This document shows, one piece after another, positions 1-64,000 of a stretch of DNA of 64,000 bases (the first letter of the stretch is position 1; each line of letters starts with the position of its first letter). The notes beneath the pieces are model-generated. The model did no database searches, was not told the DNA's origin, and worked only from the letters and a program-made list of their open reading frames with translations. Source of the DNA: Aurantiochytrium sp. KH105 (taxonomy: Eukaryota; Sar; Bigyra; Thraustochytrida; Thraustochytriidae). The DNA lies in assembly GCA_003116975.1 (NCBI GenBank), contig BGKB01000124.1, forward strand, positions 1 to 64,000, written 5' to 3'. The position numbers and the translations under genes were made by a program.

Positions 1-1138
1 GCAGCCACCAGGGACAGCGCGTCTCCTCCTTGCGCCCTGGGCCCCCAGCCAGCCAGCCAGCCTGCCAGCTGTCAGCCCCCAGGCCGCTCTGGCGCAGCGC
101 GCGATGCTGACCCTAGCAGCAGCAGCATCCTCGAGGCGGCTCTCGCGGCGCGTGCCGCAGCTTCGACATCTCTCCTCCTTTTCCCTTCGCCCCTTTCCTT
201 CTGCACACTGCCGCCTCGATTCCCAGAAAGAGGGTGTGCGCTTGCAAGTAGAACCCGGCCGCAGCCGCTGCGACCTTGGCCAACTCGCTCGCTCGCTCGC
301 TCGATTGATCGGTCACCGAAGCAAGAGAGCTCGCAGCGTAGCGGACCGACGCGTAGCCTGTTCGTGCCGCACCAACAGCGGCTCACTCCATGCGCCGGCG
401 TCAGCAGCACCGCGCCTGCCAGCCTCCCCTACTCATCAGCCGCGACTGCCTCGCGCTCCTCATGTCCCCGTCTGCTTCTTTCTTCCCCAGACACTGGGCA
501 GCATCTCGCTTCGGAGAATATCCGGCGCTTACGGAGAAACTCAGGTGTAATGAGAATGTGGAGCCTCCTTTACCCGGCCGACGAGAAAGTTTCTCCGGTC
601 GATCCTCGCAAGCAGCCAGATGCAGAGCGCGAACGATCTCGTGGGTGGGCTCGGCTCGAGGCAAGCGCGCGCGTGCTCGTGCGCGCTCGTACGTACGTGT
701 GGCGCACCCTCCTGCGCTCACTTCGCTGCGCGCCCTTCTTGCCTGCTCTCGACCCGCGCGGCGTATTGGGCGATCGGCTAACGAGCTGAAATTAGACGGT
801 CGTTATCGCCTATCTGCCTGCTGTGCGCTTGCGGCGTCGACATCAAGCGCGAGACGCTCGTAGAGAAGCCGCGCTAAACCAACAGCGCATCCGCCTTGCC
901 CTCGTGCACGTGGTGCCAAGTTTCTCTGGCTGCCGCGCCGCTGCGGTCTCGGCTCCTTTCGCTCGTCGCTTGACAGCGTGCTCTCTCTCGCCGCCAGATT
1001 CCCGTCGTCATCTTGGAGAAAGACGTGTCGACGTTGAATCAGCTGCAAGCGTATACTGGTCCCTGTAGAGCATTAATTTGAAGTTGTGCTCGTGAGGAGG
1101 CCGCGTAAAAAGTTCTTGAGTGCAACGACGTTAAGACG
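1..1138. other. 5' flank of the LRR-kinase gene, no gene seen
   Basis: GC-rich sequence with CTCG runs near 285-305 and CGTACGTACG near 690-700. The open frames here are short, rich in Arg, Ser and Ala, and overlap on both strands, so I treat them as chance. One plus-strand frame from 104 starts like a mitochondrial targeting peptide but has no recognisable continuation. The last 100 bases before 1139 are less GC-rich and probably hold the promoter and 5' UTR of the next gene. Confidence 0.4.
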
Positions 1139-4100
1139 ATGAGCGACGAAGATGAGCTCAACAGAGCGATCGAGACAATCGAAAACGGCGCGACAGAAAT
1201 CGAGTACGTATATGACAGATTGTGAGACCTCCCAAAGTAAGAGCTGACCACAACTCATGTACGCACGTACGCACGCATGGGATGCGACGTAATGCAACCC
1301 TTGACGCGGTTTCGTTCATCTTGGCGGCTCATGTTATGACGAGCGCAGTCTTGGCGAGAATAATATCGGCGACAAGGGCGCCACAGCGCTGGCGAACGCA
1401 CTCGCAAACAATGGGTCACTGCAGTCGCTAGAGTAAGTCATTGCGACAAAGTGAAAGTGGGGCCAGAAGCCCAAGAAGCAAAGAGCTGACCACAACTCAC
1501 GTACGCACGTACGCACGCATGGGATGCGACGGAGGATGCGACGGAATGCATCCCTTGACGCGATTTCGTTCATCTTGGCGTCTCATGCTATGACGAGCGC
1601 AGTCTTTATAGCAACAAGATTGGCGACGAGGGCGCCACATCGCTGGCGAACGCACTCGCGAGCAATGAGTCGCTGCAGACGCTATAGTAAGTCATTGCGA
1701 CAAAGTGAGTGGGGCCAGAAGGCCGAGAAGCAACAAGAGCTGACCACGATCCACGCACGCACGCACGCATGAGATGCGACGAACTGCAACTCTTGGCGCG
1801 ATTTCGTTCATCTTGGCGTCTCATATTATGACGAGCGCAGTCTTGGCGGCAACAATGTCGGCACAAAGGGCGCTACGGCGCTGGCGAACGCACTCACGAG
1901 CAATAATTCGCTGCATAAGCTAGAGTAAGTCATAGTGAAAGTGGGGCCAGAAGCCGAAGAAGCAACAACAGCTGACGACACCCACGTACGCACGCACTCA
2001 CGCATGTGATGCGACGGACTGCAACTCTTGGCGCGATTTCATTTATGTTGGCGTCTCATGTTTTGATGAGCGCAGTCTTGGCGGCAACAATATCGGCGCA
2101 GAGGGCGCTACGGCGCTTGCGAACACACTCGCGAACAATGAATTGCTGCATACGCTAGAGTAAGTCATTGCGAAAAAGTGAGTGGGGCCAGAAGGCCGAG
2201 AAGCAACAAGAGCTGACCACAACTCACGCACGCACGCACATATGATATATGATGGAATGCAACCCTTTGCGCGATTTCGTTCATCTTGGCGTCTCACGTT
2301 ATGACGAGCGCAGTCTTAATAGCAACAATATCGGCGCAGAGGGCGCATCGGCGCTGGCGAACGCACTCCAGAGCAATGAGTCGCTGCAGACGCTTAAGTA
2401 AGACATTGCGACAAGGTAAAAGTGGGGCCAGAATGCCGAGAAGCAACAAGAGCTGACCACAACTCACGCACGCACGCACATATGATATGTGACGGAATGC
2501 ATTCCTTGACGCGATTTCGTTCATCTTGGCGTCTCTTATTATGACGAGCGCAGTCTTTATAGCAACAAGATCGGCGCAGAGGGCGCTTCGGCGCTTGCGA
2601 ACACTCTCGCAAACAAGGAGTCGCTGCAGACGCTGGAGTAAGTCATTTCGACAAAGTAAAAGTGGGGCCGGAAGCCCAAGAAGCAACAAGAGCTGACCAT
2701 GATTCACGTACGCACTCACGCATGGGATGCGATGGACTGCAACTCTTGGCGTGATTTCGTTCATCTTGGCGTCTCGTGATGTGACGAGCGCAGTCTTGGC
2801 GGCAACAATATCGGCGCAGATGGCGCTATGGCGCTAGCAAACGCACTCGCGGACAATGAGTCGCTGCAGACGCTATTGTAAGTCATTGCGACAAAGTAAA
2901 CGTGGGGCCGGAAGCCCAAGAAGCAACAAGAGCTGACCACAGCTCACGTACGCACGCACGCATTGGATGCGACGGACTGCAACTCTTGGCGCGATTTCAT
3001 TTATGTTGGCGTCTCATGTTATGACGAGCGTAGTCTTTATAACAACAATATCGGCGCAGAAGGCGCCACGGCGCTTGCGAACACACTCGCAGACAATGAG
3101 TCGCTGCATACGCTAGAGTAAGTCATTGTGACAAAGCGAAAGTGGGGCAAGAAGGCCGAGAGGCAACAAGAGCTGACCACAACTCACGCACGCACGCACG
3201 CACGCACATATGATATATGACGGAATGCAACCCTTTGCGCGATTTGGTTCATCTTGGCGTCTCATGTTATGACGAGCGCAGTCTTAATAGCAACAATATC
3301 GGCGCAGAGGGCGCAACGGCGCTGGCGAACGCACTCGAGAGCAATGAGTCGCTGCAGACGCTAAAGTAAGTCATTGCGACGAAGTGAAAGTGGGGCCATA
3401 AGCCCAAGAAGGATGCAACAAGAGCTGACCACAACTCACGCACGCACGCACATATGATATGTGACGGAATGCAACCCTCTGCGCGATTTGGTTCATCTTG
3501 GGGTCTCGTGATATAACGAACGCAGGCTTGCCGGCAACAACATCGGCAACAAGGGCGCCACGGAGCTGGCGAACGCACTCGAAAAGCACGAGTCGCTGCA
3601 GACGCTAGGGTAAGTCATTGCGACAAAGTAAAAGTGGGGCCGGAAGCCCAAGAAGCAACAAGAGCTGACCTCATCTCACGTACGCACCCACGCATGGAAT
3701 GCGACGGAATGCAACCCTTGGCGTGATTTCGTTCATCTTGGCGTCTCATATTATGACGAGGGCAGTCTTTATAACAACAATATCGGTGCAGAGGGCGTTA
3801 CGGCGCTAGCAAACGCACTCGCGGACAATGAGTCGCTGCAGACGCTAACGTAAGTCATTGCGACAAAGAGTGAAAGTGGGGCCAGAAGCTCAAGAAGCAA
3901 CAAGAGCTGACCACAGCTCATGTACACACGCACGCACGGGATGCGGCGGAATGCAACCCTTGGCGCGACTTCGTTTATCTTCGCGTCTCATGTTTTGACG
4001 AGCGCAGTATTCGCACCAACAATATCGGCGACGAAGGCGCCACAGCGCTGGCGAAAGCACTCGCGGGGAACAGAACGCTGCAGACGCTAACGTAAGTTTC

Positions 4101-7100
4101 GAAGATAGGCTGTTGAAGTCTGCGCCATCTTTTTCCTGACAATTCCAAAACAGCATCAATCACAACAATCCTGCTCTCGAGGCCGCTCTCAAGCGCAATC
4201 GGGCTTTGTACAAAAAGAGTCTGACGCCTCTCATGCAAGCGTGCAAGAAGGGCGATGTTACGAGGGCAAAAGCACTCGTAGCGGACGGGGCACACATCGA
4301 TGCGCGTGACAGCTTGGGCTTGACCCCAATGGTCCATGCTTGCAATGCCAGCGATGAAAGAACGAGTCTGATCCTAGCCAAGCTTCTTTTCAAGATGAGC
4401 GTAGGCCTTTCGAGCGAGTCCCTCGGGCTGAACAAAGCCCTTGCGCTTGCTTCTTCCGGGGATCGCACGGAGCTATCCGTCTTTCTTTCTTTCGTGCACT
4501 CGCTCCCTCTCGCAATTGCAGACACCAAGACGGCGCGAAACGTTGCACTCAAGCTTTTCAGATCAGGCGTGCACACAGCCAGGACGGCTCGCGGCCTTTT
4601 TTTCTCTCGTCTTTCGACGCTTGGAATGAGCGATATAGACCAGCGTATTGCGTTCGTGAAAATGTTCGCTGTCGAGCCAGGGATGAGCGCTCTAGAAGCG
4701 CTCGCTGCGCAAGCCTCGCTCGCCCGCAAGATGCGTACCGAGATGCGTACCGAGACGCGCAGCGCGGGCACATTCGAGCAATTTTTATCGCTGCAAGACG
4801 AAATTGCAAAAGCGATTGGGCCCAAAAGTCCGGTCGCTGTTCTTGCAAAGTTCGACGCGCAGCAGGAGAATGCAAAGAAAAAGGTTGAAGATTTTGAGAC
4901 ACTTCAAGAGCAAGTCCGCGTCGCACCGGAGCGAGCGCTCGAACGGGATCAAGCTCGAGAGGAAGCTGTACGACTTATCGAAGAAGCTTTGGCGGACGGA
5001 ACTGAAAGCGAGCTTGAAAAATTCAGAAAGGAGTTGGATCCTGAGAAAGTGCTTGACAGCTTTCGAGAGCTGTACTGCGGTTTGGTCGCCGGCGAACCCA
5101 CGATCACCCTTCCACCAGATATTGTGATTACTTCTGAGCGGGTATATGAATCTACGCATAAAGCCCACGATGCCCTCAAGGCATGGATGGAGCGATATAA
5201 GACACGGCGTGCGTATCAGCGCACCGTCGCCGCGATGGACAGACTGAACGAGAAAGCAGCATGTGCGACCATTCTCATGTACCCGAAGAAAAGACGCGAG
5301 CTGGCGCCCCACATTCGAGCTATTGAAGATGCGCTCACGGAGGAAGTAAACGTTTTGTGTGCTGCGGATGCAGATGCGGATGCGGATGCGGATACGGATG
5401 CGGCGCAAAATTCTGTCCTCGAGGCACTTCAACTCGCATGGACAACTATGACCGCATTCTATGAGCGTTTTCTAGCATTTAGCATTATGCGCTTGAAATC
5501 CGCAGCAATGGTACTCGGGCAATTGCTCTCGCGTCTGAAGCCTGGTCTCTCATCCCCGAGCACCGAAGAAGTACAGCGTCTGTTCAATATTATTCAAAGC
5601 AGGACCAGAAAGCGCAAGCGTCTTGCCCTCGATCTTGAAGAGGCCCGCGAGGATGCTAGGAGAGGCACGGAAGAAGCCAAGGCGAGGGTTGTAGGTCTTG
5701 AGGAAAAGCTAACTCAGATCGAGAGCGTGTACAAGCTGGACAGCGAGCTTCGCAGAGCGCGCGCGCGCGTACTGCGCCATGCGGAGGAGCATTATCCCGA
5801 GCTTCTCTCTGATCGAACGTGGCTTGAGCGCATCGACGTGACTGATCCTGCCACTCAGAAGTTATCTGAGCTGGGGCTTTTGCTCTCAAACGCCAAGCGC
5901 AAAGATTTTCAGGAACTCGCAGACCTTGCGCCGAGTTCTGGCAAATCTGTGCTTCAAGTCCGCGACTCGGACGGCCACGTGTTCGTGCTAAAGTCTTTTC
6001 ACCTTGCTAGGGAGGAATGGAGCAGTCGCTTTTACCGCCAAGTCACAGCGCTTGCACAACTCCAGTCGGCCTATATTGTGCGCATACAGGGCGTGTTCAT
6101 GCAGGATGCACGTGAGGGCTACATTTTAATGCCCTTTTACGAAGGCGGCGATCTTGCTACTTGGATCGTCGATAATCCTCATGCAGACTTGGCGACGCGC
6201 AGACGCATTGCTGTCGGTCTTTTGAGCGGCCTGCACGATCTGCACTCACGAGGCCTTGTGCATTGCGATATCAAGCCAGGAAACGTCTTTCTTGCAAAGG
6301 GTCTGTCACCGGTGCTTGGGGACTTTGACGGCGTCCAGAAGCACGACGTGACCATGACGCAGCCTTTGCAGACGACGATTAAATACATGGCGCCCGAGCT
6401 GCGCAACAGAAATGTCGACAAGGTTCAACCTGCCGTGGACATGTTCTCTGTCGGCGTGGTTCTCGCGGAGCTCTTCGAGGACGCAGAGATGTCTGACGCA
6501 ACTCAATCGCTCATTTCGGATCTGCAATCCGCAGACCCGAATCAGCGGCCCACTGCGCTCGAGGCTTTGCGGCACGAGGCCTTTCAGGTCGAGCCTGTGA
6601 AGGTCGCCTCATGTACAATTTGCCTTGACATTTGGCCCGTCAGTGAGGGCGTCTCTTGCGCTGACGGCCACTTTACGTGCAAAGAGTGTCTGAGCGAGTC
6701 GGTTCGCGCCGCTGCTCAGCCTCAGGCTCACGTCAACGTACGACGGGATGGAAGCATGCATTGTATCACGCCGGACTGCAATCTGCTTCTCTCGGGTGCA
6801 ACCATCAGTGCTGCTTTGCCAGACGAAGAGTTCGTAGCATTGCTCAAAATTTTGCGTGAGCACTTTGAGCGAGATGCTGCAGTCGAGCAAGAGCGCCAAG
6901 TGCAACAACGCGTTCAAGCTGCGCTGCAAGACTATGGAGAGGAGTTTGAGGTCCGCAATCATCTCCGCATCATTCAGGCAGAGGTCCTGACGCTGTCCTG
7001 TCCGCGATGCAAGCAGGCCTTTGCCGACTTTGAAGGCTGCTGTGCATTAGAGTGCGCCGCTTGCCCGTGCCACTTCTGCGCATGGTGCTTTGAGGATACG

Positions 7101-7343
7101 GGCAACGACTCTGATGCTTGTCATCGACATGTGGCAAGCTGCACGTCAAAGCCCAGGACGGAGACGGACGCGTTTTTTTCTAGTATGGACGTCGTGCAGA
7201 GTGCCTGGGTCAAGCTTCGGGCTGATCGACTTCAATATTATCTGCGCCATAAAATCGCGAATGAAGCCACACGCGACGCTGTTTACGAGAAGCTGACGCC
7301 GCTGCTGACGCCTGATATCGTGGGTTCGCACTTTATTCCCTAA
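1139..7343 (+). CDS. LRR-ankyrin-coiled coil-protein kinase-RING/IBR protein, 14 exons
   Basis: Spliced gene predicted to give 1420 residues. Exons: 1139-1203, 1349-1432, 1603-1686, 1841-1924, 2076-2159, 2314-2397, 2554-2637, 2794-2877, 3034-3117, 3282-3365, 3526-3609, 3766-3849, 4008-4091 and 4154-7343. All introns are GT..AG and phase 2, and the frame stays open to TAA. Exon 1 encodes an acidic start (MSDEDELN). Exons 2-13 each encode one 28-residue RI/NLRC3-type leucine-rich repeat. The last exon encodes two ankyrin-like repeats (about 380-440), a long helical region (about 580-930), a kinase domain (about 950-1170: VLK lysine, HCDIKPGN loop, DFD in place of DFG, APE) and paired zinc modules (about 1177-1355: CTICLD..DGHFTCKEC, then CPRCKQAF..GCCALECAAC..FCAWC). 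The second module resembles the RING2/IBR part of RBR ubiquitin ligases. The layout suggests a sensor that signals by phosphorylation and ubiquitin transfer; that role is inferred. Confidence 0.82.
1349..4091 (+). repeat. Tandem array of 12 exon-plus-intron units (84-bp LRR exons)
   Basis: Twelve units start at 1349, 1603, 1841, 2076, 2314, 2554, 2794, 3034, 3282, 3526, 3766 and 4008, a spacing of 235-254 bp. Each has an 84-bp exon. The introns between them are about 150-170 bp and look like copies of one another, sharing the donor GTAAGTCATTGCGACAAAG, a GTGGGGCC(A/G)GAAG block, GAGCTGACCAC, an ACGCACG run, and the end GACGAGCGCAG. Intron 1 (1204-1348) has the same 3' portion, but the intron before the last exon (4092-4153) does not. 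So the duplicated unit was intron tail plus exon plus intron head. Confidence 0.9.
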
Positions 7344-7499
7344 CTCTGAAATGTTTTGTTTTGTTACCACGCGAATGAAAGAAGCTTTACCAACTTCTTT
7401 CTCTATCAACTGTGATTGATTGCCGTGTTGAAGAGATGTTCGGCGGAAAGCGCGATCGTGATCGTCGACCTCGCCGACATCGGCTACGAGAATCGGCAA

Positions 7500-8160
7500 C
7501 GAGGTGAGTTGCTGCGGATCGGAGCGTTCTCCGGCAGGAAGCATGACGCGGAGCTCAAATTCGTGAGGCATTCTGTCGAATAGGTTTTCGGTGACTTTTG
7601 AGACATTGTACACGATTTACACCGGGGCGTTGGGTATCGACTTGAGAAAATAATGATACTGTCTGAGATGGCCTTGTTGCGACGTTGCCGAATGATCTTG
7701 GTGAGATGAGAAGTGTCTCTTTTCTTTTGCCAATTGCGCGCTTCCATGTCACTCAACGTGAGACTCGATACGCCTCTGACGATATCTGCGAGCTGACAAT
7801 TTGGCGAGGAGACTTTCAAGAAAAGACCTATGCGCGGAGGTAACGAGGCGCACAGCACGGTCGCGCGTGGTCGCGGTGGCCTCGATCTCGCGTGAGCGAC
7901 CGATTTCGTCAATAACCATGACATTTTTGTTGCTCGTCGTGAACCGCCACCATGGCCTGGACCCTATGGCGCAAATTTATGGGCATTGCAGCCAAATTCG
8001 TTCGATGTATCAACGAAAGAGACTGATCACGGATGATCTTTGATTTGCCACTGCCGGGGTGGGCCAACAATGAGGCGACTGTTTTTGCCACCGAGATTGT
8101 CTTTGAGCCAATCGTTACTCGTGTGACTCGAAACGCGGCACCATGCACTTCGCCTGCGAT
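7500..8160 (-). pseudogene. Broken SpoIIIAA/ycf45-type P-loop ATPase
   Basis: Reading the minus strand from 8150 down, pieces of one protein appear in order but in different frames. First comes a Walker A region (LIVGPP, then after a shift GSGKSKIIRD), then VDTSNEFG, then, past a TAG, a Walker B block (NVMVIDEIGRSREIEA) followed by AVRLVTSAH. After a further shift come LADIVRGVSSLTLSDMEAR and finally ENLFDRMPHEFELRVM near 7545-7600. This order matches the AAA-type ATPase family that includes bacterial SpoIIIAA, plastid Ycf45 and plant SPD1, as I recall it. At least four frame changes and one in-frame stop make a working product unlikely, and short introns do not obviously explain the breaks. 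Confidence 0.6.
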
Positions 8161-9916
8161 GTTCCAGATTTTGCCTCAGGGGACTCGGGCTTGGCTAGCT
8201 TGGCCTACGCACAATTGTTTGGCCAGAAAGCAAAGTTCCGCAGCGCCAGACAGCTGTCCTTGAGCACACGGGCCTGGGTGTCGGAAAAGGTACTCCGATC
8301 TCCTGCCTGGGGATTTGTCCCAGTATCCATCCACCTTGATGGCAGCGCACCATTCCTCGTCCTATAAAAGCAGACCTCCGTGGACCTGCGCCGGCACAGC
8401 GCATTAGCCCCCTGCATGCCAGCGCAGCGCTCTGTTGATGCGGCACTCGTGCTCGACTGTACACTTCGGCTCGCAGACATCGTCCATCGTATTATCGCAG
8501 TAGCTCGTACGCTTTGCCCCCCATCATGGGCCGCAGACCAGGTCGGCGATGGCCTCGTCGTACGACTCGCGCACGTGTGCACTCACTGTCAAGATGAGTA
8601 ACTTTGCTTTGGACTTTGGCGAGCGCTTGCATACTTCTGGCCTACCCCCTCATCTCTTGAGGGAAAACAAGCCACAACAGTGAACGAGGGGGTTACGACC
8701 GAGTCTTTGGGACAAGCACGGGTGCTAAGCGCGAGCGTGAACGAGGACGCAGCACGAGGGCTTGGGCGGCCGCGCGCATGCGGACGAGGGGAGCGCGGAC
8801 GACCACCTTCAGGGCCAAAGAGAGAGATAGGAGAGAAAATTAGAGAGACCTGCAGAAACGGAAAGCGAAAGAACGCGCGCCGAGATGGCGGCAAAACGTG
8901 ACCGCGCCGGCGGACTTTGTGCAGACCACAACGGAAGCCCAAGGTCGAGGTCGTGGCTGGCTAGCTAGCTGGCTGACTCGCGAAAGTGCTCCAGCCCCTG
9001 TTCTCAAGCAAGGTCGACCGAGACGGAACCTCGAGTTCTGGACGATGTGTCCTTGCTCATCATTCACGATCACGATCCACACGACAAAATCATGGCCGGG
9101 CAGTTGATTGAAGTGATCCAACCATGACTCTGCTAAGTTGTCGCGACGGAAATGAAGACCAAGAAAAAGGACACAGACCTCCCTGCGATTGACGTTTCTG
9201 TCGCCGTATACAGGTGCGCGCAGTGCAGTGCAGTGCAGTGCGGCATTGGCAGGGGACGAGGCTCATTCTGCCGCGCGTCGGCCAGTCTCCTCATCGCGCA
9301 CAGAATCATCTTGGCGCCGCGCCCCCAAGCCTATTGCGCCCGCCAGCCCGCCAGCTTTCCGCTGCCGAACTAACCTGCACCGCAGACGTGCGGGAAAGCT
9401 TTTTTTCATGCCAGACGGAAGTTGCACGCTCTTTGGCGCTGCATGCTAGGACCTCGAAAACCTGATCTTTTCACGCGGTCTGAACTTTTTTTGTTGTCCA
9501 TGGTCTCCGAAGACCCGGCATTCGCGGACGGCAGCGACTTCGTTTACAATGCATCATGTGTGCACTCCTTTTCTACAGCAAGTATCTCTCTGCCGCCGCT
9601 GCTGCGACACCAAGTATCACGTCGGCATGTCCAACGCACCACCACGCGCAAGTTCGCGACGGCGAGCAGAACCCCCTGCGAGGCACGCCTCGAGCTGCGC
9701 AATAGCGCGCAGAACTTTGACGAGCGATTCGCTCTCGTGAATCACCCGCGAGCGCAACGCGAGCGCAACGCGAGCGCAACGCGGGCGCGTGCTCTGTCTC
9801 GTTTCTCCTTTGGCTACAGACCCAGAACGACGCTCGCTCGGGAAGGGGAGTGCTCGTGCACGCGCGCGCGCACAAGCAAGAAGGGGGAGGGAGAGAGGGA
9901 AGCGCTCGCGCGCGCG
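8161..9916. other. Intergenic stretch with one coding-like fragment
   Basis: Mostly GC-rich sequence with a GTGCA microsatellite at 9225-9243 and no convincing gene. One minus-strand segment, about 9010-9165, reads like protein (LHFRRDNLAESWLDHFNQL, then FVVWIVIVNDEQGHIV) and then runs into low-complexity frame. It may be a relic or an exon of an unrecognised gene. The frame open upstream of 9917 on the plus strand is Arg-rich and not credible as coding. Confidence 0.35.
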
Positions 9917-11680
9917 ATGTCGACCACGAAGTCGCTCGCCAATGTTCTCCTCGAACAGCCGATGGAGAGACACGCGATGGTGGCAGGCCTCGCGCGAGAT
10001 CGAGTGATGATGATGCAGCGCGAGGAGCAAGCTGATTCTAATTTCTTTGGTGACGAACAGAGCGCGAGCTGCACCGCAAACAGCTCGCAGTCCTTGTCAC
10101 GGAGCCACCAAGGCCTAGTACCCCCGGGCGGCGTGCAGGCGCCCCTCGACCTTGCCCCCGCGAACGTGGTTCGTTGGTCGGATTTCCACACCGAGGTCGA
10201 ATGGGATTCCTTCAGTGGGGCTGTTGGCTTCGGCGACGTCCAGGTCATGGCTCGCGACTTCAGGACGAGGACCAGCACCGAGTCCACCGTCAACGAAGTC
10301 ACTGCGTTCTTACGCTTTTCTGCCGGGTTCATAGATCCATTAAAGGAGATAATGCTTGACAAGGAGGCTGATACGGCAATCAATTCGTTCACGCCAATGG
10401 ACATTACCCAAGAATTCGAATTGGCGTCCATCGGACATCGTGTGGACCTGGCGTGGACGCGGAAAGTAAATTCTGATGATGATCGCAACAATGCTGGTAT
10501 CCCCACCCCAGATGACGAATCCCGCGCGCGCTTCCTCGTGCATGAACACAAGTCGCCAGGAAAATTTCCCTATGGCCTCGCTGCTGATGATTTCGACAAA
10601 ATTGCCAAGGCGTTCATGCAAAATACGTCTTCATCTCTCGACGAGGCCAAGGAAACCGTCAACGGTGCCTGGGAGTTGGCCTGTGACGACATGGTCGACT
10701 ACTGGGGTCTCGGCGCGAGCCTCACCGAGCAAGAGACTGTCATGCGTTTTCGCTACCCAATCATACAGCTCTACGTTACCATGCTGCGCTCTTTCTGCAA
10801 GTACGGCGTTCTCTCCACCACCGACAGGACTTGGTTTTTCAAAATTGACGAAAATAATGTCCTGCACGTTTCGGACGTGTTTCACTCCACGGGAACAGGC
10901 CGCGAATCAATGCGATACGCCTACGCATGCATGCTGCTCCGTGCCGCGACCGGCTCGGCGCGTTTGACGCTCACCGACGACCAGTCACAGGCCATTGCGC
11001 AGACTAACATTCGAATCGGGTCTCTCGAGTGGACCAAGATGTGGCGCCGGTTCGGCTGGGACGGCAACGGCACGGGAATAACAGCAAGCGGAGGGCATTG
11101 TGGAGCCAGTGCCGCCTTGCCCGCGGACATGGAAGCTCTGCGCGAGACGCTTCCACTCAAGAGCGACCTCCATTTCCCCTACGCGGGCGGTCTGCTCGAC
11201 GTCATCAAGAGATATCCTGAAGGTCACTATAGCTTCTCGATCCGCGTTAATACGGGCGGAGTTGACACGGTCGTCAAGGTTATGACCCCGTCAAAAGACC
11301 CCCGCGTGGAATTGATCTTTTGGCATGAGATGGACGTCTATCTCGCGCTGCGTTCCCTGTGGGGGACGTATGTGCCCTGGTACCTCTACGGCGGCCGCCA
11401 CATTTTCAACGACCTCATCATCGCCACCATCTACGCCGGCGAGTCGCTCGATGCGAGTGCCCTGAACGATGACGTTCGAGAGAAGGCCTGGGCGGCGCTC
11501 ATGGCTCTGCACGAGGTCGGCGTGGCGCATCGCCACGTGCAGCTGGAGAACTTTATCATGGATGACACCGGCGCCGTCCGCATCGTCGGCTTTGCTCGCG
11601 CCGAGATGAACGCCTCGAGACATAACTATCTGAAAGATTGCGAAGCTTTCGACCGCATCTTCTTTCGCTCGGACACCTGA
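9917..11680 (+). CDS. Crinkler-like protein: PD-(D/E)XK nuclease-like domain plus degenerate kinase-like domain
   Basis: 587 residues from the ATG at 9917. The frame opens earlier, at 9422, but those extra 165 residues are Arg/Ser/Ala-rich and look untranslated. The middle (about 10160-10850) has a beta-rich region with RVDLAW, then FLVHEHKSPG, then YPIIQLYVTMLRSF and a GVLSTTDRTWFF strand. The D, E-x-K and Q pattern and the strand after it resemble the nuclease domain of Crinkler-type effectors. The C-terminus (about 11230-11650) is kinase-like: VVKV supplies the usual lysine, HEVGVAHRHVQLENF replaces the HRD loop, and VGFARAE stands where DFG should be, so phosphotransfer is doubtful. It ends shortly after that segment, so the lobe is short. 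No N-terminal host-targeting motif or secretion signal is evident. The family assignment is from pattern memory only. Confidence 0.55.
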   Translation: MSTTKSLANVLLEQPMERHAMVAGLARDRVMMMQREEQADSNFFGDEQSASCTANSSQSLSRSHQGLVPPGGVQAPLDLAPANVVRWSDFHTEVEWDSFSGAVGFGDVQVMARDFRTRTSTESTVNEVTAFLRFSAGFIDPLKEIMLDKEADTAINSFTPMDITQEFELASIGHRVDLAWTRKVNSDDDRNNAGIPTPDDESRARFLVHEHKSPGKFPYGLAADDFDKIAKAFMQNTSSSLDEAKETVNGAWELACDDMVDYWGLGASLTEQETVMRFRYPIIQLYVTMLRSFCKYGVLSTTDRTWFFKIDENNVLHVSDVFHSTGTGRESMRYAYACMLLRAATGSARLTLTDDQSQAIAQTNIRIGSLEWTKMWRRFGWDGNGTGITASGGHCGASAALPADMEALRETLPLKSDLHFPYAGGLLDVIKRYPEGHYSFSIRVNTGGVDTVVKVMTPSKDPRVELIFWHEMDVYLALRSLWGTYVPWYLYGGRHIFNDLIIATIYAGESLDASALNDDVREKAWAALMALHEVGVAHRHVQLENFIMDDTGAVRIVGFARAEMNASRHNYLKDCEAFDRIFFRSDT

Positions 11681-12333
11681 CCTCACGCGACGCCAGACCG
11701 CTTTTTTCTTTTCTCCTTCAAATCCATGTTATTGTTGTTTTGGTTGTCCCTTCCACCAATGGTCAGGCCAACGACAGCCTGGTTGGCAGGCTTGGGCTCG
11801 GCGCATTGAACCGCTTCTAATCTGAGGATTTGGCGCGATTAAACTTGTGCCTTCGGGCTTTGGGTTCGTATTTCTGAAGTGCGTTTTTTCCACGACCTTT
11901 ATGCCGAGGCGGACCCTGTTTTCTGCCTTTCAGCGATGATGCACAGTTTCAAGGTCCAGGAATCTGTGCAAGCACGCAGGACAAAGCTCAGCCCGTCTCG
12001 CTCCTGCGCGACTTTAATCCAAAGTTTCAGAGGAGCACTCACTGCAACCCGTAAATCGTTATGACAACACTATTTCTGTCCACTGTTAGTACGCGCACTT
12101 TTACTACAAAGCGCTACTCAGGTCGCAGCAACGGGGCTAGATTTTCCGCCCCGCAGGGTATAACAAGACGATGATTGCTGCCTGGGGGAGGAGAGTCCAT
12201 TTTTTACCAACAAACAAGAGAGATAGGCGACAGCCAAAAGAAAAGGCATCATCGATGGCGTAGAGAAGAAACCCAGCGCAGCGCAGCGCAGCGCAGAGCG
12301 TAGCGCAGGGCGGAGCATAGCGCAGGACGGAGC
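11681..12333. other. Intergenic, contains GCGCA repeat and two short motifs repeated at 14.2 kb
   Basis: No gene seen. A run of GCGCA units lies at 12277-12335, just before the next start codon. A 19-base word at 11873-11891 and a 14-base word at 12148-12161 recur near 14221-14267, the first in the same orientation and the second inverted. Confidence 0.4.
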
Positions 12334-12747
12334 ATGCTCATGGGGGCGCTTCTCGATGCGGCGGTAGACTCCTTTGTCTGGGCGTCCGCCGTGGCCATCT
12401 TCCTTGGAGAGGCGCTCCTGCACGATGCAGCTCTTCACGGCAGCTGGTCAGACGCCACACAAGCGACGAAAACAGCAGGCGAAGCCGAAGCGCGCGTTCG
12501 GAAAAGAGGTGTCGCAACAGTTGACGAAGGAGAGGCAAGTCGCATGAGTGGCGCGCTCATCCTTGACGAAGACGATTTCTCTCGCATCGCGAGCGCCGTG
12601 GAGGAAAAACTCCGCGAGCGGCTTGGCGCACGGCAAGGCGAGCCCTCGCGCCGGCAAGACAGCTTTGGTGACCTTGCCGACCGTGTTGAACAATTGATCC
12701 TGGAAAGGTCCATGAGAGCTGTTGACGGCGTTCAAGGCTCATCATGA
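12334..12747 (+). CDS. Small hypothetical protein
   Basis: 137 residues, not recognised. It opens with a hydrophobic, possibly membrane-associated stretch (about residues 3-37), passes through an Ala/Glu/Lys-rich linker, and ends with two probable amphipathic helices (FSRIASAVEEKLRERL and FGDLADRVEQLILERS). The helical spacing and mix of Glu, Asp, Leu and Arg look like true coding rather than the Arg/Ser-rich noise typical of this window. It is tail-to-tail with the IMPACT-like gene, 196 bp away. The start could also be the second ATG at 12340, since both lie in the hydrophobic part. Confidence 0.4.
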   Translation: MLMGALLDAAVDSFVWASAVAIFLGEALLHDAALHGSWSDATQATKTAGEAEARVRKRGVATVDEGEASRMSGALILDEDDFSRIASAVEEKLRERLGARQGEPSRRQDSFGDLADRVEQLILERSMRAVDGVQGSS

Positions 12748-12943
12748 CGATGAGGCGCATTCACAAGAGTTCTCGTCCACGACCTCGTGCTCATGCATTG
12801 GCTCTGTGAGACCAACGCCAGCACTAAAGTATTCCATGCAGTACCGGGGGCTGATCCTGAACACTGTTCCGTATGAGAAGATGATCGGCTTCATAATGGC
12901 GAAGCGCAAGGGATGCCAGCCAGCCAGCCAGCCAGCCAGCCAT

Positions 12944-13891
12944 TCACGAGACCAAGTCGATGACCTCGTCTGGCGGTGTCGAGGCGCGTCTCCTGGTCTT
13001 TGACTTCTTTGTAAAATCTGCCCCGCTGTTGGAATCAGGCTCTCGCGGACGTTTCGACTTGCTCCGGCCGGGATCTATTTGCTGCCTCGCGGCAACGTCT
13101 CCCTCAGTTAACGAAGATGCAGCGTCAGCAGACGTTTGCGCGCGCTCTGGCTGTACAGACTTCGTCTTTTCATTCTTGCCCTGAGACGTTGCCTTGTCGC
13201 AATCACTTTTGCTGTTGGCAACACGAGGGCCCATGTGAGGCGTGGCTGATTTCCGTCGCATGGCTGCCTGGAGCATGGCTTCACGACGCGCCTCGCGAGC
13301 GGCAGCTGGAGGCAGCTTTGAATGTACGGCTGATTTTGATGTTGTTTTAGTTGTTGTTGATGACGACGATGCTGCTGATTTTGTTGTTGATGCTGATGAC
13401 GGTGCGGCCAGAGATCTTGCAGGCCCGGCGAGAGTCCAGAGTGCGTTCGAAAGCGGTTGCCCTGGTTCGTGATGCGCCGCCGCGAGCAAGAGCGTGAGGC
13501 GCGAGGCGAAATGATCAAAGCGCACCTTGCCGAGATTCTGGCCTCCGTACCACCTTGCCACCACGACCGCTGCGCCGAGGACCTTTTCGCGCCTGAGCAC
13601 GCCTCGCAGACGCCCTCCCGCGCGGTCCTCGCCGTCGTCGTCGCGCCACTCCTCGCGGCCCGTCGTGCGATACGCCGCGACGCGGTGCGTGGCCCCCGCA
13701 AAGTCAGCCTGCTGCCGCATCCACGCCACGGCCGCCGCCGCCTCGCGCGCCGTCCTCACCGGGTACACCAGCGCGCCCTTGAACACGCTGCCGCGGTCCT
13801 CCAGCGCCTCCCCCTCGACCGCCACCACGTCCGCGGCCACGCCGGCGATCTTCACGCGCCGCGGCGCCCGCGCCCCGGGCCCCTTCTCCAT
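12944..13891 (-). CDS. IMPACT/YigZ (UPF0029) family protein with long low-complexity tail
   Basis: 315 residues. The UPF0029 domain occupies about residues 25-150: EDRGSVFKGALV, then ATHRVAAYR, then DDDGEDRAGGRLRGVL, then VVVARWYGGQNLGKVRF. The order of the sASA-type His-Arg, D-G-E and RWYGG motifs matches IMPACT, the eukaryotic relative of bacterial YigZ, which in animals and yeast binds GCN1 and restrains GCN2. Here the domain sits at the N-terminus and no RWD domain precedes it, so it is the short architecture. The remaining 160 residues are Ser/Ala/Lys-rich and probably disordered, with basic patches near the end (KKSKTRRR). The function in translation-stress control is inferred from the family. 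Confidence 0.8.
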   Translation of the reverse strand: MEKGPGARAPRRVKIAGVAADVVAVEGEALEDRGSVFKGALVYPVRTAREAAAAVAWMRQQADFAGATHRVAAYRTTGREEWRDDDGEDRAGGRLRGVLRREKVLGAAVVVARWYGGQNLGKVRFDHFASRLTLLLAAAHHEPGQPLSNALWTLAGPARSLAAPSSASTTKSAASSSSTTTKTTSKSAVHSKLPPAAAREARREAMLQAAMRRKSATPHMGPRVANSKSDCDKATSQGKNEKTKSVQPERAQTSADAASSLTEGDVAARQQIDPGRSKSKRPREPDSNSGADFTKKSKTRRRASTPPDEVIDLVS

Positions 13892-14182
13892 CCCCTCCCG
13901 CTCTCCCTGCGCTGCTCGCCGCAGGTTCCTCTCTTCCGCGTTTGCGTCCTCATCCTCGGCGTCCTCGTCCTCGTGCTCGTCCTCGATCTCGGCGTCCTCG
14001 TCCTCGTTCTTCGCCCCGCCTCCGTTCCCTCGTCCCGTCCTCGTCCGCTCTCTCTCTCTCTTTGCTTGTTTTCTCGTAGCCTACTACTAACATAAAGGCG
14101 ACCAAAGGCACTTCAAAGTGACATAAGCCCGGCCGCTGCAAAGGAGACGGAGAGGGATTTCAACCTAAACAGGAGGGCAGGC

Positions 14183-14183
<1 letters not shown>

Positions 14184-14220
<37 letters not shown>
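14184..14220. repeat. GAAA tetranucleotide microsatellite
   Basis: Nine consecutive GAAA units. It directly abuts the 3' end of the possible minus-strand gene that ends at 14234. Confidence 0.95.
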
Positions 14221-14223
<3 letters not shown>

Positions 14224-14233
14224 CCCTGCGGGG

Positions 14234-14897
14234 CTAAAGCACCCGCGATCTGAAGTGCGTTTTTTCCGATGGAATTGTCTTATTGGTTATATTCGTAGCC
14301 GGCGGAGCCGGTCTTGACGAAGGATGACTTATAGAAGAAGGAGACTTGGGAGTAGATTGAGCAGATTTGGCGGGAGGAGAGGCTGTGACTTGCACTTTTG
14401 ACGCGGGCCTTTCAGGTGTGGAAGCAAAGGCGGAAACCTGGCTTGCTTGAAGGAATCGGGGAAGCTGAAAGTCGTCTCACGCAGAAAGAGCAGGTGCAGA
14501 TCTCGACGCAGGGAAAAGCTGATGTCTCGTCGGCTGTCCTTGTTGGGTCTTATCGCGGCGGTCTCTATAAGCATTTTCGTCGAGCTGCCCATGCTCGCTG
14601 TCGTTACCGTCTATGACCTCACCCTGCGTCGCGTTGACTTTGTCCCCGCTGTTTGCGCGAGGTCGTACCAAGCAAGCGCGCTTAAGGGGGCATAGGACTT
14701 GGTCGAATAACACCAGTAAGCGCAGCCTTCTCGATGATTGTCGCAATGAACGCAAGAACAAGAGCAAGCTCAACAGTATCTATGCTCGAACCTACAACAT
14801 CAACTCTTGCATTGATCACGCCTGAACTTCTTGGGTCTTCGCACCAGCAAGGTATGTTGACGTAAAGTCCGGGTTTCGCCCGCAGCCGCTGTTGCAC
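14234..14897 (-). pseudogene. Possible multi-exon or decayed gene, unrecognised
   Basis: Three minus-strand stretches read like protein but lie in different frames. The first, near 14840-14690, is SGVINARVDVVGSS followed by a hydrophobic helix (ELALVLAFIATIIE). The second, near 14680-14480, is polar (SGDKVNATQGEVIDGNDSEH). The third, near 14465-14234, is Ser/Pro-rich and ends in EKTHFRSRVL and a stop. A donor-like GTGAG lies between the second and third, but the implied intron would be only tens of bases. So this is either a gene with very short introns or a frameshifted relic. No family is recognised. Confidence 0.3.
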
Positions 14898-14999
14898 AAA
14901 AACCTTATCGCTTCGCTACGAAGGGCGCGACATCGCCACAATCGGAAGGCTCATCCCGTACATTTGTTTCTCTATTCATTTGCTGAGAGTGCTGCATTC

Positions 15000-16614
15000 G
15001 AGCTGTTGTGATTGCTGTGGTAGGTCGACCCATGCCACACGCTTCGCTTGAAGTCATGATGCACTTTCATGTTCATTCTGTTGTTGCTGCTGTGGTATAG
15101 GCGGGCGCCCTTGCCTGCTTTCCAGGCAGGTCTTCATGCTGTTTCTGTTGCAGTTGCTCTATAGTGCGAACGCCTGCAGCAAGTAGCCGTCATTATAGAG
15201 TCAATGGTGCTGTGGTGTGAACGCTCCACACTATTCGCTTCTGGCTCTCGAATAGCTGTTTTTGCTGTGGTTGGCATACTCCGGACTGTTGTTGCTGCTG
15301 AGGTATGTCCGCCTCCACACTATTTTGATCAACAGTGTATATAGTTGATTCTGCATTTGTGAGGGACAATTTTGTATTGGCATCAAGTTGATCTCCCCGC
15401 ACTCCCGTTTGGCCATTGGTGTGGCTACTGACAAAGCGAGTTCTTCGTTTGCAAGGCTTGCAAGTTTGCTGTTGTTGCTTTAGTGGTAGAACGACCCCTA
15501 CATGCTTTGCTCGAAGTCTAATGCTGTTGTCGCAAAGAAGATAAGTCCGAATTCTGTTGTTGTTGCTGTTATACGAACGCCGTAAGCAACCAGCTCCTGC
15601 TGCACTTTGACGCCGCTGTGGTAGAATAAATGCACCACACCAGGCCTATTCTCTGCAGGCCCTTGCTTTGCTATTTTTGCTGTGGTTAGCTTGCCCCACA
15701 CTGATATATATATCTGCTGAGGTATGCGCCACCCCACACAATATTTGAAAACAGTATACCCAAGGTGAGTTTGCATTTGCGAGCCACAATTCTGCATTTG
15801 CACCAAGTCGAGCTGCACGTTCTCCCATGTCAGCCACCATGGCCATTGTAGTGGCGATTAACAGAGAGAATTCTTCATTTGCAAGGCGAAACCTGCACTT
15901 GCAGATGGACTTGCCGAAAAGGCACCCTGTTCACTCTGACAGTCTCTTGCAACAAGACTGATTCTGCACTTGCGATGGGCGGTTCCGCATTTGCAAATAG
16001 AGAGAACAGCACTTGCGCTCTGAGTGTTGTGCTGACGCCCCGTTCAATGGATTGAGGCTGACTGGGTCTCTGCTGTAATGGCTGGCTGCCAGTGGGGAAA
16101 ATGACTAGCAAAGCTGATTCTGCATTTGCAAGCCGCATTGCTCGACTACGACTAACTAGCTATTGTCGAAAGCGCCCGAATCACCCCGCGAACTTGCACT
16201 GAAGTCATACTGCGGAGCACTCGCAACCAGTCTGTTGTTACTGCTGTGGTATACGCGTACCTAAGAACCTGCAGCTGCCACTTTCAACCCTAATGCTTTG
16301 TTGCTGTCGCTCTCCATGCTGGCATCCGGGCTGTTGAACGCACGCTCCACAGCTTGCTTTCGGTGCTCTCCCTGCTGCTGATGCTGTGGTGTGAACGCTC
16401 CAGACGCTTCTCCACAAGTCCATTGACTCTGCTGTGGTACAAGCACTGCACATTGCTTGACTTTAGCTTTGGCACTGTGGTATGTATGCTCCATAAATTT
16501 GCTATCGCTGAGGTATGCGCGCCCCGCACTTTTATCAGTCATGGTTCACACGGCAAAAATGCATTTGCGAGGGAATATTCTTCACTTGCATCAAGTCGAG
16601 CTCCACTTAGGCCC
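15000..16614. repeat. Field of diverged long repeats with a recurring GCTGTGGTATGC-type word
   Basis: No coding potential seen. Three diverged copies of one longer element can be lined up. Copy A is about 15195-15460, copy B about 15600-15885 and copy C about 16380-16614, cut by the assembly gap. Each carries a CTGAGGTATGYSCGCC word followed by a block with TGCATTTGCGAG and GCATCAAGTCGAGCTC-like text. Between them, about 15 versions of a GCTGTGGTATRYGC word occur at irregular spacing from 15013 to 16510. Composition is also less GC-rich than the flanks. Confidence 0.55.
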
Positions 16615-16899
16615 NNNNNNNNNNNNNNNNNNNNNNNNNNNNNNNNNNNNNNNNNNNNNNNNNNNNNNNNNNNNNNNNNNNNNNNNNNNNNNNNNNNNNN
16701 NNNNNNNNNNNNNNNNNNNNNNNNNNNNNNNNNNNNNNNNNNNNNNNNNNNNNNNNNNNNNNNNNNNNNNNNNNNNNNNNNNNNNNNNNNNNNNNNNNNN
16801 NNNNNNNNNNNNNNNNNNNNNNNNNNNNNNNNNNNNNNNNNNNNNNNNNNNNNNNNNNNNNNNNNNNNNNNNNNNNNNNNNNNNNNNNNNNNNNNNNNN
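16615..16899. other. Assembly gap of 285 Ns
   Basis: All bases are N. The right edge begins in a GAAA microsatellite (16900-16924) and the left edge ends inside a copy of the 15-16.6 kb repeat, so repeats probably caused the gap. Frames that read through it are meaningless. Confidence 0.99.
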
Positions 16900-17253
16900 A
16901 GAAAGAAAGAAAGAAAGAAAGAAAGCAAGAAAGCAGGGGCTCAGGCAAGCGAGCACGGAGGCCAGGCCGAGCCGGAGCCAAAGCCGACTTCGCCGCCGCC
17001 CCCGCGCCCGCGCTGCGCCGCGCCGCGCCGCGCCGCGCGCCCGCCAGCGAGCGCCCACCTGCCTGCCTGCCCGCCTGCCTGCCCTGCCTGCCTGCCCGCC
17101 TGCCTGCCCGCGCGCGGCCGCCTGCTGGGCGTGAGCAGCGCCGCGGCCGCCGCGCGCTCAGAGCCGCACGCGCGCTCAAAAGGCGTCGTGGACGACGCCG
17201 ACGAGGACGAGGGCAGCGACGAGGACAGCGCCGCCGCGAGCAGATAGGAAAAA
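16900..17253. promoter_or_regulatory. Presumed promoter and 5' UTR of the PP2C gene
   Basis: Starts with GAAA units, then very GC-rich text with CGCGC and a CCTGCCTGC run at 17058-17110. An in-frame TAG lies just upstream of the ATG at 17254, whose context (AAAAAATGG) is a good eukaryotic start. No TATA box is obvious. Confidence 0.4.
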
Positions 17254-19590
17254 ATGGCGTCCTCCGGGTGGACGTCGCACGGGCACCACGCGCGGGATAC
17301 GAAGCAGCAGCTTTCCGGGCCGGCAAAGCTCGCGCTGCTCGAGGCCAAGTTCAACGAGGGTGCCTTGGCGGGAGACTTTGCCCGCGGCGGGGTCGGGACG
17401 AAAATCTTTGTTCGCCAAGACTGCTCCGGGTTCACCGTGGAGGTGAACCCCTGGCCCGATCTGTGGATCTCCACGGCCGTCACCTTTGAGGTCATCTTGC
17501 CCGAAGGTTTTCCAAAGGCGAGACCCCAGGCCCGATGGATCAAGTGCGACCCGGCGCAGCGCAGCGATGCACGCCTCCGCCACGCCGACTCGAGCGAGTC
17601 ACGGCTTGCAGACGACCATCGCGTCATTAGTAACCTCTTTGAGAGCCGCTACATGGGCTGGCTCGAAACCTATGATCTCGAAGTCGTCGTGCATACCTTG
17701 CGCAGGCTCTTTCGCAAGACGGATCAGGACCTGGCGCCCAGCACCTCGTGGTACAAACGGAGCCTGCCGTTCCCCCTCACTGTAGAAAGCGCCGTCTACG
17801 AGGAGCAGGGCGCGCGAAAGGAAATGGAGGACCGCGTCTGCGCAGAGAATGGGCGCTTTGTTGGGCCCTCGGCCCAGGTCATTCACCATTTTGGCAGCGT
17901 CTCGCCACGGAGCTCGGGCTCTGCAAATAGCGCCAACGACCACACGAAGCAGCAGCAGCAGCAGCAAGAGCAGCAACAAGCACAGGCGCGAGGGAAGACA
18001 CCCTCGCAGCTGAGCGGTATATTGAGCGATGGGTCGCCCGTGATTCCCGCCAATGTCCGCGCGCTTCTCGAGGAATCGAGCGACGACGGCAGCGACGCTA
18101 GCGATCCTTTTCCGGGCTTTGCGGGAGGTCTCGCGCTGCGAAAGCAAATCATTGACAGTATTAAGACTGGGTCGGATGCCAGTGTGGCCATGGGCCAAGC
18201 TCAAGCCTCCACGGGCGCCTCGGCACTCGCAAGTGCTTCGCAGTCGACAAACGTCGGCGCGCCCGCTTCTTTCCCTCCATCTTCGGGCATTTCTGGCACG
18301 TCGAATGCGAGCGCCGCTGTGCACCAACTTAGCCAGATGGCCCCTGCCGTGCAAACCTTGCGAGGGCGCAAAGTGTCCCTGCACGCCGTTTTCGACGGCC
18401 ACGGCGGCGACGCTGCAGCCGAGGCAGCGAGCCACCTTTTGCCCCAATTTTTTTATGCGGACCTGGAAAACCCAGCCATGAGTGTGCGGCGTGCGCTGTA
18501 CAATGCAGTCTTGCGCGTCGAGACGGCGCTGGCGGCGCGCGCCGAGGAGGAGCGCGAAAACGTGGGTCACGTCGTCACGACGGCCGGCACGACCGTCTGC
18601 GCCGTGGCTGTTGATCTCAATCAGGGTGTGGCACACTGTGCCAATGTGGGCGATTCGCGGGCCGTGCTTTGTCGTAAAGACGGGACGGCTCTCGATCTTT
18701 CGCGCGATCACAAGGCAACGCTCCCCGAGGAGGTGGCCCGCGTTGTGGACACGGGTGGTTTTGTCTCATACGGTCGGGTCATGGGCATGCTTGCCGTATC
18801 GCGTGCGCTTGGCGATCCAGAAATGAAGGTCCCCTACCCGCTAGTGAGCTCGATCCCAGACATTATCACCGTGGAGCTCGACCCGTGGGACGAGTTTATT
18901 CTTCTTGGGTGTGACGGCGTCTTTGATGTCATGTCAAGTCAAGAGTCTGTTCGTTTTGTGCAAGGAGTCTTGCCAATGGCTCAGCACGATCTAGAAAATG
19001 TTGCCGTTTCGCTCGTACGAAATTGCATTGTCTCTCTTGGATCTCTCGACAATGTGAGTGTCGTTCTCGTGCGGTTCGACAATACGCAGATGCGGCGCCG
19101 CGCAAGCACGTCAGAGGCCAAGGCTGTGCCGACGAGCATTTCTCATGTGTTGCATGGCGAGGCGGATTCGTACACAACGGGAGACTCTGGAATGGATCAT
19201 CTGCACCACGCGTTTGCTGACATTGACATTGAATCCGAGACTTCGTCCGATACGGCATCGGAGCCAAGATCTGTGCCCGATGAGGGCAACGTGTATTTGC
19301 AGCAAGGCTCGTTGGGTGCAGCGGTGGTCAACGCAGGAAGCAGCGCCGCCGCTGCGGCGAGCGCCCATGCATCTGCGTCCACGAGTTTGCAACCGTCGAC
19401 ATCTGTTTCATCATCATCATCGTCGTCGTCGTCGTCGTCATCGTCTTCTTCTTCTTCTTCTTCATTATCGTCTTCGTCGTCCTCAACTTCGAGTATTTTG
19501 AGCCCTCAAGTACAAGCCGTCTTGCGAGCCTCGCGACTCCGCAAGTCCGGAAGTGGGGAGCAAAGTCTTGATCAAGATCAACTCAGTTAG
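17254..19590 (+). CDS. PP2C-type protein phosphatase with N-terminal E2-like (UBC-fold) domain
   Basis: 778 residues. Residues about 25-156 look like a ubiquitin-conjugating-enzyme fold: FTVEVNPWPDLW, VTFEVILPEGFPKARPQARW, and a final VVVHTLRRLF helix. The HPN motif and the active-site Cys expected after it are absent, so it is probably a non-catalytic E2 variant. The PP2C domain covers about 175-605 and holds the metal-binding motifs in order: RKEMEDR (near 190), FDGHGG (near 380), VGDSRAVL (near 464), GCDGVFD (near 551) and DNVSVVLV (near 598). A disordered insert with a Gln run (about 232-243) splits motifs 1 and 2. The C-terminus has a long Ser run (about 715-747). Metal-dependent Ser/Thr dephosphorylation is expected. 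The E2-like part may bring in ubiquitin or a ubiquitylated partner, which is inference. Confidence 0.82.
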   Translation: MASSGWTSHGHHARDTKQQLSGPAKLALLEAKFNEGALAGDFARGGVGTKIFVRQDCSGFTVEVNPWPDLWISTAVTFEVILPEGFPKARPQARWIKCDPAQRSDARLRHADSSESRLADDHRVISNLFESRYMGWLETYDLEVVVHTLRRLFRKTDQDLAPSTSWYKRSLPFPLTVESAVYEEQGARKEMEDRVCAENGRFVGPSAQVIHHFGSVSPRSSGSANSANDHTKQQQQQQEQQQAQARGKTPSQLSGILSDGSPVIPANVRALLEESSDDGSDASDPFPGFAGGLALRKQIIDSIKTGSDASVAMGQAQASTGASALASASQSTNVGAPASFPPSSGISGTSNASAAVHQLSQMAPAVQTLRGRKVSLHAVFDGHGGDAAAEAASHLLPQFFYADLENPAMSVRRALYNAVLRVETALAARAEEERENVGHVVTTAGTTVCAVAVDLNQGVAHCANVGDSRAVLCRKDGTALDLSRDHKATLPEEVARVVDTGGFVSYGRVMGMLAVSRALGDPEMKVPYPLVSSIPDIITVELDPWDEFILLGCDGVFDVMSSQESVRFVQGVLPMAQHDLENVAVSLVRNCIVSLGSLDNVSVVLVRFDNTQMRRRASTSEAKAVPTSISHVLHGEADSYTTGDSGMDHLHHAFADIDIESETSSDTASEPRSVPDEGNVYLQQGSLGAAVVNAGSSAAAAASAHASASTSLQPSTSVSSSSSSSSSSSSSSSSSSSLSSSSSSTSSILSPQVQAVLRASRLRKSGSGEQSLDQDQLS

Positions 19591-19828
19591 TTCCTACGGG
19601 ACATACCAACTGACTGACTGACTGACTGACTCGGCGGCGAATGCCCTTTATTTCTTCGATTTTCATCAAAACTTCCGAGCCGGGGTTAGGGCCTTGGCTC
19701 GATATTTGGCCTGAGATTCTCTGATTTCATTATTTTGACTTTTTTTTTTTTTCTCTTCTCATCTCCCTTCTTCTTCCTTTCTGTCTTGTTCATCTTCAGT
19801 CTCTTCTTCTCGTGTTATGCCTACCCAC
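19591..19828. other. Short gap between convergent PP2C and Hop2 genes
   Basis: A CTGA microsatellite at 19606-19630 and a T run at 19740-19752 are the only features; this probably holds the two 3' UTRs. Confidence 0.5.
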
Positions 19829-20759
19829 CTAGGCCAAGGATTTAGAAACCATACTGGCGGACATTGCATCTGTAACGATGCCAGCTTCTTCGATGAGCTG
19901 CTGGGGCGGCTGGCCCATGCCATCTGAAATTTGGTCAACAAAGCTAAGCACGTTGCGTTTGAGATCGCGTGTGGAGATCTGAGCAAAATATGTGGACGGA
20001 CACAGAACATGAAAACGGTCAGCACCTCTCTCTCGCTTCTTCTTCTTCTTCTTCTTCTTTCTTCTCGGTTCTCGTTTGAGAAAGTCAAAATCGACGTGTA
20101 GCCTTTACAGGATTGGAACCTACCTCCCAGAATTTGCGCTCCTGGCGCAGGTCTTGCAGCGACCGTTCCTCGCCGGCATCTGCAGTGCCCGAAGTGGCGG
20201 CAGCAGAGGCGGCTCGCAGTTTGGCGACCTCAGCCTGCGCCTCAACGAGATCAGCTTGAGCGGCCTCGATTTCGTCGTTCAAAACGTCGTCCGCAGGCTC
20301 GCTCTCCAACTGAGATTTGCAGGCAAGCTCGGTCGCAAGTGTACCGCGTTCCTCGATCAAAAGAGTCTCGGCCTCAGCGATGCGCATCTGGAGCGCTTTG
20401 CAAGTAGCCTCGCGGTCTTCGGCCGACTCGTCGTGGTCTTCTTGCGTGATCCAAAACAGTGCAGCGCGCCCTTCGACCTTTTCCTGCAGTGCCCCGCGAC
20501 TCACAAGCGCCGTAAGCGTTGTCTTGATGATGGGATGAGAGATGGTTTTGAGCAGATTTTCAAACACCTTGGTCGAGTTGTATGGCCTGCATTGAGCGGC
20601 CATGTACGCGAGCACGGTGGCTTCGGCGTCGACTGCACCTGTTTTGGCCTTTGGCTTGGACTTTGTTTTCCCCTTGGTCACACTTTTCGAGCTCTTGAGA
20701 GTCTGTCTCGACTGCGTAGACCTCGATGTGGCCACGCTCCGCGCGTCCTCTTCGTCCAT
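19829..20759 (-). CDS. HOP2: Hop2/TBPIP homologous-pairing protein, two exons
   Basis: Exon 1 is 20759-20124 and exon 2 is 19978-19829. The intron has a GTAGGT donor and CAG acceptor and is phase 0, giving 261 residues. Residues about 45-110 form the winged-helix TBPIP domain (VLAYMAAQCRPYNSTKVF, then ALVSRGALQEK, then FWITQED). A coiled coil follows (about 120-190), then ERKFWE, and exon 2 supplies the expected C-terminal helix (LKRNVLSFVDQISDG, then IEEAGIVTD). Hop2 pairs with Mnd1 and assists Dmc1/Rad51 strand invasion in meiosis, in the nucleus. A short Lys/Ser-rich leader precedes the domain. The reading frame is also open upstream through a minisatellite to 21473, but the ATG at 20759 fits the family. 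Confidence 0.85.
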
Positions 20760-21190
20760 CTTGTCACCGGAAAGGCGTCTCGATACGTTGCCGTCCAAAC
20801 AGCGCGCGGCAACTCGACGTACGCCACCGCTGTCCTCTTTGCAACGAAGCCTACTTGCTGTCGAAGCAGCGCACAGCGACCCGACGTACGTCTCCGCTGT
20901 CTTCGTTGCAATCAAGCTTCCTTGACGTCTCCTTTGGGGTTTGAAATTTCCTGATGCTGTTGTGGGTCTGCAACCCAGTAGGAGAGCATCTCTCCTCAGC
21001 AAAGCAAGCTCAATATTTTTGAAAAGAGCGAACACAATCGCGCGCGACGTTGGCGCGAGGAATCGACGGCTTGAATGACGCGGACCTTGGCATCGTAGTA
21101 TTGCGATGCACAAGCTTGTTGGCGACGACGACGAGACTAATCCTATAAAGATGCACGAGACGAGGCTGTTGTTTGCCAACGACCGACGGG

Positions 21191-21862
21191 AGGACAATGT
21201 CTTGGGCAGGACAATGTCTGGACAGGACAATGTCTTTGCAGGACAATACCTTGGCAGGACAATGTCTTGGCAGGACAATGTCTTGGCAGGACAATGTCTT
21301 GGCAGGACAATGTCTTTGCAGGACAATGTCTTTGCAGGACAATGTCTCGGGTGGGACAATGTCTTGGCAGGACAATGTCTTGGCAGGACAATGTCTTGGC
21401 AGGACAATGTCTTGGGCAGGACAATGTCTCGGGTGGGACAATGTCTAGGCAGGACAATGACTAGGCAGGACAATGTCTTGGGCAGGACAATGTCTTGGCA
21501 GAACTATGTCTTGGCAGGACAATGTCTTGGGCAGGACAATATCTTTGCAGGACAATGTCTTTGCAGGACAATGTCTTGGGCAGGACAATGTCTTTGCAGG
21601 ACAATGACTAGGCAGGACAATGTCTTGGCAGGACAATGTCTTGGGCAGGACAATGCCTTGGGCAGGACAATGTCTAGACAGGACAATGTCTTGGGCAGGA
21701 CAATGTCTTGGGCAGGACAATGTCTTGGGTAGGACAATGTCTTGGGCAGGACAATGACTAGGCAGAACTATGTCTTTGCAGGACAATGTCTTGGGCAGGA
21801 CAATGTCTTGGCAGGACAATACCTTGGCAGGACAATGACTAAGCAGGACAATGTCTTGGCAG
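21191..21862. repeat. 41-unit minisatellite, 16/17-bp unit
   Basis: Counting by eye gives 41 consecutive units built on AGGACAATGTCTTGGGC, with 16-bp (TTGGC) and 17-bp (TTGGGC) forms mixed, plus TTTGC, TAGGC and CGGGTG variants. Each unit contains GACAATGTC, an almost perfect inverted repeat (GACA-n-TGTC). The consensus has no stop in several frames, which is why long false frames run through it on both strands. It lies between the 3' end of the SYLF gene (50 bp away) and the start of Hop2 (about 430 bp away), both on the minus strand. Confidence 0.95.
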
Positions 21863-21911
21863 TGCAGACGGGACGCGGTCTCAACCCTTCGTCACCAGAG
21901 CACAAAAGGAT

Positions 21912-22928
21912 TCACGACGTGGCGCGCGAGAGCAGCGCGCTTCCGATTGAGAGCAAAAGCGAAGGCAGCGCGCGGAGCACCATGAGAGCGATAATGAGGA
22001 GGGCGAAGAAGCGCCAAAAAGGATTGTCCCGCAGATAGGAAATGAGCGTAGACGGAGCCCTGCGCAATGCATGGTCGTTGTCCCTGGGTAGTTGGCGCGA
22101 GCGATGGGTTTTATGTTCATGCGGATGTGTTTGGCGCTTGTGCCGGTGGTGCAGGATCTCGACGCGAAAGGGCGGCGGTTGATGCGATTCAGCGGACGTG
22201 GCTTCGGGAAGAGAAGCAAGAAGAAGCTCAAGAGCACGAGCCCCAGGAGGAGGTCTAATTTGACCGCGGAGCACGTTTTCTGGCGAGACATTTTGGTCCT
22301 CGTAATAGATGCGATTCTCCTCGGGACGATTTACAATGACAGAGCCTTGGAGACCAATGCCCAAATAGGCGCCGCCGCTGCGATCGTAGGTGAACGCAAC
22401 GGGTTTAAAGTTGAGTTCGAGTGCTTGCCGAGGCGTAAGGTCGCCGCGTTGGGGCCCACGGACGATGCTGAGGTCGGCACCGAGCGAGAATTTGGCGCCG
22501 GTCATGAGATCGCGTCCCAGGACATCCGTGTTGGAGATGATGAGCAGGTGCGACTTGCGAAAGCCGAGGGCGACGCCGGCGCTGATGCCGATGAGTTTGA
22601 TGGCCACAGGAGGTGACCACTTCGATTTCGGATGGCTTGAGGAACCATTGACGACAGACTCTGCTTTGCGGTCATCGTCCTGGTCGTTGGCGTCTTGGCC
22701 ATCACCATGGTCGGGCAAGACACGCATGACGAGACAGCCGTACCCAATGCCTTGTGAAAGCACGCCGATGCCGGTCTTGAAGACTCTGACGGACATGATA
22801 CACTTACACTGCGCCAAAACATCGTCGGGGATGCCATCGCGCTGGCGCGCCAGCTCCTCGTGCAGCTCGTGGACGCAGCGTGCGAGACCAAAGCGCTCTT
22901 CCCAGCCGAGCCATCTTTTGAGGAGCAT
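21912..22928 (-). CDS. SYLF (Ysc84/DUF500) domain protein with C-terminal membrane segment
   Basis: 338 residues. The SYLF domain spans about 30-250: IPDDVLAQCKCIMSVRVFKT, GIGYGCLVMRV, WSPPVAIKLIGISAGVALG, SNTDVLGRDLMTGAKFSLGA, then SGGAYLGIGLQGSVI. SYLF domains bind phosphoinositides or actin (yeast Ysc84/Lsb3, animal SH3YL1) in endocytosis. No SH3 or FYVE domain is fused. Instead there is a polar His/Arg-rich linker and a hydrophobic helix near the end (FFALLIIALMVLRALPSLLL, about 306-325) that could anchor the protein in a membrane. An insert rich in Asp/Asn sits at about 73-95. The first exon is assumed complete at 22928; an upstream exon cannot be excluded. Confidence 0.8.
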   Translation of the reverse strand: MLLKRWLGWEERFGLARCVHELHEELARQRDGIPDDVLAQCKCIMSVRVFKTGIGVLSQGIGYGCLVMRVLPDHGDGQDANDQDDDRKAESVVNGSSSHPKSKWSPPVAIKLIGISAGVALGFRKSHLLIISNTDVLGRDLMTGAKFSLGADLSIVRGPQRGDLTPRQALELNFKPVAFTYDRSGGAYLGIGLQGSVIVNRPEENRIYYEDQNVSPENVLRGQIRPPPGARALELLLASLPEATSAESHQPPPFRVEILHHRHKRQTHPHEHKTHRSRQLPRDNDHALRRAPSTLISYLRDNPFWRFFALLIIALMVLRALPSLLLSIGSALLSRATS

Positions 22929-23518
22929 CGCGTTGCGTTCAAGGAGTCAACAGACACAAGCGGGCAGGTTCTGAAGGAATGTACGTAGGCAGGCAGGTAC
23001 TCGAGCGGGCACGTAGACCGCAGCGGGTCCTCGCCCGCCCACCCGCCCTTCCCCGTCCGTGCGCTCGCCCGCTCGCCCTGGTCCGAGGGACGGCCTCTGC
23101 TGATCGTTGCACATGCACGTGTCACCAACATTTGGGTTGCGCACTCTGCTGCTGAGCATGAATTTTTGGGTTGCGCACCCTGCTGCTGCCTGGTGGCTGA
23201 TGACCTTGCACGACCCACCTTGCAGTGCACGCATCTTTCGCCGTTCTCAGCTGCGACTCAAGTTGCCACGGCCCCAACGATGAACGAATCCGCTGCAAGA
23301 CGCGGTGGCTGCCTCGCCCGCGGACCCGTAGTTGCGCGCGTGCCCCAGCTGCTCCGTCACGTCTTCACCCTCCCTCCCTCCCTCCCTCCCTCCGCCCTCA
23401 CTGCACAGTGTTGCGAGCTCCAAGCTCGACCTCGCTCCGGCCGGGCAGGTCTCCAGTCCGCGCTGGAAGGAAGCTCGCGAGCTAGCAGCCAGGCTGCACG
23501 ACGCGTGCAGCCTGCTGC

Positions 23519-23551
<33 letters not shown>

Positions 23552-24572
23552 TGCTGCTCGGCGTCTGTCTTGGCGCCGTCGCTCGGCCTGGCAGACATCT
23601 CGAGCGATGCACTGGCACAGCGGCGCGGCACGTGCACGGGCTGGGACGTACTGCCGCGGCAGCGGACCCGTCGAGGCGCCCTCGCCTCAGGCTCGCCTCG
23701 CCTCGCACTCGCGCCGCCGACTGCGACCGCGCCTCGGCCGGGCCGGCCTCGCTCGTACTTCACGCCCTCCGGGTCGCTGTCACTGTCGCTGTCACTGTCG
23801 CTGTCGGCGGTCGTCGCGACCCTGCTGCCGCCCGCCACCGCTGGCAGCCTTGCGCAAACGGGGCCGGCACACTGCAAGCTACCATGGCTACTGCTACAGC
23901 AAACACTTGAAGCAACACTTGCAGCGCGTGGCCGGGCCCCATCGCGCCACCTGCGTTCCAGCATTCTTGACGGCATTTTTGGCGGCATTCCGTTCCATTC
24001 CATTTCACTCCGTGAGCCCTTCGCGCTCGAACTCGCCGCCTGCTCGTCCTGCGCCCCGGAGATCTTCGTCCTCTCGCCGGGCTTGAGCGCGGGCGAGAAG
24101 AACGAAAGCCAAAGCAAAGCGCGCAGCTTTACTACATTGCATTCCTTGCCTTGCCTCGTTGGTCGTGGAGTGGCCGCCTGCTTGCCACCACTGCCAGAGA
24201 AAGGGCCCGGGACAGGAAAGCAAAACTTGGCAGGCCAGAGCAAACCCGAAAGCTCTGCCAAGGTCGGCCAGACGACACAGACGCGACAGAGGTCATCGTC
24301 GCATCGGCAGCAGCGGCAGCAGCTGCAGCAGCAAGAGGCAGCGGGAGCTCGAGGTCTTGCGCGTGAGGGATCCTCGGCGTAGAGTAGCGTTGACGCCTTC
24401 GCACCGACCGAGTGAATTACCATCCACTACACAACTCCGAGGCTGCGGCGGCCATAAGCAGACAGACACCTCCGAGGCAAACACACAAGCAAGCCAGGCA
24501 AGCGAGCGAGCTTGCGCAGCGCAGCGGGACGTGACCGGGTGGGACGCGGCGGAGTAGCCGGCCGACGGCACG
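22929..24572. other. Intergenic between divergent SYLF and lipase genes, low complexity
   Basis: No credible gene. It holds a CTG run at 23510-23560, CCTCCCTC runs near 23370, a CTGTCACTGTCG run near 23776-23815, CATTCC/CATTTC microsatellites near 23985-24010, and a duplicated word TTTGGGTTGCGCACYCTGCTGCTG at about 23131 and 23168. Several frames of 200-300 residues on both strands overlap each other and reflect GC bias. Promoters for both flanking genes should lie here. Confidence 0.5.
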
Positions 24573-25844
24573 ATGGTCGTGGGCCCGTACAGCCTGGTGG
24601 GCAACTTTTTCCTGCGCGCGCGCGAGAGCGGCGTTCTGGCGGCGTGCAAAGATGTCGTCGTGAGGCTGGCGTACCTCGCGGTGCCAGCGGCCGAGGTGGG
24701 GTCCTTCTTGGTGTTTTTGTACGTGCTGTATGCGCTTGCGACGCGACACTCGGCCAAGAAGCACTCTGCGATCCTGATGGGCGTGGCCAGTCCTGATCGC
24801 GAGCCTCCGCACGACATTATGAAGCCGCACTTTTTCCAAAATCGGCAGGGTCTGTGGCTGCACCACGGGCTCATCTGGGACGAGAGCAAGCACGGCCCGC
24901 CCGTGGCCGTGGCGGTCCTCTTGCACGGCCACAGCGAGCACTCGCGGCGGTTCATTCATGTCGCGGAGCACCTCAACTCGCAGGGCGTCGCCGTCTTCAT
25001 CATGGACCATCAAGGCTTTGGGCGGAGCGAGGGTGATCGCGCGCACGTGGAGAACTTTATGCACTACGTGGACGATGTGATGGACTTTATGCAAAACGTT
25101 GTCTGGGAGGACCACCCTGCGTGGCGGCCCTTGGCTCGCTTCCTCGTGGGGCACAGCATGGGCGGCCTCATTGCCATCCACACGGCTCTGCGTTGCCAAG
25201 ACAGCAGCCACCCGGCCCATCATCTCTCGGGCGTGATGCTCTCGGCTCCTGCGGTGCACGTGGACCCGAGCCGAAATAATGCAGTGCTGACGCTCGTGGG
25301 CAAGATCTTGGACGTGATTGCGCCCAAGTTGCCGGTGATCTCATTTCCTGCGCATCCGAGCACAACATTTCTGCAAGTCAAGCTGCACGCCACGTTTGAC
25401 CCACTCAACTACCAGGGTGACGTGCGCATTCACCAGGGCCTGGAGCTCTTGCGGGCGACTGGCCTGGCGCTCGAGTTTGCGCCCGCGTTTACGACGCCCA
25501 TTATTATTGCGCACGGCACGGAAGACCTGCACTGTGATATTCGCGGTTCGCGCGAGTTCATCAGTCTGATCAAGTCAGAGGACAAGACCTTGATGGAGCT
25601 GCCGAATCTGCGCCACGAGCCTTGGCAAGAAGTTGCCGAGGTGCGCGATCCGATTTTGCACAAGTTTTCCTCGTGGCTGCTGGCGCGCATCAAGGAGTCT
25701 CCGCAGCCGCCCGCGGCGCGCCAACTCAAGCAAATGAAGATGCGGCCGCACCCTTCGGACGGTTCTGCGGCCTCGACGCTATGCAGCGCCAGCAGCGGCA
25801 GCATGGCTGTTGACGAGGATGATCTCGCGGTTGCGGCGTCTTGA
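24573..25844 (+). CDS. Alpha/beta hydrolase, monoacylglycerol lipase / lysophospholipase-like
   Basis: 423 residues. A hydrophobic segment at about 41-57 (VGSFLVFLYVLYALAT) probably anchors it to a membrane. The hydrolase core is about 85-380: VLLHGHSEHSRRF (oxyanion region), FIMDHQGFGRSEG, the nucleophile elbow VGHSMGG with Ser near residue 193, HGTEDLHCD with the acid, and LRHEPWQE with the catalytic His. This is the motif set of the monoglyceride lipase group, which releases fatty acid and glycerol from monoglycerides or acts on lysophospholipids. The C-terminal 50 residues are polar and low complexity. It is convergent with the next gene. Confidence 0.85.
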   Translation: MVVGPYSLVGNFFLRARESGVLAACKDVVVRLAYLAVPAAEVGSFLVFLYVLYALATRHSAKKHSAILMGVASPDREPPHDIMKPHFFQNRQGLWLHHGLIWDESKHGPPVAVAVLLHGHSEHSRRFIHVAEHLNSQGVAVFIMDHQGFGRSEGDRAHVENFMHYVDDVMDFMQNVVWEDHPAWRPLARFLVGHSMGGLIAIHTALRCQDSSHPAHHLSGVMLSAPAVHVDPSRNNAVLTLVGKILDVIAPKLPVISFPAHPSTTFLQVKLHATFDPLNYQGDVRIHQGLELLRATGLALEFAPAFTTPIIIAHGTEDLHCDIRGSREFISLIKSEDKTLMELPNLRHEPWQEVAEVRDPILHKFSSWLLARIKESPQPPAARQLKQMKMRPHPSDGSAASTLCSASSGSMAVDEDDLAVAAS

Positions 25845-25995
25845 GCGTGTGATTGATTAGAGTTGATCTGATTTGATTTGTCTGTATTTCTTACATGATT
25901 GATTGGTTCGTGGTGATGATTTTGGATTTTATTCTTGTTCGTTCATGTGGTTCACTTGGTTCGTTCATGGTAGATGGAACGGAGTGTCATGTGCC

Positions 25996-26205
25996 CATGC
26001 GCGCTTGTTTGCTACAAGCAAAGACAATCAAATGACATGGCATGGCGTGGCCGTCCATTCCAAAACGACGAGCCTTTGAAGAATCTTTGATTTTATGCGC
26101 GCTCACTTGTTTGCTGCAAGCGAAGACAAATTCTTTTCTGAAAAAATAATAATATGGCATGATGTGGCCGTCAACGTCGAAAGGACAAGCCTTTATATAT
26201 ATATG
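25996..26205. repeat. Imperfect two-copy tandem duplication, about 100 bp unit
   Basis: Copy 1 near 25996-26095 and copy 2 near 26098-26205 both contain GCGC..CTTGTTTGCTRCAAGC, AAGACAA, ATGGCATG, TGTGGCCGTC or CGTGGCCGTC, and AGCCTTT in the same order. It lies in the 3' intergenic gap between two convergent genes. Confidence 0.7.
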
Positions 26206-26299
26206 GCATATACTTAGATTACATGGATTATGATGGAAATAAAAAGGTTTCGAGCGGACGAAGGAGCGAGTGAGCAAGGCGGGGTGTAACGTGGTCTGT

Positions 26300-28126
26300 T
26301 CAAGGCGATTTGGAGCCATCCTCCTGGTTCTTGGTCCACCGCTCGACGATGAGTTTGCGCAAGTTGCTTCTGGAGATCGAATAGGAGCCTACGTACAAGG
26401 TGATCTCGCTGTGCTTGCCGTCGCCGCGACGCACAATAGCCGAATAGCCGGCCTCGGTAAGGAGCCAGCAGACACGCACGACGAGTGCAGACCAAATGCA
26501 TCCGGGATCATCCTGGGTGAGACTCTCAGTATAGTTGGCGACGACGAGCTTGCAGGCATGCGCCACGAGTTCGCGGCAAGGGTTTGCTCTGTGCGGGCTG
26601 CGCGCGAGCTCGGTAGCGCACGAGGAGTGGAGGAGAAGCTGAATATCTTCCTGGAAGAGGACAGCCTTGCGGTGCTTGCGCTGGCTGCGAAAGTTGGATG
26701 CTTGAAGGCGCGCTGCGTCCGCTTCGTGGAGCTGGGCCAGCTGGTACGCCTCCATCATGTCGAGAACGACGTCGGCTTCCGACCGCGACACGCTGCACGT
26801 CGCATCGCTCACTTGTGTGAGGGGCAGCGGGCTAAAGATGGCCGCGCCATCCTTGTTCATGTTGTGGCTGCTGCTGCTGCTGGAGCTGGAGCTGGAGCTG
26901 CTGGAGGAGGAAGAGGAGGACGAGGAGATGGAGGAAAAGGTTGAAGACGAAGCCTGAATCATTCGCTTGCTCTTGCTCTCGTCAACCTTGGGCTCGGCCT
27001 TGATCTTGGCATTGTTGTTGTTGTCGTCGTCCTCGTTGTTGCTGCTGGTGGTGCTCTTTCTTTTCCTCTTGTTGTTCTTGTTCGTCTTGGTGGCGCCGCT
27101 GTCGAGCTCGTTGTTGTAATTGTAGTTGTAATTGTTGTTGTTGCCACCGAAGGCGCTGCCAAGCTTGCAAATTTCGGCGTGGAGCGCTTGATCTTCGCGT
27201 TTGACATTCTCTGCGACTCGCTCGTGTTCTTGGGCGTCGACGGTGCTCGCGCTGCTGTTCTTGGACGTGGCCATGCGGGGTGCCTGGCGGCCATGGCCGG
27301 CAGATGCGACGCCAGAGGGGACGGCTCTGGCCTTGGGGGCCGAAGCCTTGGTGGTGGAGGTCATGGTGGCGTCGTCGTCGGCGAGGTGCGCCAAGATACC
27401 CGAGTCGAAAATGTCATCAAAGTCATGAACGGAAACTTGATGTGCGACGTCGTTCCAGAGCGCGTCTGCGTCTGCGGCAGCGGCAAGGCTACGCGGTGCC
27501 TGTCGTTGCTCTTGGTTGCGGTGTTGCATGTCTGCGTTGCCCCAGATGGGCGCGTCGAGGAGGTAGGTGCCTGCTGAGTAGGGCACAACCACGTCAGCGA
27601 TCATGGACTCCTCCTTCTTGATTCTTTTGTTGTTGTTAAAGTTGCTCTTGAGGTTGGTCCCGGAGCGAGCGCTGGCGACGAGGTCGTCGTCAAGGTCGGC
27701 AAGATCCTCGTCGCCGAGGACACTTTGCCGCGGGGTGCGATCGTCGCTGCTCCAGCAGTCGCTGGTCTCGCTCCAGTATCCGGCCTCGGAGTCCCAAAAG
27801 TGTTGCGAGCTGTCGACGAGAGCAGCAGCTTGTCTGCTGCGTTTCTGGTTCTTCTTGGTCTTGACCGAGAGTGTTGAGTAGGCGATTTTGGCTGCTTGTG
27901 ACGAGGTGCCGTTGCACGTCTTCTTGTTGTTGTCCGTGGCACTCGTCTTGGCGTGGTTTGCAGACTCGGGGTGGTCTGCGCTGCCGTCGATCCCGTCGGT
28001 GCCGTGCGGGTACTCCCGTTCAGTGTCGATGTCGAAGGCGGGGATGCCGTCGGGCTGGAGTTGGAAGAGGCGCTCGAAGAGGTGGCGGTCTTCGGCGGCG
28101 TCGGCAGCACCAGCGGCGTCTGCAGT

Positions 28127-28157
<31 letters not shown>

Positions 28158-28318
28158 GAAGCAGAAGCGTTGATGGTGTCAGCGGGGGCCCACTTGTCCA
28201 CGGGAATGGGGTTGGCTGCGGCGGCCGCGTGGCAGTTTTCTGCTGCCTGCGCTTGGGCCGCCGCGGCCCCGCCACTCACGTTGTGTTGCGTCGTCTTGCC
28301 TATTTTGTCTCCGTCTGC
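26300..28318 (-). CDS. Low-complexity protein with unrecognised C-terminal domain, start unresolved
   Basis: The frame is open from 29605 to the TGA at 26300, but everything before about 28318 is Arg/Lys/Gly-rich and looks untranslated. No in-frame ATG occurs between 29605 and 27604, so the start is either 27604 (434 residues) or an unseen upstream exon. A good acceptor (CTTCCAG) at 28319 supports splicing. The region 28300-26940 encodes acidic and Asn/Ser/Ala/Lys runs (SSQHFWDSEAGYWSETSD; NNNNYNYNYNN; a long Ser run) and nuclear-type basic clusters (NKRKRKS, SKSKRM). The last 160 residues look folded (VVLDMMEAYQLAQLHEADA; WSALVVRVCWLLTEAGYSA; SEITLYVGSYSISRSNL). I do not recognise the domain. 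It may be a nuclear regulatory protein. Confidence 0.55.
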
Positions 28319-29481
28319 CTGGAAGGTCCTGGTTGGCCAAGCGGCTTGTATTGGCGTGTCTTGGCTCTGCGCGTGCGTATGGGCGTGAGCGCAAGCGTGT
28401 GCCAAGCACAGGGACGGGGACGCTGCGCTTGCTGCACTTGCTCTGGCTGGCTGCCTGCCTGGTTGGCTGACTGACTGCCTGCTCGAGTGACTTGCGGGTC
28501 TGTCGTCTCGCTCTGCTCGCAGCCGGTCTCGTTTGGCTTCTTGCTGCTTGCTTCGGGCGTGCTTTCGTGCTTTCGTTCTTGCAAAGCTCAGCGTCTCGTG
28601 CGTACGGCCTCGAGCGGCTGGGCGATTCCGGTTCTGCTCGCCGCCGCCGGGCCCCCTTTTTTTTTTGTCTCCTTTTTTTCTTTTCTTTTTTCTTTTCCTT
28701 TCTGGTTGAGTCTGGTTGTCTCTCTCTGTCTGGCTGGCTGGCTGGCCCCGTTTTCTTTCTCCCTCTCTGGTTCCCCTCTCTCGAAGCTTTTCAAAGTATT
28801 TTGGGGGGGGAGAGAAAAGAAGACCGTCTGTGAGGGGAGAATAGAGATTAGGAAAAGAGTAGAATACTACAGTTCCTCCTAAAAAACTATTTTTTTCTCT
28901 TGCCCCCTCTCTTTCGTTTCCCTTTTCTTTTTCTTTTTCTTTTTTCTTTTTTACGGCGGGCGATGATCCATCCTCTTTTGCTTCCGCCACAGCCTTCGCC
29001 ACTGCGGGGTGACCCCCCAGGAGACCAGTTGAACTAACAACCCGCGCTGGCCCCGCGAGGTGCAAGTGGCGCAAACCTTTCTTTCGTTCGTTTTCTCCTT
29101 TCGGTACGTACGCCGCCTGCCTGCCTGCCTGCCTGCCTGCGTGCCTGCCTGCCTGCTTGCCTGCCTGTCTCTTGCCGCGCCTTCCCCTTCCCCTTCCCCG
29201 CTTCGCCGGCGCTCCTCGTTCAGCCTCGCCTGCGCCTGCGCCTGCGCCGGCCGGCCCATCGGTCGCTCCGTAGTCCAGGCCTTGTGAGAGAGAGTCTTCC
29301 GATCGATCGATCCACCGATCGATCCATCGTTCATCATTCAAACGATCGATCGACGACCGGTCGCTCGAGCCACCCGCATGCCGCGCTCCATCCACCCACC
29401 ATGGCCAGCGTCCGTTGCTCAGCACTGCACAGAGGCAAGCAGGCCTCAAGCAACTGCAGCAGCAGCAGCGACAAGCAACAG

Positions 29482-29525
<44 letters not shown>

Positions 29526-30006
29526 CGATCTGCCCAGCCTGCGAGAGTCGCCTGCCTCCCTCCCTCCTTTCCTTCCTTCCTTCTGTCCCTGCGCGCCGGC
29601 CCCATCTGACAGACCCGGACTGTCAGAGGCAGCTGCGCAGAGCCGGAGACAGAAAAGAGGGAAAGAGGGACGAGGAAGAAGGAGCGCCGGAGGCACGGAC
29701 CGCGCCCGGAACTCCCGCGCTCCCCCCCTAACTCTCCCGCGCACCCCCCCGCAGCTGCGGGCGGAGGGGGTCAGGCCCGGCGAGTCTGCGCCGGCTTGCT
29801 CGCAAGAACGCGGCCAAGCAAGAACGCAAGAACGCGAGCTGCGCTGCCCAGCGCTACTAGCAGCAGAGGAGAGCAGAGCAAAGCAGAGGAGGCGACGTTT
29901 GCGCTGCGTGGGCCCGCTGCGCCACGCCGCATTGCGCAGCGACCCGCGCCGCCGGATCGTTTCGTTTCCTTCCCTTTCGTTTCGTATCGCTTCGCTTCCT
30001 TCGTCC

Positions 30007-30042
<36 letters not shown>

Positions 30043-33000
30043 CTGACCCTGGCCAAGCCCTGCCTGCAGTGCCTGCCTGGGAGCAGGGAAGAAGGCCAGG
30101 AGAGGAAGTGAGGGAGGCCAGGCTTAGTCGGAGGAGCTAGCTAGCTGCCACGGTTAGGTCGATCCCAGTGGCCAGGCAGACAGACAGACAGAAAGACAGA
30201 CAGAGGGAGGGAGGGAGATTAAGAAAGAAGAAAGAAAGAAAGAAAGAATGAATGAATGAATGAAAAGAAGGAAGAAAGGAAGGAAGAAAGACGCTTTGCG
30301 TTTTGTTTTCAGATTGTTTTGGTTGTTTCCACCGCGCAGGCCAAGCGCTTCCTGCTTGTGGAGGGGGAGGCCGCAGGGAAACGAAATGAAACATGAAAGC
30401 TGAGAGAAATCAGTCGCACGACTGCGCGGGCTTGGCTGGCAGGCATGGGTGGCAAGCAATCCAAGCAATCCAAGCAAAGCAAAGCAAACCATGGCAAACC
30501 AAGCAGCATCCGCCGTGCCGCGGGCCGAGGTCAGCTGCGTTCGAGTCTGTCTGCTGGTACAGTGCAGCGCGCAGCCTTTGCTTGCGCGGCCGCCCGAGCT
30601 GCCAGCCAGGAAGCTTACCCTCCTCGAGTCCATTCGCGCCTGCCTTTGCTCCTCGACCGGGCGGTGCACACAAAAAGGCGCTCTACCAACGGCGGACCAT
30701 GCGCCGCGCACAGCTCAGGGGGCCGCACCGCGCCAGCGCGACGCCGCGACGCCGCGACGGAAGCAGCAGTGGCAACAGCGCGCGTCGCCCTCGGCCGCGG
30801 CGTTTCCGTCGCGGGGACGCCGGCAACGGCGCCGCGTTGCTGGCAGCCTCCGCGACGCCGCGGCCTTCGCTGCCTGCGCTGCCTTCGATTCGCCGCTCAT
30901 CCACTGTGGACGGCGACGCTTTCGGGACCTTGAGGGAGCCCCGCAGTTGGTCGCTGTGGCGCGAAGGCCCCCGCCGCAAGTTTCCCCTCCTCTCTTTCCT
31001 CGCCTCTTTCCCTCCCTCATTCTCTCCCTCTCCCTCTCCGCCGGCCGTCCTTGCCCGCCCCGCGCGTCATAGGCGGCAGCCTCTCCCTCCCTCCCTCCCT
31101 CCCTCCCTCGCTCGCTCTCCCTCGCTCTCCCTCGCCCTCTCTGGTCCCGCCGAAGCGGCCAGGCGGCTGCGACTGCTGGCTGTTGCTACGCCGCTGCTCC
31201 TCCTCCCCTCGGCCGTCCCCGCCGCCGGCTCCCCAGAGCCGCCTCTTTCCTGCACAGGCGCCGCTCGGTCAATCCGCCGGGCGATACCCGGTCGCACTTA
31301 TCTGGCCAAGGTTGCTGCTGCAGCTGCTGCTGGTGAGCCATGGCAGGCAGGCAGACAGACAGCCATGGCCGTGGCCGCGGGTGCCCCAGCCGGAGCGCCG
31401 CGGGGAAGCCGCGTGTCCATACGCCGCGGCGACGGCAGCTGCGCTGCGATGCGACCTGGTCTGCTCTGCTCTACATTGGTCTGCGGCCGGGGAGAAAAAG
31501 GAGTGCCGAATGCACGCGAGCACGCCACGCGGACTGGCATCGTCTTCTCGCGGGCATGCAAGGTCCCGGGGAGAGACGCCACGCCTCTGCCCTAAAAACA
31601 AGCAGCGGAGCGACTTACTTTTAACCAACCACGATGGCCACTGTCAGCAGCAGCCAGCAGCGTAAGAAAAAGAAAAAACCAACCAACCAACCGACCCGCG
31701 GTCGAGCGAGCGATTGAATGTACGACGACCGACGTACGCCAGGAGGCAAAGAGGTCACCTCGAGGAAAAATGAAACCTAGAGGGAAGAGCAAAGGTGCTG
31801 GCTGCGTCAGGCAGGGTGCAGCTCGAGTTGATTGCCCGGATCGCGGCCTCATGGACGATGTCGCCATGGGCTGTGTCCCCTTCTGCTGCATCTTTCGTTG
31901 ACCTTGGCTCCGCTGCCCTTTCCTCTTCAAGTTCGTTTCTTTCGTTCGTTCGCTCGCTCGCTGGCTTTCTCGATAGTTCTTGCATAGCCACAGGAGGTTG
32001 GTTGCCTCGGCAGCAGGCGGGTCGGGAGCGAGCGAGTTAGGCAAGGCTACTTTCTTTCTCGGCGGGCCGCGCTGCGCAAGCTCCAGCGGGGCGTCACGAG
32101 CGGCGGCCGGATCTTTTTCCTCCTGCCGGGATGCTGTTGCCGCGCACGCGCAGGACAAGGGAAGCCGTTCGGCCGGCCGGCCATGGTAGCTGGCTGAGCG
32201 CCCTATTCCAAGACGCCGCGATCATCCAATCACGAGTGCACACACAAGCAAGCTGCCAACTGCAACCGATCGATCAAGGCATCATCGGCGAGCGGTTCGC
32301 GGGCACCCCCGACCACAGCCGACGAACCATCCATCACCGAATGAACGAACCATTGTATCAACCAACGACTGATCGACCACTAGAATCACCCAACCAACCA
32401 ACCGACCGACCGACCGACCGACCGACCGCCCGCCCGCCCAACCGAACGTACGACCGACCAACTGCCCATCTTTCTCTCGTTGCTGGTTCATCAAGAGCTC
32501 CTCTCCTCTCGTCTCTCGTCTCTCGATCTTCGTTTCGTCTCGTCCTCGGGTCGTTTATTGTCAATCCGTCTGCAGCTGCTGCTGGCCGTCGCTCTTCGAC
32601 TTTTCGCAGGAAACTCGGCACTTGTTCTCCTCTCCCCGGCCGGCCGGTTTTATCCGCCTCATTCTCTCGAGGTCTGAGCAGCAAACTACCGTAGCTGCCT
32701 GTACGTCGCTGTCGCTGTCGCTGTCGCGAGGACGGCCGGAGCAGCGCAGAGCAGAGTATAGGCAGGCGCCAACGTGCGTGGTAGTTCGACGCAAAGGTGT
32801 GCCGGGACGATCATAGGCCTACTGGTTGATCGAAGTGGATCTTTAACGAACGATCGATCATCGGCGGCGGCTGCCCTAGGAGAAAAGAAAAGCACCCTCC
32901 TTCCGTGCCGGTACTTGCAGTGGCCGCCGCAGAGGCCCCGCTGGCCCGCGATGCTTCGCGCCGCTTCGCGCTGCCTCGCTGCTGTGGCCGAAGCCAGGCA

Positions 33001-33104
33001 TTTGAAGGAGAGAAAAGCTTGGAAGGAAGGCCAGGACGAGACGAGCGGCCAGCCAAACCGGCAGCGACCCGAGGGACGCACCCACCTTGCCGCCACTCGC
33101 CTCG

Positions 33105-33137
<33 letters not shown>

Positions 33138-34944
33138 TGAGGCACCGCCACAGTCAGCCTGCCCTGCCGCGCGAGGCACGGCGGTGCGACGAGGCGGCTC
33201 GTCCGCCCCGTCCTCGCTCGCGATCGTCGCACGGACGACACGGAAGGGAAGGAGAGGAGAGCAGCGCGCGTGCGTGCGTGCGTGCGTGCGTGCGTGCATG
33301 GGCATGCATGCGGAGATGCACAGAAGCCGCCTTCGGAGGCACCTCGCGCGACTGAGGTCGGGATTTCTGCTGGAAGCGTCGACTCGCCGCGGCGCGGACG
33401 GCTCGTGGCCAGCCAGCTGCCCGGGCCCGGCACGCGCGCCCGAAACGTCACCGCGAGGGCCTGGCGGCCTGGCCCGCCTGACTGGCCGGAAGTCGCGCAG
33501 AGCCAGGCTTGTAGACTCGGCTTGTAGACTACAGGCAGGCAAAGAGGCGTCAGGGACGCTGCGGGTACTGTGCGGGTGCCCCTTGCTTCCCCGCCCACAG
33601 TCATGTCTCTGAGCGGACCCAGGTCAAACAGGGCCCCGCTCGAGTGGGGCGAGACGGAGCGAGACAGGCGCGCTGTACAAGGTTTCCAGCACAGATCCCC
33701 CGCTGTGAAACCGCAGTGTGGCGCGCGCCCTCACCGCAGCGAGCGCCCCTGCGTCCTCGCCGACGGCGCTTTGGCATCCAGGGCCACTGCGACACTGGAG
33801 CACACAGACACGGCCCCCACTGACGCTCGCGATGAGTCCCCGCAGTGGCCAAGCCGGACGGCCGAGCGCCGACGTCACTCGCCTTGGCTCTTTCTTTCTT
33901 CACTGTCAGACGGACCAAAGCGGTGCGGCGAACCAACTTGATGTGAAGCCAAGTCAAGCTAAGCCAAGCCAAGCCGAGCCGACCCGAATCAAGCCAAACC
34001 CAGGAGTGAGGACCAGCCAAACGACCAACCGACCGGCCGACAGACCGACCGGCCGACAGACCGACCGGCCGGCCGGCCGACCGACAGACAGACAGAGAGA
34101 CAGACAGACCGTGCAACGCTCGTGTGGTTTGTTTGTTGTTTTGTTTGTTTGGTTCTCGCCAAGATCCGCCGCCGAAGCGCATCCTTCATTTTCGATCCAC
34201 CCTGGCCACTGCCAGGATCGGCCGACGGAGCAACGGCGAGACGAGGCAAAGCGAGTTGCCACGCACATCCTCCACCCCACCCACGCACCCACCGTTGCCT
34301 TTGCTCCCGCACACAGACGTCAGCGCTCCCGGTCTCGCCCTGCTGGCCCTCGCGCCAGGCGGGCAGGCGGGCACAGGCTCGCGACACTCTGGCTCCCTGA
34401 CCACACACTCCTCCCGCTCCCGCTCTCGCTCCGGCGCACACGCGCGCTCGGCGCAACAGCCAGAAGCGCGGCTTCCTTTTTCGTTCATTCTTCTATTCAA
34501 TCTTTCAATCTTTCATTCTTTCGTTCATCCTTTTCATTGTTTCTTTCATTGTTCTGTCATCACTGCTGCACGAGCCAAAAGTCGGGCTCCGGTTCCCGCT
34601 GTCGACCGCCGGCATTTGCGCAAGCAAGCACTCTGCATCCCGGCCGGGCGGCCATGGTAGCAGATGAACAAAGAAGAAAGGAAAGGCAAGGCAAGGCAAG
34701 GCAAGGAAAGGACAGAGGAAGGAAAAGCGCAAACCTCGACCGAGATCAAGGCCCGCGAGCGCAATCGCGCCGCAGGACCACGCCGGCTCGTGGCGAATCG
34801 GGCTGCAGTGCGCAGAACAAAACTGCCGGGAGCACTCGAGTGGCCCTGGCGCAGGGAGCGAGAGAGAGAGCACTTCCCGCACGCGCAGATGGTCGCGTGT
34901 GGGAGAGTATACCATATCACCCACCCCTGCCACTGCCCGGCCGG

Positions 34945-35008
34945 CCATCGATTGATCAATCAATCGCTGGTCGATCGATCGATCAATCAATCGCTGGTCG
35001 ATCGATCG
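34945..35008. repeat. Two-copy direct repeat of a GATC-rich word
   Basis: The word GATCAATCAATCGCTGGTCGATC occurs twice in succession, joined by GATC units, giving a strongly self-complementary segment. Confidence 0.85.
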
Positions 35009-35734
35009 AAAGAATAGGAAGCAATCTTCCGCCCGAGGAAAAAGAGTACCCCACGCCATGCCAGCTGCCAGCTGGCTTGGCTCCTGGCTTGGCTGCCTGG
35101 CCGAGCAGGAAAGGTGCGACGCGGTGCGGAGCGGTGCATGGCGACGATGCTGCGCGCAGTCGCCAGCGAGCTCGAAAACTTCGGATAGTGGTGGGGGCTG
35201 GTCGACAATTATTCCTCTTGACATTGCTTTTGTTTTTTGTCAGATTCCTCTTCTTGCTTGGTATACTTGAGGCTGCCAAAATGAAGACGAAGTGCTTCGC
35301 GAGCACCGATCGCATGCCGCATGCATGTCGCTCGGCGCATTGCGCAAATCTTGGCTCCATCCCTTTTGCTTCCAGGCTGCCGTGAACCTGCCTGTCACCC
35401 GGACAGCTTGCAGCTCGATCGAGCGCGCGAGCGAGCGCAAGTCTCTGGGCGCGAGGAGCGAGAACGTGCGTCAGAGCAGAGATCGTTTTCACCACACCTC
35501 TCCCCCTTTTCTTCTTTCCTCGACTCGCCACGCCTGGCCACGCCACGCCACGCCACGCCACGTCCAGCGCGAGCGAGGTTGCGAGGACCGCAAGCAAATG
35601 CGCGCGACTGCGACAGCGACGGCGCGTCCCTCGCGCAGATGCACCCTCGGGTACGTACGAACGAACCAACCAACCAACGAAGGAACCAAACGAGGCTTGC
35701 TGTATAGTGCATAGTACTTTTGCGCAGCGTCGTC

Positions 35735-35935
35735 GCGGTGGGCGTCTCACTCGTTTAGACCATTTCATTTGGACACTTGATGGGTTTAGTCTATCTAACG
35801 CCTAGAACTTCCTATCAAATTGCGGTCGCAGCGCCACGTGCAAGAGATAGGCCGTGACATTGCGGTAATTTTTTGTGCAGTTAACTTTGAAAATTTATCC
35901 GTTGAAGACCCGTTTATNGCATTCACCTCGTCGCG
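35735..35935. other. AT-richer island with a single N, origin unknown
   Basis: Within the GC-rich repeat region this 200-bp segment lacks simple repeats and is clearly richer in A and T, for example around 35860-35915. A lone N at 35919 marks an unresolved base. A plus-strand frame reads IAVIFCAVNFENLSVEDPF but is short. It may be a relic, an insertion or an assembly join. Confidence 0.35.
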
Positions 35936-36407
35936 ACAGGGTGTGCGTGCGGTCCCCGCTCCAGCGTGCGAGCCCTGCGAGGAGGCCTCCTCGCGTGCGA
36001 GCGAGCCTTGGCCCGCACAGCGTGCTTGCTCTTGCGCGCCACAGCCTAGGTGCAATACGAAGCAGCTGCAGCATCGTGGCACAAAAGCAGCAATAAGATG
36101 CCAGCAATGAGCAAGGCAAGGAAAGGCAAGGCAAGTCCGGCGACGGTCCAGCGCTCGCCCGCCCGCTCGCTCGCTCTTGCTTGCTGCCCTGTCTCGCAGC
36201 GAGAGTCGGAAGCGCGGGCTCGGCGGTCGATCGATCCGGATCCATCAAGCGAGCCATGCAGCAGCAGCAGAAGCAGCAACAACAACAAACGGTCGAGGAT
36301 CCATACATCAAAGCCGCCTTGGCAAGCGCTTTCTCCCGTCCGGCGCGGAGGGCGCGGAGAGAGGGCCGGCGCGCACGAGAAGCGAAGGCCTCGTAGCTGG
36401 CTGGACG

Positions 36408-36442
<35 letters not shown>

Positions 36443-36946
36443 ACGGGCGGTCCTTGCGCACCTCGCGCATGACTGGCCGTCCGGCTGAAAAATTGAGCTC
36501 GGGGGCGCACAGCGGCCGCCGGAGCCGAGTGGCCGCGGGCTAGTTTACTTCTTTTTCTTCCTTCCTTCTCTCTCTCGCAGCACGCGGCTGGCTCGCAGGC
36601 CGCCCCGCCAGAGGGACAGACATCACCCAGCCGCCAGAGAGGGGGCGCTTGACCCGAGTAAAAGTTTCTTTTGTCCCAGTGGAGAGATTCCTTTTGACCC
36701 GCCGTCTCCACTAGCAAAAAAATATTCTTTTCGCGTAAAAACAAATTGAGAACTGTTTTATCACCGCTGCAAAAAAGAAAAGAAAAGAAAAAAGAAATAG
36801 AATAGAATGCTGCCGCCCAGTGGGGCGGCCGCCCCTCCCCCGGTCAGACATAGCGCCCGCAGCGGCGTCTTGGTTCCATATGGCCGTCATGTGGGGAACT
36901 GTGGGTCTGCGCGCAAGGCCGCTTCGACGGGCCGCGCGCATGGCGC

Positions 36947-36947
36947 A

Positions 36948-37018
<71 letters not shown>
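36947..37018. repeat. GAAA microsatellite, about 18 units
   Basis: Uninterrupted AAAG/GAAA units over about 70 bp; the longest pure tetranucleotide run in the window. Confidence 0.95.
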
Positions 37019-40000
37019 CCCTTCCTGCGTACGCCTCGACGCCGCTCCCTCCTTTCTCCCTCCCTCCCTCCTTTCTCCCTCCCTACGCGCATTCTTCCGC
37101 GGCCAGACCGCCGGCCAGGCATCCTATCTATCCATCTATCTATCCGCGCGGGACGATCGATCGGCCCTGGCCGCCTCGCTCGCTGACGTTGCGCGGGTCA
37201 CACGGACAGGGAAGCCCGCCGCGGGCACGCGCCCTGCGCCGGTGTGAAAGGTCCTGGTCGTGACCCAGGCTCGGTCGACTTGCCGCGGCTCGCCACCTCT
37301 TCCCTTCCCGCTGCACGCATCCATCGGCACGGCTCGCCGGCCTGGCTGGCTGGCTGGCCGGGCGTCTCGCGGCCGCCCCCCGCCTCGCTCGCAGGTGCGC
37401 CGCGCGAGGGCGGACGAGCGAGCTAGCTAGCTTGCGCTGCTTGCCGCGCTAGCTTCACCTGGGAGCGATGCGAGCCGTGCTGCGGCTGCTCCGTGTGTCC
37501 TGGCCGATTTCATCCACGAGGGTGCGCCTCCTCGCGCCCTTCACACCCCGGGCGGCGCGCGTCAAGACTTTGCGACCCCGCCGCCCGCGCAGAGAGGCTG
37601 GCGTGGCGCCGCCTCGCCGCCGCCCGCGCCGCGTCGCCCGGCCCGCGCGAGTCGGGTGATTCCGCGCTCGCGAGAGGAGCGAGGGGCGCGGACGCGGCGG
37701 CAGGCGAGCGGCCATGGCGGCTCGGCGGGGCAGCCAGAGACGGGCGGAAAAGGGCCGCGCGCGGCCCGCACCCAGCGGCGGCCGAAAAGGTGCGTCGCGC
37801 TGGGCGGCCGAAAGAAGCCGGCACGGCGAGGCGGAGGCAAAGAGGGCGGGGAAGCCGCGTGGCGGAGCGCGAGGCAGGCTGGGTTCGGAAGCCAGGAGGG
37901 ACGGCAGAGGGGAGAGGAGAGGAGGAGAAGAGGTGGAGGGAGGTGGTGGAAAGGAATAGAAAAAATTCGCAACGCAACGCAACGAATTTTTGATCGAGGA
38001 AGCCAAACAGCGATCGGTCGAACAAATTGGAGCTTGGGCGTGAGCACGCATCTGCCACTAGTGAGTCTGAACGATTCGAGCGAACAAAAGCTTCAAGCAC
38101 GAGAGTGTTGCCGGGCTTACGAATCCAAAAGGGCAGGAAAAGAAAAGAATGAAAAGAAAAGAAAAGATAAAGCGGCCAGTGGGCAAGAAAAAACAAACAA
38201 ACAGAAAAAAAGAAAAAACAGAAAAAAGGAAAAAAAGGTTACAGGTAGTTTTCGTGCGTTAGGTAGTTCGAGGACAGAGAGAGACACACGACGGACCGTC
38301 CGCCTCACTCTCTTGCGCCACGGGCGGCCCTGGACAGTCGACATCGGGTGCAATCTGGCGCAGCTTGCATGGCTGAAGAAGAAAGAGACTTGGAAGCCCC
38401 GCCCCGGCCTGGGACGCAAGCAACCGCTGCCGATGCATCCATCCATTCATTCATGCGTTTTCATTCCAGTCCAGTTCATCGCATGGATGCAAAGCAACGC
38501 AACGCCATGCGAGGCCACGCGAGGCCTGGGTGCCTCCGGTGGCTGGCCGGACACGAGGCGAGCTGCTGCTGCGATATTTCTCCGCGAGTCCATGCCGCCC
38601 GCCGCACACACCAAGCACACTGCGGACGAGGACTGCACCGTGACGGTGACGGAGTCCAAGTCTGAGCCGCGCGCGCAGTCGCAAGTGCAGCAGCTGGCAG
38701 CCAGCTGCAGGCGGTGCAGGCGTCTCGTGTGCCAGCCAGGCACCCCAGTCAGGCGGAAAAGGTTGAGCTGTGGTCACTGGCGTCAACCGACCGCTCGTTG
38801 GAACCATGGATGGATTGATCGATAGGTGGATGGTTGGCCGGTCGGTCGCACGCAGTCGTGTCGCCAGTGCGGGGACAACCGCACCACCATGCTCGAGGCT
38901 TTCTTTGACCCTTGCCTTCGTCCGATCGACCGAGCGATCGATCAATCGAGCGATTCTTCGAACGAGGCCCCGCCAAGCGCAGACGCACTCCTCGCTCGCT
39001 CGCTCGCATTCTTCCTCTGCGCCACGAGCACCGTTTCGCGTCCGCTGCCACTGCGTCAGGTTCGCAGAACCCCGCCGCCACGCCCGGCGAGGCCTCTGCC
39101 ACGAATCAATCGTTCTCCCCGCGGCGAGCGCACCCACCAAGCAGGCAAGCGAGCAATCCTTCGCCGGGACGCGGTCCGCCTTCCTTCCTCCCGGAGCGTC
39201 CCGCGAGGCCTCGGCGGCCGCTCCAGCCTCGCAGATCGAGGCGGGCGGGCGGGCGGGCGAGCGACTGCGACCACGAGCGCCGCAAGGAAGCCCTTCCGCG
39301 GCCCGAGTGGCGAAGGGCGACCCGCGCACGCAAGCGAGTATGAGTGAAAGCGCTTTCCTTTCTCTCCTCTTCGCTCCTCCTTCCAGCCTCCGCCCGCGCC
39401 CTGTCCCGGCCCACGGGACGCGCGCCCGCCGCCACGCAGCGGTAGGCGCGCAAAGCCGGGAGAGGCAGCGGTAGGCGCGCAAGGCCGCGGCGCGGAAAGC
39501 CGCGCCGCGGCCGGAGGCGCCACGCGCCGAGGGCCGAGTGACCTCTGGACCGCCCGCCCGCTCGCTCGCCCGCCTTGCCAGTTAGGTAAGAATAACTTTG
39601 GATACTAAATAGCTGGCCATGGTGGCTGGGGAGGGAAAGGCCGCCGCAGCGAAGAGCGCGAGACGCCCGCGACAGCGACCGCGTCCCGGCTTGACTTGGC
39701 TCGGCTTGCGTCCCTGGTGCGAGGGGGTCATCGTCTGCATCCATGTCGCGCGGGGAGCTCGTACATCACAGCGCGCTCGAGGCCGATCGAAACCGCGGGG
39801 CCGGCGCGACGTGCGGGCAGCGCAGCTTCCTCGGACGCCCGGGCGGCCGGCCCCAGCCCGCGTCGCCGCGGCCGCGTCGGAAGCGGTGCGGGCCGCACTG
39901 TACCGCCGGGTCCAGAGCCGAGCGACCGCGGCAAATGAAGCCAAGAAAGTAGGCCAGGCCAGGCCAGGCCAGGCCAGGCAGGCAGTCATTTCGTCGCCAG

Positions 40001-41262
40001 CAAGCACAACTTGAAGGCCAGAAGGGTCGCCTAGACCGTGAGCGACGGCTCGGGGAGCGCGCAGGGGGGGAGGGGAGGGGTGCGGAAAGATAGCTTCGGC
40101 AAGAATGCGCCCGCTGCCGGGAGAAGCTCCTAAAGAACCTTTCGAGTGGCGAACGAACGAACGAATGAATGAACAAACTCGAACCGCTGCGCCTGGCCGC
40201 TACCCCGGGGCGGTCGATGGCCGTCCGTGGAGCGAGCGGGGGATCGACCGATCAGCGGATCGGTCGCTGGGCGAACTGCGTCGAGTTGGACCAGGATTCG
40301 CAAGCGGGCGAAGATCTTGGAGAACAAAGGGTGGCAGGAGAACAAAGTGGGGGGGGCAACGATGGCAAAAAAAAAAAAAAAAAAGAATAAAAAAAAAAGT
40401 ACCGAGTCAAAGTAACTTCGGAAGGGGGATGGAAGCACCTGCCGACGCGAAACGACGCACGTGGCGGGTCCAGGATGGCGTGGCTGGCAAACCGTCGCCA
40501 CAGATCTGTGCAGCACAAGGGGGGCTCCTCCCAGCTTGCCTTGCCCGGCGAGCTCACCCCAGCTGGCCGCGACCGCTTCGACAACCGGCAACAGGCTCTT
40601 TCCCATTTGGGCGGTTGCTGATCAACCATGGGCGTCGCCTCTTTGGCCATGGCAATGGTGGGTGCGTCGAAAACTTGAAAGGGGACGAGGAGATTTCTTG
40701 GAGAAAGAAAAAGAAAGAGGAGCGGGGACATGAATAGTTGATGGAGTCAAGTGGCTGGCGTCTGCGCGCCTGCCGTCTGCGCGCCTGCCGACCGGCCGAC
40801 AGTGTTCGCGCACGAGACAGCTTCGTGGACCGACCGCGCGACCAGGACTCTTTTGAGCCCCACGAACAGGCTCGCGGACCAATGGAAATCCAAGTAAAGC
40901 CTTTCTTCTGCATCCTCACGGATGAATGAATGGAGAGGAAAAGACATTTTCTCGAAACGCGTCTCAGCTTCTTCTTTTCAGAGCAAAGCAAAATAAACGA
41001 GCCCCCATGCGATGCAAAGCTTTCCTTTTCTTTCAAGACGCCATGTCTTTGACTTTCTTTTTCTTCGTCTCATTTTTCACCCCCTCTCGACTGCACCGCG
41101 CTCCTTCTTTCTAAAGCAAGATGGAAAGTTGTCCGCCGCACCATTTTCTTCTCGAGCATCTACGTTTGCAGGCTTGGAGGGAATAGAGTGCCAAAAAAGC
41201 TCCAGGTTTAGGCCTAGATCTAGGTTGAGCCATGTCTGCACGTCTTTGAGCGAGATCGCTCA

Positions 41263-41650
41263 ATGGTATTTATGTGGTTGACTTCAAGCAGAAAGGTGAA
41301 TGGATATGGGTCACCTCCATTTACAGGCACGCCAATGAAAGTCACTGATCAAGTATTGCAAGCCACAAGGGCGTCATCGCAAGCCACAGACGAAGCATTG
41401 CAAGTCATCGACAAAATTCTGGTAAGCAAGCTTGAAGGAAACCATTTACGCGTTTCATTATCTGTGCTTTCACTCTCGAGTAAGCTGGGAACAACCTTAG
41501 CTTGAACCAAGATTCTCGCCATGAGCGAGATCATAGCGTTGCGTCTTTTGATATCTAGAGTCTCTCATGAGATCGTTCGTGTTTGCATACTGATGGCAGG
41601 TACGGTATGGCGCCGAAGATGTCGGTGAGCAAGTGCGAGAAGCTCTTTAG
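41263..41650 (+). CDS. Small spliced gene, unrecognised
   Basis: Exon 1 ends at 41421 (CTG before GTAAGC). The intron is 41422-41599 (ends GGCAG) and exon 2 is 41600-41650. Spliced in phase 0 the product ends ...QVIDKIL-VRYGAEDVGEQVREAL-stop, which reads as one continuous amphipathic helical protein; the unspliced frame is much less protein-like. With the ATG at 41263 the product is 69 residues, with the ATG at 41335 it is 45. An upstream exon is possible because another frame just before (GEWIWVTSIYRHANES) also looks coding. It is tail-to-tail with the next gene's possible last exon, whose stop is at 41698. Confidence 0.42.
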
Positions 41651-41988
41651 TTTCCACAAACAGATAACAGATATCCCGATCCTCGCTTCAGGTCGCGTCA
41701 ATGAACTCCGTTTCCAGCGGCTTTTCAAAACGAGAGAACTCCAGCATCTTCGTGGTCATGTCCTTCTCAAGACGTTCGGCCTCAAAGACGGACGCGTCAC
41801 GATCAAAGTAATACGCTCTTGTTCAAGACAGCAAGACTGTATCCAAGGCAGCGAACGATGCTGAAGGGGCCGTTTGTATCCTTTTCTTTTCCATCGTTTT
41901 GTTGCCTTTTGACTGGCCATTTCTGAATCTTTGGGACCCAAGAACACTGGAATCTGCGTCGGAGCCGTCGAGTGCGAAGTGAACCGAG

Positions 41989-42354
41989 TCACTGGGTCAT
42001 ATTGCAACCAACCCGTCCAAATATCGAAAGAAGGTAGTCTCGAGCAGACCGCGCTTTTGCCTCTTCCGCCTCGGCTTCCGCCTTCTCCTTGGCAGCTCTT
42101 TCCTTCTGCATCTGTCGCGCAAATCTGGCTTCCCTATTAATCAATCGACGTAGGCCTTCTTCGACCCAGTCGCGGCCATAAAAGCTCGTCAAGTCGTCCA
42201 GATCATCATTGATTTCCAGGACGCGCATGAAATCATCCTCGTCATTCAGTTTGTTGACGAGCTCCTCGTCAACTTCGCCTTCGAAGATCGCTCTCCGCTC
42301 AGCGTACTTGCCAACCTGTGCACGTCCATCCTCCTCCTCCTCGTACTCGGACAT
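41989..42354 (-). CDS. Acidic coiled-coil protein, probably with a further 3' exon
   Basis: From the ATG at 42354 the frame gives 121 residues if unspliced: acidic start (MSEYEEEEDGRAQ), then IFEGEVDEELVNKLNDED, a DLTSFYGRDWVEEGLRRLIN helix and an Arg/Lys/Glu/Ala coiled coil. The last residues before 41989 look less like protein. A separate open segment at about 41832-41698 (AYYFDRDASVFEAERLEKDM, ending KPLETEFIDAT-stop) reads like its C-terminal exon, but no strong donor joins them, so the exon boundary is unresolved. No family is recognised. Its start faces that of the TFIIF beta gene, 478 bp away. Confidence 0.55.
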   Translation of the reverse strand: MSEYEEEEDGRAQVGKYAERRAIFEGEVDEELVNKLNDEDDFMRVLEINDDLDDLTSFYGRDWVEEGLRRLINREARFARQMQKERAAKEKAEAEAEEAKARSARDYLLSIFGRVGCNMTQ

Positions 42355-42831
42355 GTCTGTACAGCGCAGCACAGCCCAGCACAATGTCTTGCTGCTCCTC
42401 TCGCTGCTGCTGCTGCCTCCGCCACCGCCGCTGCGACCGTAAACGCTTGCAGGTCTGCCTGCACAAGCTGCAACTCTGGCTAGCTTTTCTTTGACAAGAA
42501 CGATCGTTCATCATATCGTTTCGATGGTGAATTCTCTTTGCCATCGCCCAGCTGCGACGTACGCTTTTGGCCTGGACCTTGGAGCGCTCGTCTGCGAGTT
42601 CGTACTGTATTTGCATTTCCTTTTACATGTTAGTTGTTCGGAAGCCAAGACGAGCAAAGATTGAAAAGATCAACTCGAAGCAAACGTTGATTGCCGCGCG
42701 ACAGCCCCGACGACCTGAATACCAGCCTTGCGCGCCCACGTGCGTACGAGGCCCGCGCGAGCGTGCCCGACAACGCCGCGCTCGTCTCTTCGCGCCCCGC
42801 GCCACTCGCTGCGCGGGAGTCGGTTGGCAAC
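42355..42831. promoter_or_regulatory. Shared divergent promoter region
   Basis: Lies between the minus-strand coiled-coil gene and TFIIF beta, which start in opposite directions. It contains a CTG/CCGCCGC run near 42395-42440 and no recognised motif. Confidence 0.4.
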
Positions 42832-43602
42832 ATGACGGACGCAGAGGAGGACAAGGTGAGGCTCGACCACGAGGGCCGCGACGTGTGGCTCGTCCGAGTG
42901 CCGCCGAGCGTGGCGCGCGCGTGGGACAAGGTCGATGAGGAGGACGCGCAGCTGGGAAAGCTGCGCATCTACCATGCCCAAGAGGGAGATGAGCGGCCGC
43001 GCATCACCTTTCACATGGCCCAAGAGGCCGTGCCTATCAACCAGGCGCTGCAAATCACTTCGGACTTTAACCTGCAATTTATCGATGGCAAGCCCAACAT
43101 GCGCATCTTTTCCAAAGGCGACGCTGGCGTAGACTTCCAAGGCCTTGTTGAACATTCCTTTCTCATGCAGCCGCTGCGCTCCGAGGCCTACAATGAGGTG
43201 GTTCACAAACGCGTGCGCCAACAAACCTCAAAGAGTCGACACACCATGGAGATTGACGGCTGGGAAATTATGCGCAAACAGAAAAAGAATCGCATCGTGC
43301 GCATGGAGGACCCCGCCAACCGAAACCTCGAAACAGGCGAGGGCGGCGCTGCCAAGCGTCGCAAGCTCGACGCCTCAGAAGAGACCAAGCTCCGCGAGCG
43401 CATCTTTGAGCTCTTCTCGCGCAAGGACACCGACGGCCGCCGCCTCACCCACTGGACGCTAAAGGACATGAAGCGGGAGCTTGGCTTTGGAGATGCTGCG
43501 GTGCGCAACGTGCTGCGCGACATCTGTATTTATCACCGGGACGGCGACTACGCCCGGACCTACGAGCTCAAGGCCGAGTTCAAGTCCTCCATCCCGCTCT
43601 GA
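42832..43602 (+). CDS. GTF2F2: TFIIF beta subunit (RAP30/Tfg2)
   Basis: 256 residues from the ATG at 42832; the frame opens at 42691 but the extra 47 residues are not family-like. The N-terminal dimerisation part shows VWLVRVPPSVARAWDKV and LGKLRIY, then FLMQPLRSEAYNEVVHKRV. The C-terminal winged helix (about 190-250) shows LRERIFELFSRKD, THWTLKDMKRELG and VLRDICIYHRDGDYARTYEL. TFIIF beta pairs with the alpha subunit and recruits RNA polymerase II to promoters; the winged helix touches DNA. Length matches the family (human 249). Nothing odd. Confidence 0.88.
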   Translation: MTDAEEDKVRLDHEGRDVWLVRVPPSVARAWDKVDEEDAQLGKLRIYHAQEGDERPRITFHMAQEAVPINQALQITSDFNLQFIDGKPNMRIFSKGDAGVDFQGLVEHSFLMQPLRSEAYNEVVHKRVRQQTSKSRHTMEIDGWEIMRKQKKNRIVRMEDPANRNLETGEGGAAKRRKLDASEETKLRERIFELFSRKDTDGRRLTHWTLKDMKRELGFGDAAVRNVLRDICIYHRDGDYARTYELKAEFKSSIPL

Positions 43603-45042
43603 TTGATCCTCCGCATATTGATAGTTTCCATATGGCCTGCTTCGTGTCAGACAATCTTTTCCTCTGGTGAGATGAAGGTAAAGTTGCTGCAAAGCAGCAA
43701 CGCTTCGTCGAGATCACCCGGCTCTTCGCTTCGCTGGCATCACTGCCCTCACGACCTGTTATCGAACGAATGACGACCGGGTGAGAGCTTACGAAACGTA
43801 CGTACGTTTGACACACACGCTTGCACTGGATTTCGATCCAGGTGCGATCGTCCGACACACAATGCTATCATAGAGACAAAGGGACACGTACGTACGTACG
43901 TATGCCGTACCTCGATCGAAATCATGTGGAGGCGTGGTCGCCTACGTCTACGTCTCTGCAGCCCTTCGCGAGAGGACCATTACGTTTTCATAGTAGCGAG
44001 TGATCAAGGACTCGTAGGCATCCTCGTAGCGTCTGCCGATCGAACTTTGCTGTGCAAGCACCCACCCACTTGCCACCATGTTGGCAATCCATACTACCAA
44101 CCAAAATTTCTGATTCTGAAAAAACAAAAACACCTTCGTTCACACCCAAAGTAGCCAGCCAACCCAGGCAACCAATACAGGGTTCCTGCTTTATTTTCAA
44201 AAGTAACGTCAACGCTGCCTTGCCTGCCTCTTTCCTCTTGGCTTGCTACCAGAATTCGGGACTTGGTTCATGTCCCTGAAAGCGAAACCAGACGGCTTCA
44301 AACATTCTTCAATCAAGCACACAAACCTCCTCGTGATCATCATGCATGCGTTCGCCCGCCCTTTCAAGAACGAACGAAACGTTCTCATGTCAGTCCCTCA
44401 CCATCCGCCGGCAAAAGTCTGGCTGCTCGACGAGGCTTCGTGCGCGTTATCTCTAGCTGCAGCCAGCTAGCCTACGGTCCCAGCATCATCTTTCTGTCAC
44501 AAGTGACCCTCGCTCCGTATATCGCCCTCTGGCCACGCGCCCCAAGCAAGCTTCGTCGCGGAATGTCCTCGAACGGGCTTTCACGCTGCGCTGCGCCTCG
44601 CCGCGCGAGCTCTGCCAGCGCACGGGCCGCGCACGGGCAAAAGTGCAGCGCCCGTGCATGCTGCAAAAGTAGTAGAAGAGGCAACGTGAAGACGTGCGCT
44701 GTCTCTTCTTGGCCAGCCCTAGGGCTTGGCTAGGGCTTACCTCTACGACTGGAGGGGGTCGCGTGCTGCATGCTGAGCAGAGAAGAGGGGGCCCGCGCGC
44801 CGCACGCGACCTCTGGCAGGCAGACGCGCAAAGGTGCCCTCGCGAGGACGTCGAGGCAGGCGACGGCGGCCCCTTCGCGCCCCCTCCTCTTCCGGTCTGC
44901 GCTCGCGCGCGAGCGCAGGTAGCCCGGACGGGCCATCGAAGACCGGCAAGCAAGCCCACAAACACCGTTCCACCAACGTGAGGACGTTGCTCGCGCTCTC
45001 CCGGCTCCGCGACGGCAAAGCGAGAGATACCACGACAGCACC
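43603..45042. other. Intergenic, no gene seen
   Basis: Two ACGTACGTACGT runs lie near 43797-43808 and 43887-43903. The 44.5-45.04 kb end is GC-rich and presumably the promoter of the next gene. Frames here are short or overlap without protein-like content. Confidence 0.45.
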
Positions 45043-45771
45043 ATGGGCGGGTGCGTGAGCTCGACGCAAAGTCCAGCCGCCAAGGGCCGTGATGCTCCCA
45101 AACCCGAAACTCTTCCCCAGCCCGAGGCCGTACCCAAGGTCGCACTAGAGTCCGTCCTAGTGCCCGAGGACACCGAGGACGCCACAAACGACGCGCTTGA
45201 CATTGACGAAGAAAACAACGAACTCGCACTTGAAGATGTAAGCGATGTGCCTGATCTCATCGATCCCCTTGTCGTCGAGTACAAGGGCGAAAATGAAGAA
45301 GGAGAAGAAGGCAATGAGCACGCCAACCTCGAGGTCGTAGAGTCGGGCGAGGCCGCGATGGACGATGAGAAAGCGATGCTGGACAGCACTATCGGCGATG
45401 CAGAAGGTCCTGAAGAGGATCTTGGTCCCGAGGACGATGTGCCCGAGTTGCCCGAGACCAACGAAGAGCCACGAATGCTCACCATTGCCGAGCGCAAGGC
45501 GCTTTTGCTCGGAAAGCAGTCTGGCGATACTGACTTTTCCAGTTTCACGGGCAGCAGCAATCAAGAAAAGAGCGACAGCTCCAATGACAGCAGTTTTGAT
45601 GCTCATGGTGAAAGATCGACGCTTGAGGATGTCCGGAAAGACCGCGAAGCCCGCATCAATGACCTCAATACTACCGTGCAGTCTCGCAAGCTGAACACCA
45701 AGAAAACTGCCAAGCACATGGAAGATCTCATTTGGATCAGCCAGAACACTGTCAACATCAAGCACTTCTAA
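45043..45771 (+). CDS. Acidic protein with N-myristoylation/palmitoylation signal
   Basis: 242 residues. It starts MGGCVSS: Gly2 and Ser6 fit N-myristoyltransferase and Cys4 could be palmitoylated, so membrane attachment is likely. Residues about 30-150 are very acidic (Glu/Asp/Leu repeats, as in LEDVSDVPDLIDPL). A TIAERKALLLGKQ helix follows near 147, then a Ser/Asp-rich stretch, and the end is basic (SRKLNTKKTAKHMEDLIW). No domain is recognised. The conserved-looking C-terminus may be the partner-binding part. Confidence 0.65.
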   Translation: MGGCVSSTQSPAAKGRDAPKPETLPQPEAVPKVALESVLVPEDTEDATNDALDIDEENNELALEDVSDVPDLIDPLVVEYKGENEEGEEGNEHANLEVVESGEAAMDDEKAMLDSTIGDAEGPEEDLGPEDDVPELPETNEEPRMLTIAERKALLLGKQSGDTDFSSFTGSSNQEKSDSSNDSSFDAHGERSTLEDVRKDREARINDLNTTVQSRKLNTKKTAKHMEDLIWISQNTVNIKHF

Positions 45772-46208
45772 GTGCCATTCGCAGAAAGCCCCCAAAAATT
45801 CTGCGCCCCTGTTTCTTCCCTTCCTGAATGTGACCAAAAATAAAAGCTTCGTTTCTCTCTCGTAATTTCGCTTTGTTCATCAGGCTACATCTTGCGTTGA
45901 GCTTTGCAATGTTTCCTTTCAAGAGACACACCGCAATCTCGTGACAAACTTGTGTGCCGCTACACAGTTTGTTCGTTCGTGTGATTGCTCACTCATTCGT
46001 GTTCATTTTCCGGTTCAATTCTTGTATACAGTATCCACTCATTTGTGTTCATTGTGTTTGGATTTCAAGTTGCCGTCATGGATAACGAAGACAAGTTGAC
46101 GTTAACCAAGTATACCTGGTATCAATCAATCAATCAATCACACAAAAATAGTCACAATTCTAATCCTACACGAGAACCTAGCGCTTACGCTCGTTTCCTA
46201 TCCTATCT
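45772..46208. other. Gap between convergent genes
   Basis: AT-richer, presumably both 3' UTRs. It contains an AATAAAAGC at 45838 that could serve as a polyadenylation signal for the plus-strand gene, and an ATCA run at 46119-46140. Confidence 0.4.
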
Positions 46209-49200
46209 TCAACCAAAGGCGATAAACATGAGCAGGCGGTCTCGAAGCTGCGCGACGGACATTTGGTTCAGAACATCCTCATCATCCTCGCCGAGTCGGA
46301 GGTTGTCTGCAGCCACATGGAGGTCCTTTAGCGAGGCGACGCCGACGAACTCGTCAGTCAAAGAGACCGATCGACAAAACGCTTCGCGAGGCGCACCCGC
46401 GTACTGATGCACGCCGCGCAAAAAACGGCACTGTTCGCGCGAGCTCCAGGGACGCGTAATCTCTACAAATTTATTGCCATTGCGCACCGCCTTCTCGAGT
46501 GCCTTTTCCAAGAGCTCCTTCCGCTGCGCGTCGGCAGCCAACTGCTCCTCGTACTCTTTTTTCCGCTCGACCATGCCCTCCAACGCCTCTTGCTGACGTG
46601 AAGATTGCAAGGCTAGCAAGACGATCTTATCCATTGGGTGCGAGCGCGTCGGCGCGCGAAACACCTTGTTGCGGCAGATCGGGCAATTCAGCGACTTGGC
46701 GAGCCAATGATTAATGCATGGCTCGCAAAACATATGATTGCACTCGAGCGTTGACGTGTTCATCAAAGCCTCTTGGCAAATGGGGCACACGAGCTCGGAA
46801 CATAGTTCTGCGATTCCACTCGATCCCTTGCGCGCGCGCGTTGCATCCCCTTCCTTGTTCGCTTCACTCTCGGTGTCCATGGCCTCTGTTTGCTCGCTCT
46901 GCTTGTTGCCATTCCCCGCTTGGCACGGCGTGCCCTGCGCTTCGCGCGCACGGGCAGCTCGCAGCGCCGCGACGGCAGAGGCTCCCCTCGCGTTGGCAAT
47001 GGTCTGAAGTTTTTGTTTCGGGCACATTGCCTCTCTCGCTCCAGCTACGTCCGGCGTGTCATCTGTCAAAGGCATTGACGCGACCAGCTTTTGCGCATCG
47101 GAAAAGTCCGTCTCTGCATCGCTCGAGTCGGCTTGCAGAACGGCAAGCTTGGCCTGTGCATTCATTCCTTCGACGAGGACATCGGCGAGCTGTGTTTGTG
47201 CCGCGGTCCCAAACTGACCTGGGACATCGCTTGCAGTAGCCTTTGATGACTCGAGCTGCTTCTGCGTCTTGGTCACTGCGTCGCACGCTGCCGTGGCTGC
47301 CGCCATGACCTTTTCCTTGTCATTGCAACCGACAGCGCCGCAAAGGCTCTCTGCATGAGACTTGACGATCGCCATGAGGCTTGAAAAGGGGCAAGCTTGC
47401 GTCTTGGCTTCTGCCGCGCTGTCCACCGTGGACGGCGGCGAGGTCTCCGGCTGCGATTCCCGATTTTCAAACGTCCTTTCACTGCCATCGCCACCGCGCC
47501 CATGGCGGTGCGATGGATGGTGATGATGATGGTGGTGATGGTGCCGGTGTGGATGGTGGTGACCTTCCCGATGATGGTGGCCGTGTCGGCCATGATGAGG
47601 AGGGTGTCCGGACTCTGTTTGAAAAGGTGATGAGTTCATAAAGGAACCTGGGGGAGACGGGGCACAAGGCTGGCCAAACGGCTGAGCAAAGCCAGGTCGA
47701 AAGGACTGCAAGGGGTGAAACATGGAGCCCGGGTTCGATGGATGTGGAAGCGCGTGCGCGTGCGGAGAAGAATGCATGTGCTGACGAGAATAATGCCCAA
47801 AGCCTTCGAGACGACGTTGCGCCCCCACACTCGGAGATTGGTGCGGAAGGTATGGTTTTCCAGGTGCATGATGGGGGTGTTGGTGGCCACGCTGATGCGC
47901 ATAGTCAGCATCGGGGGCCGGCGAGGAGGGCAACGAAGCGCCCGCTGCAGTCGAAAGGGAGGCGGTTCGAGAAAGCTGACCGTCTGACGATTGCTCGGAC
48001 TCGCTTCCCCTGTGGCAAAGATTGGCATGCTTGCGTTGCACACCAGGAGGCGAGCCCTGATCCGCGGGTGACCTCCTGCGTTTAAGACATTTGGAAAAAG
48101 AGCATTGCGGCTTCTTTGCTGGCGTCCCATCGGACCTGGCGCAAGATCCAGATCCAGATCCCGATCCTGATCCAGATCGGTTGCAGCCTTCACTGGCACG
48201 TGAACACCATCCGCGCAAGTTAAACCACGTCTTGGCTCCACAGCCACTGTCTACTCGTGAATCTGTTTGAGGCATGACTGATGTCGACGAGCACGACGAG
48301 GCAGACGTGGAGGAGGATGAAGAAGTTGAAGGTACTGTGGCGATGGCACTCACTGGCACTGGCGATCCAGCTCTGGACGCCTCTGCGGGACCGAGGCTCA
48401 GACCGGCCAAACTGGGCCCGCTTTCCCCTGCTGATTCAGACATGGCAGCCGCCTTCCTCTCATCGGTCTGTCCCAACTTCTGCTCGGACGAGTGTGCGTC
48501 TTGCTGCGAGGGCATTTGCTGCGTCAAAGCGTCGGCATCTTCTGCGGAGAGCGAGGTAAACAGTGGAATGTCGTCGTCGGCCATTTCATCGTTCTCATCA
48601 TCGTCGCCGTCCCCGTTTGGACCCTCATATCGGTACCTAAGTTTTCCACCAGTGGACCATTCTGGCCCAAAGCTGACAATATCTCCGGTCCTCAACTGCA
48701 CGGCTTCGTGGGGATTGAGTTTGTTCTGATTGATAAAGGTCCCGTTGGTGCTGCCTTCGTCGCGGACGCACCACCCTGGTGCGTCGTCGCCGGTAAGAGG
48801 CTTGAACATGGCATGATGTCGTGAGAGAACCTTAGGGAGCGCGGGAAAGGTGACATCGCACTTGTCTAGATTCCTACCGAGCGAAACGGCCTTGTCCTGA
48901 AGCGGGATTTCCTGCGGAACGTCGACGGTCTTGCCGCTCGCGTCCTCGGGGGCACTCACGACCTTGAGCACTGCGACACGCGTCATGCGTCTGCATCGTG
49001 CGTCCTGGGCGCCGTTCGCGTTAACATCCCGGGTCGTCGCCGTCCGCGCTGCCGGCTCCCGGTCGTCAGCAAGGTGGTCGTCGTCGTGTCCTTTGTGTGC
49101 AACAACATCGTCATCGTCATCGCCTGCATGCTGAGCAGAAGAAGAAGGAGGAACAAAGCAAGCAGCAGAGGAAGAGGTGCCCGTCGCGCGCGCAGAGGCG

Positions 49201-49214
49201 GCGCGGGCCTGCAT
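46209..49214 (-). CDS. FHA-RING ubiquitin ligase with His-rich linker
   Basis: 1001 residues from the ATG at 49214, or 925 from the ATG at 48986; the frame stays open to 50108 but that part is a Lys/Arg/Glu run from promoter sequence. The FHA domain lies at about 100-200 (VSLGRNLDKCDVTF, LSRHHAMFK, STNGTFIN). A long disordered region follows, with GSGSGSGS, Pro/Ser stretches and a run of nine His (about 541-570). The RING is at about 805-845 (CPICQEALMNTSTLECNHMFC, ending CPICR) with a coiled coil after it and a final helix (SVAQLRDRLLMFIAF). FHA reads phosphothreonine and the RING recruits E2, as in RNF8, CHFR and Dma1, which act at DNA damage or mitotic checkpoints. That role is inferred. 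Confidence 0.8.
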   Translation of the reverse strand: MQARAASARATGTSSSAACFVPPSSSAQHAGDDDDDVVAHKGHDDDHLADDREPAARTATTRDVNANGAQDARCRRMTRVAVLKVVSAPEDASGKTVDVPQEIPLQDKAVSLGRNLDKCDVTFPALPKVLSRHHAMFKPLTGDDAPGWCVRDEGSTNGTFINQNKLNPHEAVQLRTGDIVSFGPEWSTGGKLRYRYEGPNGDGDDDENDEMADDDIPLFTSLSAEDADALTQQMPSQQDAHSSEQKLGQTDERKAAAMSESAGESGPSLAGLSLGPAEASRAGSPVPVSAIATVPSTSSSSSTSASSCSSTSVMPQTDSRVDSGCGAKTWFNLRGWCSRASEGCNRSGSGSGSGSGSCARSDGTPAKKPQCSFSKCLKRRRSPADQGSPPGVQRKHANLCHRGSESEQSSDGQLSRTASLSTAAGASLPSSPAPDADYAHQRGHQHPHHAPGKPYLPHQSPSVGAQRRLEGFGHYSRQHMHSSPHAHALPHPSNPGSMFHPLQSFRPGFAQPFGQPCAPSPPGSFMNSSPFQTESGHPPHHGRHGHHHREGHHHPHRHHHHHHHHHPSHRHGRGGDGSERTFENRESQPETSPPSTVDSAAEAKTQACPFSSLMAIVKSHAESLCGAVGCNDKEKVMAAATAACDAVTKTQKQLESSKATASDVPGQFGTAAQTQLADVLVEGMNAQAKLAVLQADSSDAETDFSDAQKLVASMPLTDDTPDVAGAREAMCPKQKLQTIANARGASAVAALRAARAREAQGTPCQAGNGNKQSEQTEAMDTESEANKEGDATRARKGSSGIAELCSELVCPICQEALMNTSTLECNHMFCEPCINHWLAKSLNCPICRNKVFRAPTRSHPMDKIVLLALQSSRQQEALEGMVERKKEYEEQLAADAQRKELLEKALEKAVRNGNKFVEITRPWSSREQCRFLRGVHQYAGAPREAFCRSVSLTDEFVGVASLKDLHVAADNLRLGEDDEDVLNQMSVAQLRDRLLMFIAFG

Positions 49215-52010
49215 GGCAGGCGCAGGCGGGCGGGCCTTTCTCCTCCTCGCTCCCTGCCGAGTGCGTGTCCTCGCCCGAGTCGCTCTCGCTCTCGCTCGCT
49301 GTCGGTGCTGCCTGACTGCAAGCAAGCGAGCAAGCAAGCAAGCAAGCAAGCACCCACTCCAACACTCGATGAATTCAAAACGCGCGATCGACGAGCGAAC
49401 GAACTCCCTCCCGCGGACTCTCACGCCGCGCTCTGCTTTTCCGCCGGCGACCTGGCGCTCGCCCGCTCGCTCGCCTCGCGCGTCTGCCCCCTCGCGCGAG
49501 CTCTCCGCTCCGGGTTTGCTCGTCTGCGCCCGCCCGCTCGCTGCCGCCGCCGCCGGGAGGGTCGCCTCGCTCTCCGCGGCTCGCTCGGTCGAGTCTGTCT
49601 GTCTGCCTGCCTGCTTTGCCTTTCTTTTTGCTTTCCTTCTTCCCCTCTTCTTTCCTCGCCTCGGCCGGCGCCAAGTCGACTTTCGCCGCGGCCACACTGG
49701 GCTATCCCGCATACGCCACTTGCGCCGCCGCGCCCGCACCGTGACCGCGGAACGGCGCCTTGTTCCTTTCCTTTCCCGCTCTCTCCTCCTTTCTTTCTTT
49801 CTTTCCTTTCTTGCTTTCTTTTCTTTCCTTTCTTTTCTTGCTTTTCTTTCCTTTCTTTTCTTTCTTTTCTTTCTTTCTTTTCTCTTTTCGTTTCTTTGCT
49901 TGACTATAGTATAATCTGTCAATTTTTCCCCTCCCACCGCGCATGGATGGCGAAGAGCGGCGCCGGCAAGTCGGCTATCGCGCGGAGCGCCACTTGCGCC
50001 GCGCGCATTCCGCACTTGCGCGCGCCTCGGGGAGGCGTTCGCTTCTCCGCCGAGGGCGCCTGCTGTTCCGCCTAGCCGCCGCCTACGCCGGCCTACGCCC
50101 CGCTCCAACGACGGACCGAGGCCTCCTCCGGCCGAACACCGAACCCGCGCGTCGGGGCCGAGGATATCCCCGATCTCCCAGGATATCCGAGTCTAACCTC
50201 CGCGCCTTCGCTGTTCGCACCGCGGGCAAACCGCAGGCTGCGCCGGCGCCCCGCCTGCCTGTCCGTCTGACTATGACTGCGAAGTGAAGCGGGGGCGTGC
50301 GTCAGGAACCGGCTCAATGCCCGCCACTGCCACTGCCACTGGCGTCTTCTTCTTTCCCTTTCGTTGCAAACTGCGAGTCCTTCACCCGTTCGAATGGGGT
50401 GGACCGGTCTTGAAATGGCCGCAGGGGCGGCCAGAGGCCTGCCCTTCAAGCTGGAGTTCGCGCGCGGCGAGTTCAAGACCAGCCAGAGTCCGAGTCCTGC
50501 CGGCGAGCGAGCGAGGACAGGACCCCGCGCGTCTCGGCCTCGGCGGCAGCTTCGGCCGTGCCGAAAGCGCGGCGCGGACGGGTGATCGATCCCTGGACGC
50601 GAGGCTGAATCAGGCCGCAAGTTCGGGGCGTCCGAGACGAAAGCAGGAAGCCGCGACGCGGCCTCGCGAGGGACCGCGCTGCGCAGGAGAGGCGCAGGCT
50701 GCTGCTGCTGCAGCTGCAGCTGCAGCAGAGGGCATGCGGCTGGTGGACGGGGCGAAGGGGCGCAAGAAAGAGGGCGGCGGAGTCGGGAACACGGGTTCAG
50801 AGGCCGGAGCGAGCACAAGGGTCCCGCAGGACCTGCGGGTCGGCTGGCCGGCTCGCCACCACCGCTAGCTGCCGCTGCCGCAGCCCGAGTCGTTAAAATT
50901 GGCCAGGGGCTGCCTGCACTGCCAGTGGTGTTTGGCAGCGAGCCTGCTCGCGGGACGTTGGCTGGCTGAGGTGAAGGCGAACGAGGAATGTACGACGACA
51001 ACGATCGTCGTGACCTGTTCGACGTGCACGTGCTGGCGTGCTTTGCAGTAAAGTCATGGCGTAGGTCGGGAAACCTGACTTGTCGACTTAGCAAGCCAGC
51101 CAGCCAGCCCGCCAGCCAGCCAGCCAGCCACCAGTCACGGCCATTGCCAAGACCGGCCACGAGAACAGCGAAGTCTGGCATTAGCCGTGGCAGCTGTGAC
51201 TGCAGGCAGCAGCGTCATAAATTAGCTTGCTTGCTTGCTTGCTTGCTTTGCTTCGTTCCGCCTGGCCGCTGGCACTGTTCGAGATCTCTTGAATCCTGTG
51301 GATCTTTTGGATCACCCAAGACCTGTCCAAGATCTCTCGAAACCTGTGGAGCATTTGGATCATTTTAACACTTTTTAGAGTGTCTGGATCCTTTGCAACT
51401 TTTCGACTCATCTGCTGGCTGTATACCTTATGAATCTTTTGGAACTCGCACAACGCAATTTCAAAGTTCCGGACGTGTGTACCTACCGGAACTCTCCATG
51501 GAACGTCCCTCGCTCGGCTCCTCCTGCGCTGGTTTCCACGGTCCCGTCCGCTGCCGCGCCCACTTCTGCGACGGTTTCTCCCGCCCGAGACGAAGCTTGT
51601 TAGTGGCAGCCAACATGCGATTGTGAATTGCTCCTGGCAGCTCTCGAGGCACTTGCGGCGCGGACGGGCAAGGAGAGTCATCGCGCAATCATATCGAGGA
51701 TGATTTCGCAGCAGCCAGGACACGACAGGTCAAAAGGACACAACGATGTGCCCGGGACGTCCGCCTCAAAAGAAGAGCCAGCCGCCACTGCCCCTTCGGC
51801 CAACCACAGACTATAGGAAAAGCAAAAAAACGCACACACGCACACCGTTACTTGGTTGATCTAGCAACCAGGCAGCCAGCTGGCAGCTGCAGCGCAGCTG
51901 GAACTCCATGGCGTGCAGTAGTAGTACCACGCCGAGCGAGCAAACCCAAATCTCCCAAGCAGCCTCGACTGGCCGGTGCTCTCTCTCTGCGAGGGGGAGC
52001 GAGAGGAACC
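49215..52010. other. Divergent intergenic region between FHA-RING and AIM24 genes
   Basis: No gene seen. It contains an AAGC run (49320-49350), a TTTCTTTCC tract (49790-49890) and a CCAG run (51100-51130). CCACTTGCG words lie at 49716-49724 and 49990-49998, with a CACTTGCG at 50013-50020. A weakly protein-like minus frame near 51200-51700 is driven by a small direct repeat and I do not trust it. Confidence 0.45.
51282..51375. repeat. Two-copy direct repeat, 48-bp period
   Basis: AGATCTCTTGAATCCTGTGG with a following TTTTGGATCA is repeated with changes as AGATCTCTCGAAACCTGTGG and TTTGGATCA 48 bp later. Confidence 0.75.
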
Positions 52011-52859
52011 ATGGCGGACCCTGGCGTGCAAGAGATGAACGCGCGCGGAGGGGACGACGAATTGCAGGGCCTCTTGCCCTCCGGAGCCAATGATGACGTC
52101 TTCTGGCAAGGCGTCAAGGTGCTGCCCCCCGTAGCGGAACTCGTCGACGACGAGCACTTCCACATCGAGGGAGGCGACTTCTCGCAAATTCTCCAGGTCC
52201 GCGTCCGCCCCGGCGAGACCATCACGACCGAGCCAGGCACCATGGTCCTCATGTCGGACGGCTTGCGGCCCGCGGTCGACGTGGGCGACTGCGGACAGGG
52301 CTGCGCGCGCATGTGCTGCGCCGGCGAGGACTTTTTCCGACTCAAACTCACCAACGAGACCGACTCAACAAAGTTCCTCGGCATCTCGCCCAAGGGCCCC
52401 GGAAAGATCATTCCCATCGATCTCGCACGCTACTCGGGTATCACCTTCAATACGGGAGCCTTTCTTGCCGCAGTCGGCACGGACTGGACCATTCGGCTTC
52501 GCTTTGTTGATAATGCTGCCACCGGTTGCTGCGGCGGTCAAGGCTTTATTCTCAACGAGCTTCATGGCACCGGCATGGCCTTCATCAATGGTGTTGGCAC
52601 CGTCGAGCACGTCATGCTCGGACCGGGTGAAAAGTACATTATTGACAGCGAGTGCGTTCTGGCCTTCGAGAAGTCTGTCAAGTTTGATGTACGCACCTAC
52701 GGCTGCAGTCTCGTCTGCTGCTGCGGTGGTTTCGGCCTTTTTCAGTCGGTTCTTACGGGCCCTGGTCTCGTGTTAGTGCAAACGCTTCCCATGCCCAAGC
52801 TTCAACGTGCCCTTCGCGTTGGCGGCGGTGGCGGCGGCGGCGGCGGCGGCGGTGGCGGC

Positions 52860-52892
<33 letters not shown>

Positions 52893-52895
52893 TAA
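52011..52895 (+). CDS. AIM24 / TIGR00266 family protein with 24-Gly tail
   Basis: 294 residues from the ATG at 52011, which has a good ACCATGG context; the frame opens earlier without family similarity. Residues about 45-265 form the beta-rich AIM24 domain: FSQILQVRVRPGETITTEPG, GTMVLMSDGL, DFFRLKLTNETDSTKFLG, GKIIPIDLARYSGITFNTGA, ELHGTGMAFINGVGTVEH, and GPGLVLVQTLPMP. Family members form double beta-barrels; yeast Aim24 is mitochondrial and supports MICOS. No mitochondrial presequence is obvious here, and Cys pairs (CARMCCAGE, CCCGG) are notable. The protein ends in 24 consecutive Gly residues (52821-52892), which is not usual for the family. Confidence 0.82.
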
Positions 52896-53609
52896 CCGAG
52901 ACCTTAGGTTGCACAATTCAAGGTGAAATTCGTTGTCTTGGACCCTCTATCTTTTGGCAATTTGCTGATTTTGTATACGCACATCTCTCCCCGCTGCTGT
53001 TCGCGGGATGAGACACCCAACAAAAGAATTTTCCCTTCCTTTTTCTTTGTTGAAACGAAGCATCTGCGAAATCTTTGTTCCACGCCCAAGCAAGCATCCA
53101 AGCAAACAACGTCAAAGTCCAGGCCTGTAGGTATATAGACCACGTTTTGCGCATTATAATTAAAGGGGTTCATTTTGCATGCCTGCACGCCACGAAACGT
53201 GGCATTGGTCGAAAGAGTCTTTGCCGTCTCCCCGAGATAAAGTCGTCAGTCTCAAACTTTCGAAACTGCGCGCTGAGCCGCCGAATGCAAATCTTTCTTT
53301 TCTCGCGCGCACGAGAAACTTCATCCATTGCTCGCTCCTGCAACCAAGATCAACTGCACCGTCTGCCGCACGCGTTTTTCCATTGCCTTGCATCCATCCT
53401 TTCGAACCCCCCGTTATCCAAAGCCACCATCTAACTCCTTCCCTTCCACAGCATCCTCGCCCAAAAGAAAAGCATTTTCACGTCGATTCTTTCAGGTCGT
53501 CCTCGACCCCGGCCGTTCTTGCACCTCCTCATGAGATCTCATCTTACGGCCGCCACCGCGCAGTCCTCGCATCGCGCGCACGCTCTCATCCTCCCTCTCC
53601 GAGGCGCTG
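52896..53609. other. Intergenic, no gene seen
   Basis: AT-richer just after the AIM24 stop, presumably its 3' UTR, then mixed sequence. Frames are short. Nothing recognised. Confidence 0.45.
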
Positions 53610-53707
53610 GACCCTAGAGTTGCCATCCATTCCGCATCCTCTCCTTCGACCCTGGAGTTGCCATCCAGTCCGCATCTCCTTCGTCGCGCGACCCTGGAGT
53701 TGCCGCC
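53610..53707. repeat. Three-copy direct repeat, about 38-42 bp period
   Basis: GACCCTRGAGTTGCC starts at 53610, 53648 and 53690; the first two copies continue ATCCAKTCCGCATC, while the third ends after GCC. It lies immediately upstream of the eL21 core promoter. Confidence 0.85.
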
Positions 53708-53717
53708 TTGCTACCAC

Positions 53718-53840
53718 TATTTAAAACCCTAACCCTACCCCTCGCGCGGGCGGCGCGGGGCTTTCGCGGCTGCACTTCCGGCGGGCCATAGGCCACTTGC
53801 GGCCGCGCTGCGCAAGTGGGGAATCGGCCCGCGCAAGTGC
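53718..53840 (+). promoter_or_regulatory. eL21 promoter: telo-box, CACTTCCGG site and CACTTGCG palindrome
   Basis: A TATTTAAAA element at 53718-53726 overlaps AAACCCTAACCCTA at 53724-53737. The latter is a telo-box-like word known from ribosomal protein gene promoters of plants and other eukaryotes. GCACTTCCGGC follows at 53772-53782. Next is CCACTTGCG at 53793-53801, matched by its exact inverted copy CGCAAGTGG at 53811-53819 with a 9-bp spacer, and another CGCAAGTG at 53832-53839. The coding start is 54067. The regulatory roles are inferred. Confidence 0.55.
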
Positions 53841-54066
53841 GGCTGGGCGCGGCGAGGCGCGGCGAGCGGGTGGCCAGGGCGCAAGCAGGGGCGTGCGACA
53901 AAGGGGGATAAGCAGGGGCCCGGGTAAGGAGGCAGAAGAGTGGCGGCGGGCGAGGCGAGGTAGAAAGGAATTGGCACACGTCACGCGCGCAGAGCGGTGA
54001 CGAGCGAGTCGAGGAGGCGCAGGCAGCGGAGCGCGGGAGCGGCAGGCCAACCTTCACGCAGGCAAG

Positions 54067-54555
54067 ATGCCTCACTCCTTTGGTAAGAAGGCGCGGACGC
54101 GCGACATGTTCTCCAAGCCCTTCCGGCGGAATGGAGAGCCTGCGCTGTCCAAGTACCTCATCACCTACCGCGTGGGCGACATCGTGGACATCAAGGCAGA
54201 CTCATCGATCCACCGTGGCATGCCCCACAAGTACTACCACGGCCGTACCGGTGTGGTGTACAACGTGACCAAGTCTTCGGTCGGCGTTGAGGTCGTCAAG
54301 CCCGTCAAGCACCGCCTGATCCGCAAGCGCATCAACGTGCGCATTGAGCATGTCTCTCCCTCGCGCAGCCGCGAGAACTTTCTCCAGCGTGTCAAGGAGA
54401 ACGACATCGCCAGCAAGAAGGCCAAGGAGTCCGGCGAGCGCGTCGTCTCCACCAAGCGTCTCCCCGCTCAGCCCAAGGCCGGCTACGAGCTCGAGATCAC
54501 CGAGGACAACGCCCCCATCACCATGCGCCCCCTCAAATTCGACTACTACATCTAA
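54067..54555 (+). CDS. RPL21: 60S ribosomal protein eL21
   Basis: 162 residues, the normal size (human 160). It starts MPHSFGKKARTRDMFSKPFR and continues LITYRVGDIVDIKADSSIH, RGMPHKYYHGRTGVVYNVT and KRINVRIEHVSPSRSRENFL, ending in FDYYI. These are diagnostic eL21 stretches over the whole length. It is a cytosolic large-subunit protein and needs no intron here. The promoter upstream carries a telo-box, consistent with coordinated ribosomal gene control. Confidence 0.97.
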   Translation: MPHSFGKKARTRDMFSKPFRRNGEPALSKYLITYRVGDIVDIKADSSIHRGMPHKYYHGRTGVVYNVTKSSVGVEVVKPVKHRLIRKRINVRIEHVSPSRSRENFLQRVKENDIASKKAKESGERVVSTKRLPAQPKAGYELEITEDNAPITMRPLKFDYYI

Positions 54556-55547
54556 GTTTCATGTGGTACCTATTGCTCTCCCTCATTTTTCACATGCTGT
54601 TGTCGTCCGCGTCTTTATCATTGTCATCGGCATCGGCAAGGTCCAAGGAATGGTGAAGTGGCCGATTGGCTCTTTGGCCTTGCAAGTGCTGGACAATGGC
54701 GATGCCTGAAAGACGCGAAAGAGGACGTTTCTTGCAACAACAGTGGTCTCTTTGTTTCTTCTTGTCCTGCTCATCGACGTCTTCGATCTTGGGTGAATTT
54801 TCTTGCTTACAGAGTCACTTTCTCTCCTTTTCTTCTTGATGAAACTCGACACTTGCTTCATTCTTCACGTGCTCATTGCGAAAAAAAGAAAAAGGTATAA
54901 AATCCGCGAAAGAAGAAAGAAGGATGACGCGCATTCCTGCAACTTTCACCCCGGGTTAGACTCACTCCTTGCGCAAAATGTTCCCTGCTCAATCGCTGTC
55001 CGACTTGCCATGTGTACGCGAGAAGAAGAGGAGGATAACGGGAGAAGAAAGATGGCATGTCGTGCAACAAAAGTCTCATGCTAACCCCTTCCCGTGTAAT
55101 ATTAATCAATGACTCTGACTTGCCACGCACCAAAGATTCGTTCGCCCAAGAGATAGATCGGCCAAGGTCAAGTCAAGGCGCGTCCTCCGCTCCCGTCCAT
55201 TTGCGAACAAGCGAATTTGTTCCTTGTTTGAAAATACAGCAAAGCTCGCAAAGTCGATGCATCGTACTGGGAAAAGAGAGTGAATCAAACAGAAAAGGAA
55301 AAAAAGTATAATAAAATCATCCAACTATTCTTGCTTTCAAGATCTAACAAGGAACGCCACGAGGCATACAAGACAAGGACAAACTGTGTCTTGTCTCGCC
55401 GCCAATGCCACGCTCCAATCTGCCCATCTACACGCTCTTGTTTTCTTGCTAGCCTTGTTTTCTTTGCTACGAGAGAAAATGTTCTGTGCATTCTTGCCTG
55501 CACTCACTCACTCATACATGCACTTGACTGTTGTTGACAGTGTACAT
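54556..55547. other. Gap between convergent eL21 and HAD genes, no gene seen
   Basis: About 1 kb, AT-richer than average, with short frames only. A TATAAAAT at 54897 and AATAAAAT at 55310 are noted without assigned function. Confidence 0.45.
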
Positions 55548-56234
55548 TCACGGAGCAGGTGCAGAGAGCTTGGCCCAGAGGTCCTCGTTGAACTCATGCA
55601 GAGACTCTAGCACAGCATCGGTAAACGCGTACCGAGGGAGCTTGTCCTCGGAAATGAGCCGCCGGTCAGGAACGGTGATGCAGGTCATGCGCGCTGCCTT
55701 GGCCGCCAAGGCTCCAGTCACCGAGTCCTCGAGAGCAAGGCACTGCGTAGCCTCCACGCCCAGCAACTCGGCCGCGCGCAAATACACGGCAGGGTGAGGC
55801 TTTCCGAGAGGGTCATGCGCGGCGGAGCACACGTGCGCAAACTTGTCAGTGATCCCAAGACCCTTGAGAGCGGCCTGAATCACCTCCATTGGCGAAGAGG
55901 AGGCCACGGCCAGAGGCACCTGCTTGCTCGCGGCAAATGCAAGCGCCTCCTTGAGACCAGCCATCGGCCTCGCCTCGCCATTTTCCAGCTTGGACACCAT
56001 CAGTTCGATCATCTCCTTGGTGATCTCAGCCGGGTCCTTATCCGTCACCCCATGCCTTCTAGCGTGGTGCTTGGCGATCTCGTCAATGCGCAGACCCAGC
56101 GTCTCCACGCAATGCGCCGTAGTCAGCTCCACGCCAACACGCTTGAACACCTCCTGCTCCACGGTATGCCACACAGGTTCGCTGTCGAGCATGAGCCCGT
56201 CCATGTCAAACACGACGGCCTTGATGTCTGCCAT
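55548..56234 (-). CDS. HAD-superfamily sugar-phosphate phosphatase (YniC / 2-deoxyglucose-6-phosphatase type)
   Basis: 228 residues from the ATG at 56234. Motif I is VVFDMDGLMLDSEPVW, with Asp10 the nucleophile and Asp12 the acid/base. Motif II is VASSSPMEV. The motif III Lys is in PLGKPHPAVYLRAAELLGV. Motif IV is CLALEDSVTGALAAKAARM. A helical cap lies between motifs I and II (about 20-90), as in the beta-phosphoglucomutase/phosphatase subgroup. It should dephosphorylate a hexose phosphate or similar small molecule in the cytosol; the exact substrate cannot be read. No targeting signal seen. It shares a divergent promoter with the next gene. Confidence 0.85.
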   Translation of the reverse strand: MADIKAVVFDMDGLMLDSEPVWHTVEQEVFKRVGVELTTAHCVETLGLRIDEIAKHHARRHGVTDKDPAEITKEMIELMVSKLENGEARPMAGLKEALAFAASKQVPLAVASSSPMEVIQAALKGLGITDKFAHVCSAAHDPLGKPHPAVYLRAAELLGVEATQCLALEDSVTGALAAKAARMTCITVPDRRLISEDKLPRYAFTDAVLESLHEFNEDLWAKLSAPAP

Positions 56235-57064
56235 CTTGCCGCTCCACACGAAAACCAACGAAAAGCCGCCTTCTACTGCTGCTCTTGCTGCTCCTGCACG
56301 ATGCGACCAACTTCCTCTGCACGATCCAACCAAGCTCTTGCTGCGTTCCCGGTCTGCGTTCACTGACAGTCTGCGCACGATGCGCACGCACGCCCGGCTT
56401 CCCCACGATGCCTCGTCACTCGTGGCTTCTCCGGCAAAGCTCCGCTCGGCGAAACCATCCAGGCGGCGCTCCGCTCGACTCCATGTCTAACCCCCATTTG
56501 AATCGTCTCTTGGCGCAACCTCCACGACAAATACGTACTACGCTGCAACTTGATGCGCTTCATGTTATCCCGAAGGTCCGGGAGAGCTTAGACGACAAGG
56601 GCGCTTTCTGCACTTGTAGTTTCTACTTGGCCGCGGCTATAACCCACTTCCGGCGAGGCGCCGGGAAAGGGCCAAGATGCAGCGGCAGGCAGGCCCGAGG
56701 AATCGAGTTCTTCAACCACCAGACCGAGACCAACCTAACTGCCGCGCTCGAGCGTCGCGCTCGCTCGGGCGGCGGAGACGCGGCAGCAGCTGGCGTGCGA
56801 GGCGCTCGCGGGGGCCCGCGAGCGGTCCTTGCCGACGCCAGTCACGGACAGCTCTGCTCGCGCTTCTGCTCCGTCGCGAAGGGAAGAAAACGAGGTCGGG
56901 AGTGAGAGATTCGTCGCGCTCTGTCGGCAGGAGCGCTTCGAGAGCGCCACAGACCTAGGGCGAGATCGCCTTGGGAACGCCAAAGACTGTAGGCCGCTGC
57001 AGATTAGATCGGAAACGCTGTCAGGCAGACCTGCTTCAATCCCCCTCCCCCCCTCCTCTCCAAG
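56235..57064. promoter_or_regulatory. Divergent promoter region between HAD and Tudor/FHA genes
   Basis: It contains CCCACTTCCGGCG at 56643-56655, the same core as in the eL21 promoter, near a GCGGCTATAA word at 56632. A GTCACTCGTGGC region lies near 56415. No gene is seen in between. Confidence 0.4.
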
Positions 57065-59620
57065 ATGCCGCGTCCTCGAAGGTCATCGTCGTCGCGGGCA
57101 GAAATTTCGCGCCTCAAGGGCAAGACGGTCTACTACAACCGAGAAGACGACGAGACCTTGAAAGGCCGGGTAGATAGAGTCGATCGCAAAGGCGGAAAAG
57201 TTCACATTAATTTCCCAGATGTAGGGAGTAGCATGTGGTTTGAAGAGGACGACTCGCGACTCAAGTTCGTGGATCTCGACTCGGCACCTTCAAGCAACAA
57301 GCGCCGCGTAAGCGCAAGCAAACGATCGCAAACGCCAATGGGTCAGGCCCACACTACCATCGAAGACCTTGTTGCCAGAATTGAAGAGCTCTTGCGTGTA
57401 CCAGGGGACGGCGATGCATCCCACAAGCGAAAGCGTTCTGCGGCTCTTCGTGCCAAACAACCCGCCGCGCTCGGCGTTGAGGCGTCCCTTCCACCGAGTC
57501 CTCGCGCAAGCATGGGCGTGCCGCCTGGCGGCAAGATCGGCAACGATGCCTCACGCAAAGAGACGACGGAGGACCTTGCCAAAGAGAATTCCGACATCAA
57601 TTCAGGTGTCGAGGACGCGCCCGTCTTTCGTAAACTTGATCCCAAAACCCTACGATCTACGCTTCGCGACGCTTTGCAGCTCCGAGAATGCCGCCCTATT
57701 GACACCACTTCCACCGTTCTCTCTCTCAACTCGCTCATCAGGATGGCTCGGTCCAAGTACGCGGCGCGCTTGCCCGCACAAGGCAATGCAATGCAAAATT
57801 TCCAAGAATCAGTCTTGCGCGCGCTCTTTGCGTGCGGGGACGAGGCACTCGCTCTCGTTTCTGCTATCCACATACGTGTAGCACGCGCCGACGCGCGCGC
57901 CAAAGCTCGCGCAGAGTCGCAGCGAAGTAAATCGGATCTGTCGAGGTCCAGCGGCGCCATGGGTTTCTTTTCTTCTGATGACGACAACGACTTTAGCGAT
58001 TCCGACCTCGAACTGGACTCCGACGATTCAGAAGATGACGACGGTGATGACGAAAGCCGACTCCACGCCTTTCGCCAGCAAGTCAAGGAAAGAGCGCGAA
58101 AAAACGCGCGCGGCGGCGCTCTCAAGGATTTTCAGGATACAGCGCGTACAGAGCTGGCAATCTACCTGCAGGAGATTCGCACTGTCGCGCCTCGAGCTTG
58201 GTTGCCCACAACGACGGAGATGCCTCTGCAGGCTCTTCAAGCCGTCGTCAAGGCCGCGATATCCCTTCTCTCTGCGCACGAGCGCTCTGCAACAATGGAC
58301 CGCGGCCTCTTGCTCGCGCTCTTGCGATGCACGGTTCTCGGTCTCGATCACATTGCTTCCATCGTCCATGCCGACGCCTGCCACCAGGTACGCTCCTCCG
58401 CAGAGAATATTGTGCCCACCTTTTGTGTTCTCGAGGACCTCGAGCAGCCCGAGCTCCTGCGCGAGCACGTACAGCAACTCGTGCAGGCTTCCTTTGCCCT
58501 TCACGGCCTCCTCGCTGATCTGAACACTTTTCTCGCTGCTGTTAACCACGACGAGCGGACTATTTCTGACGAGGAGCTCGTCTACTTTAACGCTTCTTCG
58601 GACGTATTACGACATGCTGCCTGTACGACGCGCAGACTCTTTTCTGCCCTCACGCTTGGCTTCGCGACACACGCTTTCAGCCTTGTGGCTCCAGCCGACC
58701 AAAATTTAATCACGAGCGCCGCCCAAGCCGTACTTGCTCCGATTTGTCCCGCAAGCATTCTTGCTCGCTTCAAAATTCGCAAGGGCACCGACGTCGACAA
58801 TGCGCACTCTGAATTCATGGAAATCGCCACTCGTCTCATGAAGAAAGTCATTCCTGCGCGGGGCCGTGGCGCGGATCGCCTCTCCATGGCAGAGCTCGTC
58901 AAGCATCGCGCGGACCTAAAGCAGCAACGTGATTCGAAGTCGAAGTTTCTCAAACTCGTCGATGATCTTGACCTCGGAATTACCAACAATGACTGGGACA
59001 ACTATAATGATTGGCCCGACGTTGTGCGCATCTGCGCCGTCCTGTCTCTCATGGACCTTGAGGACACATCGATTACGCAGCTTGCCAAGATGCTCGACCA
59101 AGAGGACGAGTCAGAGATTGACACCAAGCATGAGCAAGCGGCCAAGGAGGAGTCCCGCACAACCGCGCCAAAGCGCCAACAGGTTCAATCATCTTCAAAC
59201 ATTGAAACCCCAGCGAAAAGAGTCAAGCGAAAGGAACCGCCGGCACGAGCCGCACACAAGTCGCCGTGCAAGCGCTTCAAACTTCAAAAACGCAAGGCCG
59301 ACGAAAATGTCCCAGAACAGTGTCGATTTCCAGAGGACAACCGTCTGCTTGTTGGCCGCGCCAAAGAGTGCCACTTGCGTTTCACCGGTAAAAGGGCAGA
59401 CGACCAGCTTCTCTCAGTCTCCCGGAGATGCGCTGAGCTATCCCAAGATCCAGAGCGGGGCATTGTAACGCTTCACGTTTTGGCCTCCTTGGGTATCCGT
59501 GTCGACGGCGAGAAACTGGAAAAGGGTGTCGAGCGCGAGATTCGTGAAGGATCACGCATTCGTTTCACCACAAAGGCTGGCAACCGGACCTTTGAGTACA
59601 TTCTCAAGCGCGATGTTTGA
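57065..59620 (+). CDS. Nuclear-type protein with Tudor-like N-terminus and C-terminal FHA domain
   Basis: 851 residues. Residues about 15-68 look like a small Tudor/Agenet-type barrel (LKGKTVYYNREDDETLKGRV, then GKVHINFPDVGSSMWFEEDD). An acidic Ser/Asp tract lies near 303-331. A large helical region (about 350-660) is unrecognised. Basic clusters at about 720-745 (AKRVKRKEP, FKLQKRKADE) could be nuclear signals. The last 110 residues form an FHA-like domain: LLVGRAKECHLRF, LLSVSRRCAELS, SLGIRVDGEKLEKG, and GSRIRF. A barrel that may bind methylated histone joined to an FHA that binds phosphothreonine suggests a chromatin or DNA-damage adaptor. That is inference. The start sits just after CAAGATG with no better upstream candidate. 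Confidence 0.68.
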   Translation: MPRPRRSSSSRAEISRLKGKTVYYNREDDETLKGRVDRVDRKGGKVHINFPDVGSSMWFEEDDSRLKFVDLDSAPSSNKRRVSASKRSQTPMGQAHTTIEDLVARIEELLRVPGDGDASHKRKRSAALRAKQPAALGVEASLPPSPRASMGVPPGGKIGNDASRKETTEDLAKENSDINSGVEDAPVFRKLDPKTLRSTLRDALQLRECRPIDTTSTVLSLNSLIRMARSKYAARLPAQGNAMQNFQESVLRALFACGDEALALVSAIHIRVARADARAKARAESQRSKSDLSRSSGAMGFFSSDDDNDFSDSDLELDSDDSEDDDGDDESRLHAFRQQVKERARKNARGGALKDFQDTARTELAIYLQEIRTVAPRAWLPTTTEMPLQALQAVVKAAISLLSAHERSATMDRGLLLALLRCTVLGLDHIASIVHADACHQVRSSAENIVPTFCVLEDLEQPELLREHVQQLVQASFALHGLLADLNTFLAAVNHDERTISDEELVYFNASSDVLRHAACTTRRLFSALTLGFATHAFSLVAPADQNLITSAAQAVLAPICPASILARFKIRKGTDVDNAHSEFMEIATRLMKKVIPARGRGADRLSMAELVKHRADLKQQRDSKSKFLKLVDDLDLGITNNDWDNYNDWPDVVRICAVLSLMDLEDTSITQLAKMLDQEDESEIDTKHEQAAKEESRTTAPKRQQVQSSSNIETPAKRVKRKEPPARAAHKSPCKRFKLQKRKADENVPEQCRFPEDNRLLVGRAKECHLRFTGKRADDQLLSVSRRCAELSQDPERGIVTLHVLASLGIRVDGEKLEKGVEREIREGSRIRFTTKAGNRTFEYILKRDV

Positions 59621-59915
59621 CCTTCCGTGTGAATGCTATGTTTGCAAACCCTTTCCATGTTTCTATGCTTTCATTTTTTCTATGTCCTTTTTTCTTGAAC
59701 ACAAGTGGTGCCCAAATCGACACTCACTTCTGCAGCACTTGCCTGTCTTCAAGCCTGCCACATTTTTTTCATTTCTTGCTGTAAGGCCTAATTTGTTTCT
59801 TTTCTGCCTGTTTGTACTCATCGCACCGCACGCTATTATCACAGATGTCGCGACTGCTCGTTTCTCAAAACCAAAGAAACGAAAATTAAAGGCTCGCGAC
59901 GGCGGCAAGAAATTG

Positions 59916-59946
<31 letters not shown>

Positions 59947-60244
59947 TCACACACGGCCTTTAAAATTTCTAAAAGGTCAGCCCCATATAATGGGCCTACT
60001 TGGATCCTACCAGACTTCTAGACCTCAACGGCCATTTCTTTTTTGATTTTCTCTTTCGCGCAAATAAACTCGACCCCAGACAAGACCACCAACTGCAAAG
60101 CTGGCCTCTCTGCTGGGTCGGGCTGACATTGAAGCGAGGTCGCGCAGCAAAGCGATCTGCGCGGCTTGGACTGGAGCACGCAAAAGGTCAAGCCGATCAG
60201 GGCAGTGGAGTGCTCTGGCGCGCTTCCACTTTTGGTCACCACGT
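59621..60244. other. Intergenic, no gene seen
   Basis: AT-richer sequence with a GGCA run at 59915-59945. Presumed 3' UTR of the FHA gene and promoter of the next gene. Confidence 0.45.
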
Positions 60245-62488
60245 ATGCCAACAGGCGCAAGAACTCGCGTACGGCCGCAGTCGGCGCCACGCGCGAGAAT
60301 CCAACGCGACGAAAATGTGCGCAACGATGTTGATAGAATCGTGCACGAGGTTCCCGTAGGAGCTCATCGTGTAGCGCCGGTGCGAAGACCGCAGTCTGCT
60401 CATGCGCGACGCCGCCCCAAGCCCCAATCCCGAACCAAGGCTTCGCTCAGGAGCGCCGCAATGCCTGGTCCAGGCGGCCTCGAGCAGACCGTAAGAGACC
60501 TCGTGGTAGAGGGCCGCCTCGTGGAAGCCATCAAGCTCTCCCAAAAGATGGTCGAGATGGCACATGATCTCAGCGGTCCCGATGCACATTGGCGAATGCG
60601 ACGAGGAAGTGAGCTCATGTTCCGACTTGTTGTCGAGCTTGGCGAGCGAAACGAAGAATCAGGACTTGCTAGCGACGTGCGCTTGGCTCTTGACTTATTA
60701 AAAGATGCGCAGCGTCTTGCCACTCGCGTGGCCCACATTCAGTTCGAGCTCGATCACCAGCAGACGTCAAGCCCTCGCGCCGAGACGCCCGTCGACCCAG
60801 CCCCCTCTGCGAGTATGGATGCGGCATGGGCTGTTGAATGCAATAGCTATCGGGTCCTCATGCTTGCCTGCGAAGCTGGGTGCGCCCGCAGACTTGGGGA
60901 GCGTGCAGTGGCCGAAAGCCAGGCCACTCGCGCGCTCGAGCTGGCAACAGGCGTGACAGACGCAACGCCCCGCGATACACGCATGTTTCGCAAACTTCAG
61001 GAAGGTCAAGCGCGCTGTTCATTGATACTGTGCACGATCGCATCGGGTCGCGGCGACCACGCCACTGCACTGCAGCATGCGCGGGCCAGTGTGAGCTTTC
61101 TTGAATCAATTGTTCCTTCTCGAGTGACACTTCGAGGCCGTTTCGACACGATCGTCGTGCGCTCGCTTGGAATCTCTTACTACAATGTAGGTGCCGAACT
61201 CGAGCATCTCGAGACAGCGGCAGCCTCTGCGCATGCGCAGAGAAGATCTGGTGACGTTGACGCCCGGCGCGGGGAGCCCGGACATGTCCCGTCCTTGGAT
61301 CCAATGACATGGTACAAAAAGGCCCTGCAGGTGGCCAACAAACACCCTGCTCCATTTTCACAAGAGGTCCGCGCAGCTTTTCTTAGAACCGTTCAATCCT
61401 ATGCCGCAATCGTGCCGCCCCCAAAACGCCCACGATCTGCATCACGCAAGAAACGCTCTTCCTCGAGTCCGCGTGACAGCGCAAAGCGCGAGTCTCGACA
61501 CAGCGACAAGGAAACCAGTAAGTCTCGTCGCAAGAACCGCGCACCAAAATCAAATGTCAACCAGAGCGACCATACTTCTCCAATGGATGTGAAAATGTCG
61601 CTCATGGAAGCCATGGAAGCGCTTGGCGTTCCAATGGAGGCTCTTCGCGTCATTGTTCAGGAACACTTTGCAGGCAGCGAAGAGGCTGTTGAAACAAGTG
61701 CGCTTTTGGAGTTTCTGCGCAGAATCGCTACCGGCCCTCATGCGGGAAAGGCGCTTGCGCGCATGCGCGATCTCTTTGGCTCCGCGCGTGGATTTTCAGA
61801 GGTCAACCTCGACGTTCTCTTCTCGCAGCCAGATCTAAGGGCGATCGTGCAGACTGGCGTCGAAGACGCAGCCCAGCTCGTTGACGACCTTGATCCTACA
61901 ACTTCAGACGCGCCATGGGAAACCTTTGTTCCCGACCAAATTTTCTCCAAGGCAAAACTTGATATCCTCGAAGCCTTCGATCTTGGCGCGGTGGCGCCTC
62001 AACTCACAGGTTTTGCAGCCATCGACACTTGGGAGACACCGGCAAACTTTGGAGCGCGAACAGTGCGACTTCGCTCGCTTCACGAGCAAGTGCAAGCTGC
62101 AGAGCGGGCGAATCGCACCCACGCCATTCTCGCACAAAATCCCGTCCCGGTCTCTGTTGCAGGTTGGCGTATGCTTGAGGATCGCGAGTTCCCTGGCGGC
62201 ATGCCTTCCAAGGAGATGGCTCTGAAATGGCCGCCCTTGCTTCGCGACGTGGAAGTGGAATACTTGACGCGTCTTGAAAAAGGCCATCGTGTCAAGCCTC
62301 CGCAGCTTGAAATCGCCAAGGACGAAAATGGAAAGGGCAGTACAAGGAAAGATCTTGATAGTAGTGATAAGAACGACTCTCGAGTCGAGCACGACGTGCA
62401 CGGGTCGCACGCTCACCCTCTCTCGCCTGCAAAAAGCCCTCTCGGCTGGTCGGAAGGCATTCGCGCGGCAAGAGATCAAGTTCACTGA
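60245..62488 (+). CDS. TPR-like helical protein with RPQSA motifs
   Basis: 747 residues. The N-terminal 70 residues are basic and carry the word RPQSA twice (RPQSAPRARIQ and RRPQSAHARRR). Residues about 75-385 are helical in a TPR-like rhythm: LVVEGRLVEAIKLSQKMVEM, MLACEAGCARRLGERAVAES, ILCTIASGRGDHATALQHA, and SLGISYYNVGAELEHLE. A basic Ser/Lys/Arg linker follows (about 395-450), then a second helical part (about 455-680) with MEAMEALGVPMEALRVIV and PHAGKALARMRDLFG. The end is disordered. A scaffold role is likely; RPQSA words are common in protist axonemal proteins as I recall, so a flagellar or centriolar role is possible. The ATG at 60461 is an alternative start. Confidence 0.62.
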   Translation: MPTGARTRVRPQSAPRARIQRDENVRNDVDRIVHEVPVGAHRVAPVRRPQSAHARRRPKPQSRTKASLRSAAMPGPGGLEQTVRDLVVEGRLVEAIKLSQKMVEMAHDLSGPDAHWRMRRGSELMFRLVVELGERNEESGLASDVRLALDLLKDAQRLATRVAHIQFELDHQQTSSPRAETPVDPAPSASMDAAWAVECNSYRVLMLACEAGCARRLGERAVAESQATRALELATGVTDATPRDTRMFRKLQEGQARCSLILCTIASGRGDHATALQHARASVSFLESIVPSRVTLRGRFDTIVVRSLGISYYNVGAELEHLETAAASAHAQRRSGDVDARRGEPGHVPSLDPMTWYKKALQVANKHPAPFSQEVRAAFLRTVQSYAAIVPPPKRPRSASRKKRSSSSPRDSAKRESRHSDKETSKSRRKNRAPKSNVNQSDHTSPMDVKMSLMEAMEALGVPMEALRVIVQEHFAGSEEAVETSALLEFLRRIATGPHAGKALARMRDLFGSARGFSEVNLDVLFSQPDLRAIVQTGVEDAAQLVDDLDPTTSDAPWETFVPDQIFSKAKLDILEAFDLGAVAPQLTGFAAIDTWETPANFGARTVRLRSLHEQVQAAERANRTHAILAQNPVPVSVAGWRMLEDREFPGGMPSKEMALKWPPLLRDVEVEYLTRLEKGHRVKPPQLEIAKDENGKGSTRKDLDSSDKNDSRVEHDVHGSHAHPLSPAKSPLGWSEGIRAARDQVH

Positions 62489-63231
62489 CAGTCGCTCGCT
62501 TCTTGGCATAGATTCTCTTTTTTGGCTATCTCTCTGAACCCATCAATCTCAGTCAAGCACATTTTACTACATCAAACTTACAGCCCACTGCTGAGGCTCT
62601 TGCTCTTCATAGACGCAACGTTTTGTTTTTCCCCTCCCGCAAAATATGCACTCGAGAAGATGAAGTCAAAGAAAAGGAAACAAGTGCAAGGATTCTCAAC
62701 AATCATTCTACTCTTTGCTAGATTTGCCCACGGCTAATTCTACTGGATTTCGTTCTGCTACTTCCTTTGTCATACCTCGAAGCGTAAAGTTTGCCGCTGG
62801 CCAATCTCTTCGACGATTTGCTAGTGTTCCTGTTTGCTTTCCCGATCTCACACAAACACAAAGCGCAACCGCAATTGCGGACGACATGATCAGCCTGAGC
62901 AATCTTGGCGAGACCATACTCCCCTCCCTCCTCGCCCTTCATCATCGCCACCTTGCTGCCGCTGTCCCCTTTCTGCTAGTAGTGGGGCACGCGCCTGAAA
63001 GAGTGTGCAGAGTCACCTCCACGACCCATCAGAAGCGAAACGCGAGAAAGACCACGCGGGCACAGCGCAGCGCAGCGCGGCGCGGCGAGGCGAGGCGGCG
63101 TGACGACGCTCCCTTGCGTCCTAGCTAGCTAGCCAGCCAGCCAGCCAGCTAGCTACGTTTGCTTGCTTGCCTGCCTGCTCCGGGCAGTGCGGCTTTGGCG
63201 TCTGGACGTACGAGAAATAGCGCTCAGCACC
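62489..63231. promoter_or_regulatory. Intergenic and presumed thioredoxin promoter
   Basis: The first half is AT-richer. The second half turns GC-rich with GCGCA and GGCGA runs near 63063-63100 and a CTAGCTAGCCAGCCAG run at 63120-63150. No gene seen. Confidence 0.4.
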
Positions 63232-63705
63232 ATGCTCTCCGAGGCGCTCGAGACGGTGGGCGGCTTTGTCATGGAGCACCCGCTGCTCCTCGTGCTGGTC
63301 GCGTACGTGATGATGCAGCTGTACATGCGGTCGCGTCCGTTCCCAGTGGTCGAGGGGTCCAAGGTGCGGTCGATCGCGAGCATGGCCGACTTCAAGGCCC
63401 TCATTCAGGAATGCAAAAACACCAATGCCGTCCTTGTGGTGGACTACTACGCCACGTGGTGCCCGCCTTGCCGCCGTGCTGCTCCTGTGTACGGCGAAAT
63501 GTCAAAAATCTACAAGGAGGACGACGTGGTTTTCTCCAAGGTCAACGTGGACGAGGTCCGGGAGCTAGCCTCTGCACATGGGATTCAGGCCATGCCAACC
63601 TTTAAAATTTTCAATTGTGACGCCAAGGAGGTGCACTCGCTCCGAGGCTGGAACGAGTCCGAGCTGCGCAATATGATTGTGACTTCTATTAACAGTGCCA
63701 AGTAA
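63232..63705 (+). CDS. Membrane-anchored thioredoxin-like protein
   Basis: 157 residues from the ATG at 63232. A hydrophobic segment at about 17-32 (PLLLVLVAYVMMQLYM) precedes the thioredoxin fold and likely anchors it, with the fold following a short basic linker. The fold shows VLVVDYYATWCPPCRRAAPV, where WCPPC replaces the usual WCGPC, then VFSKVNVDE and the cis-Pro loop QAMPTFKIF. Disulfide exchange on a membrane face is expected. Which compartment cannot be read. The CPPC active site is seen in some bacterial and organellar membrane thioredoxins and should shift the redox potential. Confidence 0.85.
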   Translation: MLSEALETVGGFVMEHPLLLVLVAYVMMQLYMRSRPFPVVEGSKVRSIASMADFKALIQECKNTNAVLVVDYYATWCPPCRRAAPVYGEMSKIYKEDDVVFSKVNVDEVRELASAHGIQAMPTFKIFNCDAKEVHSLRGWNESELRNMIVTSINSAK

Positions 63706-63760
63706 GCTTGCCCTTTTACACATTTGGCACTTGCATTCGCAGACGAGGAAAAAGGTGTGA

Positions 63761-64000
63761 CTACTCCAGCATGGGCTGCAGTGCCGACTGAGGCATGTTA
63801 CCGCCCAAGTATGAGGTCTGATTACCTTGCAAGTGCGACTGTTGTTGCTGCTGCTGCACTGACTGTGCCTTGGCCAGGGCGAGTCTCGAGCTGCGCTGCG
63901 GCCGCAGCACCGAGAATCTTCGCGTTTCCTGCTGGGTGGCTTGCAAAACTTCTTGCTCGAGAAAGTCGTCTGACCTCTCGTCAGGGTCCTCCGTGCTATG
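63761..64000 (-). CDS. 3' end of a gene that continues past the window
   Basis: The frame is open from the window edge at 64000 to the stop at 63761, giving the last 79 residues of a protein. Content is polar and Gln-rich: DDFLEQEVLQATQQETRRFS, then LALAKAQSVQ and a run of six Gln. No start codon lies within the window. It is tail-to-tail with the thioredoxin gene, 55 bp apart. The family is not recognised. Confidence 0.6.
   Translation of the reverse strand, partial: HSTEDPDERSDDFLEQEVLQATQQETRRFSVLRPQRSSRLALAKAQSVQQQQQQSHLQGNQTSYLGGNMPQSALQPMLE

Follow-up and report, generated by a model that had tools for sequence, protein, structure and literature searches.

The window (the whole stretch of DNA analyzed here, 64,000 nt) contains a gene in which twelve exons of identical length and phase each encode one leucine-rich repeat (LRR), followed by a large exon encoding a kinase and a RING-like zinc finger. 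We consider it probable that this gene belongs to a large thraustochytrid gene family that evolves rapidly, and that the family combines a kinase/RING-like tail with a recombining, exon-modular repeat array that binds changing targets; this is a joint judgment on the explanation as a whole. The sequences show that the 240-bp unit of exon plus intron is duplicated and exchanged within and between loci and that the arrays change in length. Because every LRR exon is 84 bp long and in phase 2, units are gained or lost with the reading frame kept. According to the proposed explanation, the LRRs would bind varied and changing ligands, most likely microbial or viral, selection would favor new binding surfaces, and the kinase/RING part would signal or mark targets, with diversification taking place between generations (in the germ line or clone). 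By analogy, the family may serve an immune function.

Structure of the window gene

The twelve LRR exons lie on the forward strand within 1349-4091 of the window, at 1349..1432, 1603..1686, 1841..1924, 2076..2159, 2314..2397, 2554..2637, 2794..2877, 3034..3117, 3282..3365, 3526..3609, 3766..3849, and 4008..4091. Each is exactly 84 nt long and in phase 2, is preceded by AG and followed by GT, and encodes one 28-residue LRR (12 of 12 exons). The 11 introns between them are 151 to 170 bp long, run from GT to AG, and are near-copies of one another. These results bear out the sequence-only reading, which had described twelve equal, in-frame exons at these positions, separated by copies of one intron. 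It had also held that equal length and phase spare the downstream frame, and all twelve exons do join in frame. Tandem Repeats Finder (TRF) reported positions 1239-4097 as a single 240-bp tandem array of 11.8 copies (score 3361), and a repeat search of the window recovered 12 copies with 63 to 100% identity to a 300-nt reference. The regularity of the array is far beyond chance.

In the predicted exon model, the spliced frame is open from an ATG at 1139 to a stop codon ending at 7343 and yields a product of 1,426 amino acids. Exon 1 (1139..1221, forward strand) encodes MSDEDELNRAIETIENGATEIEYVYDR plus 2 nt. Its donor is placed at 1222 in preference to an alternative phase-2 donor at 1204 because the Hondaea protein P0041 continues ATEIEYVYDKF-L, as the donor at 1222 predicts. 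Among the other 25 arrays, 10 are preceded by the exon 1 motif; for several of the 25, upstream sequence was lacking. The last ~110 bp of intron 1 (1222..1348, forward strand) are homologous to the repeated intron, and the TRF array begins within this intron. The 3' end of the twelfth LRR exon, together with a short unique intron (4092-4153), resembles the terminal exon of other LRR-type members. The large C-terminal exon (4154..7343, forward strand) encodes, in order, a weak ankyrin-like start, a stretch with no domain assigned, the kinase, and the RING-like zinc finger with another Cys/His cluster after it, and it ends in TAA. The 5' flank of the gene (1..1138, forward strand) is common to other family members.

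Predicted domains of the protein

The window LRRs are of the RI/RanGAP type (28-residue LxxLxLxxNxI...L repeats). Pfam assigned LRR_6 to the array (E 1e-62, 8 stretches), and the PDB relatives of the LRR part include ribonuclease inhibitor, NLRP, and RanGAP1 proteins. Downstream of the array, Pfam detected a protein kinase (Pkinase, E 7.8e-31; about residues 579-767 of the ORF from 4206), in which we recognized by eye HCDIKPGN and APE, with DFG replaced by DFD. For the other parts of the ankyrin-kinase-RING tail proposed from the sequence-only reading, the matches are weaker: the ankyrin match at the start of the C-terminal exon is weak (E 1.9e-4, below the Pfam cutoff), as are the Pfam matches of the RING-like tail to domains of the kind that make up the RING1-IBR-RING2 module of RBR-type E3 ligases (zf-RING_2, E 0.066; IBR_1, E 4.5), although the Cys/His spacing of that tail (C26 C29 C41 H45 C48 C51 C76 C81) is invariant in 19 aligned family members. 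The second Cys/His cluster is also present in the tail of all 19 aligned sequences, and the structure predicted for the zinc-finger tail is poor (mean pLDDT 54.5).

The C-terminal exon, for which Pfam listed the kinase and the weak ankyrin match, had no ROC-COR match, and neither NB-ARC nor NACHT, the latter carried by NLRP3, was among the Pfam matches of the window protein. By eye, exon 1 contained no obvious signal peptide, and the protein showed no obvious signal peptide, or transmembrane segment between LRRs and kinase, of the kind found in plant-type LRR receptor-like kinases. The receptor role given in the sequence-only reading is a putative one.

A gene family in the assembly and in Hondaea

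We searched an assembly of 76 Mb in 367 contigs, a size well above that of a prokaryotic genome. With the C-terminal part as query, 50 rows merged into at least 44 loci, one of which is an internal fragment, and at least 306 sites in the genome match a single 240-bp exon-intron unit. A scan with a fixed 81-nt profile that admits no stops, and so passes over exons that are broken or of other lengths, identified 221 exons of 84 nt in 26 arrays on the contigs examined, including stubs of one or two exons at contig ends (C101, C303, and C313). AG and GT are kept at 218 of these 221 exons, and the introns between them (n = 195) span 124 to 218 bp, with a median of 158 bp. Most of the members read combine an exon-per-repeat LRR array with a C-terminal exon of the kinase/RING-like kind that is comparatively constant.

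Among named proteins, the best matches are kinases of the thraustochytrid stramenopile Hondaea fermentalgiana, P0001 (83% identity, covering 85% of the query) and P0002 (68% identity, covering 53%), and a second protein search added the putative Hondaea kinases P0040 to P0043. On this evidence, we conclude that the source genome is that of a thraustochytrid near Hondaea. All six proteins have the same C-terminal part as the window gene, and P0041 and P0043 also contain the 28-residue LRRs of the window gene (counted by eye, 7 and 4, respectively; with a strict pattern, 4 and 2). The Hondaea relatives were compared as predicted proteins, P0043 is partial, and their repeat numbers differ from that of the window gene. 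In P0040 and P0042, the N-terminus beside an LRR is a translation of the end of this intron (RDFVHLGVS[C/Y]YDERS), and for this reason the repeated intron probably predates the divergence from Hondaea.

Array length and turnover of units

Nine arrays are complete at both ends, having exon 1 as well as the C-terminal part, and they range from 4 to 17 LRR exons: 4 in C357 (one with a non-AG acceptor), 5 in both C243 and C85, 8 in C293, 9 in both C229 and C248, 10 in C87, 12 in the window, and 17 in C44. Array length also differs between close relatives. The C-terminal parts of C8 and C218 are 96.0% identical over 3,102 nt, yet these genes have 9 and 13 LRR units, respectively; the last unit of each has no GT at 84 nt, leaving 8 and 12 canonical 84-bp exons. 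The inner units of this pair had no clear partners, with the best exon match at 92% and the best intron match at 95%, and these two matches were not in the same pair of units.

Within genes, units 4-6 of C293 are identical or one base apart, and units 2-3 of C137 differ at 4 positions in the exon and at one in the intron. These units are young tandem duplications, and further near-identical units may have been collapsed in the assembly. Of the 194 units compared, 67 are closest to a unit of their own gene (shuffles: mean 8.6, maximum 21), and the remaining 127 are closest to a unit of a different gene.

C137 is the sister contig of the window locus, with a PP2C-like protein 98% identical between the two. 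The outer flanks of the locus are 94.2% identical over 4,632 bp and 95.9% identical over 852 bp, and 1.6 kb adjoining the gene is 78.5% identical. At this locus, C137 has a different family member, with a C-terminal part 54% identical to that of the window gene and at least 8 LRR exons, which ends at the contig end, and just an internal fragment of the window gene is kept. C8 and C218, like C124 and C137, may be alleles, homeologues, or duplicates. Judged from these comparisons, which involve paralogues and a pair of homologous contigs from a single assembly, repeat turnover by recombination is well supported: the change in repeat number that had been proposed from the window alone is reflected in the lengths of the nine complete arrays, in C8 and C218, and in the different gene on C137.

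Re-pairing of 5' ends, arrays, and C-terminal parts

Similarity at the two ends of family genes does not run in parallel. Positions 1-1236 of the window are 94.2% identical to C44, and positions 464-1236 are 93.1% identical to C87, yet the C-terminal parts of C44 and C87 are just 55 to 56% identical to that of the window gene. For C357, identity is 80.5% over window positions 347-1236 and 83% in the C-terminal part, and for C229 it is 81.6% over positions 441-1236 and 76% in the C-terminal part. The 5' end of C357 is 95.4% identical to that of C293, and the C-terminal parts of this pair are 57% identical.

In 6 of the 20 C-terminal loci read first, a single-exon array of near-identical ankyrin repeats replaces the LRR exons (C359, C57a, C57b, C195, C32, and C61). 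The repeats themselves were read in C359, C57b, and C61; C57a, C195, and C32 are labeled from the 3' end common to all six. On a maximum likelihood tree of C-terminal parts, which took in 23 of the 44 loci, two changes of the ankyrin label are required, and two are already imposed by well-supported branches; LRR and ankyrin N-termini have switched at least twice on this tree. Overall, 5' ends, LRR arrays, the ankyrin array, and C-terminal parts have been re-paired between loci.

Hypervariable codons of the LRR exon

Variation among the LRR exons sits in a few codons that are expected to face the concave surface of the LRR. Across 221 exons, residue entropy is 3.81 bits at position 3, 3.50 bits at position 4, and 2.41 bits at position 6. 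With these three set aside, 18 of 24 positions are below 1 bit, and positions 9 and 21 are near 2 bits. The junction residue, which is split by the intron, has an entropy of 3.06 bits (195 junctions), and 163 distinct four-residue combinations occur among the 195 junctions. The variable residues come after the LxL of the repeat, and residues after LxL form the ligand-pointing face in ribonuclease-inhibitor-type LRRs. Over all pairs of exons, dN/dS is 1.67 for codons 3 and 4, which are saturated, 1.01 for codons 3, 4, and 6, and 0.41 for the rest.

Because unit pairs are not independent, we report disjoint subsets. In 12 disjoint near-identical pairs, which have at most 4 differences outside codons 3, 4, and 6, the proportion of differing nucleotides is 46/108 in codons 3, 4, and 6, compared with 7/864 in the rest of the exon (three junction nucleotides excluded) and 18/1872 in the intron (gaps excluded). 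As a control, we treated 300 random sets of three other codons in the same way: on average, 2.1% of their nucleotides differed, and the maximum was 13.3%, but few pairs were available per set (mean 3.4); the hypervariable set itself was picked from the same family data that it describes.

Differences in these codons are not restricted to amino acid changes. In 18 disjoint pairs, pN is 0.36 and pS is 0.39 in codons 3, 4, and 6, compared with 0.03 and 0.09 in codons other than 3, 4, 6, and 9, and in the 12 closest pairs the values are 0.42 and 0.47, compared with 0.003 and 0.02 in the other codons; the numbers behind these values are small and path-averaged over codons with several changes. Synonymous single-nucleotide changes per site are 5/29.3 in codons 3, 4, and 6 and 27/334 in the others for the 18 pairs, and 3/18.0 and 4/224.5, respectively, for the 12. 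In codons 3, 4, 6, and 9 of the 18 pairs, we counted 17 nonsynonymous and 5 synonymous single-nucleotide changes, where 18.4 of 22 would be nonsynonymous without selection, and a further 22 codons differ by two or three nucleotides. Since pS is raised in codons 3, 4, and 6 as well, selection on amino acids alone does not predict the pattern. With codons 3 and 4 saturated and pN close to pS in close pairs, amino acid selection on the hypervariable codons is put forward as a proposal.

The differences are also tightly confined along the unit. Among pairs with near-identical upstream introns (n = 37), 31.5% of hypervariable nucleotides differ, compared with 2.3% of 13 interspersed conserved nucleotides, and among pairs with near-identical downstream introns (n = 37) the values are 38.4% and 2.3%; both sets are dominated by C293/C357. 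The upstream intron ends ~4 nt from codon 3. A single crossover was rejected as the cause, given that codons 3, 4, and 6 differ despite a near-identical intron on either side. Exact codon 3/4/6 blocks are common to 115 unit pairs (shuffles: mean 16, maximum 33), 85 of which are between genes. Elsewhere in the exon, these pairs most commonly have 7 to 11 differences, and at most 2 in 17 of the 115.

Exchange of blocks in short tracts, with selection keeping the diversity, would fit these observations best. It is also conceivable that codons 3, 4, and 6 are the target of a local process, either templated conversion between units in short tracts or directed mutation, that leaves the rest of the unit nearly untouched, perhaps alongside selection. 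The concentration of differences far above any random set of codons, the raised synonymous differences, the divergence beside near-identical upstream introns, and the excess of shared blocks all point in this direction. However, the choice of pairs by their similarity outside these codons lowers the background, pS is averaged over codons with several changes, the codon set comes from the same family, and shared blocks also arise by common descent. In addition, a similar pattern in the zinc-finger arrays of PRDM9 is ascribed to selection acting together with unequal exchange (PMC3890296). We regard such a local process as rather unlikely. A fuller version, which we offer tentatively and would not expect to hold, is that the ligand-contacting codons 3, 4, and 6, which lie beside the exon junction, are rewritten by local copy-and-paste between units. 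A limited alphabet of blocks would then move among hundreds of homogenized units, and whole units, 5' ends, and LRR or ankyrin arrays would also be swapped onto the kinase/RING-like tail, giving a unicellular eukaryote a combinatorial repertoire remade through recombination.

Splicing and other explanations of the array

Diversity could instead arise within a cell, if alternative splicing joined any subset of the symmetrical LRR exons and so produced many isoforms per gene. The exons are equal in length and phase and permit skipping that would keep the frame, and the LRR exons of brown-algal ROCO genes (PMC11378527) and of human NLRP3 (PMC6642158) are described as alternatively spliced in the parts of these reports consulted. 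Against this, the splice sites of the family are nearly uniform and single out no exon: the donors of the 195 introns are mostly GTAAGTC and the acceptors mostly GCGCAG. Moreover, a retained intron stops the frame in 194 of 194 introns tested, as expected where a phase-2 donor GTAA reads TAA when unspliced. Splicing of the array is most likely constitutive, and we consider isoform diversity an unlikely source of the repertoire.

An explanation without adaptive value, which appears more doubtful still, treats the window gene as a plain repeat gene shaped by unequal crossing over and concerted evolution, its variable positions being unconstrained. The similarity of pN and pS in the hypervariable codons of close pairs agrees with this explanation, as does the position of many loci near contig ends, where recombination may be high. 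Lack of constraint alone, however, does not explain the hypervariable codons, where pN and pS each exceed severalfold the pS of other codons in the same pairs, and it does not agree with the conservation of the other codons (dN/dS 0.41) or with AG and GT being kept at nearly all exons.

An origin of the repeated introns from mobile elements of the introner type, inserted into an LRR gene, is highly improbable and was rejected: one of these near-copies (2638..2793, forward strand; GTAAGTC...GCGCAG), used as query in an intron-only search, had at least 295 genome matches, but those listed (the best of 295) are all on contigs with LRR units or family C-terminal parts (the matches on C122, C316, C348, C339, C183, C164, and C106 being placed without base-by-base reading), the exons are as clearly repeated as the introns, and the 3' end of the intron can be read next to an LRR at the N-termini of Hondaea P0040 and P0042. 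The explanation that we prefer is a recombining, exon-modular array whose changes would arise between generations.

Relation to known systems

The window family is an exon-shuffled phase-2 LRR array of the kind known from Tetrahymena and brown algae, with equal exons in one phase, a variable number of exons, and exchange between genes. Tetrahymena belongs to a different supergroup from the thraustochytrids, and the 84-bp repeats of PRDM9 have, to our knowledge, no introns between them. The Tetrahymena account, as far as consulted, describes thousands of young LRR genes with tandem 90-bp exons, a strong phase-2 bias, and unequal crossing over as the proposed mechanism, with nearly 50,000 such exons across 10 species (PMC6564038). 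As in the window family, these LRR exons are of equal length, exon/intron units are repeated, and some genes are fused to a protein kinase. The Tetrahymena exons are 90 bp rather than 84 bp long and form a far larger set, and in the parts of PMC6564038 consulted we met no counterpart of the kinase/RING-like exon or of the ankyrin alternative.

The brown algae are stramenopiles, as is the window organism, and their LRR-ROCO genes also encode one LRR per phase-2 exon. According to the sections consulted of PMC11378527, which cites an earlier treatment by Zambounis et al. 2012, these genes consist of 72-bp exons encoding 23-residue LRRs, undergo exon shuffling and alternative splicing, have diversifying sites on the concave face of the LRR, and are proposed immune receptors. 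The two families differ in exon length (72 bp and 84 bp) and in the attached domains, which are a ROC-COR GTPase in LRR-ROCO and a kinase/RING part in the window family (PMC11378527). Diversification by LRR exon modules, as suggested in the sequence-only reading, has published equivalents in Tetrahymena (PMC6564038) and brown algae (PMC11378527), both consulted in part.

Two systems resemble the window family in single respects. In human NLRP3, RI-class LRRs are encoded by short exon modules, and these can be skipped, but the portions of PMC6642158 consulted describe neither fast array turnover nor a large recombining family among human NLR genes. PRDM9, in the portions consulted of PMC3890296, has 84-bp repeats of variable copy number, with variation concentrated at ligand-contacting residues; these features are shared with the window array, although the PRDM9 repeats are zinc fingers, not LRRs. 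Among the papers listed in literature searches on thraustochytrids and leucine-rich repeats, with or without exons, none appeared to treat such genes, and none of those listed in a further search named Hondaea.

The family would add a further case, from another protist lineage, of one LRR per phase-2 exon allowing recombination to rebuild a recognition surface with the gene left intact. It also joins one kinase/RING-like tail to variable arrays of two kinds, LRR arrays built from exon modules and ankyrin arrays within a single exon, and some of its units are young enough for single duplications and block differences to be read directly. Two questions thereby become testable: whether protists maintain fast-changing recognition repertoires, and whether hypervariable codons arise from selection alone or from a local exchange process.

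Placement near contig ends

We found no TTAGGG x4 anywhere in the assembly and, by eye, no telomere repeat in 20 contig ends, 3 of which are N. The array side of the gene lies within 20 kb of a contig end in 28 of the 44 C-terminal loci, compared with 6 of 44 for the other side. For contigs of at least 100 kb, the array side is near an end in 15 of 29 cases, compared with 2.2 expected, and the 3' side in 0 of 29. In Tetrahymena, the youngest LRR genes are enriched in subtelomeric and pericentromeric regions, according to the part of PMC6564038 consulted. A subtelomeric location and a break of the assembly at repeats would account equally well for the placement of the thraustochytrid arrays near contig ends.

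Genomic positions of kinase-family loci

Across the whole genome, the side of the locus carrying the N-terminal repeat array (LRR exons or ankyrin) is no more than 20 kb away from the end of its contig at 28 of 44 kinase-family loci; for the non-array side this holds at 6 of 44. This closeness of the array side to contig ends may reflect either a subtelomeric location or a break in the assembly. On C137, the sister contig of the window's own locus, all that remains of the window's kinase gene (1139..7343) is an internal fragment (C137:6192-8012; L084, L085), which lacks both the array and the 3' end and adjoins a different family member. In the family members at L010/L059, L015, and L024, near-identical ankyrin repeats in a single-exon array replace the LRR exons.

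Neighboring ORFs and protein relatives

The ORF downstream of the window gene (9422-11680; 752 aa), which by eye has a kinase-like end, is multi-copy in the genome (75 rows in a genome search), with stops in a number of the copies. Because a relative of this ORF is joined to the kinase family in a single Hondaea fermentalgiana protein, the putative protein kinase P0002, the two genes may also be adjacent in Hondaea. An environmental (JGI) protein, P0157, combines LRRs, a kinase, and a RING/IBR-like tail; this is a domain order resembling the family's in a protein from outside Hondaea. Elsewhere in the window, an ORF on the minus strand (20085-21473) has CQDIVLPRHCPAKTLS-like units repeated in tandem at its start and may be repeat sequence that does not code for protein.
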